The notes under the pieces are model-generated. The model had not been told where the DNA came from. It did not search any database and was given only the letters and a program-made list of their open reading frames with translations. A program made the position numbers and the translations under genes. Shown here piece by piece: positions 1 through 64,000 of a DNA stretch of 64,000 bases; the stretch's first letter is position 1, and each line of letters opens with the position of its first letter. Source of the stretch: Litoreibacter arenae DSM 19593 (GTDB lineage Bacteria; Pseudomonadota; Alphaproteobacteria; Rhodobacterales; Rhodobacteraceae); NCBI RefSeq assembly GCF_000442275.2, contig NZ_KE557314.1, forward strand, positions 186,001 through 250,000, read 5' to 3'.

Positions 1-699
1 GCCTACACCGCCATCGGTCTTGCAATAGCCGCCGTCGCATTGACACCGTTGATCTACTTTCTCCCGAAGGCGACCCTCGCGGCGACAATCATTGTCGCAG
101 TGCTTAGCCTTGTCGATTTCAGCATATTGAAGCGCAGCTGGCAGTATTCGAAAGCAGACTTTGCCGCAGTGTTAGCGACAATATTGCTTACGTTGTTTGT
201 CAGCGTCGAAGCCGGTGTGTCGGCTGGGGTCACACTGTCGATTCTGCTGCACCTCTATAAATCGTCACGCCCGCACATCGCCGAGGTCGGCCTCGTTCCC
301 GGGACCGAGCATTTCAGGAATATCTTGCGCCATGAGGTGGAAACCGACCCAAGGGTTGTCACCCTGCGTGTGGACGAGAGCTTGTATTTTGCCAATGCGC
401 GCTTTCTGGAAGACAGTATCCAGAACCGCGTCGCAGCTGATCCCGACATTCGTCACGTCATTTTGCAATGCTCAGCCATCAACGAAATTGACCTCAGCGC
501 GCTGGAATCGCTGGAAGCCATCAACAATCGCCTTGATGAGATGAACGTGAAGCTACACCTTTCCGAGGTTAAAGGACCGGTTATGGATCGGCTTCAAAGA
601 TCCCACTTCCTCGACGAACTGACCGGGCGCGTTTTCCTGACCCAGTTTGAGGCGGCGCAAGTCGCGCGGGAAAGTTGTAACGATACGCAAGCCCGATAG
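1..699 (+). CDS. SulP-family anion permease, C-terminal part with STAS domain (5' end outside window)
   Basis: The reading frame is open from base 1, so the gene begins before the window. The visible 232 residues hold the last hydrophobic segments of a SulP transporter (a stretch ending LPKATLAATI and another ending TLSILLHLYK), followed by a cytoplasmic STAS domain of about 130 residues (ESLYFANARFLED, then VILQCSAINEIDLSALE), the usual SulP layout. Known family members move sulfate, bicarbonate or other anions. Its place beside the sox cluster suggests handling of sulfate, the end product of thiosulfate oxidation, but this is inference from neighbours only. A TTG at position 40 lies inside the membrane domain and is not a plausible start. 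It ends 63 bp before the next gene on the same strand. Confidence 0.8.
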   Translation, partial: AYTAIGLAIAAVALTPLIYFLPKATLAATIIVAVLSLVDFSILKRSWQYSKADFAAVLATILLTLFVSVEAGVSAGVTLSILLHLYKSSRPHIAEVGLVPGTEHFRNILRHEVETDPRVVTLRVDESLYFANARFLEDSIQNRVAADPDIRHVILQCSAINEIDLSALESLEAINNRLDEMNVKLHLSEVKGPVMDRLQRSHFLDELTGRVFLTQFEAAQVARESCNDTQAR

Positions 700-725
700 G
701 TCTTGCTAACACCCCCCACCCACCT

Positions 726-747
726 TCATATTCATCATAACGAATGA
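726..747. promoter_or_regulatory. Possible SoxR operator upstream of the MBL gene pair
   Basis: This 22-bp stretch matches the soxS-soxV intergenic motif (15249-15270) at about 13 of 22 positions, including the core CATATTCA, and has partial dyad symmetry (TCAT...ATGA). It lies just before the GGAGGAGG ribosome-binding site of the gene at 763, the same placement as the motif before soxX. The match is weaker than between the two main sites, so this is a candidate only. Confidence 0.35.
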
Positions 748-762
748 GTGGAGGAGGACTCA

Positions 763-1680
763 ATGAACATTGATCGCAGACTGCTTCTTGCAGGGCTTGG
801 GAGCGTAGCCGTTTCCGGACTTCCGCGAAGGTCATTTGCAGCAACGTCGGTGACAATAGGCGACTACGAAATCCTGAGCGTCAGTGACGGCAATTTGGTA
901 TTGCCCGGAGCATTCTATTTCGACGGGCTTCCAGAACAGGAACTCAACAGCATCCTCACGCCTTTGGGCGTCCCGAAGGATCAAGTCGAGCCGCCATGCA
1001 ACGTGACGCTACTTCGCCATGAAGATCGGGTCGTATTGTTTGATGCGGGATCGGGCGACGGTTTCATGCCATCCGCAGGCGCGTTGCTCGACAGTCTGGA
1101 TGCTGTCGGCGTCGCACCGGAAGACGTCACACATCTGGTCTTGACCCACGGCCATCCCGATCATCTTTGGGGTGTGCTGGACGACTTTGACGATCCGGTT
1201 TTCACTGAGGCTGAACACATGATCGGCCAGACCGAGTGGGACTATTGGACCGATACCGATACCGTAAACACCATAGGGGAGGATCGCGCATCCTTTGCTG
1301 TTGGCGCTGCGCGCAGACTGGAAGCGATTGAGGATCGGATCAGTTTCTTTGGGGATGCCGACGAAATCCTGCCCGGCATCATGGCGCACGCATCTTTCGG
1401 ACATACGCCTGGGCATATGTCATTCGAAATCCGCTCTGGCAGTGACGCATTGCTGGTGGGCGGCGACGCGATCGGAAACCATCACATCGCATTTGCGAGA
1501 CCCGATTGGGCTAGCGGATCGGATCAGAATCCCGAAATGGCGGCAGAGGTCCGCACCAGACTGCTGGATAAATTGTCGAATGAGAACATCGCACTTTTGG
1601 GCTTTCATCTACCTGACGGCGGCGTCGGTCGCGTGGAGCGCAAAGACAGCGCATATCGTTTTGTATCGGAGGACATCTAA
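763..1680 (+). CDS. Exported metallo-beta-lactamase-fold hydrolase (SoxG-like by context)
   Basis: The protein has 305 residues. The ATG at 763 is chosen because GGAGGAGG sits 6-12 bases upstream; an in-frame GTG at 748 lies ahead of that site. The N-terminus has a twin-arginine-like signal (NIDRRLLLAGLG) ending near RRSFAA. The metal-binding motif is intact (THGHPDHLWG, i.e. HxHxDH), with a later GHTPGH and a GGDAIG aspartate, so a dinuclear zinc hydrolase is expected in the periplasm. Paracoccus sox clusters carry two MBL-fold genes, soxG and soxH, after soxF; the length and pairing here fit that, but the substrate is unknown. Its stop codon overlaps the start of the next gene (TAATG), so the two are translationally coupled. 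It could also be one of the related quinoprotein-relay MBL proteins. Confidence 0.75.
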   Translation: MNIDRRLLLAGLGSVAVSGLPRRSFAATSVTIGDYEILSVSDGNLVLPGAFYFDGLPEQELNSILTPLGVPKDQVEPPCNVTLLRHEDRVVLFDAGSGDGFMPSAGALLDSLDAVGVAPEDVTHLVLTHGHPDHLWGVLDDFDDPVFTEAEHMIGQTEWDYWTDTDTVNTIGEDRASFAVGAARRLEAIEDRISFFGDADEILPGIMAHASFGHTPGHMSFEIRSGSDALLVGGDAIGNHHIAFARPDWASGSDQNPEMAAEVRTRLLDKLSNENIALLGFHLPDGGVGRVERKDSAYRFVSEDI

Positions 1681-2627
1681 TGACTATGCGTTTCGTTCTA
1701 GCTGCACTGCTATTCGCAGGCACCGCACAAGCCAGCGAAGATACTGCAGATAAATACCCTGCCTCCGTGCTCTACAATAAACCCTATGAGGTTATCCCTG
1801 GTGTGTTTTCCGCCATAGGCGCGACCGCCCCGCCCACCTATGAAAACTCCGGTCACAATAACAACCTGAGCTTCATAGTCACCGGCGACGGTGTGGTCGT
1901 CATAAATGGCGGGGCCGCCTACTCTCTTGCGAAAGCATTGCACGATGAAATTCGTGCAGTGACCGACCAGCCGGTGAAGCTGGTGTTCAACGAGAACGGT
2001 CAGGGCCACGCAGTTCTTGGCAACAACTACTGGACGGAGCAAGGAATTCCGGTCGTTGCCCATCAGGACGCAGCGGACGAAGTTGAAGAAAACGGCGCAT
2101 CCATTCTCGAAGGTATGAAACGCTACAATCGTGACAAAGCCGAAGGCACCGAGGTTCAGGGACCGACAGTCACGTTCGAGGACGAGTATATCGTCGACAT
2201 GGGCGATTTTCATATTGAGGCACGGTATCTTGGCCCGGCGCACAGCCCCGGCGATATCGTGATCTGGTTGCCGGATCAGAGCATGGTGATCTCCGGCGAC
2301 ATGGCGTTTCACGAACGCATGCTGCCGATTTTTGCGGACACCTACACCGCCGATTGGTTGGAGACCTGGGATGCCGAATTCGAACCGCTCAACGCGACCT
2401 ATGTGATCCCTGGCCATGGCCATCCCACGAACATGGCGCAGGTCAGGCGTTATACGAAGGATTATCTTGAGTATCTCAGGGGAAAGGTCGGGGAGCTGAT
2501 CGAAGAGGGAGGCGGCTTGGCAGAAGCATATTACGTCGACCAGTCACCCTACGCCCATCTCGACACATTCGAGGAGCTCGCTACGAAAAACGCAGGGCGT
2601 GTGTTCGAACAGATGGAGTTTGAATAG
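1680..2627 (+). CDS. Exported MBL-fold protein with degenerate metal motif (SoxH-like)
   Basis: The 315-residue protein begins with a Sec signal (MRFVLAALLFAGTAQAS). It has the MBL-fold order: a strand with VVVINGG, then the position of the HxHxDH motif, then LGPAHSPGD, then ISGDMAF and IPGHGHPTN. At the HxHxDH position the sequence reads NENGQGHAVLGN, so the usual ligands are replaced by N, Q, H and A while the downstream His, Asp and His are kept. It may bind a single metal or none, or may have a non-hydrolytic role. It is coupled to the preceding MBL gene by a one-base stop/start overlap. SoxH of Paracoccus has a similar length; the symbol is withheld because only length and context support it. 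Confidence 0.7.
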   Translation: MTMRFVLAALLFAGTAQASEDTADKYPASVLYNKPYEVIPGVFSAIGATAPPTYENSGHNNNLSFIVTGDGVVVINGGAAYSLAKALHDEIRAVTDQPVKLVFNENGQGHAVLGNNYWTEQGIPVVAHQDAADEVEENGASILEGMKRYNRDKAEGTEVQGPTVTFEDEYIVDMGDFHIEARYLGPAHSPGDIVIWLPDQSMVISGDMAFHERMLPIFADTYTADWLETWDAEFEPLNATYVIPGHGHPTNMAQVRRYTKDYLEYLRGKVGELIEEGGGLAEAYYVDQSPYAHLDTFEELATKNAGRVFEQMEFE

Positions 2628-2636
2628 CTAGAGTCT

Positions 2637-3704
2637 TTATGCCACCGCCACGCGGCCGCGCGAGCTGCGACCCACCAGAAAGTGGGTCGCCATTGCTCCA
2701 ACCCACATAAAGAACAGCGCAACCCATGCAGTTATCGCGAAGATTGACCCCCCTGACATGCCTGCCCCAACAGCACAGCCACCTGCCAACATGCTGCCGA
2801 AGCCCATCAGGAAAGCGCCAACAAGATAGCGCTCCATCGGGGTGTCGGGGCCAAACCGCTCGATACGCGCTTCGCGGGTGATTATCGCCATTGCCATTGC
2901 CCCGACAAAAACACCCGGAACAAGCCCGATACCAAAACTCAACGGCAGTTCGGTGCTGTTGACCAGCCCCATCAGCGTATCTGTGGATGGCCCCGTAAAT
3001 GTGATCGACGAGATTGGCACAACCTCGAAAGAGGTTTGGGCAATCGCGTAGGTCAGCAGCCAGCCCAAGCCGACCGCAAAGCCCACAATCGCGGCTGCCA
3101 GAGAATGGCTTGTTTGAACAAGGGTTCGTCTTGCCATCACGAAGGCAAGCAACAAAGCGGCTGCCGCAATGACTGTGGCCACGACGGACGACATGCCAAG
3201 CTGGTCCAACAGGCTTCGCGCGTCACCGCCGGGGACGAGCCAAAGCCCGGCAAGCGTCTCTCGCGCGGGGGTCAAGACGCCGCGCAGCGATGCCTGTGCT
3301 ACCAGCGTCAACACGAGGCCTGAAACCATTGCGCGAAGGTTCCCTGTCGCCGCCAAAATCAGCAACCGGCTTGCACATCCGCGCGCGAGTATCATTCCTG
3401 CGCCAAACATCAGCCCGCCGATGATTGCGCCAGACATGCTTCCGGTCGCCGCAATTTGCCGCGCTTGAGATACGTCAAGAAACCCAAGCGAGATCGAAGC
3501 CTGCACAAAAAGCACCGCTGAGCTGAATGCGATGAACCAGACGGTAATACGCGGCCCGAAGGCGCCTTCCGTCAACTCGACCGTTGCGGCACGGAGGCAA
3601 AACCGCGAATGCTGCGCGGACGCGCCGAAGATCACGCCAACCAGTGCACCGACCATCATGAGCACGCCACCGTCGCCGAAACGCTCTATCAGTGCATCAA
3701 GCAT
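2637..3704 (-). CDS. YeeE/YedE-family sulfur-compound permease
   Basis: The protein of about 355 residues has around ten hydrophobic segments and the cysteine-bearing motifs of the YeeE/YedE (TsuA-like) family: HSRFCLRAAT near the start, MILARGCASRL in the middle and LAGGCAVGAGMSGG near the end. Characterised members take up thiosulfate, passing it between conserved cysteines. The ATG at 3704 is preferred over a GTG at 3713 because AAAGG is better spaced from it. The gene is a paralogue of soxT (16160-17215) at the other end of the cluster, so the locus has two such permeases. A Crp/Fnr-type box and a possible SoxR site lie directly upstream. It converges on the MBL gene with a 9-bp gap. Confidence 0.8.
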   Translation of the reverse strand: MLDALIERFGDGGVLMMVGALVGVIFGASAQHSRFCLRAATVELTEGAFGPRITVWFIAFSSAVLFVQASISLGFLDVSQARQIAATGSMSGAIIGGLMFGAGMILARGCASRLLILAATGNLRAMVSGLVLTLVAQASLRGVLTPARETLAGLWLVPGGDARSLLDQLGMSSVVATVIAAAALLLAFVMARRTLVQTSHSLAAAIVGFAVGLGWLLTYAIAQTSFEVVPISSITFTGPSTDTLMGLVNSTELPLSFGIGLVPGVFVGAMAMAIITREARIERFGPDTPMERYLVGAFLMGFGSMLAGGCAVGAGMSGGSIFAITAWVALFFMWVGAMATHFLVGRSSRGRVAVA

Positions 3705-3732
3705 GAGCCTCACCTTTCCTCTCGCAAAGGCA

Positions 3733-3754
3733 AACTATATGAACGCGAATATCC
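3733..3754 (-). promoter_or_regulatory. Possible SoxR operator overlapping the yeeE promoter
   Basis: Read on the minus strand, this site agrees with the soxS-soxV motif at about 13 of 22 positions (shared ATATTC, GTT and ATA blocks). It covers a potential -10 hexamer (TATAGT, minus strand, 3739 to 3734), so a repressor bound here could block transcription of the permease gene. The sequence is AT-rich, which raises the chance of coincidence. Confidence 0.3.
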
Positions 3755-3758
3755 GGTC

Positions 3759-3774
3759 TTTGACGCTCGTCAAA
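3759..3774 (-). promoter_or_regulatory. Crp/Fnr-type box upstream of the yeeE permease gene
   Basis: This is a perfect 7-bp inverted repeat, TTTGACG / CGTCAAA, with a 2-base centre. It reads as TTGAC-N4-GTCAA, the half-site spacing used by Fnr/Dnr/NnrR-type regulators. Its centre lies about 40 bp upstream of the start point implied by the TATAGT hexamer at 3739-3734, the distance expected for class II activation. The regulator is not known. Confidence 0.5.
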
Positions 3775-3776
3775 TA

Positions 3777-5000
3777 CTACTGCGCTGCCATCGGCATTCG
3801 GGCCAATTCGCACTGCGACCAAAGAGCTTCAAGCGCCCCGACCAAACGATCGACATCCTCTTGGCTGTGCACAGGTGACGGTGTGATCCTCAGACGCTCC
3901 GTTCCTTTCGGCACCGTCGGGTAATTGATCGGCTGGATGTAGATGCCATAGTCGCGTAGCAGCAGGTCCGAGATGAACTTGCACTTGACCGGGTCGCCTA
4001 CCATGACCGGGATGATGTGGCTTGGATTCTCGGTGTGCGGGATACCAATGCCAGTCAGTCGTGCGCGCACCTCGGCCACCCGCGCTTGATGTGCTTCGCG
4101 CTCTATGGTGGACGTTTTCAGGTGACGGATAGACGCGGCGGCACCGGCGGCAACCGCAGGCGGCAACGCCGTTGTAAATATGAACCCGCTGGCAAAGCTC
4201 CGCACGAAGTCGCACAGGTCGGCAGACGCGGCAATATAACCGCCGACGACGCCGAACGCCTTACCCAACGTGCCCTCGATCACCGTGATCCGGTCCATCA
4301 GGCCCTCGCGTTCGGCAATACCGCCACCGCGCGGACCGTATAGACCTACGGCATGAACTTCGTCCAAGTAGGTCATAGCGTTGTACTTGTCGGCAAGATC
4401 GCAAATCTCCTTGATCGGCGCGATATCGCCATCCATGGAATACACGCTTTCAAACGCAATCAGTTTTGGCTGGATCAGCGGCAAACTTGCCAGTTTGGCT
4501 TCAAGGTCTTGCAGGTCATTGTGTTTCCAGATCATCCGCTCCGCCTTGGAATGGCGGATGCCCTCGATCATGGAGGCATGGTTCAGCGCGTCGGACAAGA
4601 CCACGCAGTCCGGAATCTTGCCTGCCAATGTTCCTAGCGCAGCCCAGTTCGACACGTAACCAGACGTGAACAGAAGCGCGTCTTCCTTGCCGTGCAAATC
4701 AGCCAACTCGGCTTCCAACAGCACATGGTCATGTGTCGTGCCCGAAATGTTGCGAGTTCCACCAGCCCCTGCACCGCAACGGTCCAGAGCTTCGTGCATC
4801 GCATTCAGCACGGAAGGATGCTGGCCCATTCCAAGATAGTCGTTCGAACACCAGATCGTCACCGGTGCCGTGCTGCTCCCGTCATGCGCGCGTGCGTGAG
4901 GGAAATCGCCACATTGACGCTCCAGCTCCGCAAAAACGCGGTAGTTGCCGTCATCACGCAGTTGCTCGAGACTGCTCGCAAAGAAGTTTTCATAGTTCAT
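3777..5000 (-). CDS. hemA: 5-aminolevulinate synthase
   Basis: This 407-residue PLP enzyme condenses glycine with succinyl-CoA to 5-aminolevulinate, the first step of alphaproteobacterial haem synthesis. Family marks include [10 protein letters not shown], the glycine-rich [13 protein letters not shown], the [10 protein letters not shown] cofactor loop and the catalytic lysine in EGTLGKAFG (about residue 247). Length matches the Rhodobacter enzymes. The ATG at 5000 lies two bases after the stop of the DUF302 gene, so the two are probably co-transcribed. Its position directly downstream of genes for SoxX, SoxA, SoxD and SoxE suggests that it boosts haem supply when the sox cytochromes are made; a second, housekeeping copy may exist elsewhere. 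Confidence 0.95.
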
Positions 5001-5002
5001 GG

Positions 5003-5434
5003 CTACTGCATCGCCTCTTGTACAATCTCGTCAAGAAATGCCTGCACTTCCTGCATGGGGCCTTCGGGGAATGTGCGATACCCGATCATGACGTCGCCCT
5101 CGCGTTCGGCCACAAAGATCCCGTAGGGACAGAAAGCGATGTTCATGGGGTCGGCTTCCATCACTTTGCGTGACAACTGTGCCGAGCAGAACTGAAAAAT
5201 GTCGGCTTCTTCAAACAGCTTCACGTCACTACCGACGGCGTCTGCGGTACGCTCCAGCATCGCGCCCGTATGGCTGACCCAGTCGATCACCAGCCCCCGG
5301 CCCAAAATCGCGCTCTCGACAGCAAAAGCAGCATCATCAAAGCTGCCTTCAAAGGCGTATGTGACTGAATGCTCTTGAGCAAAGGCGGGGAATGTAGCGA
5401 GGGCAAAAGCGCCCGCCAGAACAAGTTTCTTCAT
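5003..5434 (-). CDS. Exported DUF302-domain protein
   Basis: The protein has 143 residues with a clear Sec signal ([20 protein letters not shown]) and a DUF302 core ([19 protein letters not shown], later [10 protein letters not shown] and [14 protein letters not shown]). The ATG at 5434 is chosen because AGGAGGA precedes it at good spacing and the signal peptide starts there; the frame extends upstream without a better start. DUF302 proteins are often encoded near sulfur-oxidation genes, but no reaction is established. The cysteine in FQFCSAQ and the one in FCPYG might bind a sulfur compound; that is speculation. Its stop is two bases before the hemA start. Confidence 0.75.
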
Positions 5435-5478
5435 CGCAAGTCCTCCTGTCGCGTGCTTGATCGAAACACGTCTAAAGA

Positions 5479-5509
5479 GCTCGGACATTGACTTATATCA
5501 TGCCCGAGC
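5479..5509. terminator. Stem-loop after soxF, T-tract on the plus-strand side
   Basis: There are 10-bp arms GCTCGGACAT and ATGCCCGAGC (one G-U pair in the RNA) with an 11-base loop. Read plus-strand, the stem is followed within two bases by seven T residues. Read minus-strand, it follows the soxF stop, but the bases after it are only TCTTT. It may terminate or attenuate soxF transcription before the DUF302-hemA pair, or stop antisense reading. Confidence 0.5.
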
Positions 5510-5516
5510 CGTTTTT

Positions 5517-6785
5517 TTAGCCGAACATGTCCGCAGTGATGCCCGCATACCAGCCTTCAGACTCTTCGTAGGTCGCCTTGCGGGTGGCACTGTCTTCACC
5601 AGTGGCAGAGATGAACCCGTCCACTTTTGCGATCTTCTCCTCGGTCGCCTCGTAGGTCGCGCCGACCTTCACGCCGTCATCCGTGTCGATCAAGGACCAG
5701 CAAGTGTTGGAGAACTTGGCAGGGAACACCTTGGACCCGGTCAGCGCCCCACGCACCGCATTGGCGCAAACTTTTGCCTGCGAGTTGGCCGAGAACCCAG
5801 ATTTGGGCATGTCACCCTGATTTGCGGCGTCACCCAACACATAGACATCCGCATCCGCCTTGGTGCTCATGTCGGCTGCATTCACCGGAGCCCAGTTTCC
5901 TTCGGTCACACCCGCCAACTCTGCAATACGACCGGCCTTCATGGCAGGGATCACGTTGCAAGCGTCGACCTTTGTTTCCTCACCATCAATTGTCACCGTC
6001 ATTGCTACGGGATCAACCGAGACATTTCCGCCGCCGAAGTCAGAGCCGATCCAGTCTACCATGCCTGCATAGTGCTTGCCCCAACCTTCTTGGAACAGGG
6101 ATTGCTTGGAGAACTTGTCCTTCGGGTCAGCAATGATGATCTTGGCGCTCGGGTTGGTCTCTTTCAGAGTGTGCGCCACCATGGAAACCCGCTCATATGG
6201 CCCGGGAGGGCAACGGTAAGGGTTTGGCGGCGCCACCATAGCAAACGTCCCGCCCTCCGGCATCGCCGCGATCTGCGCCTTCAAAAGCTCGGTTTGCGAG
6301 CCACCTTTGTAAGCATGCGGCATAGCGTTCTGAGACTCGACGCTCCAGCCCTCCACAGCGCCATCGACGAAGTCGATACCGGGGCTGAGGACCAGCTTGT
6401 CGTAGGGCAACTTAGCACCACCCGCGAGTGTCACGGTTTTACCCCCGCGATCCACCTCGACGGCCCAGTCGTGGATAACGTTGATGCCATATTTGGCCGC
6501 CAAAGTGCCGTAGGTATGGCCGAGATCGTCCATCTCTTTGAACCCGCCAAGATACAGGTTTGAAAAGAAGCAGGTGAAATAGGTGCGCGACGGCTCGATC
6601 AGAGTCACGTCTATCTCGCCTTTGCTGTCCTTCGCCAAATAGCGCGCAACCGTCGCACCTCCGGCCCCGCCTCCGACGACGACGACGCTTGGCTTGTCGT
6701 GCCCTTCTGCAAGCACTGAGGGTGCGCTTAACGACGCCATTGCTGCCGCGCCTGTTCCCATGAAAATCCGTCTGTTCAGTGTCAT
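5517..6785 (-). CDS. soxF: SoxF, FAD-containing sulfide dehydrogenase-type flavoprotein
   Basis: The 422-residue protein resembles the flavoprotein subunit of flavocytochrome c sulfide dehydrogenase. It has a twin-arginine signal (TLNRRIFMGTGAAAMASL), an FAD-binding VVVGGGAGGATVARYL motif near residue 36, a redox-type TYFTCFFSN cysteine, a CPPGPYERV segment and a second nucleotide motif in DVYVLGDAANQGDMPKSG. Known SoxF has sulfide dehydrogenase activity and stimulates thiosulfate oxidation. The ATG at 6785 follows GGGAGGAAAATAA. It is the last gene of the soxV-to-soxF run and is followed by a stem-loop. Confidence 0.92.
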   Translation of the reverse strand: MTLNRRIFMGTGAAAMASLSAPSVLAEGHDKPSVVVVGGGAGGATVARYLAKDSKGEIDVTLIEPSRTYFTCFFSNLYLGGFKEMDDLGHTYGTLAAKYGINVIHDWAVEVDRGGKTVTLAGGAKLPYDKLVLSPGIDFVDGAVEGWSVESQNAMPHAYKGGSQTELLKAQIAAMPEGGTFAMVAPPNPYRCPPGPYERVSMVAHTLKETNPSAKIIIADPKDKFSKQSLFQEGWGKHYAGMVDWIGSDFGGGNVSVDPVAMTVTIDGEETKVDACNVIPAMKAGRIAELAGVTEGNWAPVNAADMSTKADADVYVLGDAANQGDMPKSGFSANSQAKVCANAVRGALTGSKVFPAKFSNTCWSLIDTDDGVKVGATYEATEEKIAKVDGFISATGEDSATRKATYEESEGWYAGITADMFG

Positions 6786-6813
6786 TTATTTTCCTCCCAA
6801 GAAAATTGCCCCA

Positions 6814-7518
6814 TTATTGGAGGTCTTTGAAAAATGCCGCGAGCGCGGCGATCTCTTCGTCGTTCAGGCGACCGGCCATCATCTGCATGACGGGATGCGG
6901 TCGCAATTTGCGCTTATAGGCGTGCATGGCGACCACAAAGTCTTCTTCCGGCCACTGAGTAATGGAAGGAATACCCTCCGCACTGCCATCAGCTTGGTGA
7001 CAAGTCACACACTCGCTCGACAGATACTCACCGTAGTCCGGATCACCCTGCAGCGCCAGAATTTCAGGGTCCAGATCGTGATCGGTTCCACGGGCGGTCG
7101 GCTCCGCTTCAGGCAGGTTAGACGGGTCATCCGAAAACGCGCGGAGGTAAGCCAGCAGGTTCGCCCGGTCCTCCGGATCGTCCATGCCGCGGAAGCTCAT
7201 TCGAGTCTTGGAGACAAGCGCACGCGGATTTTCGATGTAGGCGTCAAGCGTTTTGGCGGTCCAGATCAAGCCATCAACGCCAGCCCGCTGCATTGATTTG
7301 GAGTAGGCAAACCCGTCATGCGCTGCTGCCCGACGTCCGAACACCGCGTTCAGGTGCGGACCAATTCTGTCAACGGCTCCTTCGCCAATCTGATGGCAGC
7401 CCTTGCATTTGGAATAAACGATCTTGCCCTTTTCCGGATCTCCGGCCTCTGCCGCGTGCGAAGCGCTTGCCGCGAACAAGACGGCAAGCGCTATTTTGAA
7501 AAGAGACGCGACGCGCAC
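6814..7518 (-). CDS. soxE: SoxE, periplasmic dihaem cytochrome c
   Basis: The 234-residue protein has a Sec signal ending near SHAAEA, and two c-type haem motifs, CKGCH at residues 38-42 and CVTCH at 170-174. The first domain has methionine-ligand candidates in KTRMSFRGM, typical of class I cytochrome c. In Paracoccus sox clusters a dihaem cytochrome of this size lies between soxD and soxF and partners the SoxF flavoprotein. The start at 7518 is two bases from the soxD stop, so the genes are coupled. The haems would need the periplasmic cytochrome c maturation system, which is not in the window. Confidence 0.9.
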   Translation of the reverse strand: MRVASLFKIALAVLFAASASHAAEAGDPEKGKIVYSKCKGCHQIGEGAVDRIGPHLNAVFGRRAAAHDGFAYSKSMQRAGVDGLIWTAKTLDAYIENPRALVSKTRMSFRGMDDPEDRANLLAYLRAFSDDPSNLPEAEPTARGTDHDLDPEILALQGDPDYGEYLSSECVTCHQADGSAEGIPSITQWPEEDFVVAMHAYKRKLRPHPVMQMMAGRLNDEEIAALAAFFKDLQ

Positions 7519-7520
7519 GC

Positions 7521-8543
7521 CTAGTTCCCGAAGCTGGCCAGATAGGCGGTCACTGCCTCGATATCACTTTCTTTTCTGAGGCCCGCGAAGCTCATCTTTG
7601 TGCCCTTGATGAAGCTTTTAGGCTTTGCCAGAAATGCAGCCAAAGCCTCTTCGGTCCAAATCAAACCCTCGTCGGCTAGAGCCAAGAGCGGCTTGGAGTA
7701 CTTGAAGCCCTCAATAGCGCCAGCAGGATGACCAACGATCCCGTTCAAAATCGGGCCGGTCTTGTTTTTCGCGTCGTCCCCAACCTGGTGACACGCCTTG
7801 CACTTCTTGAAGACCTTTTCCCCAGAAGCGACCAGCTCCGGATCAATCTCGGCTATGTCTTCTGCGGGAGCATCAGCGACCTTCGCTTCTTCTAAAGCCG
7901 CGGAATTATCCGCTTCGTCAACTTCTTCTGGGGTTACGTCCAAAACCATCGCCCGCATTGTCACTTCGACATTCTCTTTGCAGTTTTCCATGCAAGGCTC
8001 ACCGACCCACTTGGAATGCTCGGTTTCCATGCGATCATCCAGAATGAACCCATCGTGGTTGGGCAGGACAACGTCACTGAACGTCTCGTTCGAGAGAACG
8101 AAGTCATCGTCGACCAGATCGTTGGAATACAAGATATAAGCCACGATCGCGTAAACATCGTCCGGCTCCAGCGACTGGGCGTTTCCAAACGGCATGGAGC
8201 GGTTCACATAATCCCATGTCGTCGACAGATACGGCCAGTAGCTGCCCACCGTCTTCAGCGGGTCTTTGTCGGCAAGCGTATCCATTCCACCTGCGAGCTT
8301 TGGCCAGTTCCCGACACCTTCGGCAAAATCACCGTGGCACACGGCGCATTGATCCGCGAATACCTCTTCACCGGTGAATACATCGCCAGAACCTTCCGGC
8401 AGCCCGGTTCCATCGGGGCTTACGTCCTTGTCCCATGCCGCGATCTCTTCGGGCAAAGCTGGGCGACCCAGACCAAATGTATCTGCAAACGCGGGCGTAG
8501 AAAGAACGGCGAACGCCGCTGCTACCTTAAGAAACTTCGACAT
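7521..8543 (-). CDS. soxD: SoxD, dihaem cytochrome c subunit of sulfur dehydrogenase
   Basis: The protein has 340 residues, a Sec signal (SKFLKVAAAFAVLSTPAFA) and two haem c sites, CAVCH at 66-70 and CKACH at 248-252. An acidic linker rich in Ala and Glu (about residues 200-240) separates the two cytochrome domains. SoxD accepts electrons from the molybdenum subunit SoxC and makes the Sox(CD)2 complex that oxidises the SoxY-bound sulfane sulfur by six electrons. Having soxCD predicts complete oxidation of thiosulfate to sulfate with no sulfur globules. The start overlaps the end of soxC by 17 bp. Confidence 0.95.
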   Translation of the reverse strand: MSKFLKVAAAFAVLSTPAFADTFGLGRPALPEEIAAWDKDVSPDGTGLPEGSGDVFTGEEVFADQCAVCHGDFAEGVGNWPKLAGGMDTLADKDPLKTVGSYWPYLSTTWDYVNRSMPFGNAQSLEPDDVYAIVAYILYSNDLVDDDFVLSNETFSDVVLPNHDGFILDDRMETEHSKWVGEPCMENCKENVEVTMRAMVLDVTPEEVDEADNSAALEEAKVADAPAEDIAEIDPELVASGEKVFKKCKACHQVGDDAKNKTGPILNGIVGHPAGAIEGFKYSKPLLALADEGLIWTEEALAAFLAKPKSFIKGTKMSFAGLRKESDIEAVTAYLASFGN

Positions 8544-9789
8544 TTTCCGCCTCCCCGTTCGCGCGCACCAGCCATGTCTGGATGCAGTTATTGTGGTAAA
8601 TCGAGTTGAGCCCCCTCACCTCACGCAATTGCGCCTTGGTGGGCTGCACATAACCGGTGTCGTCCATGGCCCGAGACTGAAGCATCATCTCCTCGCCGTT
8701 CCACTCGGTATCCAAATAGAACCGCGTCAGCGCCATCTTCTCGCCGGGCTTGGCAAGTCGTGCTGTCTCCCAAGTCTTGCCGCCATCCTTTGATACATCG
8801 ACCCGGGTGATCGCACCGCGGCCGGACCAGGCAAGGCCTGAAATCACCAAGGGGCCATTGCCGTGGGTGATCGGCGATTGTGGGCTGGGGGACGTCACTA
8901 CAGACTTGGCATCCATCTCCCAAGTCCATTTACGAGAAATACCGTCCGCCAGCGTGTCGGTATATTTCGAAGTCTCCTCCCGGCTTTCCACAGGGCCGTC
9001 CATGACCTCAATGCGGCGGATCCACTTGATCCACATGTTGCCTTCCCAGCCGGGAACGACCAGACGCACCGGATAGCCATGCTCTTTCCGCAATGCTTCA
9101 CCGTTAGCTTTGAAGGCGACAAGCACATCATCAAGCGCCTTCTCCATCGGGATGGAGCGTCCGTTGGAGGACGCATCGGCCCCTTCGACGAAAACCCACT
9201 TACCTGCGGTGTCGTATCCTGCCTCTTCCAGAAGCGTGCGCAACGGCACCCCGGTATATTCCATGTTGTGGATCATACCATGGGTGAACTGCGCGCCGTT
9301 CAACTGGGCCCCGGCCCATTCCATCCCCGTGTTCGCCGCACATTCACAGAAATAGACGTGGTTCTCGCGCGGGAAGCGTTCCAGGTCGGCGTAGGTGAAG
9401 ACCAACGGGCGGTCCACCATGCCGTTGATCATCAGGCGGTAGTCTTCCTTCTTCAACTCGATTGCGCCGGAATGGTGGCGCTCGAACGCGCAGCCTTGCG
9501 GGGTGATCGTGCCGTCCAACGCATGGATCGGCGTGAAGTTGATGGAACTGATCGTGTCAGCCGTCAGCCATTCCACGTTGCGACGGATCACATCGTCTTC
9601 GAACTCAATTGGCAGGCCGTATGGCGTCTCGTCCACACCATCCCCCAGGCCCGATGCCCACGGTTGAACCTCGGTGATCAACGGATCGGGTGTCGCTGCA
9701 CCGGCTTTGCCTGCAGCCAGACCGACCCCTGTCAAAGCCGCGCCTTTCAGGAACGCACGGCGGGATTTACCTGTCGTTTCTTCTGTCAT
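8527..9789 (-). CDS. soxC: SoxC, molybdopterin sulfur dehydrogenase subunit
   Basis: The 420-residue protein belongs to the sulfite oxidase family. The ATG at 9789 is chosen because the twin-arginine signal (KSRRAFLKGAALTG) begins ten residues later; the frame continues upstream without a good site. The Moco domain includes the conserved cysteine region VYFCECAANTGMEW and the loop PGWEGNMWIKWI, and the C-terminal half is the dimerisation domain (VISGLAWSGRGAITRVDVS, then DTEWNGEEM). SoxC works with SoxD on SoxY-bound sulfur in the periplasm. Folded export by Tat fits cofactor loading in the cytoplasm. It lies 25 bp after soxB. Confidence 0.95.
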   Translation of the reverse strand: MTEETTGKSRRAFLKGAALTGVGLAAGKAGAATPDPLITEVQPWASGLGDGVDETPYGLPIEFEDDVIRRNVEWLTADTISSINFTPIHALDGTITPQGCAFERHHSGAIELKKEDYRLMINGMVDRPLVFTYADLERFPRENHVYFCECAANTGMEWAGAQLNGAQFTHGMIHNMEYTGVPLRTLLEEAGYDTAGKWVFVEGADASSNGRSIPMEKALDDVLVAFKANGEALRKEHGYPVRLVVPGWEGNMWIKWIRRIEVMDGPVESREETSKYTDTLADGISRKWTWEMDAKSVVTSPSPQSPITHGNGPLVISGLAWSGRGAITRVDVSKDGGKTWETARLAKPGEKMALTRFYLDTEWNGEEMMLQSRAMDDTGYVQPTKAQLREVRGLNSIYHNNCIQTWLVRANGEAENVEVS

Positions 9790-9814
9790 CTGTTTGCCTT
9801 TCTGCCGGTGACGC

Positions 9815-11512
9815 TTAAGCGCCCACAACTGTCACGCTGTTGTTCGGATCAACTGTTACTGTGCCTTGCTTGCGAACGTGGTTCTCGACCACGTCCCAAA
9901 TCTGCGGCCCTTCGGTGCCTTCGTTAACCGACGCCCACCCTGCGACCTGATAGGTCGTTGCCGGATCAATCTTCTCGCCGGTCTTGAGCAAGGTCATTTC
10001 TGTAATGCGCTCGCCTTGCGGCTTGGTGACGTCAATGCGGTAGCCAAGGCCACCTGTCCGAACCATGTCGCCCCCCTGCTGGTAGTAGGGGTCCGGATTG
10101 AACAGGTTGTCCGCGACGTCTTCCATAATCACATGCAAGAACTCGCCGGTCATCTCGGAGCGATACGCCGCGCCGTAGGTCATCGAGGTGACGTTCCAGA
10201 TGTCCTCGCGGGTGATGTCTTGGCCCGGAAGCAGCGACGGCCCCCACCTCACGCCGGGACTGAGCGCTATGTCTGCCTCACGTTCCGAGATCAGAGCATC
10301 GCAGATCAGATCGTCCCAAGTCCCGTTAAAATTGCCACGGCGATACAAGAGCGAGCCGGTTTGGCCGATGACTTCGGACAACTTGTCTTCGTAGGGCGCA
10401 CGCTGCTCGTCTATCACCGCAGCCACATCCGCGTCAGGCGCAATGACGTCCGAAAAGATCGGAATCAGCTTGTGGCGGAAGCCCATCATACGGCCATCGC
10501 GCACGTCCAGATCGACGCGGGACACGAATTTGCCATTGGAGCCGGACGCCACGACGATTGTCTCGCCAACCAGCACAGGCTCCGGCAAAGCGTCATGCGT
10601 GTGGCCAGAGAGGATGACGTCGATACCGGAAACGATACCCGCCATTTTCTTGTCCACGTCGAAGCCGTTATGGCTCAAGCACACGACAAGCTCCGCACCT
10701 TGGGCCCGGACTTCGTCGACCATGGCCTGCATGTTCTCGTCACGAATACCGAAGGCATATTCGGGGAACATCCAGCCGGGGTTGGCAATCGGCATATAGG
10801 GGAACGCCTGCCCGATAACCGCAACTTTCACACCGCCGCGTTCGAAGAACTTATATGGCGGGAACAGCTCCGCAGGCTCGTCCCACTCGGCATCAAAAAT
10901 GTTCTGGCCAAGGGCTGCAAATGGAAGGTTTTCGACAATCTCGTTCACGCGGTCGGAACCAAGCGTGAATTCCCAGTGGAAGGTCATCGCGTCCGGCTTC
11001 AACGCGTTCATCACGTTGACCATGTCCTGACCTTCCGTGTGATAGCAGGTGTAGGAACCGTGCCAAGTGTCGCCGCCGTCCAGCAGCAACGCATCGGGGC
11101 GATCGGCGCGGATCTGATTGATTACAGTCGCCACCCGGTCCAGACCACCGACGCGGCCATATCCTTGCGCCAAAGCGGTGAAGTCGCCTGAGCTGAGAGC
11201 GTAGTGGGACGGGCTGCCATCGTCGATGCCATAGAGCTTGCGGAAATCAGCGCCGGTGACGTGTGGCACCTCCCCGCGATTATCCCCGACGCCAATGTTA
11301 ATCGACGGCTCCCGGAAATAGATCGGCTTCATCTGCGCATGGATGTCCGTTACATGGATCAGGGACACGTTGCCGAATGTATCGAACTGCAAAAGCTGGT
11401 CCTGCGTCAATGACTGCTGCGCGGCCAAGCGGCCCCAATTGCCATAACTGGATGCCCCAAGAATGGCACTGGCGGCCATGCTGGTCTGAAGAAAGTCACG
11501 CCGTGAGATCAT
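9815..11512 (-). CDS. soxB: SoxB, dimanganese S-sulfosulfanyl-L-cysteine sulfohydrolase
   Basis: The 565-residue protein belongs to the 5'-nucleotidase/metallophosphatase family. A twin-arginine signal (MISRRDFLQTSMAASA) starts it. Metal-ligand motifs are visible in order: HVTDIHAQMKP (Asp 57, His 59), LDGGDTWHGSYT, LSHNGFDVDKK and ILSGHTHDALPEP. SoxB hydrolyses the terminal sulfone group from thiosulfate-loaded SoxY, releasing sulfate. It is widely used as the marker gene for the Sox pathway. A strong stem-loop fills part of the 99-bp gap between soxA and this gene, so soxB may be expressed differently from soxXYZA. Confidence 0.96.
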   Translation of the reverse strand: MISRRDFLQTSMAASAILGASSYGNWGRLAAQQSLTQDQLLQFDTFGNVSLIHVTDIHAQMKPIYFREPSINIGVGDNRGEVPHVTGADFRKLYGIDDGSPSHYALSSGDFTALAQGYGRVGGLDRVATVINQIRADRPDALLLDGGDTWHGSYTCYHTEGQDMVNVMNALKPDAMTFHWEFTLGSDRVNEIVENLPFAALGQNIFDAEWDEPAELFPPYKFFERGGVKVAVIGQAFPYMPIANPGWMFPEYAFGIRDENMQAMVDEVRAQGAELVVCLSHNGFDVDKKMAGIVSGIDVILSGHTHDALPEPVLVGETIVVASGSNGKFVSRVDLDVRDGRMMGFRHKLIPIFSDVIAPDADVAAVIDEQRAPYEDKLSEVIGQTGSLLYRRGNFNGTWDDLICDALISEREADIALSPGVRWGPSLLPGQDITREDIWNVTSMTYGAAYRSEMTGEFLHVIMEDVADNLFNPDPYYQQGGDMVRTGGLGYRIDVTKPQGERITEMTLLKTGEKIDPATTYQVAGWASVNEGTEGPQIWDVVENHVRKQGTVTVDPNNSVTVVGA

Positions 11513-11568
11513 TTGGGATCTTCCCTGTGCTGGAATACATGCGGGTTTTTGAATGTTTTATGAATAGG

Positions 11569-11602
11569 AAAGCCCCGTGCCGGTCCTTCGGCGCGGGGCT
11601 TT
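11569..11602 (-). terminator. Strong stem-loop in the soxA-soxB gap
   Basis: A 14-bp stem is formed by AAAGCCCCGTGCCG and CGGCGCGGGGCTTT with a 6-base loop; all pairs match apart from one G-U. On the minus strand it lies ten bases after the soxA stop and is not followed by a T-run, so it fits an RNA-processing, stability or partial-termination element better than a full terminator. Confidence 0.6.
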
Positions 11603-11611
11603 CAAGCTCAC

Positions 11612-12466
11612 TTAGTTACGAACGGCAGGGCCCTCGACCGACAGACCGTTACCGCGGGACGCGACATACAACTCCAAAGCCACGAACTCCGGGCTGCCGG
11701 GGCTGTAGGTTTCGGCGCGAGTATCACGAATGCAGCCTTTGAAGCGATCGTGGACTGCGTTCAGCTTGGTATTTTTCAAGCGATACACCGGGAAACCATT
11801 GATCTGGCCTTGGCTCAAATGGTCAGCGCGGATCATCAAGCCGTAGCTGTCCTCATGGCAATTGGCGCAGGACAGCTCCAACTGACCGGTGCGTGTGTAG
11901 TACAACTCTTTGCCATCTTCCCATGTTGACTGAGCAGGTCCGTCGATAGCGACATCCACAGGCATGCCGCGAGACACAGACGCAAGAAGCGCGGTCATGT
12001 TGACCATATCGCCACCGGTGTACTTCCATTTCTCGGCACCCATACGGTTCTCACGGCAGTCGTTGATCTGCATCTCGAGCGTGAACACTTCTTCCGCCGC
12101 ATCATTCCATTTCGGGAAAGTCGGGCGAACACCTGCCATTTCGTCAGACGCACCATGACAGTCCGCACAAGACTTGCCCTCGGTGCCTTCGGCCGTATTC
12201 CAGGTATCTTCGGCTTGCTCGACGAAGATCATGCCCGGGTTGTCGAAGTCGTCCGCCTGCATTGCACGCGTTTCAGTTCCGCGGAATAGCCAGCCGGACA
12301 TCACCTCGTCCAGAGCATCCGCGACATGCGCCGGAGCAGCCGTGCGGGTAACTATGGTCGTTTCTTCGTTGAGAACCAGCGTGTCATCCACCGGATCAGC
12401 TACAGCACCCATTGCAACGGTGCTCGCGACGACGAACACGCCGATAGCTTGCTTAAAGTTTGTCAT
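11612..12466 (-). CDS. soxA: SoxA, dihaem cytochrome c subunit of SoxAX
   Basis: The 284-residue protein has a Sec signal and two haem c motifs, CADCH (100-104) and CANCH (200-204). The cysteine in RFKGCIRDTRAE (residue 245) matches the active-site cysteine that carries a persulfide and ligates the catalytic haem. SoxAX joins thiosulfate oxidatively to the C-terminal cysteine of SoxY. An extra pair of cysteines (NDCREN near 137 and the haem 1 region) fits the dihaem subclass. The start at 12466 follows GGAGGG. It lies 26 bp downstream of soxZ. Confidence 0.95.
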   Translation of the reverse strand: MTNFKQAIGVFVVASTVAMGAVADPVDDTLVLNEETTIVTRTAAPAHVADALDEVMSGWLFRGTETRAMQADDFDNPGMIFVEQAEDTWNTAEGTEGKSCADCHGASDEMAGVRPTFPKWNDAAEEVFTLEMQINDCRENRMGAEKWKYTGGDMVNMTALLASVSRGMPVDVAIDGPAQSTWEDGKELYYTRTGQLELSCANCHEDSYGLMIRADHLSQGQINGFPVYRLKNTKLNAVHDRFKGCIRDTRAETYSPGSPEFVALELYVASRGNGLSVEGPAVRN

Positions 12467-12492
12467 ATCATCCCTCCCTGATGCTGTGACGA

Positions 12493-12822
12493 TCAGCCAA
12501 TGGCAATTTGCTTGCTCTCTTCGTAGACCGAGCCGTCATCATCGTACCATGTAAACTTGAACTCACCCGCTTCTGGCACGGTTGCTTCAAACTCCAGATA
12601 TGGATTGGTTGAAATCGCCGGCTCCAACGTAACGTCGATGACGTTCTCACCGTTAAAGTCGCATGTGAACCGATTGATGATCGAGCGCGGAATTACGTTG
12701 CCGTCATCGTCCTTGCGCTGACCTGACTCCATCTTGTGACTGATCAGCGTCTTGATCGTGATCGCCTCGCCAGCAGCTGCCTTCTTAGGCACCTTGACGC
12801 GGGGTTTTACACCTTTTGCCAT
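12493..12822 (-). CDS. soxZ: SoxZ, subunit of the sulfur carrier complex
   Basis: This small 109-residue protein has no signal peptide; in known systems it is exported together with SoxY. It shows the SoxZ immunoglobulin-like pattern: KPRVKVPKKA, TLISHKMESGQRKD, IINRFTCDFNGE and EFKFTWYDDDGSVYE. The ATG at 12822 is chosen because AAGGAG lies nine bases upstream; a TTG two codons earlier is less likely. SoxZ forms a heterodimer with SoxY and positions the swinging arm that carries sulfur intermediates among SoxAX, SoxB and Sox(CD)2. Confidence 0.95.
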   Translation of the reverse strand: MAKGVKPRVKVPKKAAAGEAITIKTLISHKMESGQRKDDDGNVIPRSIINRFTCDFNGENVIDVTLEPAISTNPYLEFEATVPEAGEFKFTWYDDDGSVYEESKQIAIG

Positions 12823-12845
12823 TTTCAAATACTCCTTGAGATACC

Positions 12846-13265
12846 TTAGCCGCCGCAGCCGCCGATTGTGACTTTAACAGTGCTGGACGCCTTCACGAAG
12901 GAGCCGTCAGCCATTTTGGCGATAGCGACTACATCCTGCGTGCCCGCCAATCGAATGCGGGTAGAGGCGGCATGCGAAGCGGCAAGAGGGCCGAACTTGA
13001 ATGTCGCCACAGCCGGGGTCGGATTTCCGGTCGCCAAGACCATAATCTCGGCAGCGCCTGGTGCCGACACCTCGATCGGTACGGTATTGCCATTTTCAGC
13101 GATTTCCGGCGCGGTCAGCGTAATTCCGGAGTCGCCCATTTCAGCACCACCGGTGAATGCGGCGATCGCATCATCGGACAAGGATGCAAACGCGCGTAGC
13201 GGAAGCCCTAGCGCCGCGAAAGCGCTTGCGCCCATAACGAGGGCATTGCGTCGTGTCAGTTTCAT
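12846..13265 (-). CDS. soxY: SoxY, covalent sulfur-carrier protein
   Basis: The 139-residue protein has a twin-arginine signal (KLTRRNALVMGASAF) and ends in the diagnostic swinging-arm motif GGCGG (135-139), whose cysteine holds the thiosulfate-derived adduct. The start follows AGGAGC with seven bases spacing. Together with SoxZ it is the central carrier of the pathway. The complete order soxX-Y-Z-A-B-C-D-E-F is conserved with Paracoccus and Roseobacter clusters. Confidence 0.96.
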   Translation of the reverse strand: MKLTRRNALVMGASAFAALGLPLRAFASLSDDAIAAFTGGAEMGDSGITLTAPEIAENGNTVPIEVSAPGAAEIMVLATGNPTPAVATFKFGPLAASHAASTRIRLAGTQDVVAIAKMADGSFVKASSTVKVTIGGCGG

Positions 13266-13306
13266 TGTTCAAGCTCCTAAGCTTATTCCCCGATTAGAGA
13301 GGGTGT

Positions 13307-13780
13307 TCATTCCTTAAGCGTAGAAAGATAGGCAACTACGTCTTCGATTTGCTGGGCGGACAACAGCGGGCCGAATGTTTCGTCAGCTGCTTCACCAGTG
13401 TAGGCATTTCCGGGGCGGATGAAGCCATCCACCTTGTAGAACGCAGGCATCATCGTGTCTTCGAACATGATCTTGGCGTTAGCTACAATGCCGCGAAGTT
13501 CTGCCTCTGACCAGCGGTCGGCAGCTCCGTCCAGAGGCGGACCAATCTCGCCTTGGAACGGAATGTCTGCGAGATCGGAGACCTGATGGCATGCCACACA
13601 GTTGCCCAGACTCTTGTTGCCTACGACTTCGGCGCCATTTGCCGGATCTCCGGCTACGCCGGTAAGCGATGCTTTGACCACACCGTCTTCATAGTTGACC
13701 TCTTTCGGGTCAATCTCTGCAGCAGACAGCGCTGCTGCGGATACGGCCACCACGGCCATGGTTAGGATTGAAATTCTCAT
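13307..13780 (-). CDS. soxX: SoxX, monohaem cytochrome c subunit of SoxAX
   Basis: The 157-residue protein has a Sec signal (MRISILTMAVVAVSAAALSA), a single haem motif CVACH at 61-65 and a methionine-ligand candidate in DTMMPAFYKV. The ATG at 13780 is chosen because GGGAGGAC lies just upstream and the signal begins there, although the frame is open to 13867. SoxX passes electrons from SoxA to the respiratory chain. A SoxR-like operator (13794-13815) lies directly before its ribosome-binding site, so a second transcript probably begins here. Confidence 0.94.
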   Translation of the reverse strand: MRISILTMAVVAVSAAALSAAEIDPKEVNYEDGVVKASLTGVAGDPANGAEVVGNKSLGNCVACHQVSDLADIPFQGEIGPPLDGAADRWSEAELRGIVANAKIMFEDTMMPAFYKVDGFIRPGNAYTGEAADETFGPLLSAQQIEDVVAYLSTLKE

Positions 13781-13793
13781 GCGTCCTCCCGTA

Positions 13794-13815
13794 ACACATT
13801 CAATTTTTTGTATAC
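13794..13815 (-). promoter_or_regulatory. SoxR operator candidate upstream of soxX
   Basis: The site agrees with the soxS-soxV motif at 15 of 22 positions (ACAyATTCAA start, TAT block near the end). In the sox cluster of Pseudaminobacter salicylatoxidans, the ArsR-type SoxR repressor is reported to bind in exactly these two intergenic regions (soxS-soxV and soxW-soxX), which supports the assignment. Confidence 0.6.
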
Positions 13816-13888
13816 CATAGGGCACGGCTTCTCGATGCGGCAAGTGCAAATTGTCGATTGCAACCACAACCTATGCACTTCACTTGGC

Positions 13889-14467
13889 TCAGTCCGTCGA
13901 TCCATCTTGCCTTTCTTGGATACGCCTTGCGTGATAGCGCTGAAAATCCTCATCTGAATCAAGGGCATAGCGCTTCTCATTTACCCAAGTGAACATGTCA
14001 GTGGTCGTGCCAACACCAAAAGCACCCGGCATGACCGCGACGGCAGCTGACTGGGCGGTCTGATCGTCGCCAACTTCTTCGGGAAGGAACAGAATCGAGG
14101 GCGTAAACAGAAGTCCCCACTTTCGCGCAGCCGCCTTTTCGCTCAACACCTCGCCGTCGAAATCTGTAACCTCAGTATCCCCATGGAGGTTAAGCTGAAC
14201 AATAAAGAAGTTCTCGCGGATGTAGTCGGCCAGCTCCTCCCGGGAGTAGACCTCACGATGCATCTTGTCACAGTAGATGCACCCACGCTGCTCGATCATG
14301 AGCGCAAGCCGCTTTCCCTCGGCGTTAGCCTCACCAAGATCCTCGCGCAGATCCTTGAAGGTATCACGCATCCAATCAGCCTTGTGCAGGCCGTCATCAC
14401 CCAGTTCTGCAGCAAACGCTGGAACTGCAATCAATGCAGCTATCATGGCCATCCAAATTCGTTTCAT
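13889..14467 (-). CDS. soxW: SoxW, periplasmic thioredoxin-fold protein
   Basis: The 192-residue protein has a Sec signal and a thioredoxin-type active site CIYC (residues 63-66) in MIEQRGCIYCDKMH. SoxW is kept reduced by the membrane protein SoxV and serves as a thiol reductant for Sox proteins; it is thought to act on blocked SoxY cysteines. The start at 14467 follows AGGAGATACG. It lies 15 bp after soxV, forming a two-gene unit separated from soxX by a SoxR-like site. Confidence 0.9.
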   Translation of the reverse strand: MKRIWMAMIAALIAVPAFAAELGDDGLHKADWMRDTFKDLREDLGEANAEGKRLALMIEQRGCIYCDKMHREVYSREELADYIRENFFIVQLNLHGDTEVTDFDGEVLSEKAAARKWGLLFTPSILFLPEEVGDDQTAQSAAVAVMPGAFGVGTTTDMFTWVNEKRYALDSDEDFQRYHARRIQERQDGSTD

Positions 14468-14482
14468 CGACGTATCTCCTCT

Positions 14483-15220
14483 CTAAATGTTCTGAAACGC
14501 CGGGAATGTCTCAAGCATCCACTGTGCGATGTAGTTGATGCTGTCAGTCGCGATGAGCACGGCAAACAGGATCATAAGCAGCCCCATAGCCTTCTCGACT
14601 TTCGGTAGATGCTTCCGGAACCGTGACACGAACTTAAGAAACGGCCCGATAAATAGCGACGCGACCACGAACGGTGCCGTCATCGCAACTCCGAAAACCA
14701 GCAGCAAGAACAAGCCTTCCAAAGCAGTCGACTCGGTGCTCGCCGTGAAGACGACAGCAGTTAACACGCCACCGACGCATGGTGTCCAGCCCGCAGCAAA
14801 CGCAAACCCTACAACATAGGCACCCAGAACCGACATGTTCTTCGTGTCCCCGGCATCCATCTGAAACACGCGATTCAGAAACCCGATGCGTAGGACGCCC
14901 AGAAAGTGTAGCCCCATTATCAAGACGACCGCGGCCGCGAACAAACGAAACTCCGTTTGCATGCTGCGGAATGTCTGGCTCAGCCCATATGCTGCCGCGC
15001 CGAGAAGAACAAATACGGTAATGATCCCAAGCGAGAACATTATCGACGCCAGAAACGCGCGGCGGCGAACGCCGGGTTCCAACTCACCTTCCGCACTAAT
15101 TTCCGACATCGAAGCGCCTGCCATATAGCTGAGGTAGAACGGCACGATCGGAAGCACGCACGGCGAGAAGAACACTATCAATCCTCCGGCTAACGCTCCG
15201 AGGATGGTGACATCAAACAT
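14483..15220 (-). CDS. soxV: SoxV, CcdA-type membrane thiol-electron transporter
   Basis: The 245-residue protein has six hydrophobic segments and the two conserved cysteines of the CcdA/DsbD-beta family, in FFSPCVLPIVPF (N-terminal) and AGWTPCVGGVLTA (middle). These carry reducing equivalents from cytoplasmic thioredoxin across the membrane to SoxW. It is the first gene of the minus-strand sox run; the SoxR operator at 15249-15270 lies 29 bp upstream, between it and divergent soxS. Confidence 0.92.
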   Translation of the reverse strand: MFDVTILGALAGGLIVFFSPCVLPIVPFYLSYMAGASMSEISAEGELEPGVRRRAFLASIMFSLGIITVFVLLGAAAYGLSQTFRSMQTEFRLFAAAVVLIMGLHFLGVLRIGFLNRVFQMDAGDTKNMSVLGAYVVGFAFAAGWTPCVGGVLTAVVFTASTESTALEGLFLLLVFGVAMTAPFVVASLFIGPFLKFVSRFRKHLPKVEKAMGLLMILFAVLIATDSINYIAQWMLETFPAFQNI

Positions 15221-15248
15221 TACTGTGGCCTCGACCGTTGCATGGCTT

Positions 15249-15270
15249 ACATATTCAAGTTATGATATGT
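15249..15270. promoter_or_regulatory. SoxR operator candidate in the divergent soxV-soxS region
   Basis: The 22-bp site starts ACATAT and ends ATATGT, 6-bp inverted arms around ten bases containing TCAAGTTATG. It is the best dyad in the 77-bp divergent promoter region and lies where the ArsR-type SoxR of related clusters binds. One repressor site could control both the soxVWXYZABCDEF and soxSRT transcripts. Confidence 0.65.
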
Positions 15271-15297
15271 TTTCATGATCGGTCAACTGGAACCGCG

Positions 15298-15669
15298 ATG
15301 ATTAGCGCTCGCAACGGCCTTCTTGGCATTCTACTATCCGGCGTCACGGCCTTCATGGTTCAAGCGGCTGAGTTGGTTATGGTCGAGCAAGACGGCTGTC
15401 ATTGGTGCGCACAATGGAACGAGGAAATCTCCGCGACCTACCCCAAGACCGAAGAAGGTCAGCGCGCGCCACTGCGACGCGTGGACCTTAGAGACCTGCC
15501 TGATGACATCACTTTCAAATCCAAGCCAGTCTTCACGCCTACATTTGTATTGGTCGACGAAGGTCAGGAGCTTGCACGTATGGAAGGTTATGCAGGCGAC
15601 CAGTTTTTCTGGTTTCTTCTGGGAAAGATGCTGGATGAGCATCCTGACGCGACGGGGCTGGACCCGTGA
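15298..15669 (+). CDS. soxS: SoxS, periplasmic thioredoxin-like protein
   Basis: The 123-residue protein has a signal peptide and a CxxC active site, CHWC at residues 34-37. The C-terminal part has KPVFTPTFVLVDEGQELARMEGY, the cis-proline region of the thioredoxin fold. The ATG at 15298 is chosen because the signal sequence begins there; an upstream in-frame ATG at 15238 would extend through the operator. In Paracoccus, SoxS is needed for full expression of sox genes or for reactivating SoxYZ. It is the first gene of the soxSRT run. Confidence 0.88.
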   Translation: MISARNGLLGILLSGVTAFMVQAAELVMVEQDGCHWCAQWNEEISATYPKTEEGQRAPLRRVDLRDLPDDITFKSKPVFTPTFVLVDEGQELARMEGYAGDQFFWFLLGKMLDEHPDATGLDP

Positions 15670-15775
15670 TGGCTGTTCAAGATGCCGCAGATGTCGATAA
15701 TTCGGCGTGGCAAGATTGCCCTCGCACAAGCAGCGTCTTATTAGAATACACGCATAGGCTGAAAGCGGTAGCATC

Positions 15776-16111
15776 ATGAACTTGCCCGTCATTACCAAGA
15801 ATATGTCAGATGACGACATCGAAAAGATGATGGAGAACGCGTGCAACGCCTCGAACTTTCTGAAGGCAATCAGCCATGAAGGCCGGCTGATGATCCTCTG
15901 TCATCTCGCGACCGGAGAGAAATCCGTCACCGAGTTGGAAGAATTGCTGTCCGCACGCCAAGCGGCAGTTTCCCAACAGCTTTCACGTCTCCGAATAGAG
16001 GGGTTGGTGTCGCCCAGACGCGAGGGCAAAGCGATCTATTACAGTTTGACAGATCGGCGTGCCATTCAGATACTTGACGTGGTTTACGAGCTTTTCTGTC
16101 AAAAAAAGTAG
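15776..16111 (+). CDS. soxR: SoxR, ArsR-family repressor of the sox genes
   Basis: The 111-residue protein is a winged-helix ArsR-family regulator: KAISHEGRLMILCHL (helix 2), then the recognition region LSARQAAVSQQLSRLRIEGLVSPRREGKAIYYSL. Cysteines are present near the N-terminus (ENACNASN), in LCHL and near the C-terminus (ELFCQKK); sulfur-sensing ArsR proteins of this type switch by a disulfide or polysulfide bridge between such residues. It is unrelated to the MerR-type redox SoxR of enterobacteria. Its likely targets are the operators at 15249 and 13794. Confidence 0.9.
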   Translation: MNLPVITKNMSDDDIEKMMENACNASNFLKAISHEGRLMILCHLATGEKSVTELEELLSARQAAVSQQLSRLRIEGLVSPRREGKAIYYSLTDRRAIQILDVVYELFCQKK

Positions 16112-16159
16112 GCTTGGGCCCGCTACCGGAGCGAGGCTGAGGCTTGTGGAGGAGGCCAG

Positions 16160-17215
16160 TTGTTAGACGGTATTTCTGACGCGATGCTCGTCGCCATGTT
16201 CGGATTTTTCGGTGGCATCGCTTTGGGACTGGCCGCTCGCATAGGACGCTTCTGCACCTTGGGTGCGATTGAGGACTTTCTGTATCAGGGCAGCTCGACC
16301 CGTCTACGGATGTGGTTTTTGGCAATTGGCGTCGCTGGCACCTTGAGCTTTACGTTGGCGGCGTTCGGAGCCCTCGACCTGTCGCAGACGATCTACAGCA
16401 CCGCCCCGTGGTCACCACTTGCCAGCATCACCGGCGGTCTCTTGTTCGGATACGGTATGTCGCTTGCGGGGAACTGCGGGTTTGGTGCTCTGGCAAGGTC
16501 TGGCGGCGGAGACCTGCGATCTTTCGTGATCGTTTTGGTGATGGGCATTTCGGCATATGCCATGCTCTCCGGCCCGTTTGCGGCTGCACGCGTGATGCTG
16601 GTGGCAAACACTACCCTTCCCACGCCTCATCTCGGCTACGCAGACCTGCTTGGGTCGCTTTCTGGAATTCGTGCTGAACAGATCGGATTGATCATTACCG
16701 GCGCGATCGCCCTGGCAGCCCTCGGTTCGCGGAGCTTTCTGAATGAGCCGAAATCCGTCGCTTGGGCGTGCGCGATCGGGATCGCAATTGTTAGTGGCTG
16801 GGCCGGAACACAATGGGTTGCCACAGACAGGTTCGGAGCATCACCCGTTCTCAGCCACACTTTTACCGCACCGTTGGGCGAAACACTTATTTTCTTGATG
16901 ACGGCTAGCGGCGGAGGCCTCTCTTTCGGCGTCGGCTCTGTCTTTGGCGTGTTGGTCGGAGCATTCTCCGGCAGTTTGATAAAAGGGCATTTCAGATGGG
17001 AAGCCTGCGAGGACCCTCGTGAACTGAAGCGTCAATTTCTTGGTGCGATCTGTATGGGCTTCGGGGCGGTGCTGGCGATGGGATGCACTATCGGCCAAGG
17101 CATTTCAGCCTTTTCAGTGTTGTCCTTCAGCGCACCGTTAGTACTGGCCTCGATCTTCGCTGGCGCGGCCTTGGGGCTCAAGCAGTTGATCACCGGCTTT
17201 GCACCACCTAACTAG
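16160..17215 (+). CDS. soxT: SoxT, YeeE/YedE-family thiosulfate permease
   Basis: The 351-residue protein has nine or ten hydrophobic segments and the family cysteines in ARIGRFCTLGA, SLAGNCGFGALAR and LAMGCTIGQG. The gene order soxS-soxR-soxT matches the soxSRT group known from Pseudaminobacter, where SoxT is proposed as a thiosulfate permease. The start is a TTG at 16160, five bases after GGAGGAGG; the next ATG (16184) lacks a comparable site. It is distantly similar to the minus-strand YeeE gene at 2637-3704. Confidence 0.85.
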   Translation: MLDGISDAMLVAMFGFFGGIALGLAARIGRFCTLGAIEDFLYQGSSTRLRMWFLAIGVAGTLSFTLAAFGALDLSQTIYSTAPWSPLASITGGLLFGYGMSLAGNCGFGALARSGGGDLRSFVIVLVMGISAYAMLSGPFAAARVMLVANTTLPTPHLGYADLLGSLSGIRAEQIGLIITGAIALAALGSRSFLNEPKSVAWACAIGIAIVSGWAGTQWVATDRFGASPVLSHTFTAPLGETLIFLMTASGGGLSFGVGSVFGVLVGAFSGSLIKGHFRWEACEDPRELKRQFLGAICMGFGAVLAMGCTIGQGISAFSVLSFSAPLVLASIFAGAALGLKQLITGFAPPN

Positions 17216-17377
17216 ATTTTGAGGCTGGAGATCATGGACCTATCGAAGCTGTTCGCGATGGCCCTTCTGCATGATTGTATTGCGATACTTCTCTCTCTAG
17301 CATCTTTATCACGCAGATCGACGACTGAGATGCGTTAGAATTGTAGACGCTTTGCCCCTAATTCCGAGCAGCCAAGT

Positions 17378-18895
17378 ATGCCTAATCCCTTGTACGATAA
17401 AGTCTTCGGAATTCACTCTGACAAGACGGCTCCTTTCCTTCATCTGGCGGATGGCGATACCGTTACCTATGCGGAGTTCCTGTCGACAGCGGCGCAGATT
17501 GCGAACGCGCTAACCGAGATCGGCCTCAAACCCGGCGACCGCGTCGCGGCACAAGTGGACAAATCCGTCGAAGCATTGGCCCTCTATGCAGCATGCGTTC
17601 AGGCAGGATTGGTATATCTACCTCTTAATACCGCCTACACCGTCGACGAGGTCGGCTATTTTATAGAAGACAGCGGTGCTGCGTTTGTGGTGTGTGAAGA
17701 GCATACCTTGCCAAACCTGACGATAGTCGCTGAAAGGTTTGGGGCGCAAATCTTGCCCTTGGCCACCGACGGTGGTGGCTCACTCATGGGACGTGCCCGC
17801 GCCAAGCCTTCCGACTTTTCGACCGTGAGCCGCAATTCCGATGATCTGGCCGCATTACTCTATACATCCGGCACGACGGGGCGTTCGAAAGGCGCCATGC
17901 TGACGCAAAACAACTTGCTGTCGAATGCACTAACTCTCGTAAGCGAGTGGCGTTTCACCTCCGCTGACGTCTTGCTGCATGCTCTACCAATTTTTCATAC
18001 CCATGGCCTTTTCGTCGCGACCAACGTGGTTTTGGCGACAGGCGGCAGCATGATATTCCTGCCAAAATTCGATGTCGAACAGGTGATCAAAAAACTACCG
18101 GATGCGACGAGCATGATGGGTATCCCCACCTTCTACACTCGGCTCTTGGAAGCGCCCAAATTCACCAGAGACCTAGCCCACCATATGCGTGTTTTCATCT
18201 CAGGCTCCGCGCCGCTCCTTGAAGATACACACAAGCAGTTCGAGTCACGGACTGGCCACCGCATTCTTGAGCGCTATGGCATGACCGAGACCAACATGAA
18301 CACATCAAACCCATATGACGGCGAGCGCCGTGCCGGCACTGTCGGCTTTCCGCTCCCCGATGTGGACCTGAAAGTGACTGACCCCGACAGCGGAGACGCG
18401 GTTCACGACGGGGTTATCGGCCAGATTGAGGTGCGCGGACCGAATGTGTTCAAAGGGTATTGGCAGATGCCTGAGAAGACCGCCGCAGAATTGCGTGATG
18501 ACGGGTTCTTCATCACAGGCGATCTCGGAAAATTCGACGAGGATGGTTACCTGCATATCGTCGGGCGTAACAAGGATCTGATCATCTCGGGTGGCTACAA
18601 CATCTACCCCAAGGAAATCGAGCTGCTGTTGGACGACCAGCCCGGAGTTTTGGAAAGCGCCGTCATAGGGGTTCCGCACCCGGATTTTGGCGAAACAGTG
18701 CTGGGGCTTATCGTCGCGCAAAGCGACCAGTCCCCCGACCTCGACGCCGTCATGGAAGCAGTCGAAAACTCTCTCGCCCGCTTCAAGCACCCACGCAAAC
18801 TGGTCGTGCTGGAGCAGTTGCCGCGCAACGCCATGGGCAAGGTGCAAAAAAACCTTCTGCGGGATCAATACAAGTCGATGTTTACAAATAGCTGA
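17378..18895 (+). CDS. matB: Malonyl-CoA / methylmalonyl-CoA synthetase (MatB-type)
   Basis: The 505-residue acyl-CoA synthetase belongs to the ANL adenylating family. The P-loop-like motif YTSGTTGRSKGA, the ERYGMTETNMNTSN motif with the following GERRAGTVGFPLP (the MatB signature for dicarboxylates), GDLGKFDEDGYL and the hinge GRNKDLIISGGYNIYP are all visible, ending with the catalytic lysine of PRNAMGKVQK. It converts malonate plus CoA and ATP to malonyl-CoA in the cytoplasm. No malonate transporter or decarboxylase lies next to it, so it seems a single-gene unit beside the sox cluster. Other short-chain substrates cannot be excluded. Confidence 0.85.
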   Translation: MPNPLYDKVFGIHSDKTAPFLHLADGDTVTYAEFLSTAAQIANALTEIGLKPGDRVAAQVDKSVEALALYAACVQAGLVYLPLNTAYTVDEVGYFIEDSGAAFVVCEEHTLPNLTIVAERFGAQILPLATDGGGSLMGRARAKPSDFSTVSRNSDDLAALLYTSGTTGRSKGAMLTQNNLLSNALTLVSEWRFTSADVLLHALPIFHTHGLFVATNVVLATGGSMIFLPKFDVEQVIKKLPDATSMMGIPTFYTRLLEAPKFTRDLAHHMRVFISGSAPLLEDTHKQFESRTGHRILERYGMTETNMNTSNPYDGERRAGTVGFPLPDVDLKVTDPDSGDAVHDGVIGQIEVRGPNVFKGYWQMPEKTAAELRDDGFFITGDLGKFDEDGYLHIVGRNKDLIISGGYNIYPKEIELLLDDQPGVLESAVIGVPHPDFGETVLGLIVAQSDQSPDLDAVMEAVENSLARFKHPRKLVVLEQLPRNAMGKVQKNLLRDQYKSMFTNS

Positions 18896-18968
18896 CTGCG
18901 CGGTGAGCCCGGTATGTGAGGCGACATTTTTGTGATATCCTCGCAGCAACTCACATGGAGTTGGTGTT

Positions 18969-20129
18969 ATGGAAGCAGGCGATACGACCATACTGATAGG
19001 CACTACCAAGGGGGCCTTCCTTGCCTCGGGAGAGCGAGAACGATCTGGCTGGGACATAGACGGCCCCTTTTGCGACGGGTGGCCAATCAATCATGTAATC
19101 GGCGATGCCGAAACTGGCACGCTTTGGGCTGGTGGCGGCGGCGACTGGACCGGTGCAGGCGTCTGGCGTTCTGGTGACGGTGGGAAGACTTGGGAGGTTA
19201 AAAGACTGACCAAGGGAACGATGGATGACTGGGCTGCGAATGACGCCGATTTCGCCAAGATGATCGGCTGGACGGAGGAGCCCCTGCCGTTTGGCGATAA
19301 GTTCTCACAAATCTGGTCGTTAGCTTATGCCCACGGGAAGCTTTATGCAGGCACAAAACCCGCCAGCTTGCTGGTCAGCGAGGATCAGGGCGAAACATGG
19401 AAACCTGTTCAAAGCCTGACTGATCACGAGTCGGCGGAAGGTTGGAACCCCGGCGCCGCCGGATTGGTGTTGCACACCATCGTGTCTGACCCGGTGAACC
19501 CGCAAAAGCTGTGGGTTGGTATCTCGGCTGCTGGTGTTTTCGCGACCGAGGATGGGGGCAAGACCTGGGAGCGGCGCAACCGTCTGTCGAACGACGAGAC
19601 CTGTGGTCACCACGATCACCCTGCCGCGCCGCGTGACGGGGAAACCGGACACTGCATCCATAATATGATGCGCGCACCGGGAGATGGCGACTTGTTATAC
19701 CAGCAAAACCATCATGGCGTCTGGCGCTCCGGTAACGGGGGCCGCAGTTGGGATGACATCACGGCGGGGCTACCTTCTACTTTCGGCTTCCCGATCCGCG
19801 TCCATCCTCGCGACCCCAACACCATTTGGACCCTGCCCTTGAACGGCGACAGCAGCGGTCGCTTCCCGCCCGACGCGGCGGCGGCGGTTTGGCGATCGCG
19901 TGACGGAGGGCAGACATGGCAGGATTTGCGCAACGGCCTTCCGCAAAAAGGCTGTTTCTTCACCGTCCTGCGCCAAGCGATGACCGGTGACACACGCGAT
20001 CCGGCGGGGCTTTATTTTGGCACGAACAGCGGCTCTGTCTTTGCCAGTCTCGATGAGGGGGAAAACTGGCAGGAAGTCGCGAGGCATTTGCCAACTATTC
20101 TGGCAGTCGAGATAGTCGAGCGGGTCTGA
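18969..20129 (+). CDS. BNR/Asp-box beta-propeller protein of unknown function
   Basis: The 386-residue protein lacks a signal peptide. Six Asp-box (SxDxGxTW-like) repeats are visible: SGDGGKTW, SEDQGETW, TEDGGKTW, SGNGGRSW, SRDGGQTW and SLDEGENW, the pattern of sialidase-, VPS10- or photosystem II assembly-type propellers. A His-rich stretch (CGHHDHPAAPRDG and GHCIHNM, with QNHHGVW later) could bind a metal. Such proteins are often annotated as exo-alpha-sialidase or glycosyl hydrolase, but no catalytic residues are evident here. It stands alone, followed by an imperfect stem-loop and facing the aminotransferase gene. Confidence 0.7.
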   Translation: MEAGDTTILIGTTKGAFLASGERERSGWDIDGPFCDGWPINHVIGDAETGTLWAGGGGDWTGAGVWRSGDGGKTWEVKRLTKGTMDDWAANDADFAKMIGWTEEPLPFGDKFSQIWSLAYAHGKLYAGTKPASLLVSEDQGETWKPVQSLTDHESAEGWNPGAAGLVLHTIVSDPVNPQKLWVGISAAGVFATEDGGKTWERRNRLSNDETCGHHDHPAAPRDGETGHCIHNMMRAPGDGDLLYQQNHHGVWRSGNGGRSWDDITAGLPSTFGFPIRVHPRDPNTIWTLPLNGDSSGRFPPDAAAAVWRSRDGGQTWQDLRNGLPQKGCFFTVLRQAMTGDTRDPAGLYFGTNSGSVFASLDEGENWQEVARHLPTILAVEIVERV

Positions 20130-20130
20130 A

Positions 20131-20164
20131 ATATCCCTCAGCAGCACTCCCCTCCTGAGGATAT
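20131..20164 (+). terminator. Imperfect stem-loop after the propeller gene
   Basis: Arms ATATCCCTCAG and CTGAGGATAT pair with one bulged base, with 13 bases between them, starting one base after the stop codon of the gene at 18969-20129. There is no T-run, so the terminator role is uncertain; it sits in the convergent gap between that gene and the aminotransferase gene. Confidence 0.4.
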
Positions 20165-20282
20165 CACTGCGCCATGTTCCGACTCCACAAGACGTCGTCA
20201 TGCCTCTGCGCGACGGCAGGCAAAATCCGCAGACGCTCCGGAATACTTGACTGTAGACTCTGAGTATTCAGGGCTACTTCAC

Positions 20283-21203
20283 CTAAGTGTTCGTATTTTC
20301 TTCCACCAATTCTTTGTAGAGGGCGCGAATGCGTTTTGTGACCTCGCGGCTGCCATCGCCAATTGGTTTCCCGTCGATCTCCGCAACAGGTGTCTGCGCG
20401 CCAAACGTGCCGGTCAGAAATGCCTCATCGGCTCCGTATGCCTCGTAGAGAGAATAGTTCTTCTCGAATACGGCAATGTCATTGGCGCGGCACAGATCAA
20501 TCACCTTCTGTCGCGTCACTCCATTCATGCAATAATCGCCGGTCGAGGTCCAAACCTCCCCCTTGCGTACGATGAAGAAGTTGCAAGCATTGGTGGTGTT
20601 CACGAAGCCATGCGGGTCAAGCATCAACCCTTCGTCCGCCCCCGCCTGTTCGGCTTGCAGACAGGCAATAACGCAGTTCAGCTTGGAGTGGCTGTTGAAC
20701 TTGGCATCCTGGCTCATCGGCAATCCGCGAACCTGCGGAACAGTAGCCAGCCGGATGCCACGATTTTGCAACTCTGCCGCAGGTTTGGAATGCTCCATAA
20801 TGATAACCAATGTCGGCCCGGTGCGGCTGAGCGACGGATGTTGGAACGGTTTTACCTTAACGCCACGCGTCAGCATCAAACGGCAATGCACATCACTGAC
20901 CATGCCATTCGCTTCAGCCGTACGCGTCAGCGCGTCAAGAATGCCTGCGCGGTCCATCCCGACGTCCAGCGAGACTGCTTTGCAAGACGCGAAAAACCGA
21001 TCCATGTGCTCGTCGAAAAACGCCCACTTGCCATTATAGAGGCGCATGCCCTCCCACATGCCGTCCCCGAGCATGAACCCACTGTCATAGACGGATACCT
21101 TTGCCTCATCCCGATGGACGATCTCGCCATTCACGTAGATCTTGATGTCACGATTACGGGCATCTTCGGACGCATCATGGGTGGTAAGGGCTTCTTTGGT
21201 CAT
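20283..21203 (-). CDS. Class IV aminotransferase (D-amino acid / branched-chain type)
   Basis: The 306-residue PLP enzyme has fold-type IV features: YVNGEIVHRDEAKVSVYDSGFMLGDGMWEG near the start (given here in part: VYDSGFMLGDG), the candidate cofactor lysine in HSKLN (about residue 174), EGLMLDPHGFVNTTNACNFF for cofactor binding (key part FVNTTNACN), and the late motif FLTGTFGAQTPVAEIDG. Members transfer amino groups between D- or branched-chain amino acids and 2-oxo acids, or act as lyases. The exact substrate is not readable. AAGGATAGATC precedes the start. RidA is encoded divergently 225 bp away, which fits the enamine/imine chemistry of PLP enzymes. Confidence 0.8.
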   Translation of the reverse strand: MTKEALTTHDASEDARNRDIKIYVNGEIVHRDEAKVSVYDSGFMLGDGMWEGMRLYNGKWAFFDEHMDRFFASCKAVSLDVGMDRAGILDALTRTAEANGMVSDVHCRLMLTRGVKVKPFQHPSLSRTGPTLVIIMEHSKPAAELQNRGIRLATVPQVRGLPMSQDAKFNSHSKLNCVIACLQAEQAGADEGLMLDPHGFVNTTNACNFFIVRKGEVWTSTGDYCMNGVTRQKVIDLCRANDIAVFEKNYSLYEAYGADEAFLTGTFGAQTPVAEIDGKPIGDGSREVTKRIRALYKELVEENTNT

Positions 21204-21428
21204 GATCTATCCTTGGCAAGTTACTCATATGACGAAAGCGGTCGGCTGCTTGATCGCGCGCCAGTCCGTTTTGCAAGTTCTAGGACAGTACATCAGAAAC
21301 ATCCATTGCCCCACTGTTGCGGGATGGCGGGAAAGGTAGATACTCGCTGATCCTGTTTCTATAAGGAAGGCCATAATCCGGTCAAACGACTCGACAGTTG
21401 GCCGTAAATAATACCAAGGAGAATTCAC

Positions 21429-21770
21429 ATGATCGAACGCATTGAGACCGGAGCACGCTCTTCGAAGATCGTCAAACACAACGGGGTTGCCTATATCACC
21501 GGCCAAGTTGGCGAGGGTGCGACCATCCAGGAGCAGACCGAGGAATGCCTGCGCCGCCTGGACGCCCTTCTGACGAAGGCCGGATCCTCGCGCCAACAGA
21601 TGCTGCGGGCGACAATCTGGCTGGCGGATATGAGCGACTTCGCAGGGCTCAATGAAGTCTGGAATGCATGGGTTCCCGAAGGACACGCACCCGCCCGCGC
21701 ATGTGGCGAGGCAAAGCTGGCACGCGCCGAGCTGAAAGTCGAAATCATCGTGGACGCGGCCTACGACTGA
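21429..21770 (+). CDS. RidA-family imine/enamine deaminase
   Basis: The 113-residue protein belongs to the YjgF/YER057c/UK114 family. It includes [44 protein letters not shown] with the substrate-binding arginine, and LKVEIIVDA. RidA hydrolyses reactive enamine/imine intermediates released by PLP enzymes. In this neighbourhood, BhcB makes iminosuccinate, so a role in hydrolysing escaped iminosuccinate is possible but inferred. The gene has a good AGGAG site and is followed by ureidoglycine aminohydrolase 164 bp downstream. It is shorter than canonical RidA (about 128 residues) and may belong to a RidA subfamily that is not archetypal. Confidence 0.8.
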
Positions 21771-21934
21771 TACGAGCAGGTGCGCCGCATCGAGAACTTA
21801 GGTTTTTATATTTTTTCCGACATCGTTTTTGGAACTATCAAAAAAAACCATAAAGTCCTGTCTCGACTTTCGTAATGGCAGTGTTGAGGTCACGTGCCCA
21901 TAGTAGTGCTGAACTCACATCATTGAGGAAGATC

Positions 21935-22807
21935 ATGTCTGCAAAGTATTATGCCCCGACCGGAGGCCACCCCGGCCAAGATCAACTGCTGACCGACCGA
22001 GCGGTGTTCACCGACGCATACGCGGTGATCCCGAAAGGCACGATGCGCGACATCGTTACCAGCTTCCTGCCGTTCTGGGATGACACCCGTCTTTGGGTCC
22101 TTTCCCGCCCGCTAAGCGGTTTTGCGGAAACCTTCTCCCAATATATCATGGAAGTGGCACCGGGCGGCGGCTCCGACCGCCCGGAAACCGACCCGAACGC
22201 GCAAGGCGTATTGTTCGTGGTGGAAGGCACCGCCACACTCAGCGTCCAAGGTGAGACGCACCAGCTTGAGCCGGGCGGCTACGCCTACCTGCCGCCGCAA
22301 AGCAATTGGACCTTGCGGAATACTGGTACCGAGACGCTGCGTTTCCATTGGGTGCGCAAAGCTTATGAAGCCGTCGAGGGCCTAGATTACCCCGATGTCG
22401 TGATCGCCAATGAAAAAGACATCGCGCCCAGCGTCATGCCCGATACCAACGGCGCATGGGCCACGACACGTTTCGTCGACCCCAACGACCTGCGTCACGA
22501 CATGCATGTCACCGTTGTGACGTTCCAGCCCGGCGGCGTAATCCCGTTTCTGGAAACCCATGTGATGGAACACGGGCTTTATGTCCTAGAGGGCAAAGCC
22601 GCCTACCGTCTGAATCGGGACTGGGTCGAGGTCGAAGCCGGTGACTACATGTGGCTCCGCGCGTTTTGCCCGCAAGCTTGCTATGCAGGTGGCCCCGGAC
22701 CGTTCCGCTATCTGCTCTACAAAGACGTAAACCGTCACATGGCGCTGCGTCCCGCCGGTGCTTTGTCCCATTCCGGCACGGCAAGCCTCAAGGCCGCTGC
22801 CGAGTAA
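21935..22807 (+). CDS. allE: (S)-ureidoglycine aminohydrolase
   Basis: This 290-residue bicupin removes ammonia from (S)-ureidoglycine to form (S)-ureidoglycolate in purine ureide degradation. The C-terminal cupin has the manganese-site pattern THVMEHGLYVLEGKAAY (the Glu and His residues), followed by WLRAFCPQACYAGGPG with the glutamine ligand, and YLLYKDVNRH, very close to the E. coli YlbA/AllE and plant UGHY signature. The ATG at 21935 is chosen because GAGGA lies upstream and MSAKYYAPTGG is the family start. Its last 20 bp overlap the 3' end of bhcR on the other strand. The enzyme that makes ureidoglycine (allantoate amidohydrolase) is not in the window. Confidence 0.9.
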   Translation: MSAKYYAPTGGHPGQDQLLTDRAVFTDAYAVIPKGTMRDIVTSFLPFWDDTRLWVLSRPLSGFAETFSQYIMEVAPGGGSDRPETDPNAQGVLFVVEGTATLSVQGETHQLEPGGYAYLPPQSNWTLRNTGTETLRFHWVRKAYEAVEGLDYPDVVIANEKDIAPSVMPDTNGAWATTRFVDPNDLRHDMHVTVVTFQPGGVIPFLETHVMEHGLYVLEGKAAYRLNRDWVEVEAGDYMWLRAFCPQACYAGGPGPFRYLLYKDVNRHMALRPAGALSHSGTASLKAAAE

Positions 22808-23645
22808 CCTCACCACCGATCGCCGCAGAAAGCTCTTTTGCGGCGGTCATGACCGCTTTGCTCAGGTCAGGGATCTGGTCCAGCCCCACCCTAGAGGTCG
22901 GGCCGGAAACGGAGATACCCGCGATCCCCTCCCCATGAATATCGAAGATCGGCGCAGCAATGCACCGCATGCCAAGGTTGCGCTCCTCGCCGTCAATCGC
23001 ATAGCCGCGCTCCCGCGTGGCCTGCAAATCCGCCATCACCGCATCCCTGTCGGTCAGGGTAAACTCGGTAAAGCGTTCCAGCGGGGCGTCCGTCAGAAAC
23101 CTCTTGATCCGCGCTTCGTCCATCTCCGAGAGCAGCGCCTTACCGATGCCTGAGGCATGCATTCGTGACAAAGTTCCGGGCGGAAAGAACGCGCGGATGC
23201 TCGCATGGGTCTCCACCTGACTGACAAAAAGAACCCGCCCATTCTGCTCGATCCCCAGATTCGCGGTCTCTCCGGTTTCCTCCATTAACATCCGCATCAC
23301 GGGTCGCGCCCGATCCACAAGACTGGTACGGCGCAGGAAGCGCGACCCGATTACGAACGCACGGGGGCCGACATGCCAGACCTGATCAATCTGGTCGAAC
23401 TCGACCAACCCCCGCCCCTCCAGCGTCACCAAAATCCGGTAAACCGTTGCAGGGGACTGGTTTAGGTCACTCGCAAGAGTAGACAACGCCTTGCCCTGCG
23501 CTTCGCTCAGAAACTCAAAAACCTCCATGGCACGGTCCAAAGATTTGATCGTGTTCTGGGCGGTTTTGTCATGCCAGTCCCGCGGTCGGCCACGAGATTT
23601 CCGAGCGGTCTTATTTTTATCTTCTTGGAAAACCATAAGATGCAT
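22788..23645 (-). CDS. bhcR: BhcR, IclR-family regulator of the beta-hydroxyaspartate cycle
   Basis: The 285-residue protein has an N-terminal winged helix-turn-helix (TLASDLNQSPATVYRILVTLEGRGLV, in part SPATVYRILVTLEGRG) and the C-terminal IclR effector domain (ASGIGKALLSEM, GYAIDGEERNLGMRCIAAP, in part GMRCIAAPIFD, and GISVSGP). In Paracoccus denitrificans the divergent IclR gene bhcR controls bhcABCD in response to glyoxylate; gene order and orientation are the same here. A near-perfect 21-bp dyad lies between it and bhcA. A basic N-terminal tail (KNKTARKSRGRPRD) may contact DNA. The start at 23645 has no clear ribosome-binding site; 23636 is an alternative. Confidence 0.88.
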   Translation of the reverse strand: MHLMVFQEDKNKTARKSRGRPRDWHDKTAQNTIKSLDRAMEVFEFLSEAQGKALSTLASDLNQSPATVYRILVTLEGRGLVEFDQIDQVWHVGPRAFVIGSRFLRRTSLVDRARPVMRMLMEETGETANLGIEQNGRVLFVSQVETHASIRAFFPPGTLSRMHASGIGKALLSEMDEARIKRFLTDAPLERFTEFTLTDRDAVMADLQATRERGYAIDGEERNLGMRCIAAPIFDIHGEGIAGISVSGPTSRVGLDQIPDLSKAVMTAAKELSAAIGGEVTRQRP

Positions 23646-23724
23646 TTCATTTTATGTGAAAGACGAATTCACCATATGAAAAATATAAGCATCTGACAAC
23701 AATTGATTTTTCAGCTCGCATCCA

Positions 23725-23745
23725 TTTTGAAAACTGTTTTCAAAA
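23725..23745. promoter_or_regulatory. Operator candidate for BhcR between bhcR and bhcA
   Basis: This is a perfect inverted repeat of two 10-bp arms, TTTTGAAAAC and GTTTTCAAAA, around a single T. It is the strongest dyad in the 161-bp divergent gap and lies 62 bp before the bhcA start, a normal place for an IclR-type regulator. AT content is high on both sides, as expected for the promoter. Confidence 0.65.
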
Positions 23746-23806
23746 AAGTATCACCACCACATGCGGGCATACTAGAGTGGCCTCAACGATCATTAAGGAG
23801 ACGATC

Positions 23807-24985
23807 ATGAGCTTCCAGAACCCAGTATTCATCCCCGGGCCGACCAACATGCCAGAAGCCGTGCGTCAGGCATGCTACATGCCGACCATCGACCACCGCT
23901 CACCCACCTTCGGCAAGATCCTGCATCCTTGCCTCGACGGTGTCCGCAAGGTTCTGAAGTCCGATAGCGCCAAGATCTTCATCTTCCCGTCAACGGGCAC
24001 CGGCGGTTGGGAAACCGCACTGACCAACACTTTGAACAGCGGCGACAAGGTTCTTGCGGCTCGCAACGGCATGTTCTCGCATCGCTGGATCGACATGTGC
24101 CAGCGCCACGGTCTAGATGTGCAAGTGGTCGAGACCCCTTGGGGAGAAGGCCTGCCTGCCGATAAGTACGAAGAAATTCTGAAAGCCGACAAAAACCACG
24201 AAATCAAAGTCGTGCTGGCCACGCATAACGAAACCGCAACCGGCGTGAAATCCGACATCAGCGCAGTCCGCAAGGCGCTCGACGCCGCTGGTCACCCCGC
24301 CATGCTGTTTGTTGACGGCGTGAGCTCCATCGCGTCGATGGACTTCCGCTTTGACGAGTGGGGCGTGGACGTTGCCGTGACCGGCAGCCAGAAGGGCTTC
24401 ATGCTGCCCGCAGGCCTTGCCATTGTCGGCTTCTCCGAGAAGGCTGTCGCTGCATCCCAGAACGCTGGCCTGCCACGCACCTTCTTCGACATCAAGGACA
24501 TGCAAAAAGGCTACGATGCCAACGCATTCCCTTACACGCCGCCGGTTGGCCTGATGAACGGCCTCAAGCTCTCGCTGGACATGCTGCTGGACGAAGGCCT
24601 CGAAACCGTATTTGCCCGCCATCACCGCATCGCAGAGGGCGTCCGCAAGGCGGTCTCCGCATGGGGCCTGGAACTGTGCGCCGTCTCCCCTGAAGTCTAC
24701 TCCGACACGGTCAGCGCCATTCGCACGCCGGAAGGGTTTAACGCGACCGAAATCGTCACGCATGCAGCGAACAAATACGACGTTGCCTTCGGTGTGGGTC
24801 TGGGTGAAGTCGCTGGCAAGGTCTTCCGCATCGGTCATCTGGGCAGCCTGACGGACGTCATGATGCTCAGCGGTCTGGCCACTGCCGAGATGTGCATGGT
24901 CGATCTGGGTCTGGATGTAAAACTCGGCTCCGGCGTTGCCGCAGCTCAGGAATATTACAGCAACAACGCCGTTGACGGGAAATAA
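23807..24985 (+). CDS. bhcA: BhcA, L-aspartate:glyoxylate aminotransferase
   Basis: The 392-residue class V aminotransferase transfers the amino group of aspartate to glyoxylate, giving oxaloacetate and the glycine needed by BhcC. PIFxPGPTNMPE-type start (NPVFIPGPTNMPEAV), HRSPTFG, PSTGTGGWE, DGVSSIASM and the PLP lysine in GSQKGFMLP (residue 196) are visible. The ATG at 23807 has AAGGAG six bases upstream. A homologous enzyme, ureidoglycine:glyoxylate aminotransferase, exists in purine catabolism; the fixed order bhcA-B-C-D and bhcR argue for BhcA, but a second activity on ureidoglycine is worth noting. Confidence 0.92.
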   Translation: MSFQNPVFIPGPTNMPEAVRQACYMPTIDHRSPTFGKILHPCLDGVRKVLKSDSAKIFIFPSTGTGGWETALTNTLNSGDKVLAARNGMFSHRWIDMCQRHGLDVQVVETPWGEGLPADKYEEILKADKNHEIKVVLATHNETATGVKSDISAVRKALDAAGHPAMLFVDGVSSIASMDFRFDEWGVDVAVTGSQKGFMLPAGLAIVGFSEKAVAASQNAGLPRTFFDIKDMQKGYDANAFPYTPPVGLMNGLKLSLDMLLDEGLETVFARHHRIAEGVRKAVSAWGLELCAVSPEVYSDTVSAIRTPEGFNATEIVTHAANKYDVAFGVGLGEVAGKVFRIGHLGSLTDVMMLSGLATAEMCMVDLGLDVKLGSGVAAAQEYYSNNAVDGK

Positions 24986-25010
24986 GAACCGCACCGGGAA
25001 GGATAGACAG

Positions 25011-25961
25011 ATGTATATTCCAACTTATCAGGACATGCTGGACGCCCACGAGCGGATCAAGCCACATATCAACCGAACTCCGGTTCTGACCTCGGCGTAT
25101 CTGAACGAGTTGACCGGCGCGCAGCTGTTCTTCAAATGCGAGAACTTCCAGACCCCGGGCGCCTTCAAGGTGCGCGGTGCCAGCAACGCCGTATTCGGGC
25201 TAGACGACGAGCAGGCCAAGAAGGGTGTGGCGACGCACTCTTCCGGCAACCACGCTTCCTGCCTCAGCTACGCGGCCAGCCGCCGTGGCATTCCCTGCAA
25301 CGTGGTCATGCCAAGAACCGCGCCGCAAGCCAAGAAGGACACGGTCCGCAGATATGGTGGTGTGATAACCGAATGCGATCCGTCCACTTCCTCCCGCGAA
25401 GAGACGTTCGCCAAAGTGCAGGCGGCAACCGGCGGTGACTTCGTCCACCCCTACAATGACCCGCGGGTCATTGCGGGCCAAGGCACCTGCGCGCGCGAAT
25501 TCATGGAGCAAACCGACGGGCTGGAAATTGTCGTCGCACCAATCGGCGGCGGCGGAATGATTTCGGGCACCTGTCTGACATTGTCCAATCAGGCCCCCGA
25601 GGTGCAGATCATCGCCGCCGAGCCCGAGCAGGCCGACGATGCCTATCGCAGCTTCAAAGCCGGCTACATCATCGCAGATGACGCGCCCAAGACCATCGCA
25701 GATGGTCTTTTGGTCCCGCTGAAGGACTTAACGTGGCATTTCGTATCAAACCACGTGACCGACATTCTGACCGCGAGCGAAGAAGAAATTATCGACGCGA
25801 TGAAGCTGACGTGGAAACATCTGCGCATCGTTATGGAAGCCAGCTGCGCTGTGCCGCTCGCTACCATCCTCAAAAACAAGGACCGGTTCGCGGGTAAGCG
25901 GGTCGGCGTCATCGTCACTGGCGGCAATGTCGATCTCGACCGCCTGCCTTGGATCAAGTGA
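25011..25961 (+). CDS. bhcB: BhcB, beta-hydroxyaspartate dehydratase
   Basis: The 316-residue enzyme is a fold-type II PLP protein of the serine racemase/threonine dehydratase group. The PLP lysine is in FQTPGAFKVRGASNA (residue 53), the substrate loop is SSGNHASCLSY, and the phosphate-binding loop is APIGGGGMISG. It dehydrates (2R,3S)-beta-hydroxyaspartate to iminosuccinate. The ATG at 25011 is chosen because the family start MYIPTYQDM begins there and AAGGA lies eight bases upstream. Gaps to bhcA and bhcC are 25 and 14 bp, consistent with one transcript. Confidence 0.92.
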   Translation: MYIPTYQDMLDAHERIKPHINRTPVLTSAYLNELTGAQLFFKCENFQTPGAFKVRGASNAVFGLDDEQAKKGVATHSSGNHASCLSYAASRRGIPCNVVMPRTAPQAKKDTVRRYGGVITECDPSTSSREETFAKVQAATGGDFVHPYNDPRVIAGQGTCAREFMEQTDGLEIVVAPIGGGGMISGTCLTLSNQAPEVQIIAAEPEQADDAYRSFKAGYIIADDAPKTIADGLLVPLKDLTWHFVSNHVTDILTASEEEIIDAMKLTWKHLRIVMEASCAVPLATILKNKDRFAGKRVGVIVTGGNVDLDRLPWIK

Positions 25962-25975
25962 AGGGAAATCACGCT

Positions 25976-27142
25976 ATGAACACGAACGTATCTCTCAAAG
26001 ACCTCGAAGTCGGCTTCGACGTTCCTGCCCTGCCCGGTATGGACGAGGCGGACATCCAGACACCATGCCTGATCCTTGATCTTGACGCGCTGGAGTACAA
26101 CATCAAGAAGATGGGTGATTACGCCAAGGCACACGGTATGCGCCACCGCGCCCACGGCAAGATGCACAAATCCGTTGATGTGCTGAAGCTGCAGATGGAG
26201 CTTGGCGGCGCCGTCGGCGTTTGCTGCCAGAAAGTGTCCGAGGCGGAAGTCTTTGCCCGCGCCGGTATCAAGGAAATCCTGGTCTCCAACCAAGTGCGCG
26301 ACCCTGCCAAGATCGACCGTTTGGCGCAGATGCCCAAGATCAGCGGCGGCGAAGTGATTGTCTGCGTAGATGATGTGGCCAACGTGGCGGATCTGTCGGC
26401 GGCCGCCAAGAAGCACGGCACAAATCTGGGTGTGTTCATCGAGATCGACTGCGGCGCAGGTCGTTGCGGCGTCACCACCACCGACGCCGTTGTGGAAATC
26501 GGCAAGGCCGTGCGCGACGCAGAAAACCTGACATTCCGCGGCATTCAAGCCTATCAGGGCGCGATGCAACATATGGACAGCTTTGAGGACCGACAAGCCA
26601 AGCTCGACGCAGCCATCGCCCAAGTGAAGGACGGCATCGAAGGTCTCAAAGCCGAAGGCATCGAATGCGATCTCGTCTCCGGCGGCGGCACCGGCTCTTA
26701 CTACTTCGAGAGCAATTCCGGCGTCTACAACGAGCTTCAGTGCGGCTCCTACGCGTTCATGGATGCCGACTATGGTCGCATTCTTGACAAGGACGGCAAC
26801 CGCATCGACGACGGTGAGTGGAAAAACGCGTTCTTCATTCTGACCTCGGTCATGAGTCATGCCAAGGCCGACAAGGCAATCGTAGACGCGGGCCTCAAGG
26901 CGCAGTCCGTCGATAGCGGTCTGCCCTTCATCTATGGCCGTGACGACGTGGAATACATCAAATGCTCGGACGAACACGGCGTCGTGGCCGACCCCAAAGG
27001 TGTGCTGAAGGTCAACGACAAGCTGAAACTGGTTCCGGGTCACTGCGATCCGACCGCAAACGTGCACGACTGGTATGTCGGCGTGCGCAACGGCAAAGTC
27101 GAAACCGTCTGGCCCGTCTCGGCCCGCGGCAAAGCATACTGA
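25976..27142 (+). CDS. bhcC: BhcC, beta-hydroxyaspartate aldolase
   Basis: The 388-residue enzyme is a fold-type III PLP protein related to D-threonine aldolase. The start TPCLILDLDALEYNI and the PLP lysine in RHRAHGKMHKS (residue 62) match the family, as do EIDCGAGRCGV and SGGGTGSYYF, and the metal site near PGHCDPTANVHDW. It joins glycine and glyoxylate to form (2R,3S)-beta-hydroxyaspartate, the carbon-carbon bond-forming step of the cycle. The ATG at 25976 follows GAAGGGA. It is followed by two strong stem-loops before bhcD. Confidence 0.93.
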   Translation: MNTNVSLKDLEVGFDVPALPGMDEADIQTPCLILDLDALEYNIKKMGDYAKAHGMRHRAHGKMHKSVDVLKLQMELGGAVGVCCQKVSEAEVFARAGIKEILVSNQVRDPAKIDRLAQMPKISGGEVIVCVDDVANVADLSAAAKKHGTNLGVFIEIDCGAGRCGVTTTDAVVEIGKAVRDAENLTFRGIQAYQGAMQHMDSFEDRQAKLDAAIAQVKDGIEGLKAEGIECDLVSGGGTGSYYFESNSGVYNELQCGSYAFMDADYGRILDKDGNRIDDGEWKNAFFILTSVMSHAKADKAIVDAGLKAQSVDSGLPFIYGRDDVEYIKCSDEHGVVADPKGVLKVNDKLKLVPGHCDPTANVHDWYVGVRNGKVETVWPVSARGKAY

Positions 27143-27150
27143 TAATAATT

Positions 27151-27172
27151 GCTTCGGCAGCTCTGCCGAAGC
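27151..27172 (+). other. First stem-loop between bhcC and bhcD
   Basis: Perfect 9-bp arms GCTTCGGCA and TGCCGAAGC surround a 4-base loop, starting eight bases after the bhcC stop. It is followed by GTAAGACT, not a T-run, so it looks like an RNA stability or processing element more than a terminator. Confidence 0.6.
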
Positions 27173-27180
27173 GTAAGACT

Positions 27181-27217
27181 CCCACATGCGGCCCCTTTTT
27201 GGGGAGCCGCATGTGGG
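27181..27217 (+). other. Second, longer stem-loop between bhcC and bhcD
   Basis: Perfect 12-bp arms CCCACATGCGGC and GCCGCATGTGGG enclose a further CCC/GGG pairing around a T-rich loop. It lies nine bases after the first stem-loop and 26 bp before the bhcD start. The two together could set the amount of bhcD message relative to bhcABC. Confidence 0.6.
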
Positions 27218-27243
27218 CGCACGAACTCAAAAGGAAAAAGCCC

Positions 27244-28212
27244 ATGTTGATCGTCCCAGAACGCGAAATTGCCGACTTGATGACCCGCGAAGCAGCTTTC
27301 GACGCCGTGGAAGGCGTGTTTGCCGCGATGGCATCGAAGGATGCCTATAACTTCCCCGTCATTCGCGAGGCGATCGGCCATGAAGACGCGCTTTATGGCT
27401 TCAAGGGTGGCTTCGACAAGGCGGGCATGGCGCTTGGCCTGAAGGCTGGCGGCTACTGGCCGCACAACCTTGAGAAACACGGTCACATCAACCACCAATC
27501 TACGGTTTTCCTCTTCGACCCTGACACCGGCATGGTCAAAGCAATGGTGGGCGGCAACCTGCTGACCGCCCTGCGCACCGCCGCCGCGTCGTCGGTGTCG
27601 ATCAAACATCTGGCTCGCAAGGACTCCAAGGTCATCGGCATGATCGGTGCAGGCCACCAAGCCACGTTCCAACTGCGCGCCGCCCTTGAGCAGCGGCCCT
27701 TCGAGAAAGTCATCGGCTGGAACTTCCACCCCGAGATGCTGCCAAACATTGAGAAAGTCGCCACCGAAGCAGGCCTGCCGTTCGAGGCGGTCGAGCTAGA
27801 CCAGTTGGGCCACGACGCCGATGTAATTATCTCGATCACTTCGGCTTTCGAGCCATCTCTGATGTCCGATCATGTCTCGGCTGGCACACATATCGCCTGC
27901 ATGGGCACCGACACCAAAGGCAAGCAAGAGGTCGAAACCGCCCTGCTGGGCCGTGCCACCGTGTTCACTGACGAGGTCGCCCAGTCCATCACAATCGGCG
28001 AGGCGCAGCACGCGATCTTCAACCACGTGATCCGCCCTGACAACATCGTGGAACTGGGTGCCGTTATCAACGGAACAAATCCGGGCCGCACGTCGGATGA
28101 TGAAATCACCTTGTTCGACGGCACAGGCGTCGGCCTGCAAGATCTGGCTGTTGCGGCAAGCGTGGTAGACCTTGCCGTCAAAAAAGGCGTCGCAATCGAG
28201 GTCGATTTCTGA
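27244..28212 (+). CDS. bhcD: BhcD, iminosuccinate reductase
   Basis: The 322-residue protein is of the ornithine cyclodeaminase/mu-crystallin family. The nucleotide-binding motif is GMIGAGHQATFQ (about 133-144), with KAGGYWPHN upstream for substrate and TDEVAQSITIGEAQHA late. In the cycle it reduces iminosuccinate with NADH to L-aspartate, which BhcA then uses to regenerate glycine. The ATG at 27244 follows AAAGGA. The preceding gap of about 100 bp holds two hairpins; the following malic enzyme gene starts 100 bp downstream. Confidence 0.92.
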   Translation: MLIVPEREIADLMTREAAFDAVEGVFAAMASKDAYNFPVIREAIGHEDALYGFKGGFDKAGMALGLKAGGYWPHNLEKHGHINHQSTVFLFDPDTGMVKAMVGGNLLTALRTAAASSVSIKHLARKDSKVIGMIGAGHQATFQLRAALEQRPFEKVIGWNFHPEMLPNIEKVATEAGLPFEAVELDQLGHDADVIISITSAFEPSLMSDHVSAGTHIACMGTDTKGKQEVETALLGRATVFTDEVAQSITIGEAQHAIFNHVIRPDNIVELGAVINGTNPGRTSDDEITLFDGTGVGLQDLAVAASVVDLAVKKGVAIEVDF

Positions 28213-28312
28213 TGAACGGCGGTTTTGCCTCAAGGGGCTAAGCGTGATCTGAGCTTGGCCACAAAAAAGGACGCCGGATGTCGGCACGATCAGGAATATT
28301 GGGAGAGGTCTC

Positions 28313-30592
28313 ATGGCACTCGATAAGACAAACTCGACATCTGAGCGTCAGGCGGCGCTGGACTACCACCAGTTCCCGCGCCCCGGTAAGCTGGAAATCC
28401 GCCCGACCAAGCCCATGGCCACGGGTCGCGATCTGGCCCGCGCGTATTCGCCCGGCGTTGCGGAAGCTTGCACCGAAATCGCGGCAAACCCGCTTGATGC
28501 CGTGCGCTATACCGCCAAGGGCAATCTGGTTGCCGTCATCTCCAACGGTACCGCCGTGCTGGGCCTTGGCAATATTGGCGCGCAGGCCTCCAAGCCGGTC
28601 ATGGAAGGCAAGGCGGTTCTTTTCAAGAAGTTCGCCGGTCTGGACTGCTTTGACATCGAAGTGAACGAGGCGGACCCCGAAGCGCTTGCCGATCTGGTCT
28701 GCAAGCTGGAGCCGACCTTCGGCGCGGTTAACCTTGAAGACATCAAAGCCCCCGACTGCTTCATCGTGGAACGCATCTGCCGCGAGCGGATGAACATCCC
28801 CGTCTTCCACGACGACCAGCACGGCACCGCCATCGTGGTCGCCGCCGCCGCGACCAACGCGTTGCGTCTGGCCGAGAAAAAGCCCGAAGATATCCGCGTC
28901 GTCGGCCTTGGTGCCGGTGCCGCCGGCATCGCCTGCCACACCATGCTGCGCAAGATGGGCGTGCCTGCCAAGTCGATCACCCTATTTGACAAGGATGGCG
29001 TGCTGCACGAGGGCCGGACTGACCTGTGCCCTGAGCAGATGGAGTTTGCCTCCGCCGGCGCCAAAACCACGCTTGAAGAAGCGCTGACCGGTGCCGACCT
29101 GTTCCTTGGTTTGTCCGGCCCCGGCCTTCTGAAGCCCGAACTGGTCAAAAAAATGGCCCCGAACCCAATCATCTTCGCCTTGGCCAATCCCACACCGGAA
29201 ATCATGCCGGACCTCGCCCGCGAAGCATCGCCAGGCGCAATGATTGCCACGGGCCGTTCCGACTTCCCCAATCAGGTCAACAACGTCTTGTGTTTCCCGT
29301 TCATCTTCCGTGGTGCGCTTGATGTGGCTGCCAGCGATATCAACGACGATATGAAGCTTGCTTGCGTGGAGTCCATCGCCTCACTCGCACGCGCCACGAC
29401 CTCGGCCGAAGTGGGTCAGGCCTATCAGGGCGAAAAGCTGACCTTCGGGCCGGAATATCTGATCCCGAAACCGTTTGATCCTCGTCTGCTGCCAACCATC
29501 GCCATCGCCGTCGCCAAGGCCGCGATTGCCTCCGGTGTCGCGCGCAAAGAGATTGATCTGGACGCCTATCGCAGCACGCTGGAAGCTCAGGTTTTCCGCT
29601 CGTCCCTGATTATGCGTCAGGTCTTCGAGGCGGCCCGCCAGTCCCAACGCAAAATTGTGTTCGCAGAAGGCGAAGACGACCGCGTGATCCGTGCAGCACA
29701 GGCCATGATCGAAGATACCGTCGATACGCCGATCCTGATCGGCCGCCCTGACATCATCGAGTCCCGCATCGAACGCGCCGGTCTGAAAATCAAGCCGGGC
29801 CGCGACTTCGAGATCGTGAACCCCGAAAGCGACACCCGCTACCGCGACTACTGGCAGAGCTATCACGAGCAGATGGAGCGCCGCGGCGTCACCCCCGATC
29901 TGGCCAAAGCGGTGCTGCGCACGAACACCACCGCGATCGCGGCGGTCATGGTTGCGCGTGGTGACGCCGATAGCATGATCTGCGGCACCTTCGGGCAGTA
30001 TCAGTGGCATCTCAACTATATCGAACAGATGCTTGCCAACAAGGAACTGACCCCGGTTGCCGCTCTCTCGCTGATGATCCTCGACAGCGGGCCGCTGTTT
30101 GTGGCCGACACTCATATCAACACCGAGCAAACCCCCGAAACGCTGGCTGCCACGGTCATCGCCGCCGCCCGCCACGTCCGCCGCTTCGGCAACGAGCCGA
30201 AGATCGCACTGTGTTCCGGCTCGCAGTTTGGCAACCGCGACTGTGCATCTGGCCGTGTCATGCGGGCCGGTCTGGATATTCTGGACGCGAAGAACCTGAA
30301 TTTTGCCTACGAGGGCGAAATGCATACGGACGCAGCTTTGGACTCTGAACTGCGCGAACGCCTGTTCCCCGGCAACCGTCTGGACGGGAAAGCAAACGTG
30401 CTGATCTACGCCAACACCGACGCCGCAGGCGTCGCCCGCAACCTGCTGAAATGTGAGGCAGGCGGACTGGAAGTTGGCCCTATTCTGATGGGGATGGGCA
30501 ACAGGGCCCATATCGTCACACCCGGCGTCACCGTGCGCGGGCTGCTAAATATTGCAGCGCTCGCAGGTTCTGACGTCTCCAGCTACGGCTGA
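28313..30592 (+). CDS. maeB: NADP-dependent malic enzyme with phosphotransacetylase-like C-terminal domain
   Basis: The 759-residue protein has the malic enzyme part at about 1-430 ([36 protein letters not shown] for [16 protein letters not shown]) and a phosphotransacetylase-like domain after it ([32 protein letters not shown] in part, [14 protein letters not shown]). In this class the C-terminal domain normally regulates by binding acetyl-CoA and does not catalyse. It makes pyruvate from malate and so links BHA-cycle oxaloacetate, via malate, to the PDH operon further on. GGGAGAGG precedes the start. It continues the bhc strand and may be on the same transcript. Confidence 0.93.
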
Positions 30593-30667
30593 AAACAACC
30601 GGTCGGTGGACCCGGCCCTCCGTAATCACGCCCCAGAGCGACATCTGGACTTAAGGAGGGGATACCC

Positions 30668-32170
30668 ATGTCTATGACTGCCACGGCCAGTCCGGCGGTT
30701 GATGCCGTCAACGAGAAGTTGCCACCCGGGCGGCTTTTCACCCTCGGACTACAACACGTTCTTGTCATGTATGCCGGGGCCATCGCGGTCCCGCTAATTG
30801 TTGGCCGGGTTTTGAAACTCAACCCCGAGCAGGTCGCGTTTCTGATTTCCGCCGACCTGTTTGTTTGCGGTGTCGTTACAATTATCCAGTCGATGGGTGC
30901 GTCCAAGTGGTTCGGCATCAAGCTGCCCGTCATGATGGGCGTGACCTTCGCCTCTGTTGGCCCGATGGTTTCGATCGCGGCCTCCAATCCGGGCCTTGAG
31001 GGCGCACGGATGATTTTCGGAGCCATTATCGGCGCTGGTCTCATCGCAATGCTCATCGCACCGCTGATCAGCCGTATGTTGCGGTTCTTCCCACCCGTTG
31101 TGACAGGCACGATCATCTTGGTGATCGGTGTCACGCTGATGCGTGTGGGCATCAATTGGATCTTCGGTCTGCCCGGCGGTCCGACATCGCCAACCATCGT
31201 TGACCCTGCCCACGCCGCATGGCTCGATCAGGTGAAAGAACTGGGCGCAGGCGTTGTTCCTGAGATGCCCGCCGGGCTGAAGGTTGCAGCGACGTTGGAC
31301 AACATCAGGTATGCAACCCCGCAGAACATGCTGATCTCCGCTATTGTGCTAACCACAATCATTTTGGTGATGAAATTCACCACCGGCTTCCTTGCCAATA
31401 TCTCGGTGCTGATTGGCATCGTCGTGGGAGCGTTGGCTGCGAGCGCCATGGGTATCATGCATTTCGACAAGGTCGGTCACGCTGGCTGGTTCGAGCTGAT
31501 TACACCGCTGCGTTGGGGTGTGCCGATCTTTGATCCGATCATGATCCTGACCATGACACTTGTCATGATCGTCGTGATGATCGAATCCACCGGCATGTTC
31601 CTTGCCTTGGGTGAGATGTGCGAAAAGAAGATCGAGCGCCCCTCCCTGTCCGCAGGTCTGCGTACCGACGGTTTGGGCACCGTGATCGGCGGCCTGTTCA
31701 ACACCTTCCCCTACACCTCGTTCAGCCAGAACGTGGGTCTGGTCGGTGTAACGGGCATCCGCTCCCGCTATGTCTGCGTCGCGGGCGGCGCGATCATGAT
31801 TGTGCTGGGTCTTGTGCCAAAAATGGGCGCACTGGTTGAATCGCTGCCTGTTGCCGTTTTAGGCGGCGCCGGTCTGGTGATGTTCGGCATGGTTGCTGCA
31901 ACCGGCGTGCGTATCCTTGGCGCGGTGGACTTCAAGAACAACCGCTTCAATGGCCTGATCGTGGCGATTTCGCTCGGCATGGGCATGATCCCCTTGATCG
32001 CCCCGGACTTCAGCATGTGGCTGCCTCACTCGATCGAGCCACTGATCGACTCCGGTATCCTGCTGGCGGCGATTGCGTCGGTCGGCCTGAACATTGTGTT
32101 CAACGGTGCGAAGGACATTTCCGAAGATGAATTGCGCGAAGCGGCGCTTCAATCGGATGGCGGTCACTAA
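30668..32170 (+). CDS. NCS2-family xanthine/urate permease
   Basis: The 500-residue protein has about 14 hydrophobic segments and the NCS2 marks: QHVLVMYAGAIAVPLIVG at the start, the IESTGMFLALGEM region of TM8, and the NTFPYTSFSQNVGLVGVTG motif (key part SFSQNVGLVGVT) of TM10, followed by GAGLVMFGMVAATGVRI. These point to xanthine and/or uric acid uptake, but the substrate cannot be fixed from sequence. AAGGAGGGG precedes the start. Downstream is the AmiS/UreI gene, so uptake of purine and movement of urea could be co-expressed. A paralogue lies at 38713-40155. Confidence 0.85.
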   Translation: MSMTATASPAVDAVNEKLPPGRLFTLGLQHVLVMYAGAIAVPLIVGRVLKLNPEQVAFLISADLFVCGVVTIIQSMGASKWFGIKLPVMMGVTFASVGPMVSIAASNPGLEGARMIFGAIIGAGLIAMLIAPLISRMLRFFPPVVTGTIILVIGVTLMRVGINWIFGLPGGPTSPTIVDPAHAAWLDQVKELGAGVVPEMPAGLKVAATLDNIRYATPQNMLISAIVLTTIILVMKFTTGFLANISVLIGIVVGALAASAMGIMHFDKVGHAGWFELITPLRWGVPIFDPIMILTMTLVMIVVMIESTGMFLALGEMCEKKIERPSLSAGLRTDGLGTVIGGLFNTFPYTSFSQNVGLVGVTGIRSRYVCVAGGAIMIVLGLVPKMGALVESLPVAVLGGAGLVMFGMVAATGVRILGAVDFKNNRFNGLIVAISLGMGMIPLIAPDFSMWLPHSIEPLIDSGILLAAIASVGLNIVFNGAKDISEDELREAALQSDGGH

Positions 32171-32197
32171 CCGCGACCTTCGGCACAGGAAGATTGG

Positions 32198-32221
32198 GAG
32201 AGGGGCCAGACGGCCCCTCTC
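32198..32221 (+). other. Stem-loop between the NCS2 permease and the AmiS/UreI gene
   Basis: Perfect 10-bp arms GAGAGGGGCC and GGCCCCTCTC enclose a 4-base loop. It lies 28 bp after the permease stop and 44 bp before the next start, with no T-run after it. It is probably an intercistronic stability or attenuation element. Confidence 0.5.
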
Positions 32222-32265
32222 ATTCGTTCAACGGGTGCCAAAGCGCCCTACCGACAGGACTTATA

Positions 32266-32778
32266 ATGCTACTCGGCTTATCCCTACTCTACGTCGGAGC
32301 AGTTCTCATCCTCAACGGCCTCTGGCTTACAGGCCGGATCGAGGACCGTGAAATCGTCATCATCAATCTGGTAGTCACGCTGATCTTGTTTCTCGTGGCT
32401 GTTCACACAGCGCTTTTTGCCGACACGATCATCGGCGTCAGAGCTGCCGCCCTGACTTTGTTATTCGCAACCACCTACCTATGGGTCGCGTATAACAGGC
32501 TGCGAAACTGTGACGGACGTGGCCTTGGCTGGTTCAGCCTGTTCGTCTCCATCACCGTCCTGCCCGTCGCGGCCTTGGGTTTCATAGAAGCCGACAGCGT
32601 CATGTCGGTTTGGATGGCCTTTTCTTGGGCGGCGTGGGCGGCGTTGTGGTTCGTCTACTTTCTGCTTCTCAGTCTGGCGAAGCCGATCCAGAAGCTGGCC
32701 GCATACTTCACACTGTTCTGCGGGATTTTCACGGCATGGCTTCCCGCCATGGTGCTGCTGTTCGACATTGCAAACTAA
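32266..32778 (+). CDS. AmiS/UreI-family urea/short-amide channel
   Basis: The 170-residue protein has six hydrophobic helices and the AmiS/UreI pattern (LLYVGAVLILNGLWLTGRIE at the start, ATTYLWVAYNRL in the middle, FSWAAWAALWFVYFLLLSL in part). Family members form channels for urea or short-chain amides. Here it follows a purine permease and lies near ureidoglycolate lyase, which makes urea, so urea efflux or recapture is the likely job. The ATG at 32266 is chosen because the first helix begins there. It is followed by a strong two-way terminator. Confidence 0.8.
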   Translation: MLLGLSLLYVGAVLILNGLWLTGRIEDREIVIINLVVTLILFLVAVHTALFADTIIGVRAAALTLLFATTYLWVAYNRLRNCDGRGLGWFSLFVSITVLPVAALGFIEADSVMSVWMAFSWAAWAALWFVYFLLLSLAKPIQKLAAYFTLFCGIFTAWLPAMVLLFDIAN

Positions 32779-32806
32779 AAAAGCGCGCTCTTTGGAGCGC
32801 GCTTTT
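32779..32806. terminator. Bidirectional terminator between the AmiS/UreI gene and lpdA
   Basis: Perfect 12-bp arms AAAAGCGCGCTC and GAGCGCGCTTTT enclose a TTTG loop; A-rich and T-rich flanks make it work on both strands. It sits in the 50-bp gap between the converging genes and starts immediately after the upstream stop codon. Confidence 0.85.
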
Positions 32807-32828
32807 CTCTGTTTAATTTGCTTGAGAC

Positions 32829-34571
32829 CTAGTGCCGCTTCTTCGGCGGCATCAGGTCGGTGATCGTCCCTTCGAACATTTCTGCCGCGAAGTTGACCGT
32901 TTCCGACAAGGTCGGGTGCGGGTGGATGGTGTGGCCCAGATCGGTCGCATCGCAACCCATCTCGATGGCCAGCGCCACCTCCGCGATCAGATCACCTGCA
33001 TTCGTCCCCACGATAGCCGCCCCGACAGCACGGTCGTCGGTAGGATCAAACAGCACCTTGGTCATCCCCTCGGAGCGCGCATTGGAGAGCGCCCGACCGG
33101 ACGCCGCCCATGGGAACACGCCCTTGCCGATTTTCAGACCCTTGGCCTTGGCCTCGGTTTCCGTAATGCCGACCCACGCGACCTCGGGGTCGGTATAGGC
33201 CACTGACGGGATCACCAAAGCATCGAACGCGCGATTATGACCGGCACAGACTTCCGCCGCGACCTTGCCTTCATGCACCGCCTTGTGCGCCAGCATCGGT
33301 TGGCCCACCACATCGCCGATGGCGAATATATGCGGCACGCCGGTGCGTTGCTGGTTGTCGACGGCGATGAAGCCGCGCTCGTCGACGGCCACACCTGCGG
33401 CCTCGGCGTTGATCAGCTTGCCGTTGGGGCGACGCCCGACCGAAACGAGGACCTTGTCGAACGTGTCGGTCGTGACCTCGCCCTTGTCGTCCTCAAAGGT
33501 TACTTTCAGGCCCTTCTTCTGGGCCTCCATCGCGGTGACCTTGGTTTTCAGCATGATCTTTTCATACCGCTTGGCGATCCGCGTTTGCAGCGGCTTGACC
33601 ATGTCCTTGTCGGCGCCGGGCATCAGCTGGTCCATGAACTCGACGACAGTGATTTTCGACCCGAGCGCGTCATAGACGCAGGCCATTTCCAGACCGATGA
33701 TACCGCCGCCAAGGATCAGCATGCGCTTCGGCACATCCGCAAGTTCCAGCGCGCCGGTGCTGTCCAGCACGCGAGGGTCGTCATGCGGGATGAACGGCAG
33801 CTCCACAGGCTCGGAGCCTGCGGCGATGATGCATTGATCAAAGCTGACCGTCTTGGTGCCGTCGTCGCCGGTGACCTCGATCATGTTGGGACCGGTAAAG
33901 CGCCCCATGCCGCGCACGGTGGTCACCTTGCGGGCCTTGGCCAGACCGTCGAGACCGCCAGTCAACTGCCCCACGACCGAGTCCTTCCAGCCGCGCAGGG
34001 CGTCCAGATCAATCTTCGGCTTGGCGAAGGTGATGCCATGGGCCGACATCTCGTCCGCCTCGGTCAGAACCTTTGCCACATGCAGCAACGCCTTGGACGG
34101 GATACAGCCGACGTTCAGGCAGACACCGCCAAGGGTCGGGTTCTTCTCGATCAGCACGACATTCTTGCCTAAGTCCGCCGCGCGGAACGCCGCTGTATAG
34201 CCGCCGGGGCCGGAGCCCAGAACGACGACTTCGGCGTGGATATCGCCCGGACCGGTGGCCGTGCCTGTGGGCGCGGTTGCGGTCGGGGCAGCAGGAGCCG
34301 CCGCAGGTGCCGGAGCCGCTTCGGCAGGCGCATCCGCCGCTTCCGCGCCTTCCAGCACCAGAATGACAGCGCCCATCGAGACCTTATCGCCCTCGGACAG
34401 CTTGATCTCCTTCACCACGCCCGCGGCGGGGCTGGGGACTTCCAGCGTGGCCTTATCGCTTTCCAACTCGATCAGCGGGTCTTCCTCGGCGACCGTATCA
34501 CCGACGGAAACCAGAATGCTGATGACGGGCACGTCGGTGAAATCACCGATATCGGGAACTTTGACTTCCAT
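32829..34571 (-). CDS. lpdA: Dihydrolipoamide dehydrogenase (E3) with N-terminal lipoyl domain
   Basis: The 580-residue protein has a lipoyl domain (residues 1-75; lipoyl lysine in ELESDKATLE at residue 40), an Ala/Pro linker (about 78-110), and the E3 body: FAD motif VVVLGSGPGGYTAAFRA, redox-active disulfide GGVCLNVGCIPSK, NAD motif ILGGGIIGLEMA, and the C-terminal active-site His/Glu in TIHPHPTLSE. It reoxidises the dihydrolipoyl group of E2. The fused lipoyl domain is usual for the PDH-specific E3 of many proteobacteria. It is the last gene of aceE-aceF-lpdA and lies 12 bp after aceF. Confidence 0.95.
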   Translation of the reverse strand: MEVKVPDIGDFTDVPVISILVSVGDTVAEEDPLIELESDKATLEVPSPAAGVVKEIKLSEGDKVSMGAVILVLEGAEAADAPAEAAPAPAAAPAAPTATAPTGTATGPGDIHAEVVVLGSGPGGYTAAFRAADLGKNVVLIEKNPTLGGVCLNVGCIPSKALLHVAKVLTEADEMSAHGITFAKPKIDLDALRGWKDSVVGQLTGGLDGLAKARKVTTVRGMGRFTGPNMIEVTGDDGTKTVSFDQCIIAAGSEPVELPFIPHDDPRVLDSTGALELADVPKRMLILGGGIIGLEMACVYDALGSKITVVEFMDQLMPGADKDMVKPLQTRIAKRYEKIMLKTKVTAMEAQKKGLKVTFEDDKGEVTTDTFDKVLVSVGRRPNGKLINAEAAGVAVDERGFIAVDNQQRTGVPHIFAIGDVVGQPMLAHKAVHEGKVAAEVCAGHNRAFDALVIPSVAYTDPEVAWVGITETEAKAKGLKIGKGVFPWAASGRALSNARSEGMTKVLFDPTDDRAVGAAIVGTNAGDLIAEVALAIEMGCDATDLGHTIHPHPTLSETVNFAAEMFEGTITDLMPPKKRH

Positions 34572-34583
34572 CTGAACGCCCCC

Positions 34584-35852
34584 CTACAACATCAGCCGGC
34601 GTACATCGCCGAGCAGGTGTTTCAGCGACGCGTTGAAGCGCGCGCCCAAAGCGCCGTCGATGGCGCGGTGGTCGAAGGACAGCGACAAGGGCTGCATCAG
34701 GCGCGGCACGAACTCTTCGCCGTTCCAGACAGGTGCCATCTTGGCACGGGTCAGGCCAAGGATCGCAACCTCCGGCGCGTTGACGATGGGCGTGAAGCCA
34801 GTGCCGCCGATGCCGCCCAAGGACGAGATCGTGAAGGTCGCGCCCTGCATGTCGGGGCCTTTCAGCTTGCCCTCGCGGGCAGCCAGAGACAGCGAGCCAA
34901 GTTCCTTGGAAATCTCCACGATCCCCTTGCGGTCGGCATCCTTGATCACCGGCACCATCAGGCCTTGAGGCGTATCAGCCGCAAACCCGATGTTGTAGAA
35001 GTTCTTCTTGATCAGCTTGTCACCGTCGGGATGGATCGAGGAATTGACCTCCCAATGCTCTTTCAGGGCCGAAACGCAGGCCTTGATTACGAAGCTCAGC
35101 AACGTGACGCGGTAGCCTTCTTCCTTGGCCTTGGTGTCCAGTTCCTTGCGGTACTTGTCCAGCTCGGTGATATCCGCCTCTTCATCCACGGTGACATGCG
35201 GGATGTTGAGCCAAGCGCGGTGCAGCGCCGGGCCGGACAATTTCTTGATGCGGGGCATCTCGACGTCTTCAACCGGACCGAACTTGGAGAAGTCCACTGT
35301 AGGCATCGGAGGGATACCCATGCCGCCGCCGCCCGCACCGGACGCAGGTGCAGACGCCGTGGATGATTTCAGGAACTTGGTCACATCCTCGCGCAGGATG
35401 CGGCCCTTGCGGCCCGTGCCGTTGACCTTACTCAGGTCGATATCAAGCTGGCGGGCAAAGGCGCGCACCGATGGCGATGCATGCGCTTTGTTGAACCCTG
35501 CATCGGTGACAGCCGCCGGAGCAGGTGCCGCCGCCGCAGGCGCCGGTGCAGCAGCAGCCGGCGCTGGTGCTGCGGCAGGTGCTTCTGCCGGAGCGGATGC
35601 AGGCGCATCGCCTGCGCCTTCCGCTTCGAGGATCAGGATCAGCGAACTCTCAGACACCTTATCCCCTTCGGAAATCTTGATTTCCTTCACAACGCCAGCC
35701 GCAGGGCTTGGCACTTCCATCGTGGCCTTGTCGCTTTCCAGCTCGACCAGCGGGTCTTCGGCAGCAACGGTGTCACCGACGGATACGAGAATGCCAACGA
35801 CGGGCACTTCGTCGAAATCGCCGATGTCAGGTACTTTGACTTCAATTGTCAT
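34584..35852 (-). CDS. aceF: Dihydrolipoamide acetyltransferase (PDH E2)
   Basis: The 422-residue protein has one lipoyl domain (1-75; lipoyl lysine 42 in ESDKATME), a long Ala/Pro linker (about 85-125), a peripheral subunit-binding domain (SPSVRAFARQLDIDLSKVNG, key part SVRAFARQ, and GRILREDV), and the acyltransferase domain with the catalytic SFDHRAIDGALG. It transfers the acetyl group to CoA and forms the core of the pyruvate dehydrogenase complex. It has one lipoyl domain where the E. coli form has three, the second lipoyl domain of the complex being on E3. Gaps to aceE and lpdA are 23 and 12 bp. Confidence 0.95.
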   Translation of the reverse strand: MTIEVKVPDIGDFDEVPVVGILVSVGDTVAAEDPLVELESDKATMEVPSPAAGVVKEIKISEGDKVSESSLILILEAEGAGDAPASAPAEAPAAAPAPAAAAPAPAAAAPAPAAVTDAGFNKAHASPSVRAFARQLDIDLSKVNGTGRKGRILREDVTKFLKSSTASAPASGAGGGGMGIPPMPTVDFSKFGPVEDVEMPRIKKLSGPALHRAWLNIPHVTVDEEADITELDKYRKELDTKAKEEGYRVTLLSFVIKACVSALKEHWEVNSSIHPDGDKLIKKNFYNIGFAADTPQGLMVPVIKDADRKGIVEISKELGSLSLAAREGKLKGPDMQGATFTISSLGGIGGTGFTPIVNAPEVAILGLTRAKMAPVWNGEEFVPRLMQPLSLSFDHRAIDGALGARFNASLKHLLGDVRRLML

Positions 35853-35875
35853 GTTCTATCTCCTTTTCGGCGTCT

Positions 35876-38533
35876 TCAGACGAGCCGTGGGTTCGGCTTT
35901 GTGCCATCAATGTCGTATTTGCTGATGGCGGCTTTCATGTCTGCCTTGGTGACAGCGCCCGCCTCGAACAATTCGGTCATGGCTGCTGCCGCGATGTGGT
36001 TTGCATCCACCTCGAAGAACCGCCGCAGGTTGACCCTGCTGTCGGACCGACCGAAGCCATCCGTGCCAAGAACCGTGAAGCTATTCGGCACAAAGGCGCG
36101 AATCTGCTCGGCATAGTTCTTCATGTAGTCGGTCACCGCGATCACCGGACCCTTTGCTTTCTCAAGCTGCTGCGTCACGTAAGGCACCTGCTTGTCGCCA
36201 AGCGGGTCAAGCCGGTTGTGCCGCAAGGCGTCCTGCCCGTCGCGGGCCAGCTCGTTGAAGCTGGTGGCCGACCAGATATCGGAGGTGACGCCAAAGTCTT
36301 CCTTCAGCATTTTCGCCGCTTCGATAGCCTGCACCAGGATCGTGCCAGAGCCCATCAGGTTCACGTGCTTCTTGCCCGGCTTCTTGGTCTCCTGCAGCCG
36401 GTAGAGGCCCTTGATGATCCCCTCTTCCGCGCCCATCGGCATGTCGGGATGGGTGTAGTTCTCGTTCATCAGGGTCAGATAGAAATAGACGTCCTCCTGC
36501 TTGGCATACATACGGTCCATTCCGTGATGGATCAGCACCGCAACCTCGTAGCTGAAGGCCGGGTCGTAGCTGATGCAGTTCGGGATGGTCGACGCCAGAA
36601 CATGGCTGTGGCCGTCCTGGTGCTGCAAACCCTCACCGTTGAGCGTGGTGCGCCCCGCGGTGCCGCCGAGCATGAAGCCACGCGCACGGCTGTCGCCCGC
36701 GGCCCAAGCCAGATCGCCGATCCGCTGGAACCCGAACATCGAGTAGTAGATGAAGAACGGGATCATCGGCACGCCATGGTTGGAATACGATGTTGCCGCC
36801 GCGATCCAGTCGGCCATGGCACCCGCCTCGTTGATGCCTTCCTGCAGAACCTGACCGCTGGTCGTTTCCTTGTAGAACATCATCTGGTCGGCGTCCTGAG
36901 GCGTGTAGTTCTGCCCCAGCGGGTTGTAGATACCCGCCGAGCGGAACAACCCCTCCATCCCGAAGGTACGGCTTTCATCCGGCACGATCGGCACGATGTT
37001 CTTGCCAATCTTCTTGTCGCGCAGGAGCGTCGTCAGGATACGCACAAAGGCCATGGTGGTGGATATCTCGCGATCCCCGGTCCCTTTCAACTGGCCTTCA
37101 AAGGTCGACAGAGGCGGTATTTCCAGCGCCGGCACATCGCGCCAGTCGCGCTTGGGGAATTCGCCGCCAAGCTCTTTGCGACGGTCCGCCAGATAGGATT
37201 TCTGCGCATTGTTCAGCTTGACGAACGGCGCCTTCGGCAGGTCTTCGTCCGAAATCGGGATCTGGAAGCGGTCGCGGAACGCACGCAACTGATCCTCGGC
37301 CAGTTTCTTTTGTTGGTGAGAGGTGTTCTGTCCCTCGCCGCTGGTGCCCATGCCATAACCCTTGACCGTTTTGATCAGCAGGCAGGTGGGGGTGCCTTTA
37401 TTGTCGCTGGCTTTCTTGAAGGCGGTGTAAACCTTCTGGGGATCGTGCCCCCCACGCCGCAGCGCCCAGATTTGCTCGTCCGTCCAGTCGGCCACCAAAG
37501 CGGCGGTTTCCGGATACTTGCCGAAGAAATGCTCGCGGATGTAGGCACCATCCTTCGATTTGAAGGTCTGGTAGTCCCCGTCGATGGTCTCATCCATCAA
37601 CTGGCGAAGACGGCCGGAGCTGTCATTTTCCAACAGTTCGTCCCAGCCTTTGCCCCAGAGCAGCTTGATGACGTTCCAACCGGCCCCGCGGAAGTCACCT
37701 TCCAGTTCCTGCACGATCTTGCCGTTTCCGCGCACCGGCCCGTCAAGACGCTGCAGGTTGCAGTTGACCACAAAGATCAGATTGTCGAGCCCTTCGCGGG
37801 CAGCGAGGTCAATCGCGCCACGGCTTTCGGGCTCGTCCATTTCGCCGTCACCAAGGAAGCACCAGACCTTGCGGTCGGCCATGTCGATCAACCCACGGTT
37901 GTGCATGTATTTCATGAACCGTGCCTGATAAATCGCCATTAGCGGACCGAGACCCATCGAGACGGTAGGAAACTGCCAGTAATCCGGCATCAGCCACGGA
38001 TGCGGATAAGACGACAGCCCGCCGCCATTCACTTCGGAGCGGAAATTCTCCAACTGCTCTTCGCTGATGCGCCCTTCCATGAAGGACCGCGCGTAGATAC
38101 CGGGGATCACATGGCCCTGAAAGAAGACCAGATCGCCGCCATGGATCGCGGATTTCGAACGCCAGAAGTGGTTCAGCCCGATGTCATACATCACCGCCGA
38201 GGACGCGAAGGAGGCGATATGCCCGCCATACTCGCTGCTTTCCTTGTTGCGGCGGACGACAGTTGCCATGGCATTCCAGCGGTTGATGGTGCGGATGCGC
38301 CATTCCATTTCCAGATCGCCCGGAAAGTCGGCCTGATCGTCAACGGGGATCGTATTTTGATACGGAGTCGTCGCGGAAAACGGCAAGGTTGCCCCTGCGG
38401 CTCGCGCCTGTTGAACCGCTTTGTCCAGAAGATAGTGCGCCCTGTTGGCACCGTCTTTTTCGATCACGTCCTGAATGGCTTCTTGCCATTCCTGGCTCTC
38501 AACCGGATCAATGTCACTGTTTTGTATCGTCAT
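35876..38533 (-). CDS. aceE: Pyruvate dehydrogenase E1, homodimeric type
   Basis: The 885-residue protein is the single-chain thiamine diphosphate E1 (AceE type, not the alpha/beta heterotetramer). The thiamine diphosphate motif GDGEMDEPES...NCNLQRLDG (GDG near 245, N at 270) is present, along with VKGYGMGTSGEGQNTSHQQK (key part GYGMGTSGEGQN) and the QDGHSHVLAS region. It decarboxylates pyruvate and reductively acetylates the E2 lipoyl group. This operon supplies acetyl-CoA from pyruvate, which malic enzyme (28313-30592) can produce. Nested inverted repeats lie 109-135 bp upstream. Confidence 0.96.
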   Translation of the reverse strand: MTIQNSDIDPVESQEWQEAIQDVIEKDGANRAHYLLDKAVQQARAAGATLPFSATTPYQNTIPVDDQADFPGDLEMEWRIRTINRWNAMATVVRRNKESSEYGGHIASFASSAVMYDIGLNHFWRSKSAIHGGDLVFFQGHVIPGIYARSFMEGRISEEQLENFRSEVNGGGLSSYPHPWLMPDYWQFPTVSMGLGPLMAIYQARFMKYMHNRGLIDMADRKVWCFLGDGEMDEPESRGAIDLAAREGLDNLIFVVNCNLQRLDGPVRGNGKIVQELEGDFRGAGWNVIKLLWGKGWDELLENDSSGRLRQLMDETIDGDYQTFKSKDGAYIREHFFGKYPETAALVADWTDEQIWALRRGGHDPQKVYTAFKKASDNKGTPTCLLIKTVKGYGMGTSGEGQNTSHQQKKLAEDQLRAFRDRFQIPISDEDLPKAPFVKLNNAQKSYLADRRKELGGEFPKRDWRDVPALEIPPLSTFEGQLKGTGDREISTTMAFVRILTTLLRDKKIGKNIVPIVPDESRTFGMEGLFRSAGIYNPLGQNYTPQDADQMMFYKETTSGQVLQEGINEAGAMADWIAAATSYSNHGVPMIPFFIYYSMFGFQRIGDLAWAAGDSRARGFMLGGTAGRTTLNGEGLQHQDGHSHVLASTIPNCISYDPAFSYEVAVLIHHGMDRMYAKQEDVYFYLTLMNENYTHPDMPMGAEEGIIKGLYRLQETKKPGKKHVNLMGSGTILVQAIEAAKMLKEDFGVTSDIWSATSFNELARDGQDALRHNRLDPLGDKQVPYVTQQLEKAKGPVIAVTDYMKNYAEQIRAFVPNSFTVLGTDGFGRSDSRVNLRRFFEVDANHIAAAAMTELFEAGAVTKADMKAAISKYDIDGTKPNPRLV

Positions 38534-38641
38534 TGGAGTATACGACCTTTCCGATCAGATGGCGGTGAAAATCGGGTATTTTCAGGTCAGACACGAACCG
38601 CATTGCGCCTGAACAGGGTGTTTTCGAGACTCCCAAGAGAA

Positions 38642-38668
38642 GCGTATAAGCACTTGATACGCAAGTGC
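38642..38668. promoter_or_regulatory. Nested inverted repeats upstream of aceE
   Basis: Two interleaved dyads share bases: GCGTAT-N9-ATACGC (38642-38662) and GCACTTG-N5-CAAGTGC (38650-38668). They lie about 110-135 bp before the aceE start, in the only gap large enough for its promoter. They could be an operator for the PDH operon; the regulator is unknown. Confidence 0.4.
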
Positions 38669-38712
38669 CGCAGTGCGCCCCGCCGCGATTGCCCGCAGCG
38701 AGGCGCTGTTTT

Positions 38713-40155
38713 TTAGACGTGGCCGTCTTTGACGAGTTCGCCTTTCGCGTGTCCTGCCATGCCGCCAGAAACCTCTTCCGTTGCTTCGTCGGACAGCTCT
38801 TCTGGCAGGATCAGGTTCAACACAATCGCGATCAACGCCGCGGGCAGAAGGCCCGAAGTCATCAGGATACGCAGCGTGTCGGGCAAATACTGAACCGCTT
38901 TGGGATCAAGCTGCAAACCGAGGCCGACGGACAGGGAGATCGCGAAGATCACCATGTTACGGCGGTTCCATTTCACATCCGACAGCATCGAAATACCTGC
39001 TGCCACAACCATGCCGAACATTACGATTACGCCGCCGCCCAGAACCTCGATCGGGATGGTGCGGATAACAGCGCCAACCTTGGGGATCAGGCCACAGATG
39101 ATCAGGAAGATCGCACCGATGGTGACAACGTGACGGCTCATGACGCCCGTCATGGCGATCAGGCCGACATTCTGGCTGAACGACGTGTTCGGGAAGCCAC
39201 CGAAGATGCCGGCAACCGCAGAACCGAGACCGTCTGCATAGGTTGCGCCGGAGATCTCTTCCTCGGTCGCTTCACGCCCTGCGCCACCTTTGGTGATACC
39301 GGACACATCGCCCACAGTTTCAACTGCCGAAACGAACGCCATCAGACAGAAACCGACGATGGCCGCGAAGCTCATCTCGAAGCCGTATTTGAATGGAACC
39401 GGGAAAGCGACGGGTGCAGCGCGACCCCAGCTGGTTGCAATGCCCTCAAGCGTCACCATGCCCACGGCCATGGCATAGAAGTAGCCGACGAAGATACCGA
39501 TGACGACGGCCGATACTGCCAGCATGCCTTTGGCGTAGAACTTCAATGCCAGCGTGACGAAGACCACGACCAGAGCTGCGGACCAATTCAGCAAAGAGCC
39601 GTATTCCGGCTGGTTGATGGCTGGAACGCCACCCGCTGCATACTGGATGCCCACTTTCACCAGAGCCAGACCGATCATGGTGACCACAAGGCCGGTAACC
39701 AACGGTGGCAGCGCGAAACGGATCTTGCCGATAAAGGTGGCGATGAATGTGTGGAACAGGCCACCGATCACCACACCACCGAACAATGCGGGTAGCGCCT
39801 CGACGCCCTTCCCGGCAACCAGCGGAATCATGATCGGGATGAACGCAAACGAAGTGCCTTGCACGATAGGCAGGCGAGCGCCCACAGGACCGAAACCGAT
39901 GGTCTGGAAAAGTGTTGCCACGCCAGCAAACAGCATCGACATCTGGATCAGATAAGTCATGTCAGGGAAGCCCTGCGCCCCCGCGTCCGATCCGAAGCCG
40001 AAGCCTGCGGCCCCGGCGATGATGATAGCCGGTGTCACGTTCGAGACGAACATGGCCAGCACGTGCTGGATGCCCAGCGGAATGGCGCGGTGAAGCGCCG
40101 GTGTGTAGTTGGGATCGCGGAGTTGCTCCGGTGTCCCGATGGATGCATCTGTCAT
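38713..40155 (-). CDS. NCS2-family urate/xanthine permease (second copy)
   Basis: The 480-residue protein has NCS2 motifs: IPLGIQHVLAMFVSNVTPA, the SAVETVGDVSGI segment of TM8 and the NTSFSQNVGLIAMTG motif of TM10. The SAVETVG and SQNVGLIAMTG variants resemble the bacterial uric-acid-transporting branch (UacT, YgfU), but that is not proven. It is only distantly similar to the NCS2 gene at 30668. It ends the minus-strand group puuE-uraD, allA, permease, so it probably supplies urate to PuuD. GGGGAGG precedes the start. Confidence 0.85.
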   Translation of the reverse strand: MTDASIGTPEQLRDPNYTPALHRAIPLGIQHVLAMFVSNVTPAIIIAGAAGFGFGSDAGAQGFPDMTYLIQMSMLFAGVATLFQTIGFGPVGARLPIVQGTSFAFIPIMIPLVAGKGVEALPALFGGVVIGGLFHTFIATFIGKIRFALPPLVTGLVVTMIGLALVKVGIQYAAGGVPAINQPEYGSLLNWSAALVVVFVTLALKFYAKGMLAVSAVVIGIFVGYFYAMAVGMVTLEGIATSWGRAAPVAFPVPFKYGFEMSFAAIVGFCLMAFVSAVETVGDVSGITKGGAGREATEEEISGATYADGLGSAVAGIFGGFPNTSFSQNVGLIAMTGVMSRHVVTIGAIFLIICGLIPKVGAVIRTIPIEVLGGGVIVMFGMVVAAGISMLSDVKWNRRNMVIFAISLSVGLGLQLDPKAVQYLPDTLRILMTSGLLPAALIAIVLNLILPEELSDEATEEVSGGMAGHAKGELVKDGHV

Positions 40156-40209
40156 TGTGGTTTCCTCCCCTAGATGATGCGTTATGCCGACTTTGCGCCG
40201 ACGGTTTTC

Positions 40210-40698
40210 TTATTTTTTTTCGATCAGGTAAGCCGTCTCGAACCAGTGTTCTTCAAGATTGGGGCCGTCTCCGATGCGGTCGACGACCGCAAAAAGCCCC
40301 GGCTCCGACAACGGCGCCAATACGCCGTGCCATGTGCCGCGATGGAAGTTGATGGCCTGCCCCGGTGTGGTGATAAACGCCTTGGGGTCTTTAGGCACTC
40401 CGTTGTCATCGGCGGCGACCACGACAAGAAACGGGTCTGCCGACATTGGTATGAAGGCCTGACTGCCTTCGGGGTGACGCTCGACCAGCTCCAACGCCAA
40501 AGGCAGCGTTTCCTTTTCGCCCTTGAAGATGCTGACACCCGCGCGACCGTCCGAGAAATCAAGGCGGGCCTTGTCGTGGAACCGGCCACACTTGCCCTGA
40601 TTGATCATTTTGTCCGGCGTGCCGGTGGCGTCCATGACATCACCATAGGCGGCGAACGCCTCGGCGGTCAGTTCCTGCGTCTTGATCGTTTTTGTCAT
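40210..40698 (-). CDS. allA: Ureidoglycolate lyase
   Basis: The 162-residue protein splits (S)-ureidoglycolate to glyoxylate and urea, the last step of the ureide pathway. The AllA pattern is visible: LTAEAFAAYGDVM, GRAGVSIFKGE, VERHPEGSQAFIPM, and the cupin core FHRGTWHGVLAPL with the active-site histidines. Its ATG overlaps the stop of the puuE-uraD gene by four bases (ATGA). It makes the glyoxylate that the BHA cycle consumes and the urea for which the AmiS/UreI gene may code a channel. Confidence 0.93.
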   Translation of the reverse strand: MTKTIKTQELTAEAFAAYGDVMDATGTPDKMINQGKCGRFHDKARLDFSDGRAGVSIFKGEKETLPLALELVERHPEGSQAFIPMSADPFLVVVAADDNGVPKDPKAFITTPGQAINFHRGTWHGVLAPLSEPGLFAVVDRIGDGPNLEEHWFETAYLIEKK

Positions 40699-42107
40699 GC
40701 CGAAAACTTCTCTTGCAGGCGCAACTCTGCAATGCGTTCGACCTGACGGCAGGCCTCGGCAAATTCGGTGTCGCGATCGCTGTAGATGCGACGCTGAAAG
40801 GCATCCATGATGGAGGCTTTCGTATTGTCGCGCACCGCGATGATGAAAGGGAAGCCGAATTTACCGGTGTAGGTCTCGTTGAGTTCCGTCAACTTGGCGC
40901 GCTCTTCGTCGGTCAGGGAATCCAGCCCGACAGAGGCCTGCTCGGCAGTAGATTCTGCTGTCAGCCGCTTGGCCTCGGCCAGCTTGCCCGCCAGATCGGG
41001 GTGCGCCGTCAAGACGCCAAGGCGCTGTTCTTCGGAGGCGGAGCGGAACACGCTTGCCAACGCCTGATGGACACCTTGCGCCGTATCATGGGTCGGGCCC
41101 AGCTCTTTTTCATATGCACCTTCTGCAATCCACGGGCTATGCTCGAAGATGCCGCCAAACTCGGAAACGAACGTATCGCGGTCCATTTCGGACGGACGTT
41201 TTTGCTGCACCGGGGGATGCTCCTTGGCCCAGTGCTCGGCAATCTCCAGTCGCGTTGCGAACCAGACGCCCTCATGGGATTTGAAATATTCAATAGCCCG
41301 ACGAAACGCGGCTGCGCGGCCCGGGCGACCGATCAGACGGCAATGCAGGCCGATAGACAGCATCTTGGGCTGACCGGCCTCACCTTCTTCATACAGGTAG
41401 TCAAAGCTGTCCTTGAGGTATGACTCGAACTGCTCGCCATTGGTGAAGCCCGCCTGAATGGCGAAGCGCATGTCGTTGCAGTCCATCGTGTAGGGGACGA
41501 TCAACTGGTCTTTGCCGTCGAAATTCATCCAATAAGGCAGATCATCGGCATAGCTGTCGGCGACATAGGCAAACTGACCCGTTTCCGCCGCAAGCCGCAC
41601 GGTGCTGTTGGAGCAGCGCCCCGTATACCAGCCGCGCGGCGCTTCGCCAGTGGCCTCGGTGTGCACCCGGATGGCTTCCGCGATTTGTGCGCGTTCCTCT
41701 TCTTCGGGCATGTCTTTATGCTCGACCCATTTCAGACCATGGCTGGCGATTTCCCAGCCGGACTTCTTCATCGCTGCGACTTGTTCAGGCGCGCGCGCCA
41801 AGGCGCTAGCGACGCCATAAACGGTCACGGGAAGGTCGCCCAGCATACGGTGGACGCGCCAGAAACCTGCGCGAGATCCGTATTCGTAGATCGATTCCAT
41901 ATTCCAGTGGCGCTGGCCTGCCCATGGCTGCGCACCCGTGATTTCGGACAAGAACGCCTCGGATGCGGCGTCGCCATGCAAAATGTTGTTCTCGCCGCCC
42001 TCTTCATAATTCAGCACAATTTGCACCGCGATCTTGGCTCCGTTGGGCCAATTCGCTGCTGGCGGCGTCGCGCCGTAACCTGTCATGTCGCGTGGATATC
42101 GAGTCAC
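40695..42107 (-). CDS. puuE: Fused allantoinase PuuE and OHCU decarboxylase UraD
   Basis: The 470-residue protein joins two purine-degrading enzymes. Residues 1-300 are the polysaccharide-deacetylase-like allantoinase PuuE (VTRYPRDMTGYGATPP start, VQIVLNYEEGGE, ASHGLKW, GWYTGRCSN), which hydrolyses allantoin to allantoate. Residues 310-470 are the OHCU decarboxylase UraD, with the active-site His of FEHSPWIAEGAY (323) and TAHPDLAGK (369), which makes S-allantoin. The GTG at 42107 is chosen because GGAGGG lies six bases upstream and the PuuE family starts exactly there; the frame continues to 42230 in non-coding promoter sequence. Fusion lets consecutive steps be made in one chain. Confidence 0.92.
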   Translation of the reverse strand: MTRYPRDMTGYGATPPAANWPNGAKIAVQIVLNYEEGGENNILHGDAASEAFLSEITGAQPWAGQRHWNMESIYEYGSRAGFWRVHRMLGDLPVTVYGVASALARAPEQVAAMKKSGWEIASHGLKWVEHKDMPEEEERAQIAEAIRVHTEATGEAPRGWYTGRCSNSTVRLAAETGQFAYVADSYADDLPYWMNFDGKDQLIVPYTMDCNDMRFAIQAGFTNGEQFESYLKDSFDYLYEEGEAGQPKMLSIGLHCRLIGRPGRAAAFRRAIEYFKSHEGVWFATRLEIAEHWAKEHPPVQQKRPSEMDRDTFVSEFGGIFEHSPWIAEGAYEKELGPTHDTAQGVHQALASVFRSASEEQRLGVLTAHPDLAGKLAEAKRLTAESTAEQASVGLDSLTDEERAKLTELNETYTGKFGFPFIIAVRDNTKASIMDAFQRRIYSDRDTEFAEACRQVERIAELRLQEKFSA

Positions 42108-42140
42108 TTGAGTCCCTCCGTTGTGGGGTTCTTGTATTCC

Positions 42141-42159
42141 AAAACAATAAATTTGTTTT
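42141..42159. promoter_or_regulatory. Inverted repeat in the puuE / uraH divergent promoter region
   Basis: Perfect 7-bp arms AAAACAA and TTGTTTT enclose TAAAT, in a very AT-rich patch of the 143-bp divergent gap. A half-site resembling the right arm of the bhcR-bhcA dyad (GTTTTTCAAAA, one T longer) overlaps it at 42155-42165. It could bind the LysR regulator at 42589-43521 or BhcR; both are unproven. Confidence 0.4.
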
Positions 42160-42250
42160 TCAAAAAAAACACGAAGCAGCCTTTGCCCGGTCGGGGTTTG
42201 CGTCCACAAGGTTGAATTGAGACACTGCACGAAACAAAAGGAGCTTGCCC

Positions 42251-42604
42251 ATGTCCGGCTATCTTACCACCCACGTTCTCGACACTGCACGCGGCTGTCC
42301 AGCGGAAGGACTCAAGATCGAGTTGTTCCGTATCAACGGCTCCGAGCGCACGCATCTCAAGACCCTCGCGACGAATGATGACGGCCGCACGGACGAGCAG
42401 ATTCTGCCCGCTGACGATTTCGAGACAGGCACATACGAGTTGGTGTTTCACGCAGGGGAATACCTTGACCGAATTGGCACACCGGCTGAAGATCCACGTT
42501 TTCTGGACGTGATCCCGCTGCGCTTCGGTATGTCGGAAGCGTCGCATTACCATGTGCCGTTGCTGCTGTCGCCATTCGGCTACTCAACCTATCGCGGCAG
42601 CTGA
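42251..42604 (+). CDS. uraH: 5-hydroxyisourate hydrolase (transthyretin-like)
   Basis: The 117-residue protein converts 5-hydroxyisourate to OHCU. It has the HIU hydrolase signature: [11 protein letters not shown] (active-site His near the start), NDDGRTD (Arg), [18 protein letters not shown] end (key part [11 protein letters not shown] and terminal YRGS). The ATG at 42251 has AAGGAG eight bases upstream. It lies between PuuD (makes HIU) and UraD (uses OHCU) in pathway order. Its last 16 bp overlap the 3' end of the LysR gene on the opposite strand. Confidence 0.95.
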
Positions 42605-43521
42605 TTGGGAAGTTTGGTTTCCTTGATCACGTCACTGATGCGATCAATCACGAAATCCATGAACAAGCGGGTTTTGGGGTCTTGGTGCCGACGATGGGTG
42701 AACAGACAGGCCATCTGAATGGACTCGGGAGGGGTTTGCTCCCCGACCACCACCAACTCACCTGACTTTAGGAAGTCAGCAACCTCAAAAACCGGCTTGA
42801 GGGTAATCCCATGGCCCGCCAACGCCCAGTCCACCAGAACATCGCCGTCGTCACACTCATAACGCCCGCTCGTCGCAAATCGCTTGAGGCCATCCTTGGT
42901 TATCAACGGCCACTGGAACTCCTTCGCACCCGGAAAGCGCAGGTTTAGACATTCGTGCTTTTCCTTGATGATTTGTTGACCGGAACGGGGATGACCGCGC
43001 GCACTGATATACGCGGGCGAGGCGCAGAGCACCCGTTGCACGTCCGCGATTTTCCTGATCCGCAGTGTGCTGTCCTCGGGCTGGCCCAGAAAGAACGCCA
43101 GATCCAGCCCTTCGGTGGTCAGGTCGACCTTGCGGTCTGTCAGTCGGAGGCGAACGCTCACGTCCGGATACTCCGACAAGAACGCGGGAACCTGCGGCGA
43201 GATCAAGCGCCGCCCTACCCCCAACGGCGCCGCGACATAGAGAGAGCCACGAGGACGCTCAGTTATGTCGACAACCTGCGCCTCGGCGGCCTCGACCGAT
43301 TCCAGAACCTGACACGCGCCGTCGTAGAACGCCTTACCCTGCTCGGTCGCGTGAAGGTTTCGCGTGGTGCGCTGAAACAGTCGCACCCCCAGATGCCCTT
43401 CGAGTTGGGAGATACGCGAGGAAGTCACCGCAGGGGAAATCCGCAGATCACGCCCGGCGGCGGACATGCTGCCAAGCTCGTAGACACGAACGAAAGTACG
43501 GATATTGTCGAGGTAGGACAT
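42589..43521 (-). CDS. LysR-family regulator in the purine cluster
   Basis: The 310-residue protein has an N-terminal LysR helix-turn-helix ([20 protein letters not shown], key part [18 protein letters not shown], then [18 protein letters not shown]) and an effector-binding domain of the type found in the CrgA/DsdC-like group. It is encoded divergently from puuD with a 97-bp gap and convergently, overlapping by 16 bp, with uraH, so it probably controls urate degradation genes. The ligand is unknown; urate or allantoin are candidates by context. Confidence 0.85.
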
Positions 43522-43618
43522 TATATTGCTTTTTTTGATACAGCTTGGATTTTGTCACTAATACCAGAAAAGTCAAAAGCCGCATAGTCTGGCTTCAACG
43601 AATCTAGGGAGACATATC

Positions 43619-44854
43619 ATGTATGATTTAGCCATCATGTGGGACTGGGTAGCTTTTTCCGTCCGCTGGCTGCACGTCATCACTGCAATGGCATGGATCG
43701 GCGCATCGTTCTACTTCGTCGCGCTCGATCTGATGCTGAAACCCAACGATGCCCTTCCGGAAGGCGCATATGGCGAGGAATGGGAAGTGCATGGCGGCGG
43801 GTTCTATCATACCGTCAAATACCTGGTAGCCCCGGCGCGGATGCCCGAGCACCTGACCTGGCACAAATGGCAGAGCTATTCGACATGGCTATCTGGTGCG
43901 GCGCTCTTGATGATCATCTACTGGGTGGGTGGCGAGTTGTTTCTGCTCGACCCGAACAAAGCTGATCTGGCGCTGTGGCAGGGCATCCTGATCTCCGGCG
44001 GCTCCCTGACCATCGGTTGGCTGCTTTATGACCAGATGTGCAAATCCAAGCTGAGCGAGAACCCGACCCTGCTCATGCTTCTGTTGTTTGTGATCTTGGT
44101 CATCATGTCATGGGGCTATAACCAGATTTTCACCGGACGCGCCGCACTGCTGCACTTGGGCGCATTCACCGCAACGATCATGACGGCCAACGTGTTCTTC
44201 CAGATCATGCCGAACCAGCGCATCGTAGTCCAAGACCTGAAGGAAGGCCGCAAGCCCGATCCCAAATACGGCAAGATCGCCAAGGTGCGCTCGACCCACA
44301 ACAACTACCTTACGTTGCCGGTTGTCTTCCTGATGCTGTCGAACCACTACCCGCTGGCTTTCGCCACGGAATACGCTTGGATCATCGCCAGCCTCATCTT
44401 CCTGACCGGCGTGACCATCCGCCACTACTTCAACACGATGCACTCCACCGGCAAAGGGCCGAACTGGACCTGGGGTGTCACCGTAATTCTGATGATCGTG
44501 ATCGCATGGCTGTCTACAAACCCCGGCTACGACAGCTACGATGAAGCGGAAGCCCGTGCGCTGACACCTTACGAGCAAAAATTCGCATCCGCAGAAGGGT
44601 TCGAGGACGCCTATAACGTCGTCCTCGGCAACTGCTCTATGTGCCACGCCCGCGAGCCCGCTTGGGAAGGCATGCACTGGGCACCCAAAGGCGTCTTTCT
44701 GGAAACGGAAGGTGACGTCGCCCGCCATGCAGAGGCGATCTTTTTGCAAGCTGGCGTGACGCACGCGATGCCGCCACCCAATGCGATCGACACGATGGAA
44801 GACGAAAACCGCGCCACTATCGTAGCGTGGTATCGGGACGGAAGGTCGAAATAA
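43619..44854 (+). CDS. puuD: PuuD, membrane-bound urate oxidase with cytochrome c domain
   Basis: The 411-residue protein has eight or nine hydrophobic helices (the PuuD/DUF989 membrane domain: WLHVITAMAWIGASFYF at the start, HLGAFTATIMTANVFFQIMPNQR, key part TANVFFQIMPNQR) followed by a periplasmic cytochrome c domain with CSMCH (339-343) and THAMPPPNAI for the methionine ligand. PuuD oxidises urate to 5-hydroxyisourate and passes electrons to the respiratory chain in place of oxygen, so no peroxide is made. It replaces soluble uricase here. It ends 17 bp from the converging dipeptide ABC operon. Confidence 0.94.
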   Translation: MYDLAIMWDWVAFSVRWLHVITAMAWIGASFYFVALDLMLKPNDALPEGAYGEEWEVHGGGFYHTVKYLVAPARMPEHLTWHKWQSYSTWLSGAALLMIIYWVGGELFLLDPNKADLALWQGILISGGSLTIGWLLYDQMCKSKLSENPTLLMLLLFVILVIMSWGYNQIFTGRAALLHLGAFTATIMTANVFFQIMPNQRIVVQDLKEGRKPDPKYGKIAKVRSTHNNYLTLPVVFLMLSNHYPLAFATEYAWIIASLIFLTGVTIRHYFNTMHSTGKGPNWTWGVTVILMIVIAWLSTNPGYDSYDEAEARALTPYEQKFASAEGFEDAYNVVLGNCSMCHAREPAWEGMHWAPKGVFLETEGDVARHAEAIFLQAGVTHAMPPPNAIDTMEDENRATIVAWYRDGRSK

Positions 44855-44871
44855 GGCTGCGGCGGGCGTCC

Positions 44872-45612
44872 TTAAACGGATGCCTCCAGCAAATGCTTGG
44901 AATACGGGTGCGTCGCTTTCATCGCACGGAGCGCCGCGACGTCGAGGATCTCCACGATCTCGCCGTCTTTCATCACAGCCAAGCGGTCGCACATATGCCC
45001 GACCACCGACAGGTCATGCGACACCATCACATAGGTCAACCCACGGTCCCGCCTCAGGTCTGCGAGCAGGTTGAGGATTTCGGCCTGCACCGAAACGTCC
45101 AGCGCCGAGGTCGGTTCATCCAACAACAGCAGGTCAGGCTCCGGCGCCAGCGCGCGCGCAATCGCGACGCGTTGGCGTTGGCCGCCGGATAGCTGATGCG
45201 GGTAGCGGAAGCGGAACTTCTGCCCCAAGCCCACGTCGTCCAGCAGCTTCACAACCCGGCTGTCGATCTCTTTGAAACCATGCAGATGCAACGTCTCGCC
45301 CAGTACCTGATCGACCGAATGACGCGGATGCAATGACGCGTAGGGATCTTGGAATACCATCTGCACCGTTTTGAAAAATGCCTTCGGGCGCTTCTTGGTC
45401 AGCTGCTGACCCTCGACAACGATCGAGCCGGACCAGTCAGGCGCAAGCCCTGTGATGGCCCGCAAAATGGTGGATTTACCCGAGCCGCTTTCGCCGACAA
45501 GCCCGAAGCTCTCGCCCTTTGCCACCGAGAACGTGGCGCCTTTGACAGCATCGACGCGGTCGCGATGTTTGCCGAACCAGACGTTCAGGTCCGAGACGTC
45601 CAGAATACTCAT
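44872..45612 (-). CDS. dppF: Dipeptide/oligopeptide ABC transporter ATP-binding protein (DppF-type)
   Basis: The 246-residue ATPase has Walker A (GLVGESGSGKST), the ABC signature LSGGQRQRVAIARAL and Walker B (LLLLDEPTSALD). It energises peptide uptake together with DppD. The ATG at 45612 is chosen because it overlaps the dppD stop as ATGA and MSILDVSDL is the natural start; the frame continues upstream within dppD. It lacks the cysteine-rich C-terminal extension of some DppF proteins. Confidence 0.9.
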   Translation of the reverse strand: MSILDVSDLNVWFGKHRDRVDAVKGATFSVAKGESFGLVGESGSGKSTILRAITGLAPDWSGSIVVEGQQLTKKRPKAFFKTVQMVFQDPYASLHPRHSVDQVLGETLHLHGFKEIDSRVVKLLDDVGLGQKFRFRYPHQLSGGQRQRVAIARALAPEPDLLLLDEPTSALDVSVQAEILNLLADLRRDRGLTYVMVSHDLSVVGHMCDRLAVMKDGEIVEILDVAALRAMKATHPYSKHLLEASV

Positions 45613-46469
45613 ATCCGCCCACTCACACTTGGCGCTTCGGACCATTCGGGATCACGCTCCAGCACCTCCAACCGGTCGCGTGGCGCGTCCAGACGCGGCA
45701 ACGAGTTCAACAGCCCGCGCGTATAGGGGTGCTTGGCCTCATGCAGCTTGTTTGCATCGCAAACCTCTACAACGCGACCGGCATACATGATCAGGACTCG
45801 GTCGCAAAAATCGGCGACCAGATTAAGGTCATGACTGATGAAGATCAGGCCCATGCCGCGCTCTTTCACCAGCTTGTCCATGATGTCGAGCACTTGGCGT
45901 TGCACGGAGACGTCCAGCGCGCTGGTCGGCTCGTCCGCGATCAGGATTTCCGGGTTGGGGATCAGCATCATCGCAATCATAATCCGCTGTCCCATGCCAC
46001 CGGACATCTCGTGCGGGTAGGCGCGCATGACGCGCTCGGCGTCACGAATGGATACGGCCTCCAGCATCTCCAGCGATTTGTTGTAGGCTTCGCTTTTGGA
46101 GGCGGAGCTGTGCAACCGATAGGCTTCAATGATCTGATCGCCGATGGTCATCACAGGGTTCAGCGAGAATTTCGGGTCCTGCATCACCATGCTGATCCGC
46201 TGCCCGCGCACGGCCCGCATATCTTTCTCGGACAGGTTCATCAGATCCACACCTTCAAGGCTGATTTGGTCCGCCTCGACGATACCGGGGGGCCGAATAA
46301 GCCGAAGTATGGCGCGGCCCGTCATCGACTTGCCGGAGCCGCTTTCCCCAACGATCCCCAGCCGCTCGCGGCCAAGGGTGAAGGACACACCCCGCACCGC
46401 ATCAAATACGCCGTTACGGGTGGGAAACTTCACCCAAAGATTTTGGACGTCCAAAAGCGTGCTCATCAT
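45609..46469 (-). CDS. dppD: Dipeptide/oligopeptide ABC transporter ATP-binding protein (DppD-type)
   Basis: The 286-residue ATPase has Walker A (GIVGESGSGKSM), the LSGGMGQRIMIAM-type signature (MSGGMGQRIMI, with a Gly-Gly-Met core) and Walker B (ILIADEPTSALD). The Met after the Walker A serine and the MSGG variant are common in this family. It ends in the peptide-type C-terminal region (HPYTRGLLNSLPRLD). Starts overlap the permease stop as ATGA at 46466-46469. Confidence 0.9.
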   Translation of the reverse strand: MMSTLLDVQNLWVKFPTRNGVFDAVRGVSFTLGRERLGIVGESGSGKSMTGRAILRLIRPPGIVEADQISLEGVDLMNLSEKDMRAVRGQRISMVMQDPKFSLNPVMTIGDQIIEAYRLHSSASKSEAYNKSLEMLEAVSIRDAERVMRAYPHEMSGGMGQRIMIAMMLIPNPEILIADEPTSALDVSVQRQVLDIMDKLVKERGMGLIFISHDLNLVADFCDRVLIMYAGRVVEVCDANKLHEAKHPYTRGLLNSLPRLDAPRDRLEVLERDPEWSEAPSVSGRI

Positions 46470-47377
46470 TCACCTGCCTTTGGGTCGAGAACGTCGCGCA
46501 GCCCGTCACCCAGAAGGTTGAACGCCAGCGACACGGTGAAAATTGCAAGGCCCGGCATGGTCGCGACCCACCAGTAATCCAGAATAAACCGTCGCCCTTC
46601 CGAGATCATCGCACCCCATTCGGGGCTGGGCGGTTGCGCGCCAAGGCCAAGGAAACCAAGCCCCGCTGCCGCAAGAATGATCCCTGCCATATCCAATGTC
46701 ACCCGCACGATCAGTGAGGAGATGCACAGCGGCCAGATATGCTTGGTGATGATCCGGAGAGGCCCCGCCCCTTGCAGCTTGATCGCGCTGATGTAGTCGG
46801 AGGAGCGGATCGTCAGCGTCTCGGCCCGCGCGATGCGGGCATAGGGCGGCCATGCGGTCAAAGAGATTGCCAACACGGCATTCTCGATCCCAGCCCCAAG
46901 CGCCGCGACAAAAGCCAGCGCCAGAACCAGACGTGGAAAGGCCAGAAAGATGTCCGTGATACGCATTAGGATCGTATCCACCCAACCGCCGACATAGCCC
47001 GAAACAGTGCCGACCAGCAGCCCCGCGACGGGCGCGATCAGCGCAACCAGGGCGACGATGTATAGGGTAATGCGTGCGCCGTAGATCAGCCTGGACAGGA
47101 TATCGCGGCCCAGACTGTCGGTGCCGAAGATGTGCCCGTCAGTTCCCAGCGGCGCCAGCCGGTTCCCCAGATCCTGCACAAACGGGTCATGCGGGGCGAG
47201 AAGCGGCGCGGCGAAAGCGACAAATACCAGCAGCACAAGAATGCCCAGCCCGATCATCGCCATGGTGTTGGAGCGGAACGACAACCACCCCTGATAGATC
47301 GCCGAAATCTTCGCGTGACGGCGTGAGGTTGGCGTTTCGGTCAGCAGCCATTGGCGCCATGTCTGGGTGTCTGCCAT
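46466..47377 (-). CDS. dppC: Dipeptide/oligopeptide ABC transporter permease (DppC-type)
   Basis: The 303-residue membrane protein has an N-terminal helix with the OppC/DppC start and APHDPFVQDLGNRLAPLG, FGTDSLGRDILSRLIYGAR and the EAA loop region with GLGFLGLGAQPPSPEWG, which places it in the permease group that follows DppB. It forms the channel with DppB. The stop overlaps the start of dppD by four bases. Its start is at 47377, directly after dppB. Confidence 0.9.
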   Translation of the reverse strand: MADTQTWRQWLLTETPTSRRHAKISAIYQGWLSFRSNTMAMIGLGILVLLVFVAFAAPLLAPHDPFVQDLGNRLAPLGTDGHIFGTDSLGRDILSRLIYGARITLYIVALVALIAPVAGLLVGTVSGYVGGWVDTILMRITDIFLAFPRLVLALAFVAALGAGIENAVLAISLTAWPPYARIARAETLTIRSSDYISAIKLQGAGPLRIITKHIWPLCISSLIVRVTLDMAGIILAAAGLGFLGLGAQPPSPEWGAMISEGRRFILDYWWVATMPGLAIFTVSLAFNLLGDGLRDVLDPKAGE

Positions 47378-48451
47378 CTATTTAGCCCTCGGGTCGAAGA
47401 CCTTATAGAGCAGGTCCGAGAAGATATTGAGTAGGATGAAAATCAATCCGACGACGACCGTGCCACCAAGAACAGCGTTCATGTCCGCGCTGAGCAACGC
47501 GGTGGTGATATAGCTGCCAATGCCGGGCCAGCTGAAGATGATTTCGGTCAGGACGGAACCTTCCAGCAGGTTCGCGTAGCTGAGCGCGATAACCGTAATC
47601 AGTTGAACGCGGATGTTCTTGAACGCGTGCTTCCAGATCACGTCCCACTCCGACATGCCTTTGACCCGCGCGGTGGTGATGTACTCGGCGCTGAGCTGCT
47701 CGAGCATGAACGACCGTGTCATGCGGCTGATATAGGCCAGCGAGAAGTAGCCAAGCAGCGAGGCAGGCAGAATGATGTGGCTGAAGGCGTCTTTGAAAAC
47801 GGCCCAATTGCCGTCCAGCAGGGCGTCGACAAGGATCAGCCCTGTGACGCTGGGGACGACGTCAACATAGAAAATGCCGACACGGCCCGGGCCACCGACC
47901 CAACCGAGGATGCCGTAAAATACCAATAGCCCCATGAGGCCCAGCCAGAAGATCGGCATGGAGTATCCGACCAGCGCCAGCACGCGGGCGACTTGGTCGA
48001 TCCACGAGCCTTTGCGCACGGCGGCCAGTACGCCCAAAGGCACACCCAGCACGACGCCGAAGATGATACCCAAAGTAGCAAGCTCCAGCGTGGCGGGAAA
48101 GACGCGCGCAATGTCTTCTGACACAGGCCGCGCATTCAGGAGGGAGGTGCCGAAATCCAGGTGCAGCACGTCCCACAGATAATAAAGGAATTGAACCAAT
48201 AACGGCTTGTCGAGGCCTAGCTGCTGGTACACCGCGTCATAGGTCGACTGCGACGCCCGCTCGCCCACGATGGCAAGCACCGGGTCAATCGGCATGACGC
48301 GACCGATAATGAAGGTGATGAACAGCAGGCCCAGCAGCGTCACCGAGATCGAGCCGAGCGTCAGCATCGACGTCTTCGCCAGCGGCCAGGCTTTCTCTGA
48401 CAGAGGCGCCCTTCGCGGGCGCCTCTGGTTATTATCGTCGGTAAGCGACAC
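47378..48451 (-). CDS. dppB: Dipeptide/oligopeptide ABC transporter permease (DppB-type)
   Basis: The 357-residue membrane protein has the DppB pattern: LLFITFIIGRVMPIDPVLAIVG at the start, LDKPLLVQFLYYLWDVLHLDFG, YGYSMPIFWLGLMG-type segment (VGYSMPIFWLGLM), the EAA loop YITTARVKGMSEWDVIWKH, and ends LLYKVFDPRAK. The GTG start at 48451 abuts the stop of the substrate-binding gene, but a strong stem-loop sits inside this first part; a second possible start is the Met at 48367. The first 28 residues (polar, Arg-rich) are not typical of the family, so the later start is realistic. Confidence 0.85.
   Translation of the reverse strand: MSLTDDNNQRRPRRAPLSEKAWPLAKTSMLTLGSISVTLLGLLFITFIIGRVMPIDPVLAIVGERASQSTYDAVYQQLGLDKPLLVQFLYYLWDVLHLDFGTSLLNARPVSEDIARVFPATLELATLGIIFGVVLGVPLGVLAAVRKGSWIDQVARVLALVGYSMPIFWLGLMGLLVFYGILGWVGGPGRVGIFYVDVVPSVTGLILVDALLDGNWAVFKDAFSHIILPASLLGYFSLAYISRMTRSFMLEQLSAEYITTARVKGMSEWDVIWKHAFKNIRVQLITVIALSYANLLEGSVLTEIIFSWPGIGSYITTALLSADMNAVLGGTVVVGLIFILLNIFSDLLYKVFDPRAK
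48402..48426 (-). other. Stem-loop between the dppA stop and the dppB membrane domain
   Basis: Perfect 10-bp arms AGAGGCGCCC and GGGCGCCTCT enclose a 5-base loop. It lies about 26 bp after the stop of the binding-protein gene, where ABC operons often carry an element that protects the binding-protein message. It suggests the dppB start is downstream of it, at 48367. Confidence 0.55.
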
Positions 48452-50047
48452 TTACTTGGTGACCTGCCAGTAGGCCGCAGCCGTCACGGCCTGACCTGTC
48501 GACCAATTCTCGACATTGTCACGCAAAGCGGATTGCTCGATCTGCTGGAACATCATGACGAAGGGAGATATCTCGCGGAACTCCTTCTGGATATCCAGAT
48601 ACATTTGCACCCGTTTCTCGCGGTCGTTCTCTGTCACAGCGGCCTCAACCTTCTCTGTCAAACCGCCCGCGTCCCAACCCGTACGCCAAGCCAGAAGACC
48701 GGTTGCGTTCGCTTCGTCGGAGTTGTCGGGGTTGTAGGCAAACGTGCCTGCGTTGGTTTGGGGATCAGGATAGTCCGGTCCCCATGCGCCCAGATAAACG
48801 TCCAGCTCGCGCGCACGATAACGGGCGAGGATTTGCTTCGCCGTCCCGACCGTGATGTTCACCTTGATACCAGCTTGCGCAGCGGCGTTCTGGAACGACT
48901 GCCCGATTTCGATGCGCTCCTGCGCTTCACGTACGCCGATTTCGACTTCGAGATTTTCGACCCCTGCCGCTGCCAGCAACTCCTTCGCTTTCTCGATATC
49001 GTAGGAGAACGGGTTTTCGTCCGATGCGCCAAGATAGGTCTTCGGCAGGAAGTTCTGGTGGATCGTGTATTGCCCTTTCAGGAAGCTGTCGCGCATACCT
49101 TCGTAGTCGATCAGGTATTTGAACGCTTGTCGCACTTCCGGCTTCGACAGCACCGGATGTTTCTGGTTCAACGCCAGATACATCAGGCGGCCTTTCAGTT
49201 CATCTTCGACCTTCACGCCATCGGCTTCCATGACGCCTGCGATGTCTTCAGGGTTCAGGTTACGCGCAACGTCAATATCACCACGTTCCAGCAACAAACG
49301 TTGTGATGCGGATTCGATGACATGCCGGACGATCACACGCTCCATCGCCGGTGCGCCGCCGTAGTAGTCAGGGAAAGAGGTCAGAGTGACGCTCTCATTG
49401 GGTTTCCAGCTGTCCAAGATGTAGGGACCGGAACCTGCGGAGTTTGTCTTCAGCCAAGTGTTACCCATGTCGCCATCGACTTCATTGGCCATGACGGTCG
49501 CCTTATCCACGATCCCGCCGATGGTTGCTGTCAGGCAGTTCAGCACGAAGGACGTCGCGTATTTCTTGTCCGTGGTAATCATCAGCTTGTTGCCGTCGGC
49601 CCGGATGGTCTCGGTGGCGTTTTCCGGGGTGAAGCCGAATTGCGTCAGGATGAACGCAGGCGTCTTGTTCAGGATCACCGCACGTTGCAAAGAGAACGCG
49701 GCGTCCTCGGCTGTGACCGGATTTCCGGAGTGAAACTTGACACCTTCGCGCATGGTAAAGGTGATCGTCTTGCCGTCCTCGGAAACTTCCCAGCTTTCCG
49801 CCAAGTCGGGCTGATAGCCCGCCTCAAGGTTCAGTGGGTCCAGGTTGACCAGGCGACCGTAGACGTTGCGGCTGATGTCAGAGCCCGCGAACTCGAAGCT
49901 CTCGGCCGGGTCCACGGTGGTCACGTCGTCAATGCGGTTGGCAATGACCAGCATGTTTGCGGGCGTCTCGGCAAAGGCCGAGAAGGACGTCACACCGACC
50001 GCCAAGCCTATCGCGGCGCTTGTGAGTAGTCTGTTAAAGGCATTCAT
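48452..50047 (-). CDS. dppA: Peptide/nickel-type ABC substrate-binding protein
   Basis: The 531-residue protein has a Sec signal (NRLLTSAAIGLAVGVTSFSAFA) and the SBP family 5 pattern: TTVDPAESFEF, YQPDLAESWEVSEDGKTITFTMREGVKFHSG (key parts DLAESWEVSEDGK and VKFHSGNPV), DYYGGAPAMERVIVRHV, LGAWGPDYPDPQ and the C-terminal FVMMFQQIEQSA. It delivers di- or oligopeptides, or related compounds, to DppBCDF. The ligand is not readable; proximity to a dipeptidase suggests peptides. GGGAGGAACC precedes the start. Confidence 0.88.
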   Translation of the reverse strand: MNAFNRLLTSAAIGLAVGVTSFSAFAETPANMLVIANRIDDVTTVDPAESFEFAGSDISRNVYGRLVNLDPLNLEAGYQPDLAESWEVSEDGKTITFTMREGVKFHSGNPVTAEDAAFSLQRAVILNKTPAFILTQFGFTPENATETIRADGNKLMITTDKKYATSFVLNCLTATIGGIVDKATVMANEVDGDMGNTWLKTNSAGSGPYILDSWKPNESVTLTSFPDYYGGAPAMERVIVRHVIESASQRLLLERGDIDVARNLNPEDIAGVMEADGVKVEDELKGRLMYLALNQKHPVLSKPEVRQAFKYLIDYEGMRDSFLKGQYTIHQNFLPKTYLGASDENPFSYDIEKAKELLAAAGVENLEVEIGVREAQERIEIGQSFQNAAAQAGIKVNITVGTAKQILARYRARELDVYLGAWGPDYPDPQTNAGTFAYNPDNSDEANATGLLAWRTGWDAGGLTEKVEAAVTENDREKRVQMYLDIQKEFREISPFVMMFQQIEQSALRDNVENWSTGQAVTAAAYWQVTK

Positions 50048-50095
50048 ATTAGGTTCCTCCCTATTCAGTTGTCGTCTTTGCTGCGTGCATCGGGG

Positions 50096-51154
50096 TTATT
50101 CTCCCCAGGTTTTTTCCAGCACACGCAGCCAATTTTCGTGGCAAAGTTTGGCGATCAACGCGTCGTCGTAGCCGTGGCGTGCCATCGCCTGTCGTAGTTT
50201 GGGCAGTCCGGCGCAGGAGGTCAAATCCTCCGGCACCACTGCCCCGTCATAATCAGAGCCGAGTCCAACGCGGTCCTCACCGACATGCTCGATCAGGTGA
50301 TCGAGATGCCGCAGCATCTGCTCCAGCGGGACGTCCGCTAGCATGCGACCGTCATCGCGCAAGAAAGCCACTGCAAAATTCAGCCCCACCATGCCATCGC
50401 TTTCGCGAATTGCGGCCAGCTGCTTGTCCGTCAGGTTCCGGCTGTGCGGACAAATCGCATGGGCGTTGGAATGGGTCGCGACCAGCGGTTTGGTAGAGTG
50501 TCGCGCCACGTCCCAAAAGCCTGCTTCATTTAGGTGCGACAAGTCCACCATTATTCCCAGTTCATTGCACCGTTTCACCAGCCGCAAGCCGTGATCTGTC
50601 AAACCGGTGCCGATATCACCGTCGCTGGGATACCGGAACGGCACACCGTGCCCGAAGATCGTCGGGCGGCTCCAGACCGGTCCGATGGAGCGCAATCCGG
50701 CTCGATACAGAACCTCTAAAGTATTCAGCTCGGCGTCGATGGCCTCCGCACCTTCGATATGAAATATCGCCGCCAGTTTTCCACTGCCCAGCGTCGCCCG
50801 AATTTGGGCAGCGGTCGTGCAGACCGTCAAGGCGCCCTTTTGCTCAAGGTCGAACAGGATCGCGGCCTGGGACATCACCACGGGGAAAGCGTCCTCCCAG
50901 TCGATGGCCTCGGGCAGAGGCAGATCATACGTCGCCTTGGCCATTTCCTCCATCTTGAAATCGAGGTCGACAGGTGACGGAACATAGACGGCGAAGAAGC
51001 CGCCACCAAACCCGCCAGCCATTGCTGAGGGCAGGTCAATCGCCCCGTCCCTGCCAGTTACAAAGCTCTCGGAAGCGGAACCGCCACCGGCGCGATATAG
51101 CTTCAAAAGCACATCGTTGTGACCGTCGAACACAAGTGGCGTCGTGTCTTCCAT
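50096..51154 (-). CDS. M19-family membrane dipeptidase
   Basis: The 352-residue metallopeptidase of the renal dipeptidase family has FDGHNDVLLKLYR (the HND start ligands), the bridging IEGAEAID glutamate, VDLSHLNEAGFWDV, VATHSNAHAICPHSRN with the zinc His residues, and GLGSDYDGAVVP. It hydrolyses dipeptides, including some with D-residues. No signal peptide is visible, so it is likely cytoplasmic and acts on imported dipeptides. It starts the minus-strand group with the dpp genes; the LysR gene at 51271 is divergent from it. Confidence 0.9.
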   Translation of the reverse strand: MEDTTPLVFDGHNDVLLKLYRAGGGSASESFVTGRDGAIDLPSAMAGGFGGGFFAVYVPSPVDLDFKMEEMAKATYDLPLPEAIDWEDAFPVVMSQAAILFDLEQKGALTVCTTAAQIRATLGSGKLAAIFHIEGAEAIDAELNTLEVLYRAGLRSIGPVWSRPTIFGHGVPFRYPSDGDIGTGLTDHGLRLVKRCNELGIMVDLSHLNEAGFWDVARHSTKPLVATHSNAHAICPHSRNLTDKQLAAIRESDGMVGLNFAVAFLRDDGRMLADVPLEQMLRHLDHLIEHVGEDRVGLGSDYDGAVVPEDLTSCAGLPKLRQAMARHGYDDALIAKLCHENWLRVLEKTWGE

Positions 51155-51226
51155 AACGCAGCAAATCCCCCCAAGGCGTCACCCGTCACCTTAGATCAGA
51201 ATTTCTCATCGACTAGGGAAAAGACC

Positions 51227-51241
51227 ATGATAATTAATCAT
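51227..51241. promoter_or_regulatory. LysR-type box between the M19 dipeptidase and the LysR gene
   Basis: The sequence has ATGAT-N5-ATCAT dyad symmetry and a TGAT...ATCA core that fits the T-N11-A pattern of LysR-type operators. It lies 73 bp upstream of the dipeptidase start and 30 bp upstream of the regulator start, as expected for a shared divergent site. Confidence 0.5.
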
Positions 51242-51270
51242 AAGTATATGAGGATAACGCAGGAGGTTTC

Positions 51271-52179
51271 ATGGGCACCAAAACGTGGCACAGTTTGCCC
51301 GAGTATCAGGCGCTTCGCGCATTGATGGAAAGCGGCACAACGTCAAAGGCGGCTATCCGACTGGGCTTGTCGCAATCCGCGGTGAGCCGTTCCATCGCCA
51401 GTCTGGAGGCGCGCACGGGTCGGATATTGTTCGAACGCGAAGGCGGTCGCCTTCAGCCGACAAACGAAGCCATGAGGATGAACAAGCGACTGGACCCCTT
51501 GTTTGAGGCGCTCGACCGCATTGATGGCCCCCCGGAGAGCACACAGGAAACGCTGCGCATCGCGGCCCCTCCAACCTATGCGCACCGCTTTCTTGTCGAC
51601 CACATGGCAACATTTCTCAAGACCAACCCGAACTTCTACATAAGCCTGGAAGTTGCATCTTCGGAAGACGTCATTCGCGGTATTCTGGGTGGCCAGCACG
51701 ATCTGGGCCTCACCGGCGTCGAGCTTTCGCGAGACGGGGTACGACTGGCGCCCTATCGCACGTCCTCCGCGGTCTGCGCCATGGCAAGTGACCATCCCTT
51801 GGCGCAGAGGCAGGTCATCCGCCCGGAAGACCTCCACGATCAGCCTCTGATCGCACTGACACATCGCCATGCCCGCCGTGCTCAGTTGGAGAAGATACTT
51901 CATGGGGCGCGAAGTGATCCACGGATCATCGCTGAGGTTTCTACATCTGTAGCTGCGGTGGATTTAGCCAAAACCGGCTTGGGTCTCGCGATCGTGAATC
52001 CCTTCCCGATTGTTCAATATCGCTCCGACGGCGTTGTCTTTCGCTCCTTCGCGTCCCAGATCACCTATCGCAGCTATTTCATTACGCCCGATCACAGCCC
52101 CATCTCACGCGTTGCCCGATCCTTCATGCGGCATCTAAGGCTGCACACCGCCAAGGACAGTTTTTCGGAGAAAGCCTGA
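51271..52179 (+). CDS. LysR-family regulator of the dipeptide-uptake genes
   Basis: The 302-residue protein has the LysR helix-turn-helix (SGTTSKAAIRLGLSQSAVSRSIASLEARTGRILFEREG, key parts LGLSQSAVSRSIASLE and LFEREGGRLQPT) and the two-lobed effector domain (HDLGLTGVELS, DDPLAQR-type SDHPLAQRQVIRPED). The start follows AGGAGG. Encoded divergently from the M19 dipeptidase and dpp genes, it probably controls them. The ligand is unknown. Confidence 0.85.
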   Translation: MGTKTWHSLPEYQALRALMESGTTSKAAIRLGLSQSAVSRSIASLEARTGRILFEREGGRLQPTNEAMRMNKRLDPLFEALDRIDGPPESTQETLRIAAPPTYAHRFLVDHMATFLKTNPNFYISLEVASSEDVIRGILGGQHDLGLTGVELSRDGVRLAPYRTSSAVCAMASDHPLAQRQVIRPEDLHDQPLIALTHRHARRAQLEKILHGARSDPRIIAEVSTSVAAVDLAKTGLGLAIVNPFPIVQYRSDGVVFRSFASQITYRSYFITPDHSPISRVARSFMRHLRLHTAKDSFSEKA

Positions 52180-52291
52180 CCTCTACTCACAGCGAAGATG
52201 ATGGCACCCAAATATAATGCACAGTTCAGATCGGCATCGCGATCAAACGCAAATTGCATGTCGGCGGCACAAAAATCAGCTATGTAGCCTG

Positions 52292-52924
52292 ATGGATCCG
52301 ATGCCGCCGATTCCCCGCGACGATTTGATCGTCTGCACGCATTGCGATGCGGTCTTCACGCTTGAGCGCCCCGCTGCCGGCCAACGGGCGAAATGCGCGC
52401 GTTGCGGGACGGTGCTGATCACACCAAGGCGCAAGGCGGGATTGCAGATCATTGCCGTTTCCGTCGCAATTACGATTCTGATCATAGCCGCCACGATTTT
52501 TCCGTTCCTCTCGATCTCTGCGGCGGGGACGTCGAACTCCGTGTCAATTCTGGATGCGGCCCTCGCATTCAGTGACGGGCCGTTGGTGGCCCTCACACTG
52601 GCAACCGCTGCATTGATTATCTTCGTGCCGCTGGCGCGTGTGCTGCTGACGATATACGTGCTCGTTCCCATCGTGCTCGACCGACCGCCCGCGCGAGGCT
52701 CTACCCAAGCCTTCCGGCTGTCGGAAGCGCTGCGCCCTTGGTCGATGGCGGAAATATTCGCACTCGGCTGTGCAGTGGCCCTGATCAAGATCAGCGACCT
52801 TGCCGATGTTGCATTCGGGCCAGCTTTCTGGATGTTTTCGACGCTGGTTGTTTTGGTTGTAGTGCAGGACAATTTCCTGTGTAGGTGGTCGGTATGGAAG
52901 TCGCTGGACAAAACCCAAGCATAA
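52292..52924 (+). CDS. PqiA half-protein (first copy)
   Basis: The 210-residue protein has a zinc-ribbon-like start (CTHCDAVF...CARCGTVL) and four hydrophobic helices of the PqiA family. In E. coli, PqiA is about twice this size, with two such modules in one chain; here they are separate genes. PqiA works with PqiB and PqiC in MCE-type lipid transport between the membranes. The ATG at 52292 is chosen as the family-length start, but upstream in-frame ATGs exist and no strong ribosome-binding site helps. It overlaps the next gene by 31 bp. Confidence 0.8.
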   Translation: MDPMPPIPRDDLIVCTHCDAVFTLERPAAGQRAKCARCGTVLITPRRKAGLQIIAVSVAITILIIAATIFPFLSISAAGTSNSVSILDAALAFSDGPLVALTLATAALIIFVPLARVLLTIYVLVPIVLDRPPARGSTQAFRLSEALRPWSMAEIFALGCAVALIKISDLADVAFGPAFWMFSTLVVLVVVQDNFLCRWSVWKSLDKTQA

Positions 52925-53538
52925 AAAGCGCGCGTGATTTGGGCGTCGTCGCTTGCACAAGATGTCTGCAGGTCTGGCCTGCGGGAACACCGTCATGCGC
53001 CCGATGCGGCAGCACCATTGTGGCCCGCGACGAAAAAAGCCTGCAACGTGTCTGGGCGCTGTGGCTGGTCGGCCTCATGTGCTACGTCCCGGCGAATATG
53101 TATCCGATGCTGCAAACGCGCACCTTGCTGAGCGTGCAGGAAGACACCATCGTCGGCGGCGCTGTCGAATTAATGCACCACGGAGCCTTCGGTATTGCGT
53201 TGATTATCCTTATAGCGAGCGTCGTTATCCCGCTCGGCAAGTTCATCGCGATCGCATTTCTCGCCATCTCGGTGAAACGACCATCAATGGTGTCAAACCA
53301 CCATCGGCAACTGATGTATGAGGTTGTCGAATACATTGGGCGCTGGTCGATGATCGACATCTTTGTGGTTGCGATCATGTCGTCTCTCGTACAATTAAAT
53401 ACCCTGGCGGCAGTAAACCCCGGCCGCGCAAGCCTGTTTTTCGCGCTTTCCGTGATCTTTACCATGCTCTCGGCGCAAGCCTTTGACAGCCGGATGATAT
53501 GGGATGCGCAGCGGGCCGAGAGGAATATCGACCGATGA
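52894..53538 (+). CDS. PqiA half-protein (second copy)
   Basis: The 214-residue protein has the same design as the preceding gene: a CxxC zinc-ribbon start (CTRCLQVW...CARCGSTIV) followed by four hydrophobic helices (WLVGLMCYVPANMYPML, then IALIILIASVVIPLGKF and LIDIFVVAIMSSLVQL-type segment). YVPANMYPM is a PqiA mark. Two PqiA modules in adjacent overlapping genes replace the double-length protein of enterobacteria. The stop overlaps the pqiB start as ATGA. The start at 52894 is preferred to a GTG at 52885. Confidence 0.8.
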   Translation: MEVAGQNPSIKSARDLGVVACTRCLQVWPAGTPSCARCGSTIVARDEKSLQRVWALWLVGLMCYVPANMYPMLQTRTLLSVQEDTIVGGAVELMHHGAFGIALIILIASVVIPLGKFIAIAFLAISVKRPSMVSNHHRQLMYEVVEYIGRWSMIDIFVVAIMSSLVQLNTLAAVNPGRASLFFALSVIFTMLSAQAFDSRMIWDAQRAERNIDR

Positions 53539-55619
53539 ACGATACACCAACGCCGGTAACCATCGAGCCCGCGCGCAAGTTATTTCTTTCAAACGCATCG
53601 TTCGTCTGGATCATCCCGCTGCTGGCCTTGATTATCGCCCTTGGCGTGGCCTGGCAGTCCTACAACTCCCGCGGACCGCTGATTACGATCGAGTTCGAAA
53701 ACGGCGCGGGCATAAAAACGCGCGAAACCGAACTCCGTTTCCGCGACGTGGCGGTCGGTGTGGTGGAGGACGTCAAGTTCGCCTCCGGCCTCTCAGGCGT
53801 CGTGGCACATGTCCGGTTGGACAAAGACGTGGCACCCTATGTCGATGTCGGTGCGAGTTTCTGGGTCGTCCAGCCCGAGCTGAGTGCGCGAGGCGTCAGT
53901 GGTCTGGAGACGGTTTTGTCGGGTGTGTATATAGAAGGCACGTGGGACGGCGATATCGGCCCGTCGCAGTCCAGCTTCAAGGGGCTCAAGGACACACCTC
54001 TTTATCGCTACGGCAAAGAAGGGTTGGAGATCACGCTTCGCACAACGGCGGGCGGCAGCCTGACGGATGACAGCCCGATCACCTATCGCGGGATCGAGGT
54101 AGGGCGTCTGGGGAAGGCGCAAATCTCCCAGCAAGGCAGTTTCGCCGTCGCGGAGGCCATCATCTATCATCCGCATAGCCGCCTGATCTCGCCAACGACG
54201 CGGTTTTGGGACACCTCTGGCTTCACGTTTTCCGTGGGTCCGAGCGGAGCGGAAATCAACTTTTCATCCATCGCGACGCTGGTCGGTGGCGGGGTCACAT
54301 TTGAGACGTTCGTCTCCGGTGGCAGTGCCGTCTCTGACGGCTACAGTTTCGAGGTCTTTCAGGACGAGGCATCGGCCCGTGACAGCGTGTTCAATGCATC
54401 GGAAGCAGAGCCTTTGCAGATGCGGGTCGTGTTTGACGAGAACATTTCCGGCCTGAGCGTTGACGCACCGGTCGAGCTAAACGGTTTGCAAATCGGTCGG
54501 GTTGAAGGTCTCTCCGGCGTCATAGACGCGGATGCGTTCGGGGACCAGCGCGTCCGCTTGAGTGCATTGATCAACATCCAGCCCGCGCGCTTGGGCTTGC
54601 AGGACGACGTCTCTCCCGAAGCGGCCCTGGAGTTCCTGTCGCGCCAGATCGAAGACGGATTGCGCGCCCGTCTGGCATCCGCCAGCCTGCTGTCAGGCGG
54701 GCTGAAAATCGAATTGGTCGAGGTTGAGGACGCCCCACAATACGTTGTCCAGACGGGCGAGGGTATCATCCCGATCATCCCCAGCACCAATAACGAAATT
54801 TCTGACGTTACCGCGACCGTGGCTGGTGTCGTTTCGCGTATCAACAACCTGCCAATTGAGGACCTGCTCAACAGCGCAATCCAGTTCCTCAACAGCGCCG
54901 ACGCTTTGATATCGGATCAGGATTTACGTGAAACGCCTCAGGTCGTAAAAGCCCTGCTAGGCGATTTCCGTGAAATCGTAGCGTCCGAAGATGTGCAGGA
55001 CATACCCGTAAAGCTGAACGCCTCGCTTGGCCGGTTCGAAACATTGCTGGCACAACTCGAAGAAGAGGCGTTTGCGACGCAACTGGTTGCAGCGGTGAAC
55101 GCAGCGGCGACGGCGGCCAATGGCGTCAACGCGTCTGTCGAAGGCGTGCCTGCCCTGATTGCGCAGCTTGAAGCGGTCGCCGAGAAAGCCGAAAATCTGC
55201 CACTGGAAGATTTAACGAAGCAGCTAACCACGCTGACCGCCTCCGCAGATGCTATCCTCGGAACCGAAGCCGCGAAGCAACTGCCCGCCGACCTCGGCTC
55301 CGCCCTCAACGAGATCAACGCAACGCTGCAAGAACTGCGCGAAGGCGGCGCGGTGACAAACATCAACGCCACACTCGATTCAACGCGCAAGGCCGCAGAC
55401 GCGGTGGCGGTTTCGACGCAGGATCTGCCCGCTTTGGTTGAACGTGTTCGCGTCGTGCTAAACCAAGCCAACGAAACCATTGCAGGCTACAACAGGGGTG
55501 AAGCCTTGAGCAGAGACGCGCAAAGTGCGCTGCGCGACATATCGAAAGCGGCCGAGGCAATGACGTCTCTTGCGCGTATGCTCGAACGCAACCCAAGCTC
55601 ACTAATTCGAGGACGATGA
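53535..55619 (+). CDS. pqiB: PqiB, MCE-domain lipid-transport protein
   Basis: The 694-residue protein has a single N-terminal membrane helix (FVWIIPLLALIIALGVAW) and several MCE/MlaD domains in a row (first about 45-150, starting ITIEFENGAGIKTRETELRFRDV, key part FENGAGIKTRETELRF), followed by a long alpha-helical C-terminal region rich in Ala, Leu and Gln, as in E. coli PqiB, which forms a syringe-like tube from the inner membrane. It carries phospholipid or other hydrophobic compounds across the periplasm. The start overlaps the preceding stop as ATGA and its own end overlaps the next start. Confidence 0.88.
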   Translation: MNDTPTPVTIEPARKLFLSNASFVWIIPLLALIIALGVAWQSYNSRGPLITIEFENGAGIKTRETELRFRDVAVGVVEDVKFASGLSGVVAHVRLDKDVAPYVDVGASFWVVQPELSARGVSGLETVLSGVYIEGTWDGDIGPSQSSFKGLKDTPLYRYGKEGLEITLRTTAGGSLTDDSPITYRGIEVGRLGKAQISQQGSFAVAEAIIYHPHSRLISPTTRFWDTSGFTFSVGPSGAEINFSSIATLVGGGVTFETFVSGGSAVSDGYSFEVFQDEASARDSVFNASEAEPLQMRVVFDENISGLSVDAPVELNGLQIGRVEGLSGVIDADAFGDQRVRLSALINIQPARLGLQDDVSPEAALEFLSRQIEDGLRARLASASLLSGGLKIELVEVEDAPQYVVQTGEGIIPIIPSTNNEISDVTATVAGVVSRINNLPIEDLLNSAIQFLNSADALISDQDLRETPQVVKALLGDFREIVASEDVQDIPVKLNASLGRFETLLAQLEEEAFATQLVAAVNAAATAANGVNASVEGVPALIAQLEAVAEKAENLPLEDLTKQLTTLTASADAILGTEAAKQLPADLGSALNEINATLQELREGGAVTNINATLDSTRKAADAVAVSTQDLPALVERVRVVLNQANETIAGYNRGEALSRDAQSALRDISKAAEAMTSLARMLERNPSSLIRGR

Positions 55620-56185
55620 CTATGGGTTTTACAAAACCAACCCTTCTCGGGGCAGCCTTCATACTCTCGGCTTGCGGGGCAACGCCCGACCTTTACACAG
55701 TCACTCCGCCTCAGGTTGAGCAGACCCAACGCATCGCCTTTCGCGCCGTTGAGGTTCGGGATGTTTCCTTGCCTACATACGCCAGTGCGAACGAGATCGC
55801 TGTTGAGGATCAAGACGGCAAGCTGGTCACCGATGCCGCAGTCTTATGGGCAGACAACCCGGAACGCGCAATCGCGCTGGAACTGACGCGAAACCTCGCC
55901 CGCTTGACCGGCGCGCAGGTAGCATCGGAGCCATGGCCGTTCGAGGCATTTCCCGACGCGCGATTGGACGTGCGTTTTGAAAGCCTGATCGCTGGTGCAA
56001 ACGGCCAGTTCCGCGCGTCCGGGCAGTTTTTCGTGAGTGTCGACGATGGTGGGCGAGAACGCTCGGGCCTTTTCGATATAGCCGTGCCCTTCGATCCGGC
56101 AAGCGGCCCCAAAGCCATCGCAGCGGCACGGGGCAGAGTCATCTTGGATCTGGCAGTCTACATCGCAGAAAACGGGCTGCGTTAA
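55616..56185 (+). CDS. pqiC: PqiC, outer-membrane lipoprotein
   Basis: The 189-residue lipoprotein has a signal ending in the lipobox FILSACGA (Cys near 20), and a PqiC/YmbA (ABC transport auxiliary lipoprotein) domain (TPPQVEQTQRIAFRAVEVRD, key part QRIAFRAVEVRDV, and NRLARLTGAQ-type NLARLTGAQVASEPWPF). It is the outer membrane partner of PqiB. It overlaps the pqiB stop by four bases, completing a pqiAABC operon. Confidence 0.85.
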   Translation: MTMGFTKPTLLGAAFILSACGATPDLYTVTPPQVEQTQRIAFRAVEVRDVSLPTYASANEIAVEDQDGKLVTDAAVLWADNPERAIALELTRNLARLTGAQVASEPWPFEAFPDARLDVRFESLIAGANGQFRASGQFFVSVDDGGRERSGLFDIAVPFDPASGPKAIAAARGRVILDLAVYIAENGLR

Positions 56186-56210
56186 ACACCACTGACTTCT
56201 CACAAACCCG

Positions 56211-57248
56211 CTAGCTGACCTGTCGGATAACTCTCTCGAACACGCGGGCCGTATCACGCCAGCTTGGCAAGCTCTTGGCCCGTTCCAATGAAAGCTGTTG
56301 AAACTGCGCTGCAATCTCCGGCTCTTCGATCAGGCGTCGTAGCGCGTTCGCGAATGCTGCCGGATCGTCCGGAGGCACCAGTATACCAGCCTCGCCGACG
56401 GTCTCAGGGACGGCACCTACATCGCACGACACCACTGGCAAGCCGTAAAACATCGCTTCGCTCAGCACCATGCCGTAGCCCTCGTAGCGCGTAGCCAAGG
56501 CAAAGATCGACGCGGCATTAAAGTGCTCGGCAAGCTCAGGACCGTCCAGCTCTCCCGCGAATGTAACCCTTTGAGACAATCCAAGCTCGCGGCATTGAGT
56601 GCGCAGTGCATTCGCCGTGTGTTGGTCATGAGCTTTGCCAACGATCACGGCGTTCCAGTGAAGGTCTGTAATGAGTGACAATGCATCAAGCAGAACATCA
56701 TGTCCCTTGCGCCGTGCGAGAAGACCAACTGACAGTATTAGGGGCGGGTCAGCTCTTGAGGCATTCAACACCGGCCTGTCAAATCCCGGCGGGGCCACAG
56801 TAATCGACGCAGGATCGGCGCCAAAATCGCGCGCAAGAACCTCCGCTGTGTGTGGGCTGGGAACGACGATGTGGGCGGCAAAACCCAGCGCCTGCGCCTC
56901 GTTCTCACACAAGAAGGCGGCTCGCTCCGGTGCCAGCCCTGTTTCCAATCCAAGCGGATGATGGATCATGGCTAGGATCGGCGCTTTAACTTGAGCAAGC
57001 CCTGCGGGGTCGATCGCGCCGAAGACCAAGCCGTCCAGAATAATCGGTTGATGCGCCGGAACCGCGTTCAAGGCCGCGAGCGTCTCGGCCATGTCAGCGA
57101 CCGTCGGGTCGGGAAAGCTATCGGGCAGTTGCAGATGCGCCGTCTTCACGCCAATCTCGTTAAGAACACGCAAAACCGTGGCCTCATACAAAAAGCCGCC
57201 CGTGCGGCGATCCTTGTCACCCGGTATCGCGAAAACCGCCCGTGTCAT
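56211..57248 (-). CDS. GT4-family glycosyltransferase
   Basis: The 345-residue enzyme has a GT-B fold with GT4 marks: FAIPGDKDRRTGGFLYEA at the start, LSVGLLARRKGHDVLLDAL in the middle, TRYEGYGMVLSEAMFYGLPVV with the EX7E glutamates, and a late DPAAFANALRRL. It transfers a sugar from a nucleotide sugar to an unknown acceptor, at the cytoplasmic side. Its ATG overlaps the stop of the ABC permease gene by four bases, so it belongs to the long minus-strand operon and probably modifies a lipid or glycan made by its neighbours. Confidence 0.85.
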   Translation of the reverse strand: MTRAVFAIPGDKDRRTGGFLYEATVLRVLNEIGVKTAHLQLPDSFPDPTVADMAETLAALNAVPAHQPIILDGLVFGAIDPAGLAQVKAPILAMIHHPLGLETGLAPERAAFLCENEAQALGFAAHIVVPSPHTAEVLARDFGADPASITVAPPGFDRPVLNASRADPPLILSVGLLARRKGHDVLLDALSLITDLHWNAVIVGKAHDQHTANALRTQCRELGLSQRVTFAGELDGPELAEHFNAASIFALATRYEGYGMVLSEAMFYGLPVVSCDVGAVPETVGEAGILVPPDDPAAFANALRRLIEEPEIAAQFQQLSLERAKSLPSWRDTARVFERVIRQVS

Positions 57249-58780
57249 GTCAATTGCTCACTTGCATAGATCGCCAGAACCATCCGCTCCGCCCAGAGGA
57301 CGGCAGCATACATCACCACCGCAACCAGCGTGATCGCGACGATGCATGACCAAAGCATGTTGTAGTTTGATGTTGTCGACGTCAGCGCCATCAACACTCC
57401 AATGCCCTTTCCGGTCGCGAGCCACTCGGTGGTCGTTACCGCCAGAATTGCTGCCGGAACCGCCATCTTGGCCGACGCAAATAGGGCCGGCATCATTGCG
57501 GGTATCTGTGCGGCACCCAGCACCCTGACCGGACCCGCGCCATAGGTGTGGAACACGTCGATGATCTGCTGCGGCGCTTGTCGCAGGCCTTGAAGGCAAG
57601 CCACGAAAGTCGGGAAGAAGATCATGACCGCGACCACGGTTATCGTTCCCGTAGCGCCACGACCCAAGGCCAGTACAATCAATGGCGCAGTCGTAATGAT
57701 GGGTATCGAGCGCAAGGCCACCGCGACAGGCAGCACCACACGGGTTGCCTTGGGGAAAAGTATTACGGCAACAGCAAGCCCCGCACCCAACAGCAGCCCG
57801 GACAGGAAGCCGGGTATGGTTGCAGCCATGGTTTCTTTCAGGGCCACCCACAGCGTCAGGCGGGCGTCGGCATCTGCGGCCAGATATCTAACTACATCGC
57901 CGGGTCGCTTGGCGAAGAAGCGGTTCAGCTGAAACACATCCATAGCGACCTGCCACAGCAGAAGCAAAAACAATGCGGCCGCTACCATCTCGGCGATCCC
58001 GGGCCAGATGTTACGACGCGTCGGCGGCTTGGGCGGCGACAGGATAATGACCGGTGCGTACCCCACAAGCCGCTCACCAATCCGACCGACCAGCGCATAG
58101 GCAAGCACGGCAACGGTTGCTGAAATGAGAGCCAGCGACCATGTTGCATCGACATCCAGACCGCGCATCGCTCTGAGTGTCAGAACACCAAGACCGCGTT
58201 CCGCCCCCGTAAATTCCCCGATCATCGCACCTAGGAAGGCAGCAGGGGCGGCAATTTGAAGGCCCGCGAAGAGATAGGGCAAACTTGCACGTGCCCGGAC
58301 AGTAATCAGCGTCATGAAACTGCCGCGTCCATACACAGACATAAGATCAGACCAGCTTCGCGGCATGGCCCGCAGTCCAACAAGCAAAGCGAGATATGTC
58401 GTGTAATAGACCGCCAGTCCGGCCAATGCTATTTGCGGCGCAGAACCAGGTCCGGAGATGACCCGCAGGATAGGACCGGTAGCCACGAGCGGCAGGCAGA
58501 AGATGACCAATGCACTGGCTGAAACAACGCGCTCCGCTCTAGGTTGCATCGTGACCAGACCAGCCATGATAACCGCCGCAATGTTTCCCCAGACAAAGCC
58601 TAATGCAGCGTTCTGCGCAGTGGTTAAGGTTGCACGCACCAAGAGGCCGGAGTTTGATGAAACAAAAGCCCAGACGCCGGACGGGCTGGCGACCAATACG
58701 CTTTCTGAGAAAACGTGGGCCGCCCCTCCCCAAAGCGAAATCGCGACAAGGGCAGTCATGAACCCGGCCCATATCTGCAT
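57245..58780 (-). CDS. Double-permease ABC transporter membrane protein (SsuC/TauC/ThiX type)
   Basis: The 511-residue protein contains two complete permease domains in tandem (about 1-255 and 256-511), about twelve helices in all. Each half has an EAA-type cytoplasmic loop (LPYLFAGLQIAAPAAFLGAMIGEF, key part GLQIAAPAAFLGAMIGEF, in the first; AKMAVPAAILAVTTTEW in the second). It resembles permeases for sulfonates, taurine or thiamine precursors, which are usually homodimers of single units. The gene abuts the ATPase gene with no gap. Confidence 0.85.
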   Translation of the reverse strand: MQIWAGFMTALVAISLWGGAAHVFSESVLVASPSGVWAFVSSNSGLLVRATLTTAQNAALGFVWGNIAAVIMAGLVTMQPRAERVVSASALVIFCLPLVATGPILRVISGPGSAPQIALAGLAVYYTTYLALLVGLRAMPRSWSDLMSVYGRGSFMTLITVRARASLPYLFAGLQIAAPAAFLGAMIGEFTGAERGLGVLTLRAMRGLDVDATWSLALISATVAVLAYALVGRIGERLVGYAPVIILSPPKPPTRRNIWPGIAEMVAAALFLLLLWQVAMDVFQLNRFFAKRPGDVVRYLAADADARLTLWVALKETMAATIPGFLSGLLLGAGLAVAVILFPKATRVVLPVAVALRSIPIITTAPLIVLALGRGATGTITVVAVMIFFPTFVACLQGLRQAPQQIIDVFHTYGAGPVRVLGAAQIPAMMPALFASAKMAVPAAILAVTTTEWLATGKGIGVLMALTSTTSNYNMLWSCIVAITLVAVVMYAAVLWAERMVLAIYASEQLT

Positions 58781-59545
58781 TTAAACGGCAACTCCGAGCG
58801 CACGCAAAACCTGCGCCTTTCTAGATTGAAACTCATGGCCGTCGATTAGCTTTGCAGTGCGTGGCTCGTCGAAGGTCACCGACAAATCCGCCACGACCGT
58901 CGCAGGACGTTCCGAAAGGACGATGATCCGCTCGGAAAGCAGCACCGCTTCGTCCACGGAGTGTGTGACCATAATCGTCGTGGCCGCCCTTTTTCGCCAA
59001 AGCGGTGGCAACTCGGCATTCAGGCGAGCCCGTGTCAATGCATCGACCGACCCGAAAGGTTCGTCCAGCAAAAGCAATTCCGGCTCGGACACCAGACTTC
59101 GGGCGATAGCTGCACGTTGGCGCATCCCGCCCGATAGCTCCGCCGGGCGGTGTGTCTCAAACCCTGACAGGCCAACCAGCGCAATCAGATCATCCACCCC
59201 GTTATCGGATTTGCGGGCCAGTTTCGCGCCCAAGGCGATATTCTCACGGACAGTGCGCCAAGGCAGCAGCGCTGGGTCTTGGAACGCCATCGACAACGCG
59301 CCACGCTTTGCTACCTCTTTCGGGCTTTGAGAGCCGATACACACGCTCCCTGCCGAAGGCAAATCGAGACCCGCAATCAAACGAAGAAACGTCGACTTGC
59401 CGCATCCTGACGGCCCTACCAACGCAGTCGTCTGCCCCGCGATGAACGTAATATCCAGCGGTCCGAGAACTGCTGCGCCGTCAAATTGCTTGGTCAGCCC
59501 CGCGCACCGGATTTCTTTGCCAAGCACAATGCTAGGCGTGCGCAT
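58781..59545 (-). CDS. ABC transporter ATP-binding protein (SsuB/ThiZ type)
   Basis: The 254-residue ATPase has Walker A (GPSGCGKST), the LSGGMRQRAAIARSL signature, Walker B (LLLLDEPFGSVDALTR) and the H-loop in VTHSVDEAVLLSERI. It couples ATP to import with the double permease. The ATG at 59545 is chosen because the domain begins there; the upstream open frame lies inside the binding-protein gene in another frame. The 14-bp overlap with that gene indicates coupling. Confidence 0.9.
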   Translation of the reverse strand: MRTPSIVLGKEIRCAGLTKQFDGAAVLGPLDITFIAGQTTALVGPSGCGKSTFLRLIAGLDLPSAGSVCIGSQSPKEVAKRGALSMAFQDPALLPWRTVRENIALGAKLARKSDNGVDDLIALVGLSGFETHRPAELSGGMRQRAAIARSLVSEPELLLLDEPFGSVDALTRARLNAELPPLWRKRAATTIMVTHSVDEAVLLSERIIVLSERPATVVADLSVTFDEPRTAKLIDGHEFQSRKAQVLRALGVAV

Positions 59546-60527
59546 CTTCAAGAAGCGAGCGATCCCACAAGTCCGGGCCGACCTCCCTGCCCAACAGGGC
59601 GAGCGTTTCGACATTGGCGGCGACCGTCTCGTCGGTGAACCATCCAAACCCGTTCGCCGCCGTAAGGTCCGAGAACATGAGCGGCACCTGCCGCTCTGCC
59701 TGCAATACTTGCGTCGGCAAATCGAGGCCTGCATCGGGGAACATATCAACAGTCAGCACAGCCGCAGCCTTTGTGTCTGCCAAATAGTCATTCCAGCCAG
59801 CGATTTCGCCTTTCAGCAAACCCACGAGCTCCGCCCGCCGGTTCGCAATGCTGTCCTCCGTCGCAATGTAGGTTTGCGAATGCACGGAGTACCCGTGATC
59901 GGCCATCAGCATCGTTGTGTTGTCGACGCCTTGTATGGTCATCGCTACGGGTAGATCTGTTTCCCAACACAGCAAGCAATCCACCTGTCCGCTTACCAAC
60001 GGTGCGGGGTCGTATTGCGTCGGGACGATCTCAATCTGGTTAATATCCACATCGTTTAGCGCACATAGGGCCTGCAAAACCGGCGTGTTCGAGACGGACA
60101 TGCCGATCTTCTTGCCAACCAGATCAGCAGGCGCGTTCACCGGATTTGCCGACAACGAGGCAATCGCAAACGGGTTCTTTTGCATTGCCACCGCAATGAT
60201 CTTGAACGGCGCACCCTGAGCAACTGCGGCGGCTGTGTAATCCGCGGCCGAGATGCCCACCAAAGCCGTGCCAGAAACCACAGGAGGCTCAACCGGTGCG
60301 TTCGGCCCGCCCTGTGTCAGCGAAACCGCAAGCCCTTGATCCGACCAATACCCTGATTTCTGGGCAATGTAGCTTCCGCCGAATTGAACGGAATGGAGCC
60401 AAGACAGCTGAAAATTCACCTGTTTCCGGTCGTCGGCACCCGCAGGTAATCCAAAGGACGCAGCGCCCAAGGCCGCGGCACCTGTGCTTAAAAAAGAGCG
60501 TCGGGTTGGATGCATGAGATATGTCAT
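59532..60527 (-). CDS. NMT1/THI5-type ABC substrate-binding protein
   Basis: The 331-residue protein starts with a twin-arginine-like signal (MHPTRRSFLSTGAAALGAAS). The domain has SWLHSVQFGGSYIAQKSGYW (key part QFGGSYIAQKSGYW), AADYTAAAVAQGAPFKIIA and MLMADHGYSVHSQTYIAT, marks of the THI5/NMT1 group that binds thiamine or riboflavin precursors, sulfonates or related compounds. The ligand is not clear. Start at 60515 (second Met) is an alternative. With the next two genes it forms an ABC importer inside an envelope-biogenesis operon. Confidence 0.85.
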   Translation of the reverse strand: MTYLMHPTRRSFLSTGAAALGAASFGLPAGADDRKQVNFQLSWLHSVQFGGSYIAQKSGYWSDQGLAVSLTQGGPNAPVEPPVVSGTALVGISAADYTAAAVAQGAPFKIIAVAMQKNPFAIASLSANPVNAPADLVGKKIGMSVSNTPVLQALCALNDVDINQIEIVPTQYDPAPLVSGQVDCLLCWETDLPVAMTIQGVDNTTMLMADHGYSVHSQTYIATEDSIANRRAELVGLLKGEIAGWNDYLADTKAAAVLTVDMFPDAGLDLPTQVLQAERQVPLMFSDLTAANGFGWFTDETVAANVETLALLGREVGPDLWDRSLLEDAHA

Positions 60528-60540
60528 AAAACGTCCATGA

Positions 60541-61428
60541 TTAGTTTTGAGGAACGGTGCTTGAGTGATTTGGCCTCAGCAAGAGCGCAACGGCGGGCAA
60601 AGCGGCGAGCATCATCATGGCACCATACGCGATGCCCGTCGCGATACCGGCGCTTGCGCTAGCGCCGATTAACGGGAAAAGGCCCGCCGCAGCGCCTTCG
60701 CGCCAGCCCCAGCCGCCAATGGATAAGGGGATAAGCATTGAAGACAAGATGAGCGGAACGAGGGTGAACGCATCATTTACCGGTATGACCGTGCCAGTGG
60801 CTCTCGCACAGGCGTAGAAACTGAAAATCAGGAGCCCCGCAATCATGAGCGTATAGCCGACCAAGCGCGGCTTTTTGAGGAGGTTCAAGATCAATCGCAC
60901 GTACCGCGCGGTGGACGATTGCCGCCTGACCAACACCATCGCGCCAGCCGCTACGACAACGAACGCAAGGACCCCAAGCCATGCCATTTCCGGCCACGCG
61001 ATACCACCAGGTGCCAGCAAGGCGAAGGTGAAGCCGACAGCCATCACAAGCAGCATGGATATCTGACCGATCAATCGCTCTGCCGCCACGGACTGAGCCG
61101 CCCGCACCAAATCCCCCTGTTGTCGGGCTCGGTATGCACGACCGACATCGCCCACGACCCCACCGGGTAAGACAAGATTGGTCAACTGCGCCAGATAATA
61201 CTCCGACATTGCCCGCGAAAATGGCAATTCGATCCGCAACGCTTGGGCCACGATTTGCCAGCGTCGCGCCATCAGCACCGTGATCGCGGTCAAGCTGATC
61301 AGGGCAACGCCCAGCCAACTGAGGTCCGCACCGCGCAGCTTTTCGGCGACGCTTTTCGCGTCTGCCCACCAGATCAGAGCGGCCAACACCGTAAGCGACA
61401 CGGCGAGCTTCAACAGCCACCGGATCAT
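60541..61428 (-). CDS. LPG synthase-TM / UPF0104-type membrane protein
   Basis: The 295-residue protein has about eight hydrophobic helices and the AglD/MprF-like lysylphosphatidylglycerol synthase transmembrane region pattern (YLAQLTNLVLPGGVVGDVGRAYRARQQ, key parts LTNLVLPGGVVGDVGRAYR, and PLSIGGWGWREGAAAGLF). These proteins flip or transport lipid-linked precursors or help polymer export; no soluble synthase domain is present. The ATG at 61428 overlaps the sulfatase-type stop as ATGA. Function is inferred only at family level. Confidence 0.75.
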   Translation of the reverse strand: MIRWLLKLAVSLTVLAALIWWADAKSVAEKLRGADLSWLGVALISLTAITVLMARRWQIVAQALRIELPFSRAMSEYYLAQLTNLVLPGGVVGDVGRAYRARQQGDLVRAAQSVAAERLIGQISMLLVMAVGFTFALLAPGGIAWPEMAWLGVLAFVVVAAGAMVLVRRQSSTARYVRLILNLLKKPRLVGYTLMIAGLLIFSFYACARATGTVIPVNDAFTLVPLILSSMLIPLSIGGWGWREGAAAGLFPLIGASASAGIATGIAYGAMMMLAALPAVALLLRPNHSSTVPQN

Positions 61429-63038
61429 TGGACCGCTCCGACCAGCTTTGTCGGCTCGCTGAAGGCGCTGAGGAAATTGTCTCGGAACGTGTCCATGCGC
61501 CGTGCAGGAACCTCCGCTTGCGGGATCAGGCCGTCTGTCCAACCCCAGCTGTCTACCCGTGCGATCACGTCGGCTGGGCCAATCATGTGAACCGGCACAT
61601 CGCGATTGTCACTGCCAGCGACGAAACCCGCAGCCTGATGATCGCCGACGACGACGACCAGAGGTGCTTCCTCACCCAACCGGGCCACATGCGAGAAGGT
61701 CGCTTGCAGCGAATAGTCTATAGCCTTGCGGTAGGCCTCGCGCACGTCATCGCGGTTCTTCCACAGCTCGCGCGGGGTCGGACCCCGTGCCGCCATCTCA
61801 TTGAAGATCGTGCCGTCCCCGACCTTGTCCCATTCGACCATTTCCGGAACCGGCACCCACGGGGCGTGAGACGAAATGAGGGCAATCTGTACAAAGTCAG
61901 GTCGCCGGTCGTCCGGCAGCAACGTCGGATACGTCGCCAAGGTGAACTGATCAGGCATAGTGACCCAGTTGAACCGGTCGCCCTTATAGGGAATGTCAGC
62001 AGCCGCGAAGACCAACTCGAACCCCATCTTGCTGCTTTCGGGCCAAGCCATAGTAATAGCGGGCATTATTGCGGCGGTCCGGTAGCCTGCCTCCTGCGCG
62101 AAGTGAAACAGCCACTTGTGGCCGCTCGCCAGCATGGCGTTGTATCGGCCATGATCGCTTGTCCAAAGGCCGCTGGCCAGCGTGCCATGCGCCAGCCAGC
62201 TTTGACCTCCGGCAGTCGGTGATGTCAGCCATCCGCTACGCATGGAGAAACCTGCCCGTTCAATCTCGCGTTGCCCTGCACTCAAAGTTGCAAGATGCGA
62301 CGGCGCGTATAGCGGATTGTCGAAACTCGCACGGCCGTAGCTTTCTATGTAGATCAGGATCACGTCACGCCCTTCCAGCCGGTCAAGCAAACCGGCGTCA
62401 CTGGCGAAGTGGTCCGATTTGGCCTCTTGACTGAAACGCACGAGATCGACCGCAGTTCCTTGCATCTCGACCATACGCTTTACCGCCAGGCGTGACGTCC
62501 ACGCGGTGCCCGGTGGGCTACGTTCGAACTTCCAGTAATCCAGATGGTGTCCGGCATCGGCAGCGGCCCAGCCGCCAAACCCAAGCGCCGCAAATACCGC
62601 CGCCCCCCGCGCAAGTGCGGGCACTTTGAGCGACGTCCAAGCACCCAAGCTGAAAGCTGACCCAAGAAACACCAGAAAAAGAAAGCCCAAGCCCAACGCT
62701 ACCGCGAGATAGGCCAGTATATGTCCAATGCTCTCGCTGAGAAGCCCGATACCCGCTTCAATCAAGAACGCGTCCAGTATCGGGTTGAACGCTCGATTAT
62801 ATGCCGTGAACATTCCGAAATCCGCCAGCTTCAGAAAGGTCACCGCAGCAACAAGCGCGGCAAGCGTCCAAATGACCCAGCGCCGAGGACCAATCGCGAT
62901 CATCGCGAACAGCAAGGCTGGAAGCTCTAACGGAAACTTGCTCAGGGCAGAGATATTCATCGTGCCGGGATGGTTTGGCAACACCAGCGCCAGAAACAGA
63001 AAACCCGCCGCAACGGAGAGAGAGATAGATTTCTTCAT
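61425..63038 (-). CDS. Membrane sulfatase-fold (LTA synthase-like) enzyme
   Basis: The 537-residue protein has five hydrophobic segments (residues 1-170) followed by an extracytoplasmic alkaline-phosphatase-superfamily domain. Marks include DVILIYIESYGRASFDNPLY (metal Asp/Glu and active-site Ser/Thr region, key part VILIYIESYGRAS), HGTLASGLWTSDHGRYN, and VVVVGDHQAAGF with the C-terminal Asp-His. This is the layout of lipoteichoic acid synthase-like and phosphoglycerol or phosphoethanolamine transferases (OpgB, EptA groups). The donor and acceptor are unknown. It is coupled to its neighbours by ATGA overlaps on both sides. Confidence 0.8.
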   Translation of the reverse strand: MKKSISLSVAAGFLFLALVLPNHPGTMNISALSKFPLELPALLFAMIAIGPRRWVIWTLAALVAAVTFLKLADFGMFTAYNRAFNPILDAFLIEAGIGLLSESIGHILAYLAVALGLGFLFLVFLGSAFSLGAWTSLKVPALARGAAVFAALGFGGWAAADAGHHLDYWKFERSPPGTAWTSRLAVKRMVEMQGTAVDLVRFSQEAKSDHFASDAGLLDRLEGRDVILIYIESYGRASFDNPLYAPSHLATLSAGQREIERAGFSMRSGWLTSPTAGGQSWLAHGTLASGLWTSDHGRYNAMLASGHKWLFHFAQEAGYRTAAIMPAITMAWPESSKMGFELVFAAADIPYKGDRFNWVTMPDQFTLATYPTLLPDDRRPDFVQIALISSHAPWVPVPEMVEWDKVGDGTIFNEMAARGPTPRELWKNRDDVREAYRKAIDYSLQATFSHVARLGEEAPLVVVVGDHQAAGFVAGSDNRDVPVHMIGPADVIARVDSWGWTDGLIPQAEVPARRMDTFRDNFLSAFSEPTKLVGAVQ

Positions 63039-63757
63039 TCAGCACGCCTCAGCAGAAACCACGTATCGGCTGCGAATGACCAAAGCAGAAGCAGCGACGC
63101 GCCAAGAAGAACCGGATACATCAACCACGGCGGGGTAAGAGGACAGAGCAACACGATCAGCGCCGCGATCTGGATCACGCAGATTGCTTTGCGCCGGAAG
63201 TTTTCGGGAAGCGTCCGTCGCAACTTGGGCAAGAGGATGCTTGCAGCCACAAACGCGTATCGCGCAAACCCCAAGATGAGTATTTCAGGCCCGACGCGGC
63301 CACCTGCCAACAGTATCAATGCCAAGACGGCCCCAAGAAGCGCGTCAATCTCCATGTCGAACCGCGCCCCGAATGCGGATGAAAGACCTGATCGGCGCGC
63401 GAGCCAGCCGTCCAGCCCGTCTAACGCAAAGGCAGCGAGCGCAATCAGGAACACCCACCAACTCTCGGAGGCGGGCTCGATGATTGCGGCGCACAGGACA
63501 GAAATCATCGCCGCACGGATCAGAGTAACCACATTGCAGAAACCCAGAGTGTCATGCGGATAGTTTAGCAATACCCCCCGCAAGGCGAAAACTGAAATCA
63601 CGAGGAAAACGGCCAACGGGGTTGCGACGTTGTCAAACAAGGCAGCAGACGCGATGCCCACCAATACCAGCAGACCGACGGCCAACATTGCCAACGGCAC
63701 CGCAGGGCCAGCTAACCGCTGCGTTTTCAACGTCTGCTGTGGATCGCTGTTGATCAC
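63035..63757 (-). CDS. CDP-alcohol phosphatidyltransferase-family membrane protein
   Basis: The 240-residue protein has six or seven hydrophobic segments and the CDP-alcohol phosphotransferase signature DGLDGWLARR...GARFDMEID (DG-x2-AR-x8-G-x3-D-x3-D), complete. It joins a CDP-activated alcohol to a second alcohol to form a phosphodiester, probably a lipid head group. The start is GTG at 63757 with AGGA upstream at long spacing. Its stop overlaps the sulfatase-type start as ATGA. It is the first complete gene of the minus-strand operon in the window; the gene upstream is cut by the window edge. Confidence 0.85.
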   Translation of the reverse strand: MINSDPQQTLKTQRLAGPAVPLAMLAVGLLVLVGIASAALFDNVATPLAVFLVISVFALRGVLLNYPHDTLGFCNVVTLIRAAMISVLCAAIIEPASESWWVFLIALAAFALDGLDGWLARRSGLSSAFGARFDMEIDALLGAVLALILLAGGRVGPEILILGFARYAFVAASILLPKLRRTLPENFRRKAICVIQIAALIVLLCPLTPPWLMYPVLLGASLLLLWSFAADTWFLLRRAE

Positions 63758-63853
63758 GGTTTGTGTATCCTCGTTTCCCGTGGTGAAGACCTAGCTCAAC
63801 TACGGAAAATAGCTACTCCAACTATCAGAGCAGGTCAGCGCTTTCCCGCCTCA

Positions 63854-64000
63854 TCACGCGACAGTGACTACACCGTGCAAGGGACGATGGTCCGATGCCG
63901 CGTTCGTATCCGGGTTATCGACGACCTCGACACGCTCCACGCGACCCGGTGCATTGGTCAGAATCCGGTCCAACGGCAGAATTGGCAAGCCCGTAGGAAA
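63854..64000 (-). CDS. C-terminal end of an endonuclease/exonuclease/phosphatase-family protein (5' end outside window)
   Basis: The last 48 codons of a gene on the minus strand run from the window edge to a TGA at 63854-63856. The visible tail includes RILTNAPGRVERVEVVD and ASDHRPLHGVVTV, the C-terminal SDHRP motif typical of the EEP fold (metal-dependent nucleases and phosphatases). The 96-bp gap to the CDP-alcohol phosphatidyltransferase gene makes co-transcription possible. Substrate is unknown. Confidence 0.7.
   Translation of the reverse strand, partial: FPTGLPILPLDRILTNAPGRVERVEVVDNPDTNAASDHRPLHGVVTVA

Follow-up and report, generated by a model that had tools for sequence, protein, structure and literature searches.

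Pterin glycosides such as cyanopterin and limipterin are known as soluble compounds of cyanobacteria and green sulfur bacteria. A 7-deazaguanine glycoside, huimycin, has also been described (PMC7439116). In PTPS enzymes of types I, II and III (QueD, PTPS and folate type) the HGH zinc motif is preceded by a catalytic residue, Cys or Glu (PMC5041015), and NMT1 importers of the ThiXYZ and RibXY types handle pyrimidine vitamins and flavins (PMC4418817). The operon analyzed here, from Litoreibacter arenae DSM 19593, links in one system an importer with unassigned cargo, the orphan PTPS subfamily of SCO6650, for which a structure has been solved, and an LtaS-like transferase. A literature search for this gene combination, for SCO6650 and for a connection between osmoregulated periplasmic glucan (OPG) and pterins found no description. 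We propose, with a probability of roughly 0.6, that this operon makes a so far undescribed envelope molecule, a glycosylated heterocycle, and that the heterocycle is imported in this strain and made in relatives.

The window, i.e., the whole stretch of DNA analyzed, comprises 64,000 nucleotides of contig NZ_KE557314.1. The operon comprises eight genes, all read from the minus strand; seven lie in the window, and the other, coding for an EEP-family hydrolase, lies mostly past its edge. Their order, 5′ to 3′ on the minus strand, is as follows:

63854..64000 in the window, minus strand: EEP, hydrolase of the endonuclease/exonuclease/phosphatase family, 242 aa, leading gene of the operon (PF03372, E 5e-14)
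63035..63757, minus strand: CDP, CDP-alcohol phosphatidyltransferase, 240 aa (PF01066, E 5e-18)
61425..63038, minus strand: SUL, membrane sulfatase-like (alkaline-phosphatase superfamily) transferase, 537 aa (PF00884)
60541..61428, minus strand: FLP, UPF0104/LPG_synthase_TM flippase-like membrane protein, 295 aa (PF03706, E 4e-34)
59532..60527, minus strand: SBP, solute-binding protein of the NMT1/THI5 type, 331 aa, whose N-terminus has a signal-like stretch (PF09084, E 8e-37)
58781..59545, minus strand: ATP, ABC importer ATPase (PF00005, E 2e-32)
57245..58780, minus strand: PER, fused double permease with two BPD_transp_1 stretches, 511 aa (E 6e-37)
56211..57248, minus strand: GT4, glycosyltransferase, constant partner of a supply module, 345 aa (PF13692/PF00534)

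In a profile search each of the seven window genes, CDP through GT4, exceeded its Pfam cut-off. Three junctions (CDP/SUL, SUL/FLP and PER/GT4) are ATGA overlaps, FLP and SBP are separated by 13 nt, SBP and the ATPase gene overlap by 14 nt, and the ATPase and permease genes abut with 0 nt between them. The initial annotation, which had described an envelope operon joined by ATGA overlaps or short gaps, was therefore correct for all the genes it named. The EEP gene is located 96 nt upstream of CDP. Extension past the edge placed the full gene at window-equivalent positions 64582-63854 (L002:12583-11855), with only its 3′ end inside the window, and the gene occupies the same operon position in Tateyamaria, Ruegeria, Litoreibacter and Jannaschia. 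The block is kept across Rhodobacterales and also in Devosia, and the gene order of the window is shared by dozens of other genera, which confirmed that the operon is real and beyond chance.

All GT4 proteins compared (101 of 101) had the EX7E motif. GT4 is seldom found apart from a supply module, and these modules come in two versions. One is the NMT1/THI5 importer, and the other is a biosynthetic set composed of a pterin-synthase-like (PTPS-like) protein, a RibD-type reductase, a BchC-like dehydrogenase and a methyltransferase, often with GTP cyclohydrolase II and a phosphatase. Across 149 genomes the correspondence between GT4 and a supply module was almost one to one: SBP or the PTPS-like protein was found in 25 of the 26 genomes with GT4 and in none of the 123 without it (Fisher p 2e-27), and in the 26th an importer permease adjoins GT4 at a contig end. 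The genes are thus not scattered among relatives, and the co-occurrence that had been put forward as a check of the original reading was borne out. Many copies of the operon sit on plasmids; that of Dinoroseobacter shibae DFL 12, an available strain of the importer type, is on a 72-kb plasmid, and p402633 of Paracoccus alcaliphilus carries a solitary SUL and no operon. The plasmid-borne copies could speak for envelope genes having come together by accident on mobile plasmids and chromids. However, the order and overlaps are maintained in dozens of genera, the system is conserved across Actinomycetota and Proteobacteria, and the co-occurrence counts contradict chance clustering, which was rejected as exceedingly improbable.

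The distribution of the two modules was then the basis for assigning a role to the importer. No single locus among the 133 surveyed, some of them redundant, contained both modules, and SBP and the PTPS-like protein were found together in only one of the 26 genomes with GT4 (p 2e-5). In that one genome, Actibacterium, the importer is broken by a frameshift after the signal stretch of SBP and by a deletion in the permease. Ruegeria lacuscaerulensis, an available strain of the biosynthetic type, lacks the three importer genes between FLP and GT4, has PTPS-MT-RibD-ADH-IMP after GT4, and has no SBP elsewhere in its genome, an arrangement that clearly looks like an in-place swap of the module. In the GT4 tree the biosynthetic rows are basal and the importer rows nested, and about six swaps between module kinds are needed, at least four of them on well-supported branches. 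Counting against replacement, SBP and the PTPS-like protein were statistically independent over all 395 genomes. They coexist in six (Actibacterium, Roseicitreum, G722 and the three MAGs L120, L125 and L145), where the MAG matches to the PTPS-like protein may include contamination; in L120 only the permease end of the importer is visible. A test of the predicted pairing spoke in its favor: at six loci GT4 had no supply module in the surrounding 10 kb or so, and four of these genomes had the PTPS-like protein, and one SBP, elsewhere. Against the pairing, Thioclava sediminum has GT4 with neither. Taken together, the comparison showed that the importer and the biosynthetic pathway substitute for each other as the partner of GT4.

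Because the biosynthetic set takes the place of the importer in relatives, the importer most likely brings in the product of the pathway. Its cargo would then most likely be a GTP-derived aminopyrimidine or pterin, and a sulfonate, one of the ligands initially considered, was rejected as less likely. The initial annotation had also suggested that the imported molecule could become a head group on a new phospholipid or glycolipid. The replacement of the importer by a pathway indicates that the cargo is a building block for the envelope operon, to which the importer belongs, but the direct partner of the importer is GT4 and not the CDP-alcohol enzyme. This reading as a whole was partly supported and made more precise.

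The proteins of the biosynthetic set point to the chemistry of the cargo. The PTPS-like protein is a clear homologue of Streptomyces SCO6650 (E 3e-33) and shares its HGA motif; an alignment of 10 members from three classes showed an invariant FGPAQ-x-x-HGA, without Cys, placing it in the SCO6650-like subfamily and outside PTPS-I/II/III. RibA has the zinc cysteines of its domain and is closest to E. coli GTP cyclohydrolase II, and the RibD-type protein has a RibD_C reductase domain and is closest to 2,5-diamino-6-ribosylamino-pyrimidinone phosphate reductases. One Streptomyces plasmid carries genes for a CDP-OH PT, ADH, PTPS-like protein, GT4, MT, FLP, creatininase and RibA together; a sulfatase match is located elsewhere on it, apart from this cluster. 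Another Streptomyces plasmid has a solitary PTPS-like gene.

The importer combines an NMT1-family SBP, a BPD_transp_1 permease and an ABC ATPase in one unit, as expected for the NMT1/THI5 type. SBP is the best-conserved gene of the operon (65-84% identity to 45 relatives). The solved structures closest to its predicted model (pLDDT 90) were thiamin-bound 4nmy (Z 30.7) and the FAMP-binding ThiY 3ix1 (Z 30.5), followed by Thi5 (Z 27-28) and PqqT (Z 22). The nearest relatives by fold thus bind thiamin and its pyrimidine precursors, a line of evidence independent of gene replacement. With ThiY and Thi5 as nearest solved relatives, one could think of an ordinary importer of thiamin precursors (HMP/FAMP) that lies in an envelope operon by accident. 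This is highly improbable: identity to these relatives is only about 18-22%; of the thiamin genes and TPP riboswitch that mark ThiXYZ neither was found, a search of 8 loci having detected no riboswitch of any Rfam family, TPP included, and the annotated neighborhoods showing no thiamin gene; and the RibA/RibD/PTPS genes that replace the importer do not make HMP. On these grounds the thiamin importer was rejected. The cargo could instead be a chemically different acceptor also used by GT4, with different final products in importer-type and biosynthetic-type loci, since the evidence shows interchangeability and not cargo identity, SBP resembles binders of FAMP, thiamin and PQQ, and NMT1-type proteins have diverse ligands. 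We regard this as unlikely; the swaps in the GT4 tree, the decayed importer in a genome with the pathway and the high conservation of SBP fit one cargo better.

The other three enzymes connect the system to the envelope. The window CDP protein has a complete active site, with the full motif DX2DGX2ARX8GX3DX3D, which 85 of the 86 distinct sequences compared, that of the window among them, retain intact. SUL was compared by fold because sequence searches of the PDB, with the single query and with a profile, gave no match. The closest folds to its model (pLDDT 93) were LtaP/LtaS, GacH, EptC/MCR and BcsG (Z 18-21, against solved structures), and residues E232, S280, H391, D466 and H467 were invariant in 44 sequences. 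With N-terminal TM helices before an alkaline-phosphatase-superfamily domain that has the E, S/T nucleophile and D-H metal ligands of the LtaS/EptA/OpgB type, SUL is predicted to fold like a phospholipid head-group transferase. The trio CDP-OH/SUL/FLP is also found without GT4 or supply genes nearby, and SUL was absent (E 1e-60 threshold) in 17 of 34 genomes with the PTPS-like protein; for these reasons attachment of the heterocycle, X, to a lipid is not required. The same observations, together with deep biosynthetic-type loci that read GT4-PTPS-ADH-MT with no SUL, CDP or FLP within about 10 kb and with the precedent of the known pterin glycosides, could suggest that the GT4 product is a soluble glycoside of a pterin or pyrimidine (a cofactor, pigment or exported compound) that never becomes bound to lipid or glucan, and that CDP, SUL and FLP are a neighboring envelope module sharing only regulation. 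This is possible but rather doubtful given the association of SUL with supply genes (odds ratio 56, p 4e-30), the ATGA coupling of the window genes, and the homologues found together with GT4 and the enzymes for X, namely CDP and FLP in Streptomyces, CDP and SUL in Thiodictyon.

For an envelope product, we propose that the SBP-ATPase-double permease imports X, a small GTP-derived compound of the aminopyrimidine or pterin class. In relatives, RibA would open GTP to give 2,5-diamino-6-ribosylamino-pyrimidinone phosphate, and the RibD-type reductase would convert it to the ribityl form. The last steps to X would fall to the SCO6650-like PTPS homologue together with the BchC-like dehydrogenase, the methyltransferase and the phosphatase. 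GT4 would glycosylate X in the cytoplasm, and CDP, FLP and the LtaS/GacH-like SUL would then most likely put either this product or a phospho-head group made for the purpose on the outer face of the inner membrane, where a periplasmic glucan is a plausible acceptor. What we infer here is which compound X is, which step each enzyme takes and that attachment is to lipid or glucan. The linkage of these parts gives a concrete prediction of cargo class. If true, the proposal would reveal a new envelope molecule whose core is a riboflavin-pathway-like or pterin heterocycle, and marine bacteria would stand in a make-or-import relationship. A more specific version is offered tentatively: the GTP-derived heterocycle, made or taken up from producers, would be assembled into a glycosylated, phospholipid-linked form and moved to periplasmic glucan or some other glycan of the envelope, so that the compound is a public good which one strain supplies and with which another decorates its envelope.

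Among known systems, the SCO6650-type cluster of Streptomyces (PDB 3d7j) resembles the biosynthetic-type relatives through its PTPS-like homologue, but the window has none of its biosynthetic genes and carries the importer in their place. Cyanopterin, limipterin and huimycin likewise pair a glycosyltransferase with enzymes for a pterin-type heterocycle, while the PTPS of the biosynthetic-type relatives lacks the catalytic Cys and HGH motif; to our knowledge, those systems have no CDP-alcohol enzyme, head-group transferase or importer alternative. The window SBP shares family and nearest folds with ThiXYZ/RibXY, and the importer differs in its GT4/envelope linkage, its fused double permease and the lack of a thiamin or FMN riboswitch. 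OPG genes mdoG/mdoH adjoin the system in nearly one third of related loci (39 of 133, some redundant), D. shibae among them, whereas the window operon has a pqiABC-like operon as its neighbor instead. SUL shares its fold, N-terminal membrane helices and metal and nucleophile residues with LtaS, EptA, OpgB, GacH and BcsG, with an invariant serine where LtaS has threonine, and, unlike them, has a CDP-alcohol phosphatidyltransferase of its own and a GT4 encoded alongside it.

The window (G000:C11:186001-250000) comes from a Rhodobacteraceae genome, where it lies on a contig of 1.1 Mb. Its minus strand carries an operon that encodes, in this order, a CDP-alcohol phosphatidyltransferase (CDP), a membrane sulfatase-like protein (SUL), an LPG_synthase_TM flippase-like protein (FLP), an NMT1/THI5-type solute-binding protein (SBP), an ABC ATPase (ATP), a fused double permease (PER) and a glycosyltransferase (GT4); all seven exceeded the Pfam cut-off. 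The initial annotation had described overlapping genes and an importer inside an envelope-building operon, and both observations were confirmed. Reading beyond the window edge showed that the first gene of the operon encodes an EEP-family hydrolase, 96 nt upstream, beyond which lies an oppositely oriented gene for a protein that, judged from its sequence, is YceI-like. Directly 3' of the GT4 operon there is a convergent operon:
52217-56185, plus strand, resembling pqiA-pqiA-pqiB(MCE)-pqiC, with a Pfam basis for the last gene only (PqiC-like lipoprotein, PF03886).

The CDP-SUL-FLP-SBP-ATP-PER-GT4 order was found in most of the 80 named loci retrieved with GT4, Devosia and a Mesorhizobium included. 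Plasmids carry the same operon in Tateyamaria omphalii, Dinoroseobacter shibae and Alloyangia and, without FLP, in Paracoccus; in Roseicitreum it is split into two neighbouring pieces. SBP is its most conserved member, the window protein being 65-84% identical to 45 relatives versus 41-66% for SUL. This conservation suggests that its cargo is fixed. Two SBP paralogues (G048:C7:12839-13798, 46% identity; G820:C111:2277-3233, 35%) possibly import related compounds. A Nonomuraea gerenzanensis locus (L186 6001-9000) has a distant SBP (about 40%), an ATPase and two permease matches, with no GT4 found nearby. A Microbacterium kunmingense contig (L130) carries an alphaproteobacterial-looking CDP-FLP-SBP-ATP-PER-GT4 arrangement in an actinobacterial assembly, through horizontal transfer or contamination.

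An Agrobacterium pAt plasmid encodes CDP, FLP, SUL and GT4 homologues of the window's proteins and lacks the importer, which is replaced by genes for a RibD-family protein, a SAM methyltransferase (MT), a '6-carboxytetrahydropterin synthase' (PTPS-like), a zinc alcohol dehydrogenase (ADH) and RibA. This biosynthetic set is also present in other Rhodobacterales, often joined by an inositol-monophosphatase-like phosphatase (IMP) and an FkbM methyltransferase. In deep biosynthetic-type loci (L056, L057, L058, L059, L060, L183), mdoH lies beside ADH-PTPS-GT4-MT, and L056 and L058 include an OpgC-like acyltransferase; these loci hint at a possible connection between the heterocycle and periplasmic glucans.

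None of 133 loci (some redundant) held both supply modules. In a tree of 101 GT4 proteins (quick search, with SH-aLRT as the only support measure), the biosynthetic type occupied deep branches and the importer type was nested, with biosynthetic members also placed within the importer clade. Six changes of supply type were needed, four of them forced by well-supported branches, versus 21.8 with shuffled labels; this count was made after genome-wide searches had assigned the loci with non-local supply genes. Ruegeria lacuscaerulensis is an in-place swap: its locus reads EEP-CDP-SUL-FLP-GT4-PTPS-MT-RibD-ADH-IMP, the three importer genes are missing between FLP and GT4, and a genome search found no SBP elsewhere. 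In Actibacterium sp. 188UL27-1 (L104 7000-10000) both sets are present, the SBP being frameshifted after the signal stretch and the permease lacking its middle.

The same 395 genomes were searched for SBP (found in 33), the PTPS-like gene (34) and SUL (53), and 149 of them for GT4; all p-values are nominal because genomes were treated as independent although they are not. SUL co-occurred with SBP in 28/53 genomes (p 2e-23), with the PTPS-like gene in 17/53 (p 5e-8) and with either in 42/53 (odds ratio 56, p 4e-30). SBP and the PTPS-like gene are independent across all 395 genomes; they were found together in 3 SUL-positive genomes versus 9.0 expected (p 5e-4). One or the other was present in 25 of the 26 GT4-positive genomes versus 0/123 GT4-negative ones (p 2e-27); the 26th is 73% complete, and there the importer permease adjoins GT4 at a contig end. 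Genome-wide, the PTPS-like gene was absent from 32/32 and 27/30 importer-type genomes tested, and SBP from 8/8 biosynthetic-type genomes, the ninth searched being Actibacterium. The sole unexplained exception is Thioclava sediminum (L114), with an intact GT4 and no SBP or PTPS-like gene detectable genome-wide.

The PTPS-like protein groups with S. coelicolor SCO6650 (PDB 3d7j), which reportedly lacks PTPS activity but retains a pterin-like pocket. It has HGA in place of HGH and no catalytic Cys, and therefore, by the defining motifs (PMC5041015), it is neither QueD nor a classical PTPS. RibA matches GTP cyclohydrolase II, zinc cysteines included, the reductase best matches 2,5-diamino-6-ribosylamino-pyrimidinone phosphate reductases, and the dehydrogenase is BchC-like. 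These genes point to GTP as the probable starting compound. The SBP model (pLDDT 90) is nearest to thiamin-, FAMP- and HMP-type binders, followed by sulfonate and PQQ binders. Together, these two independent lines favour an aminopyrimidine or a pterin as the importer cargo.

The EX7E motif is present in 101/101 GT4 proteins, and GT4 would most likely add a sugar to the supplied compound, X. Many loci have a cytochrome b561 gene and the glucan genes mdoG and mdoH next to the system; the two glucan genes were counted in 39/133 loci (some redundant), among them deep biosynthetic-type loci without SUL. In Methylosinus mdoH adjoins the X genes. CDP and FLP or SUL homologues also join GT4 and the pathway in the gammaproteobacterium Thiodictyon and in Streptomyces, which argues for a single old system and not a local island. 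The CDP/SUL/FLP envelope module also exists independently: loci L167-L175 have no GT4 or supply genes nearby, and most of them include EEP or cytochrome b561. Because the trio occurs alone, the joining of X to a lipid is something that we infer. According to the initial annotation, a compound taken up by the importer could serve an envelope modification that has yet to be described. This idea is partly supported and becomes more specific, with import replacing GTP-derived biosynthesis as the supply of GT4; attachment to lipid or glucan keeps the standing of a proposal. The CDP active site is complete. SUL has invariant residues E232, S280, H391, D466 and H467 and a fold like those of LtaS/LtaP, GacH, EptC/MCR and BcsG (Z 18-21), and this combination suggests that, like an enzyme of the LtaS/GacH kind, it transfers a phospholipid head group to a glycan or lipid.
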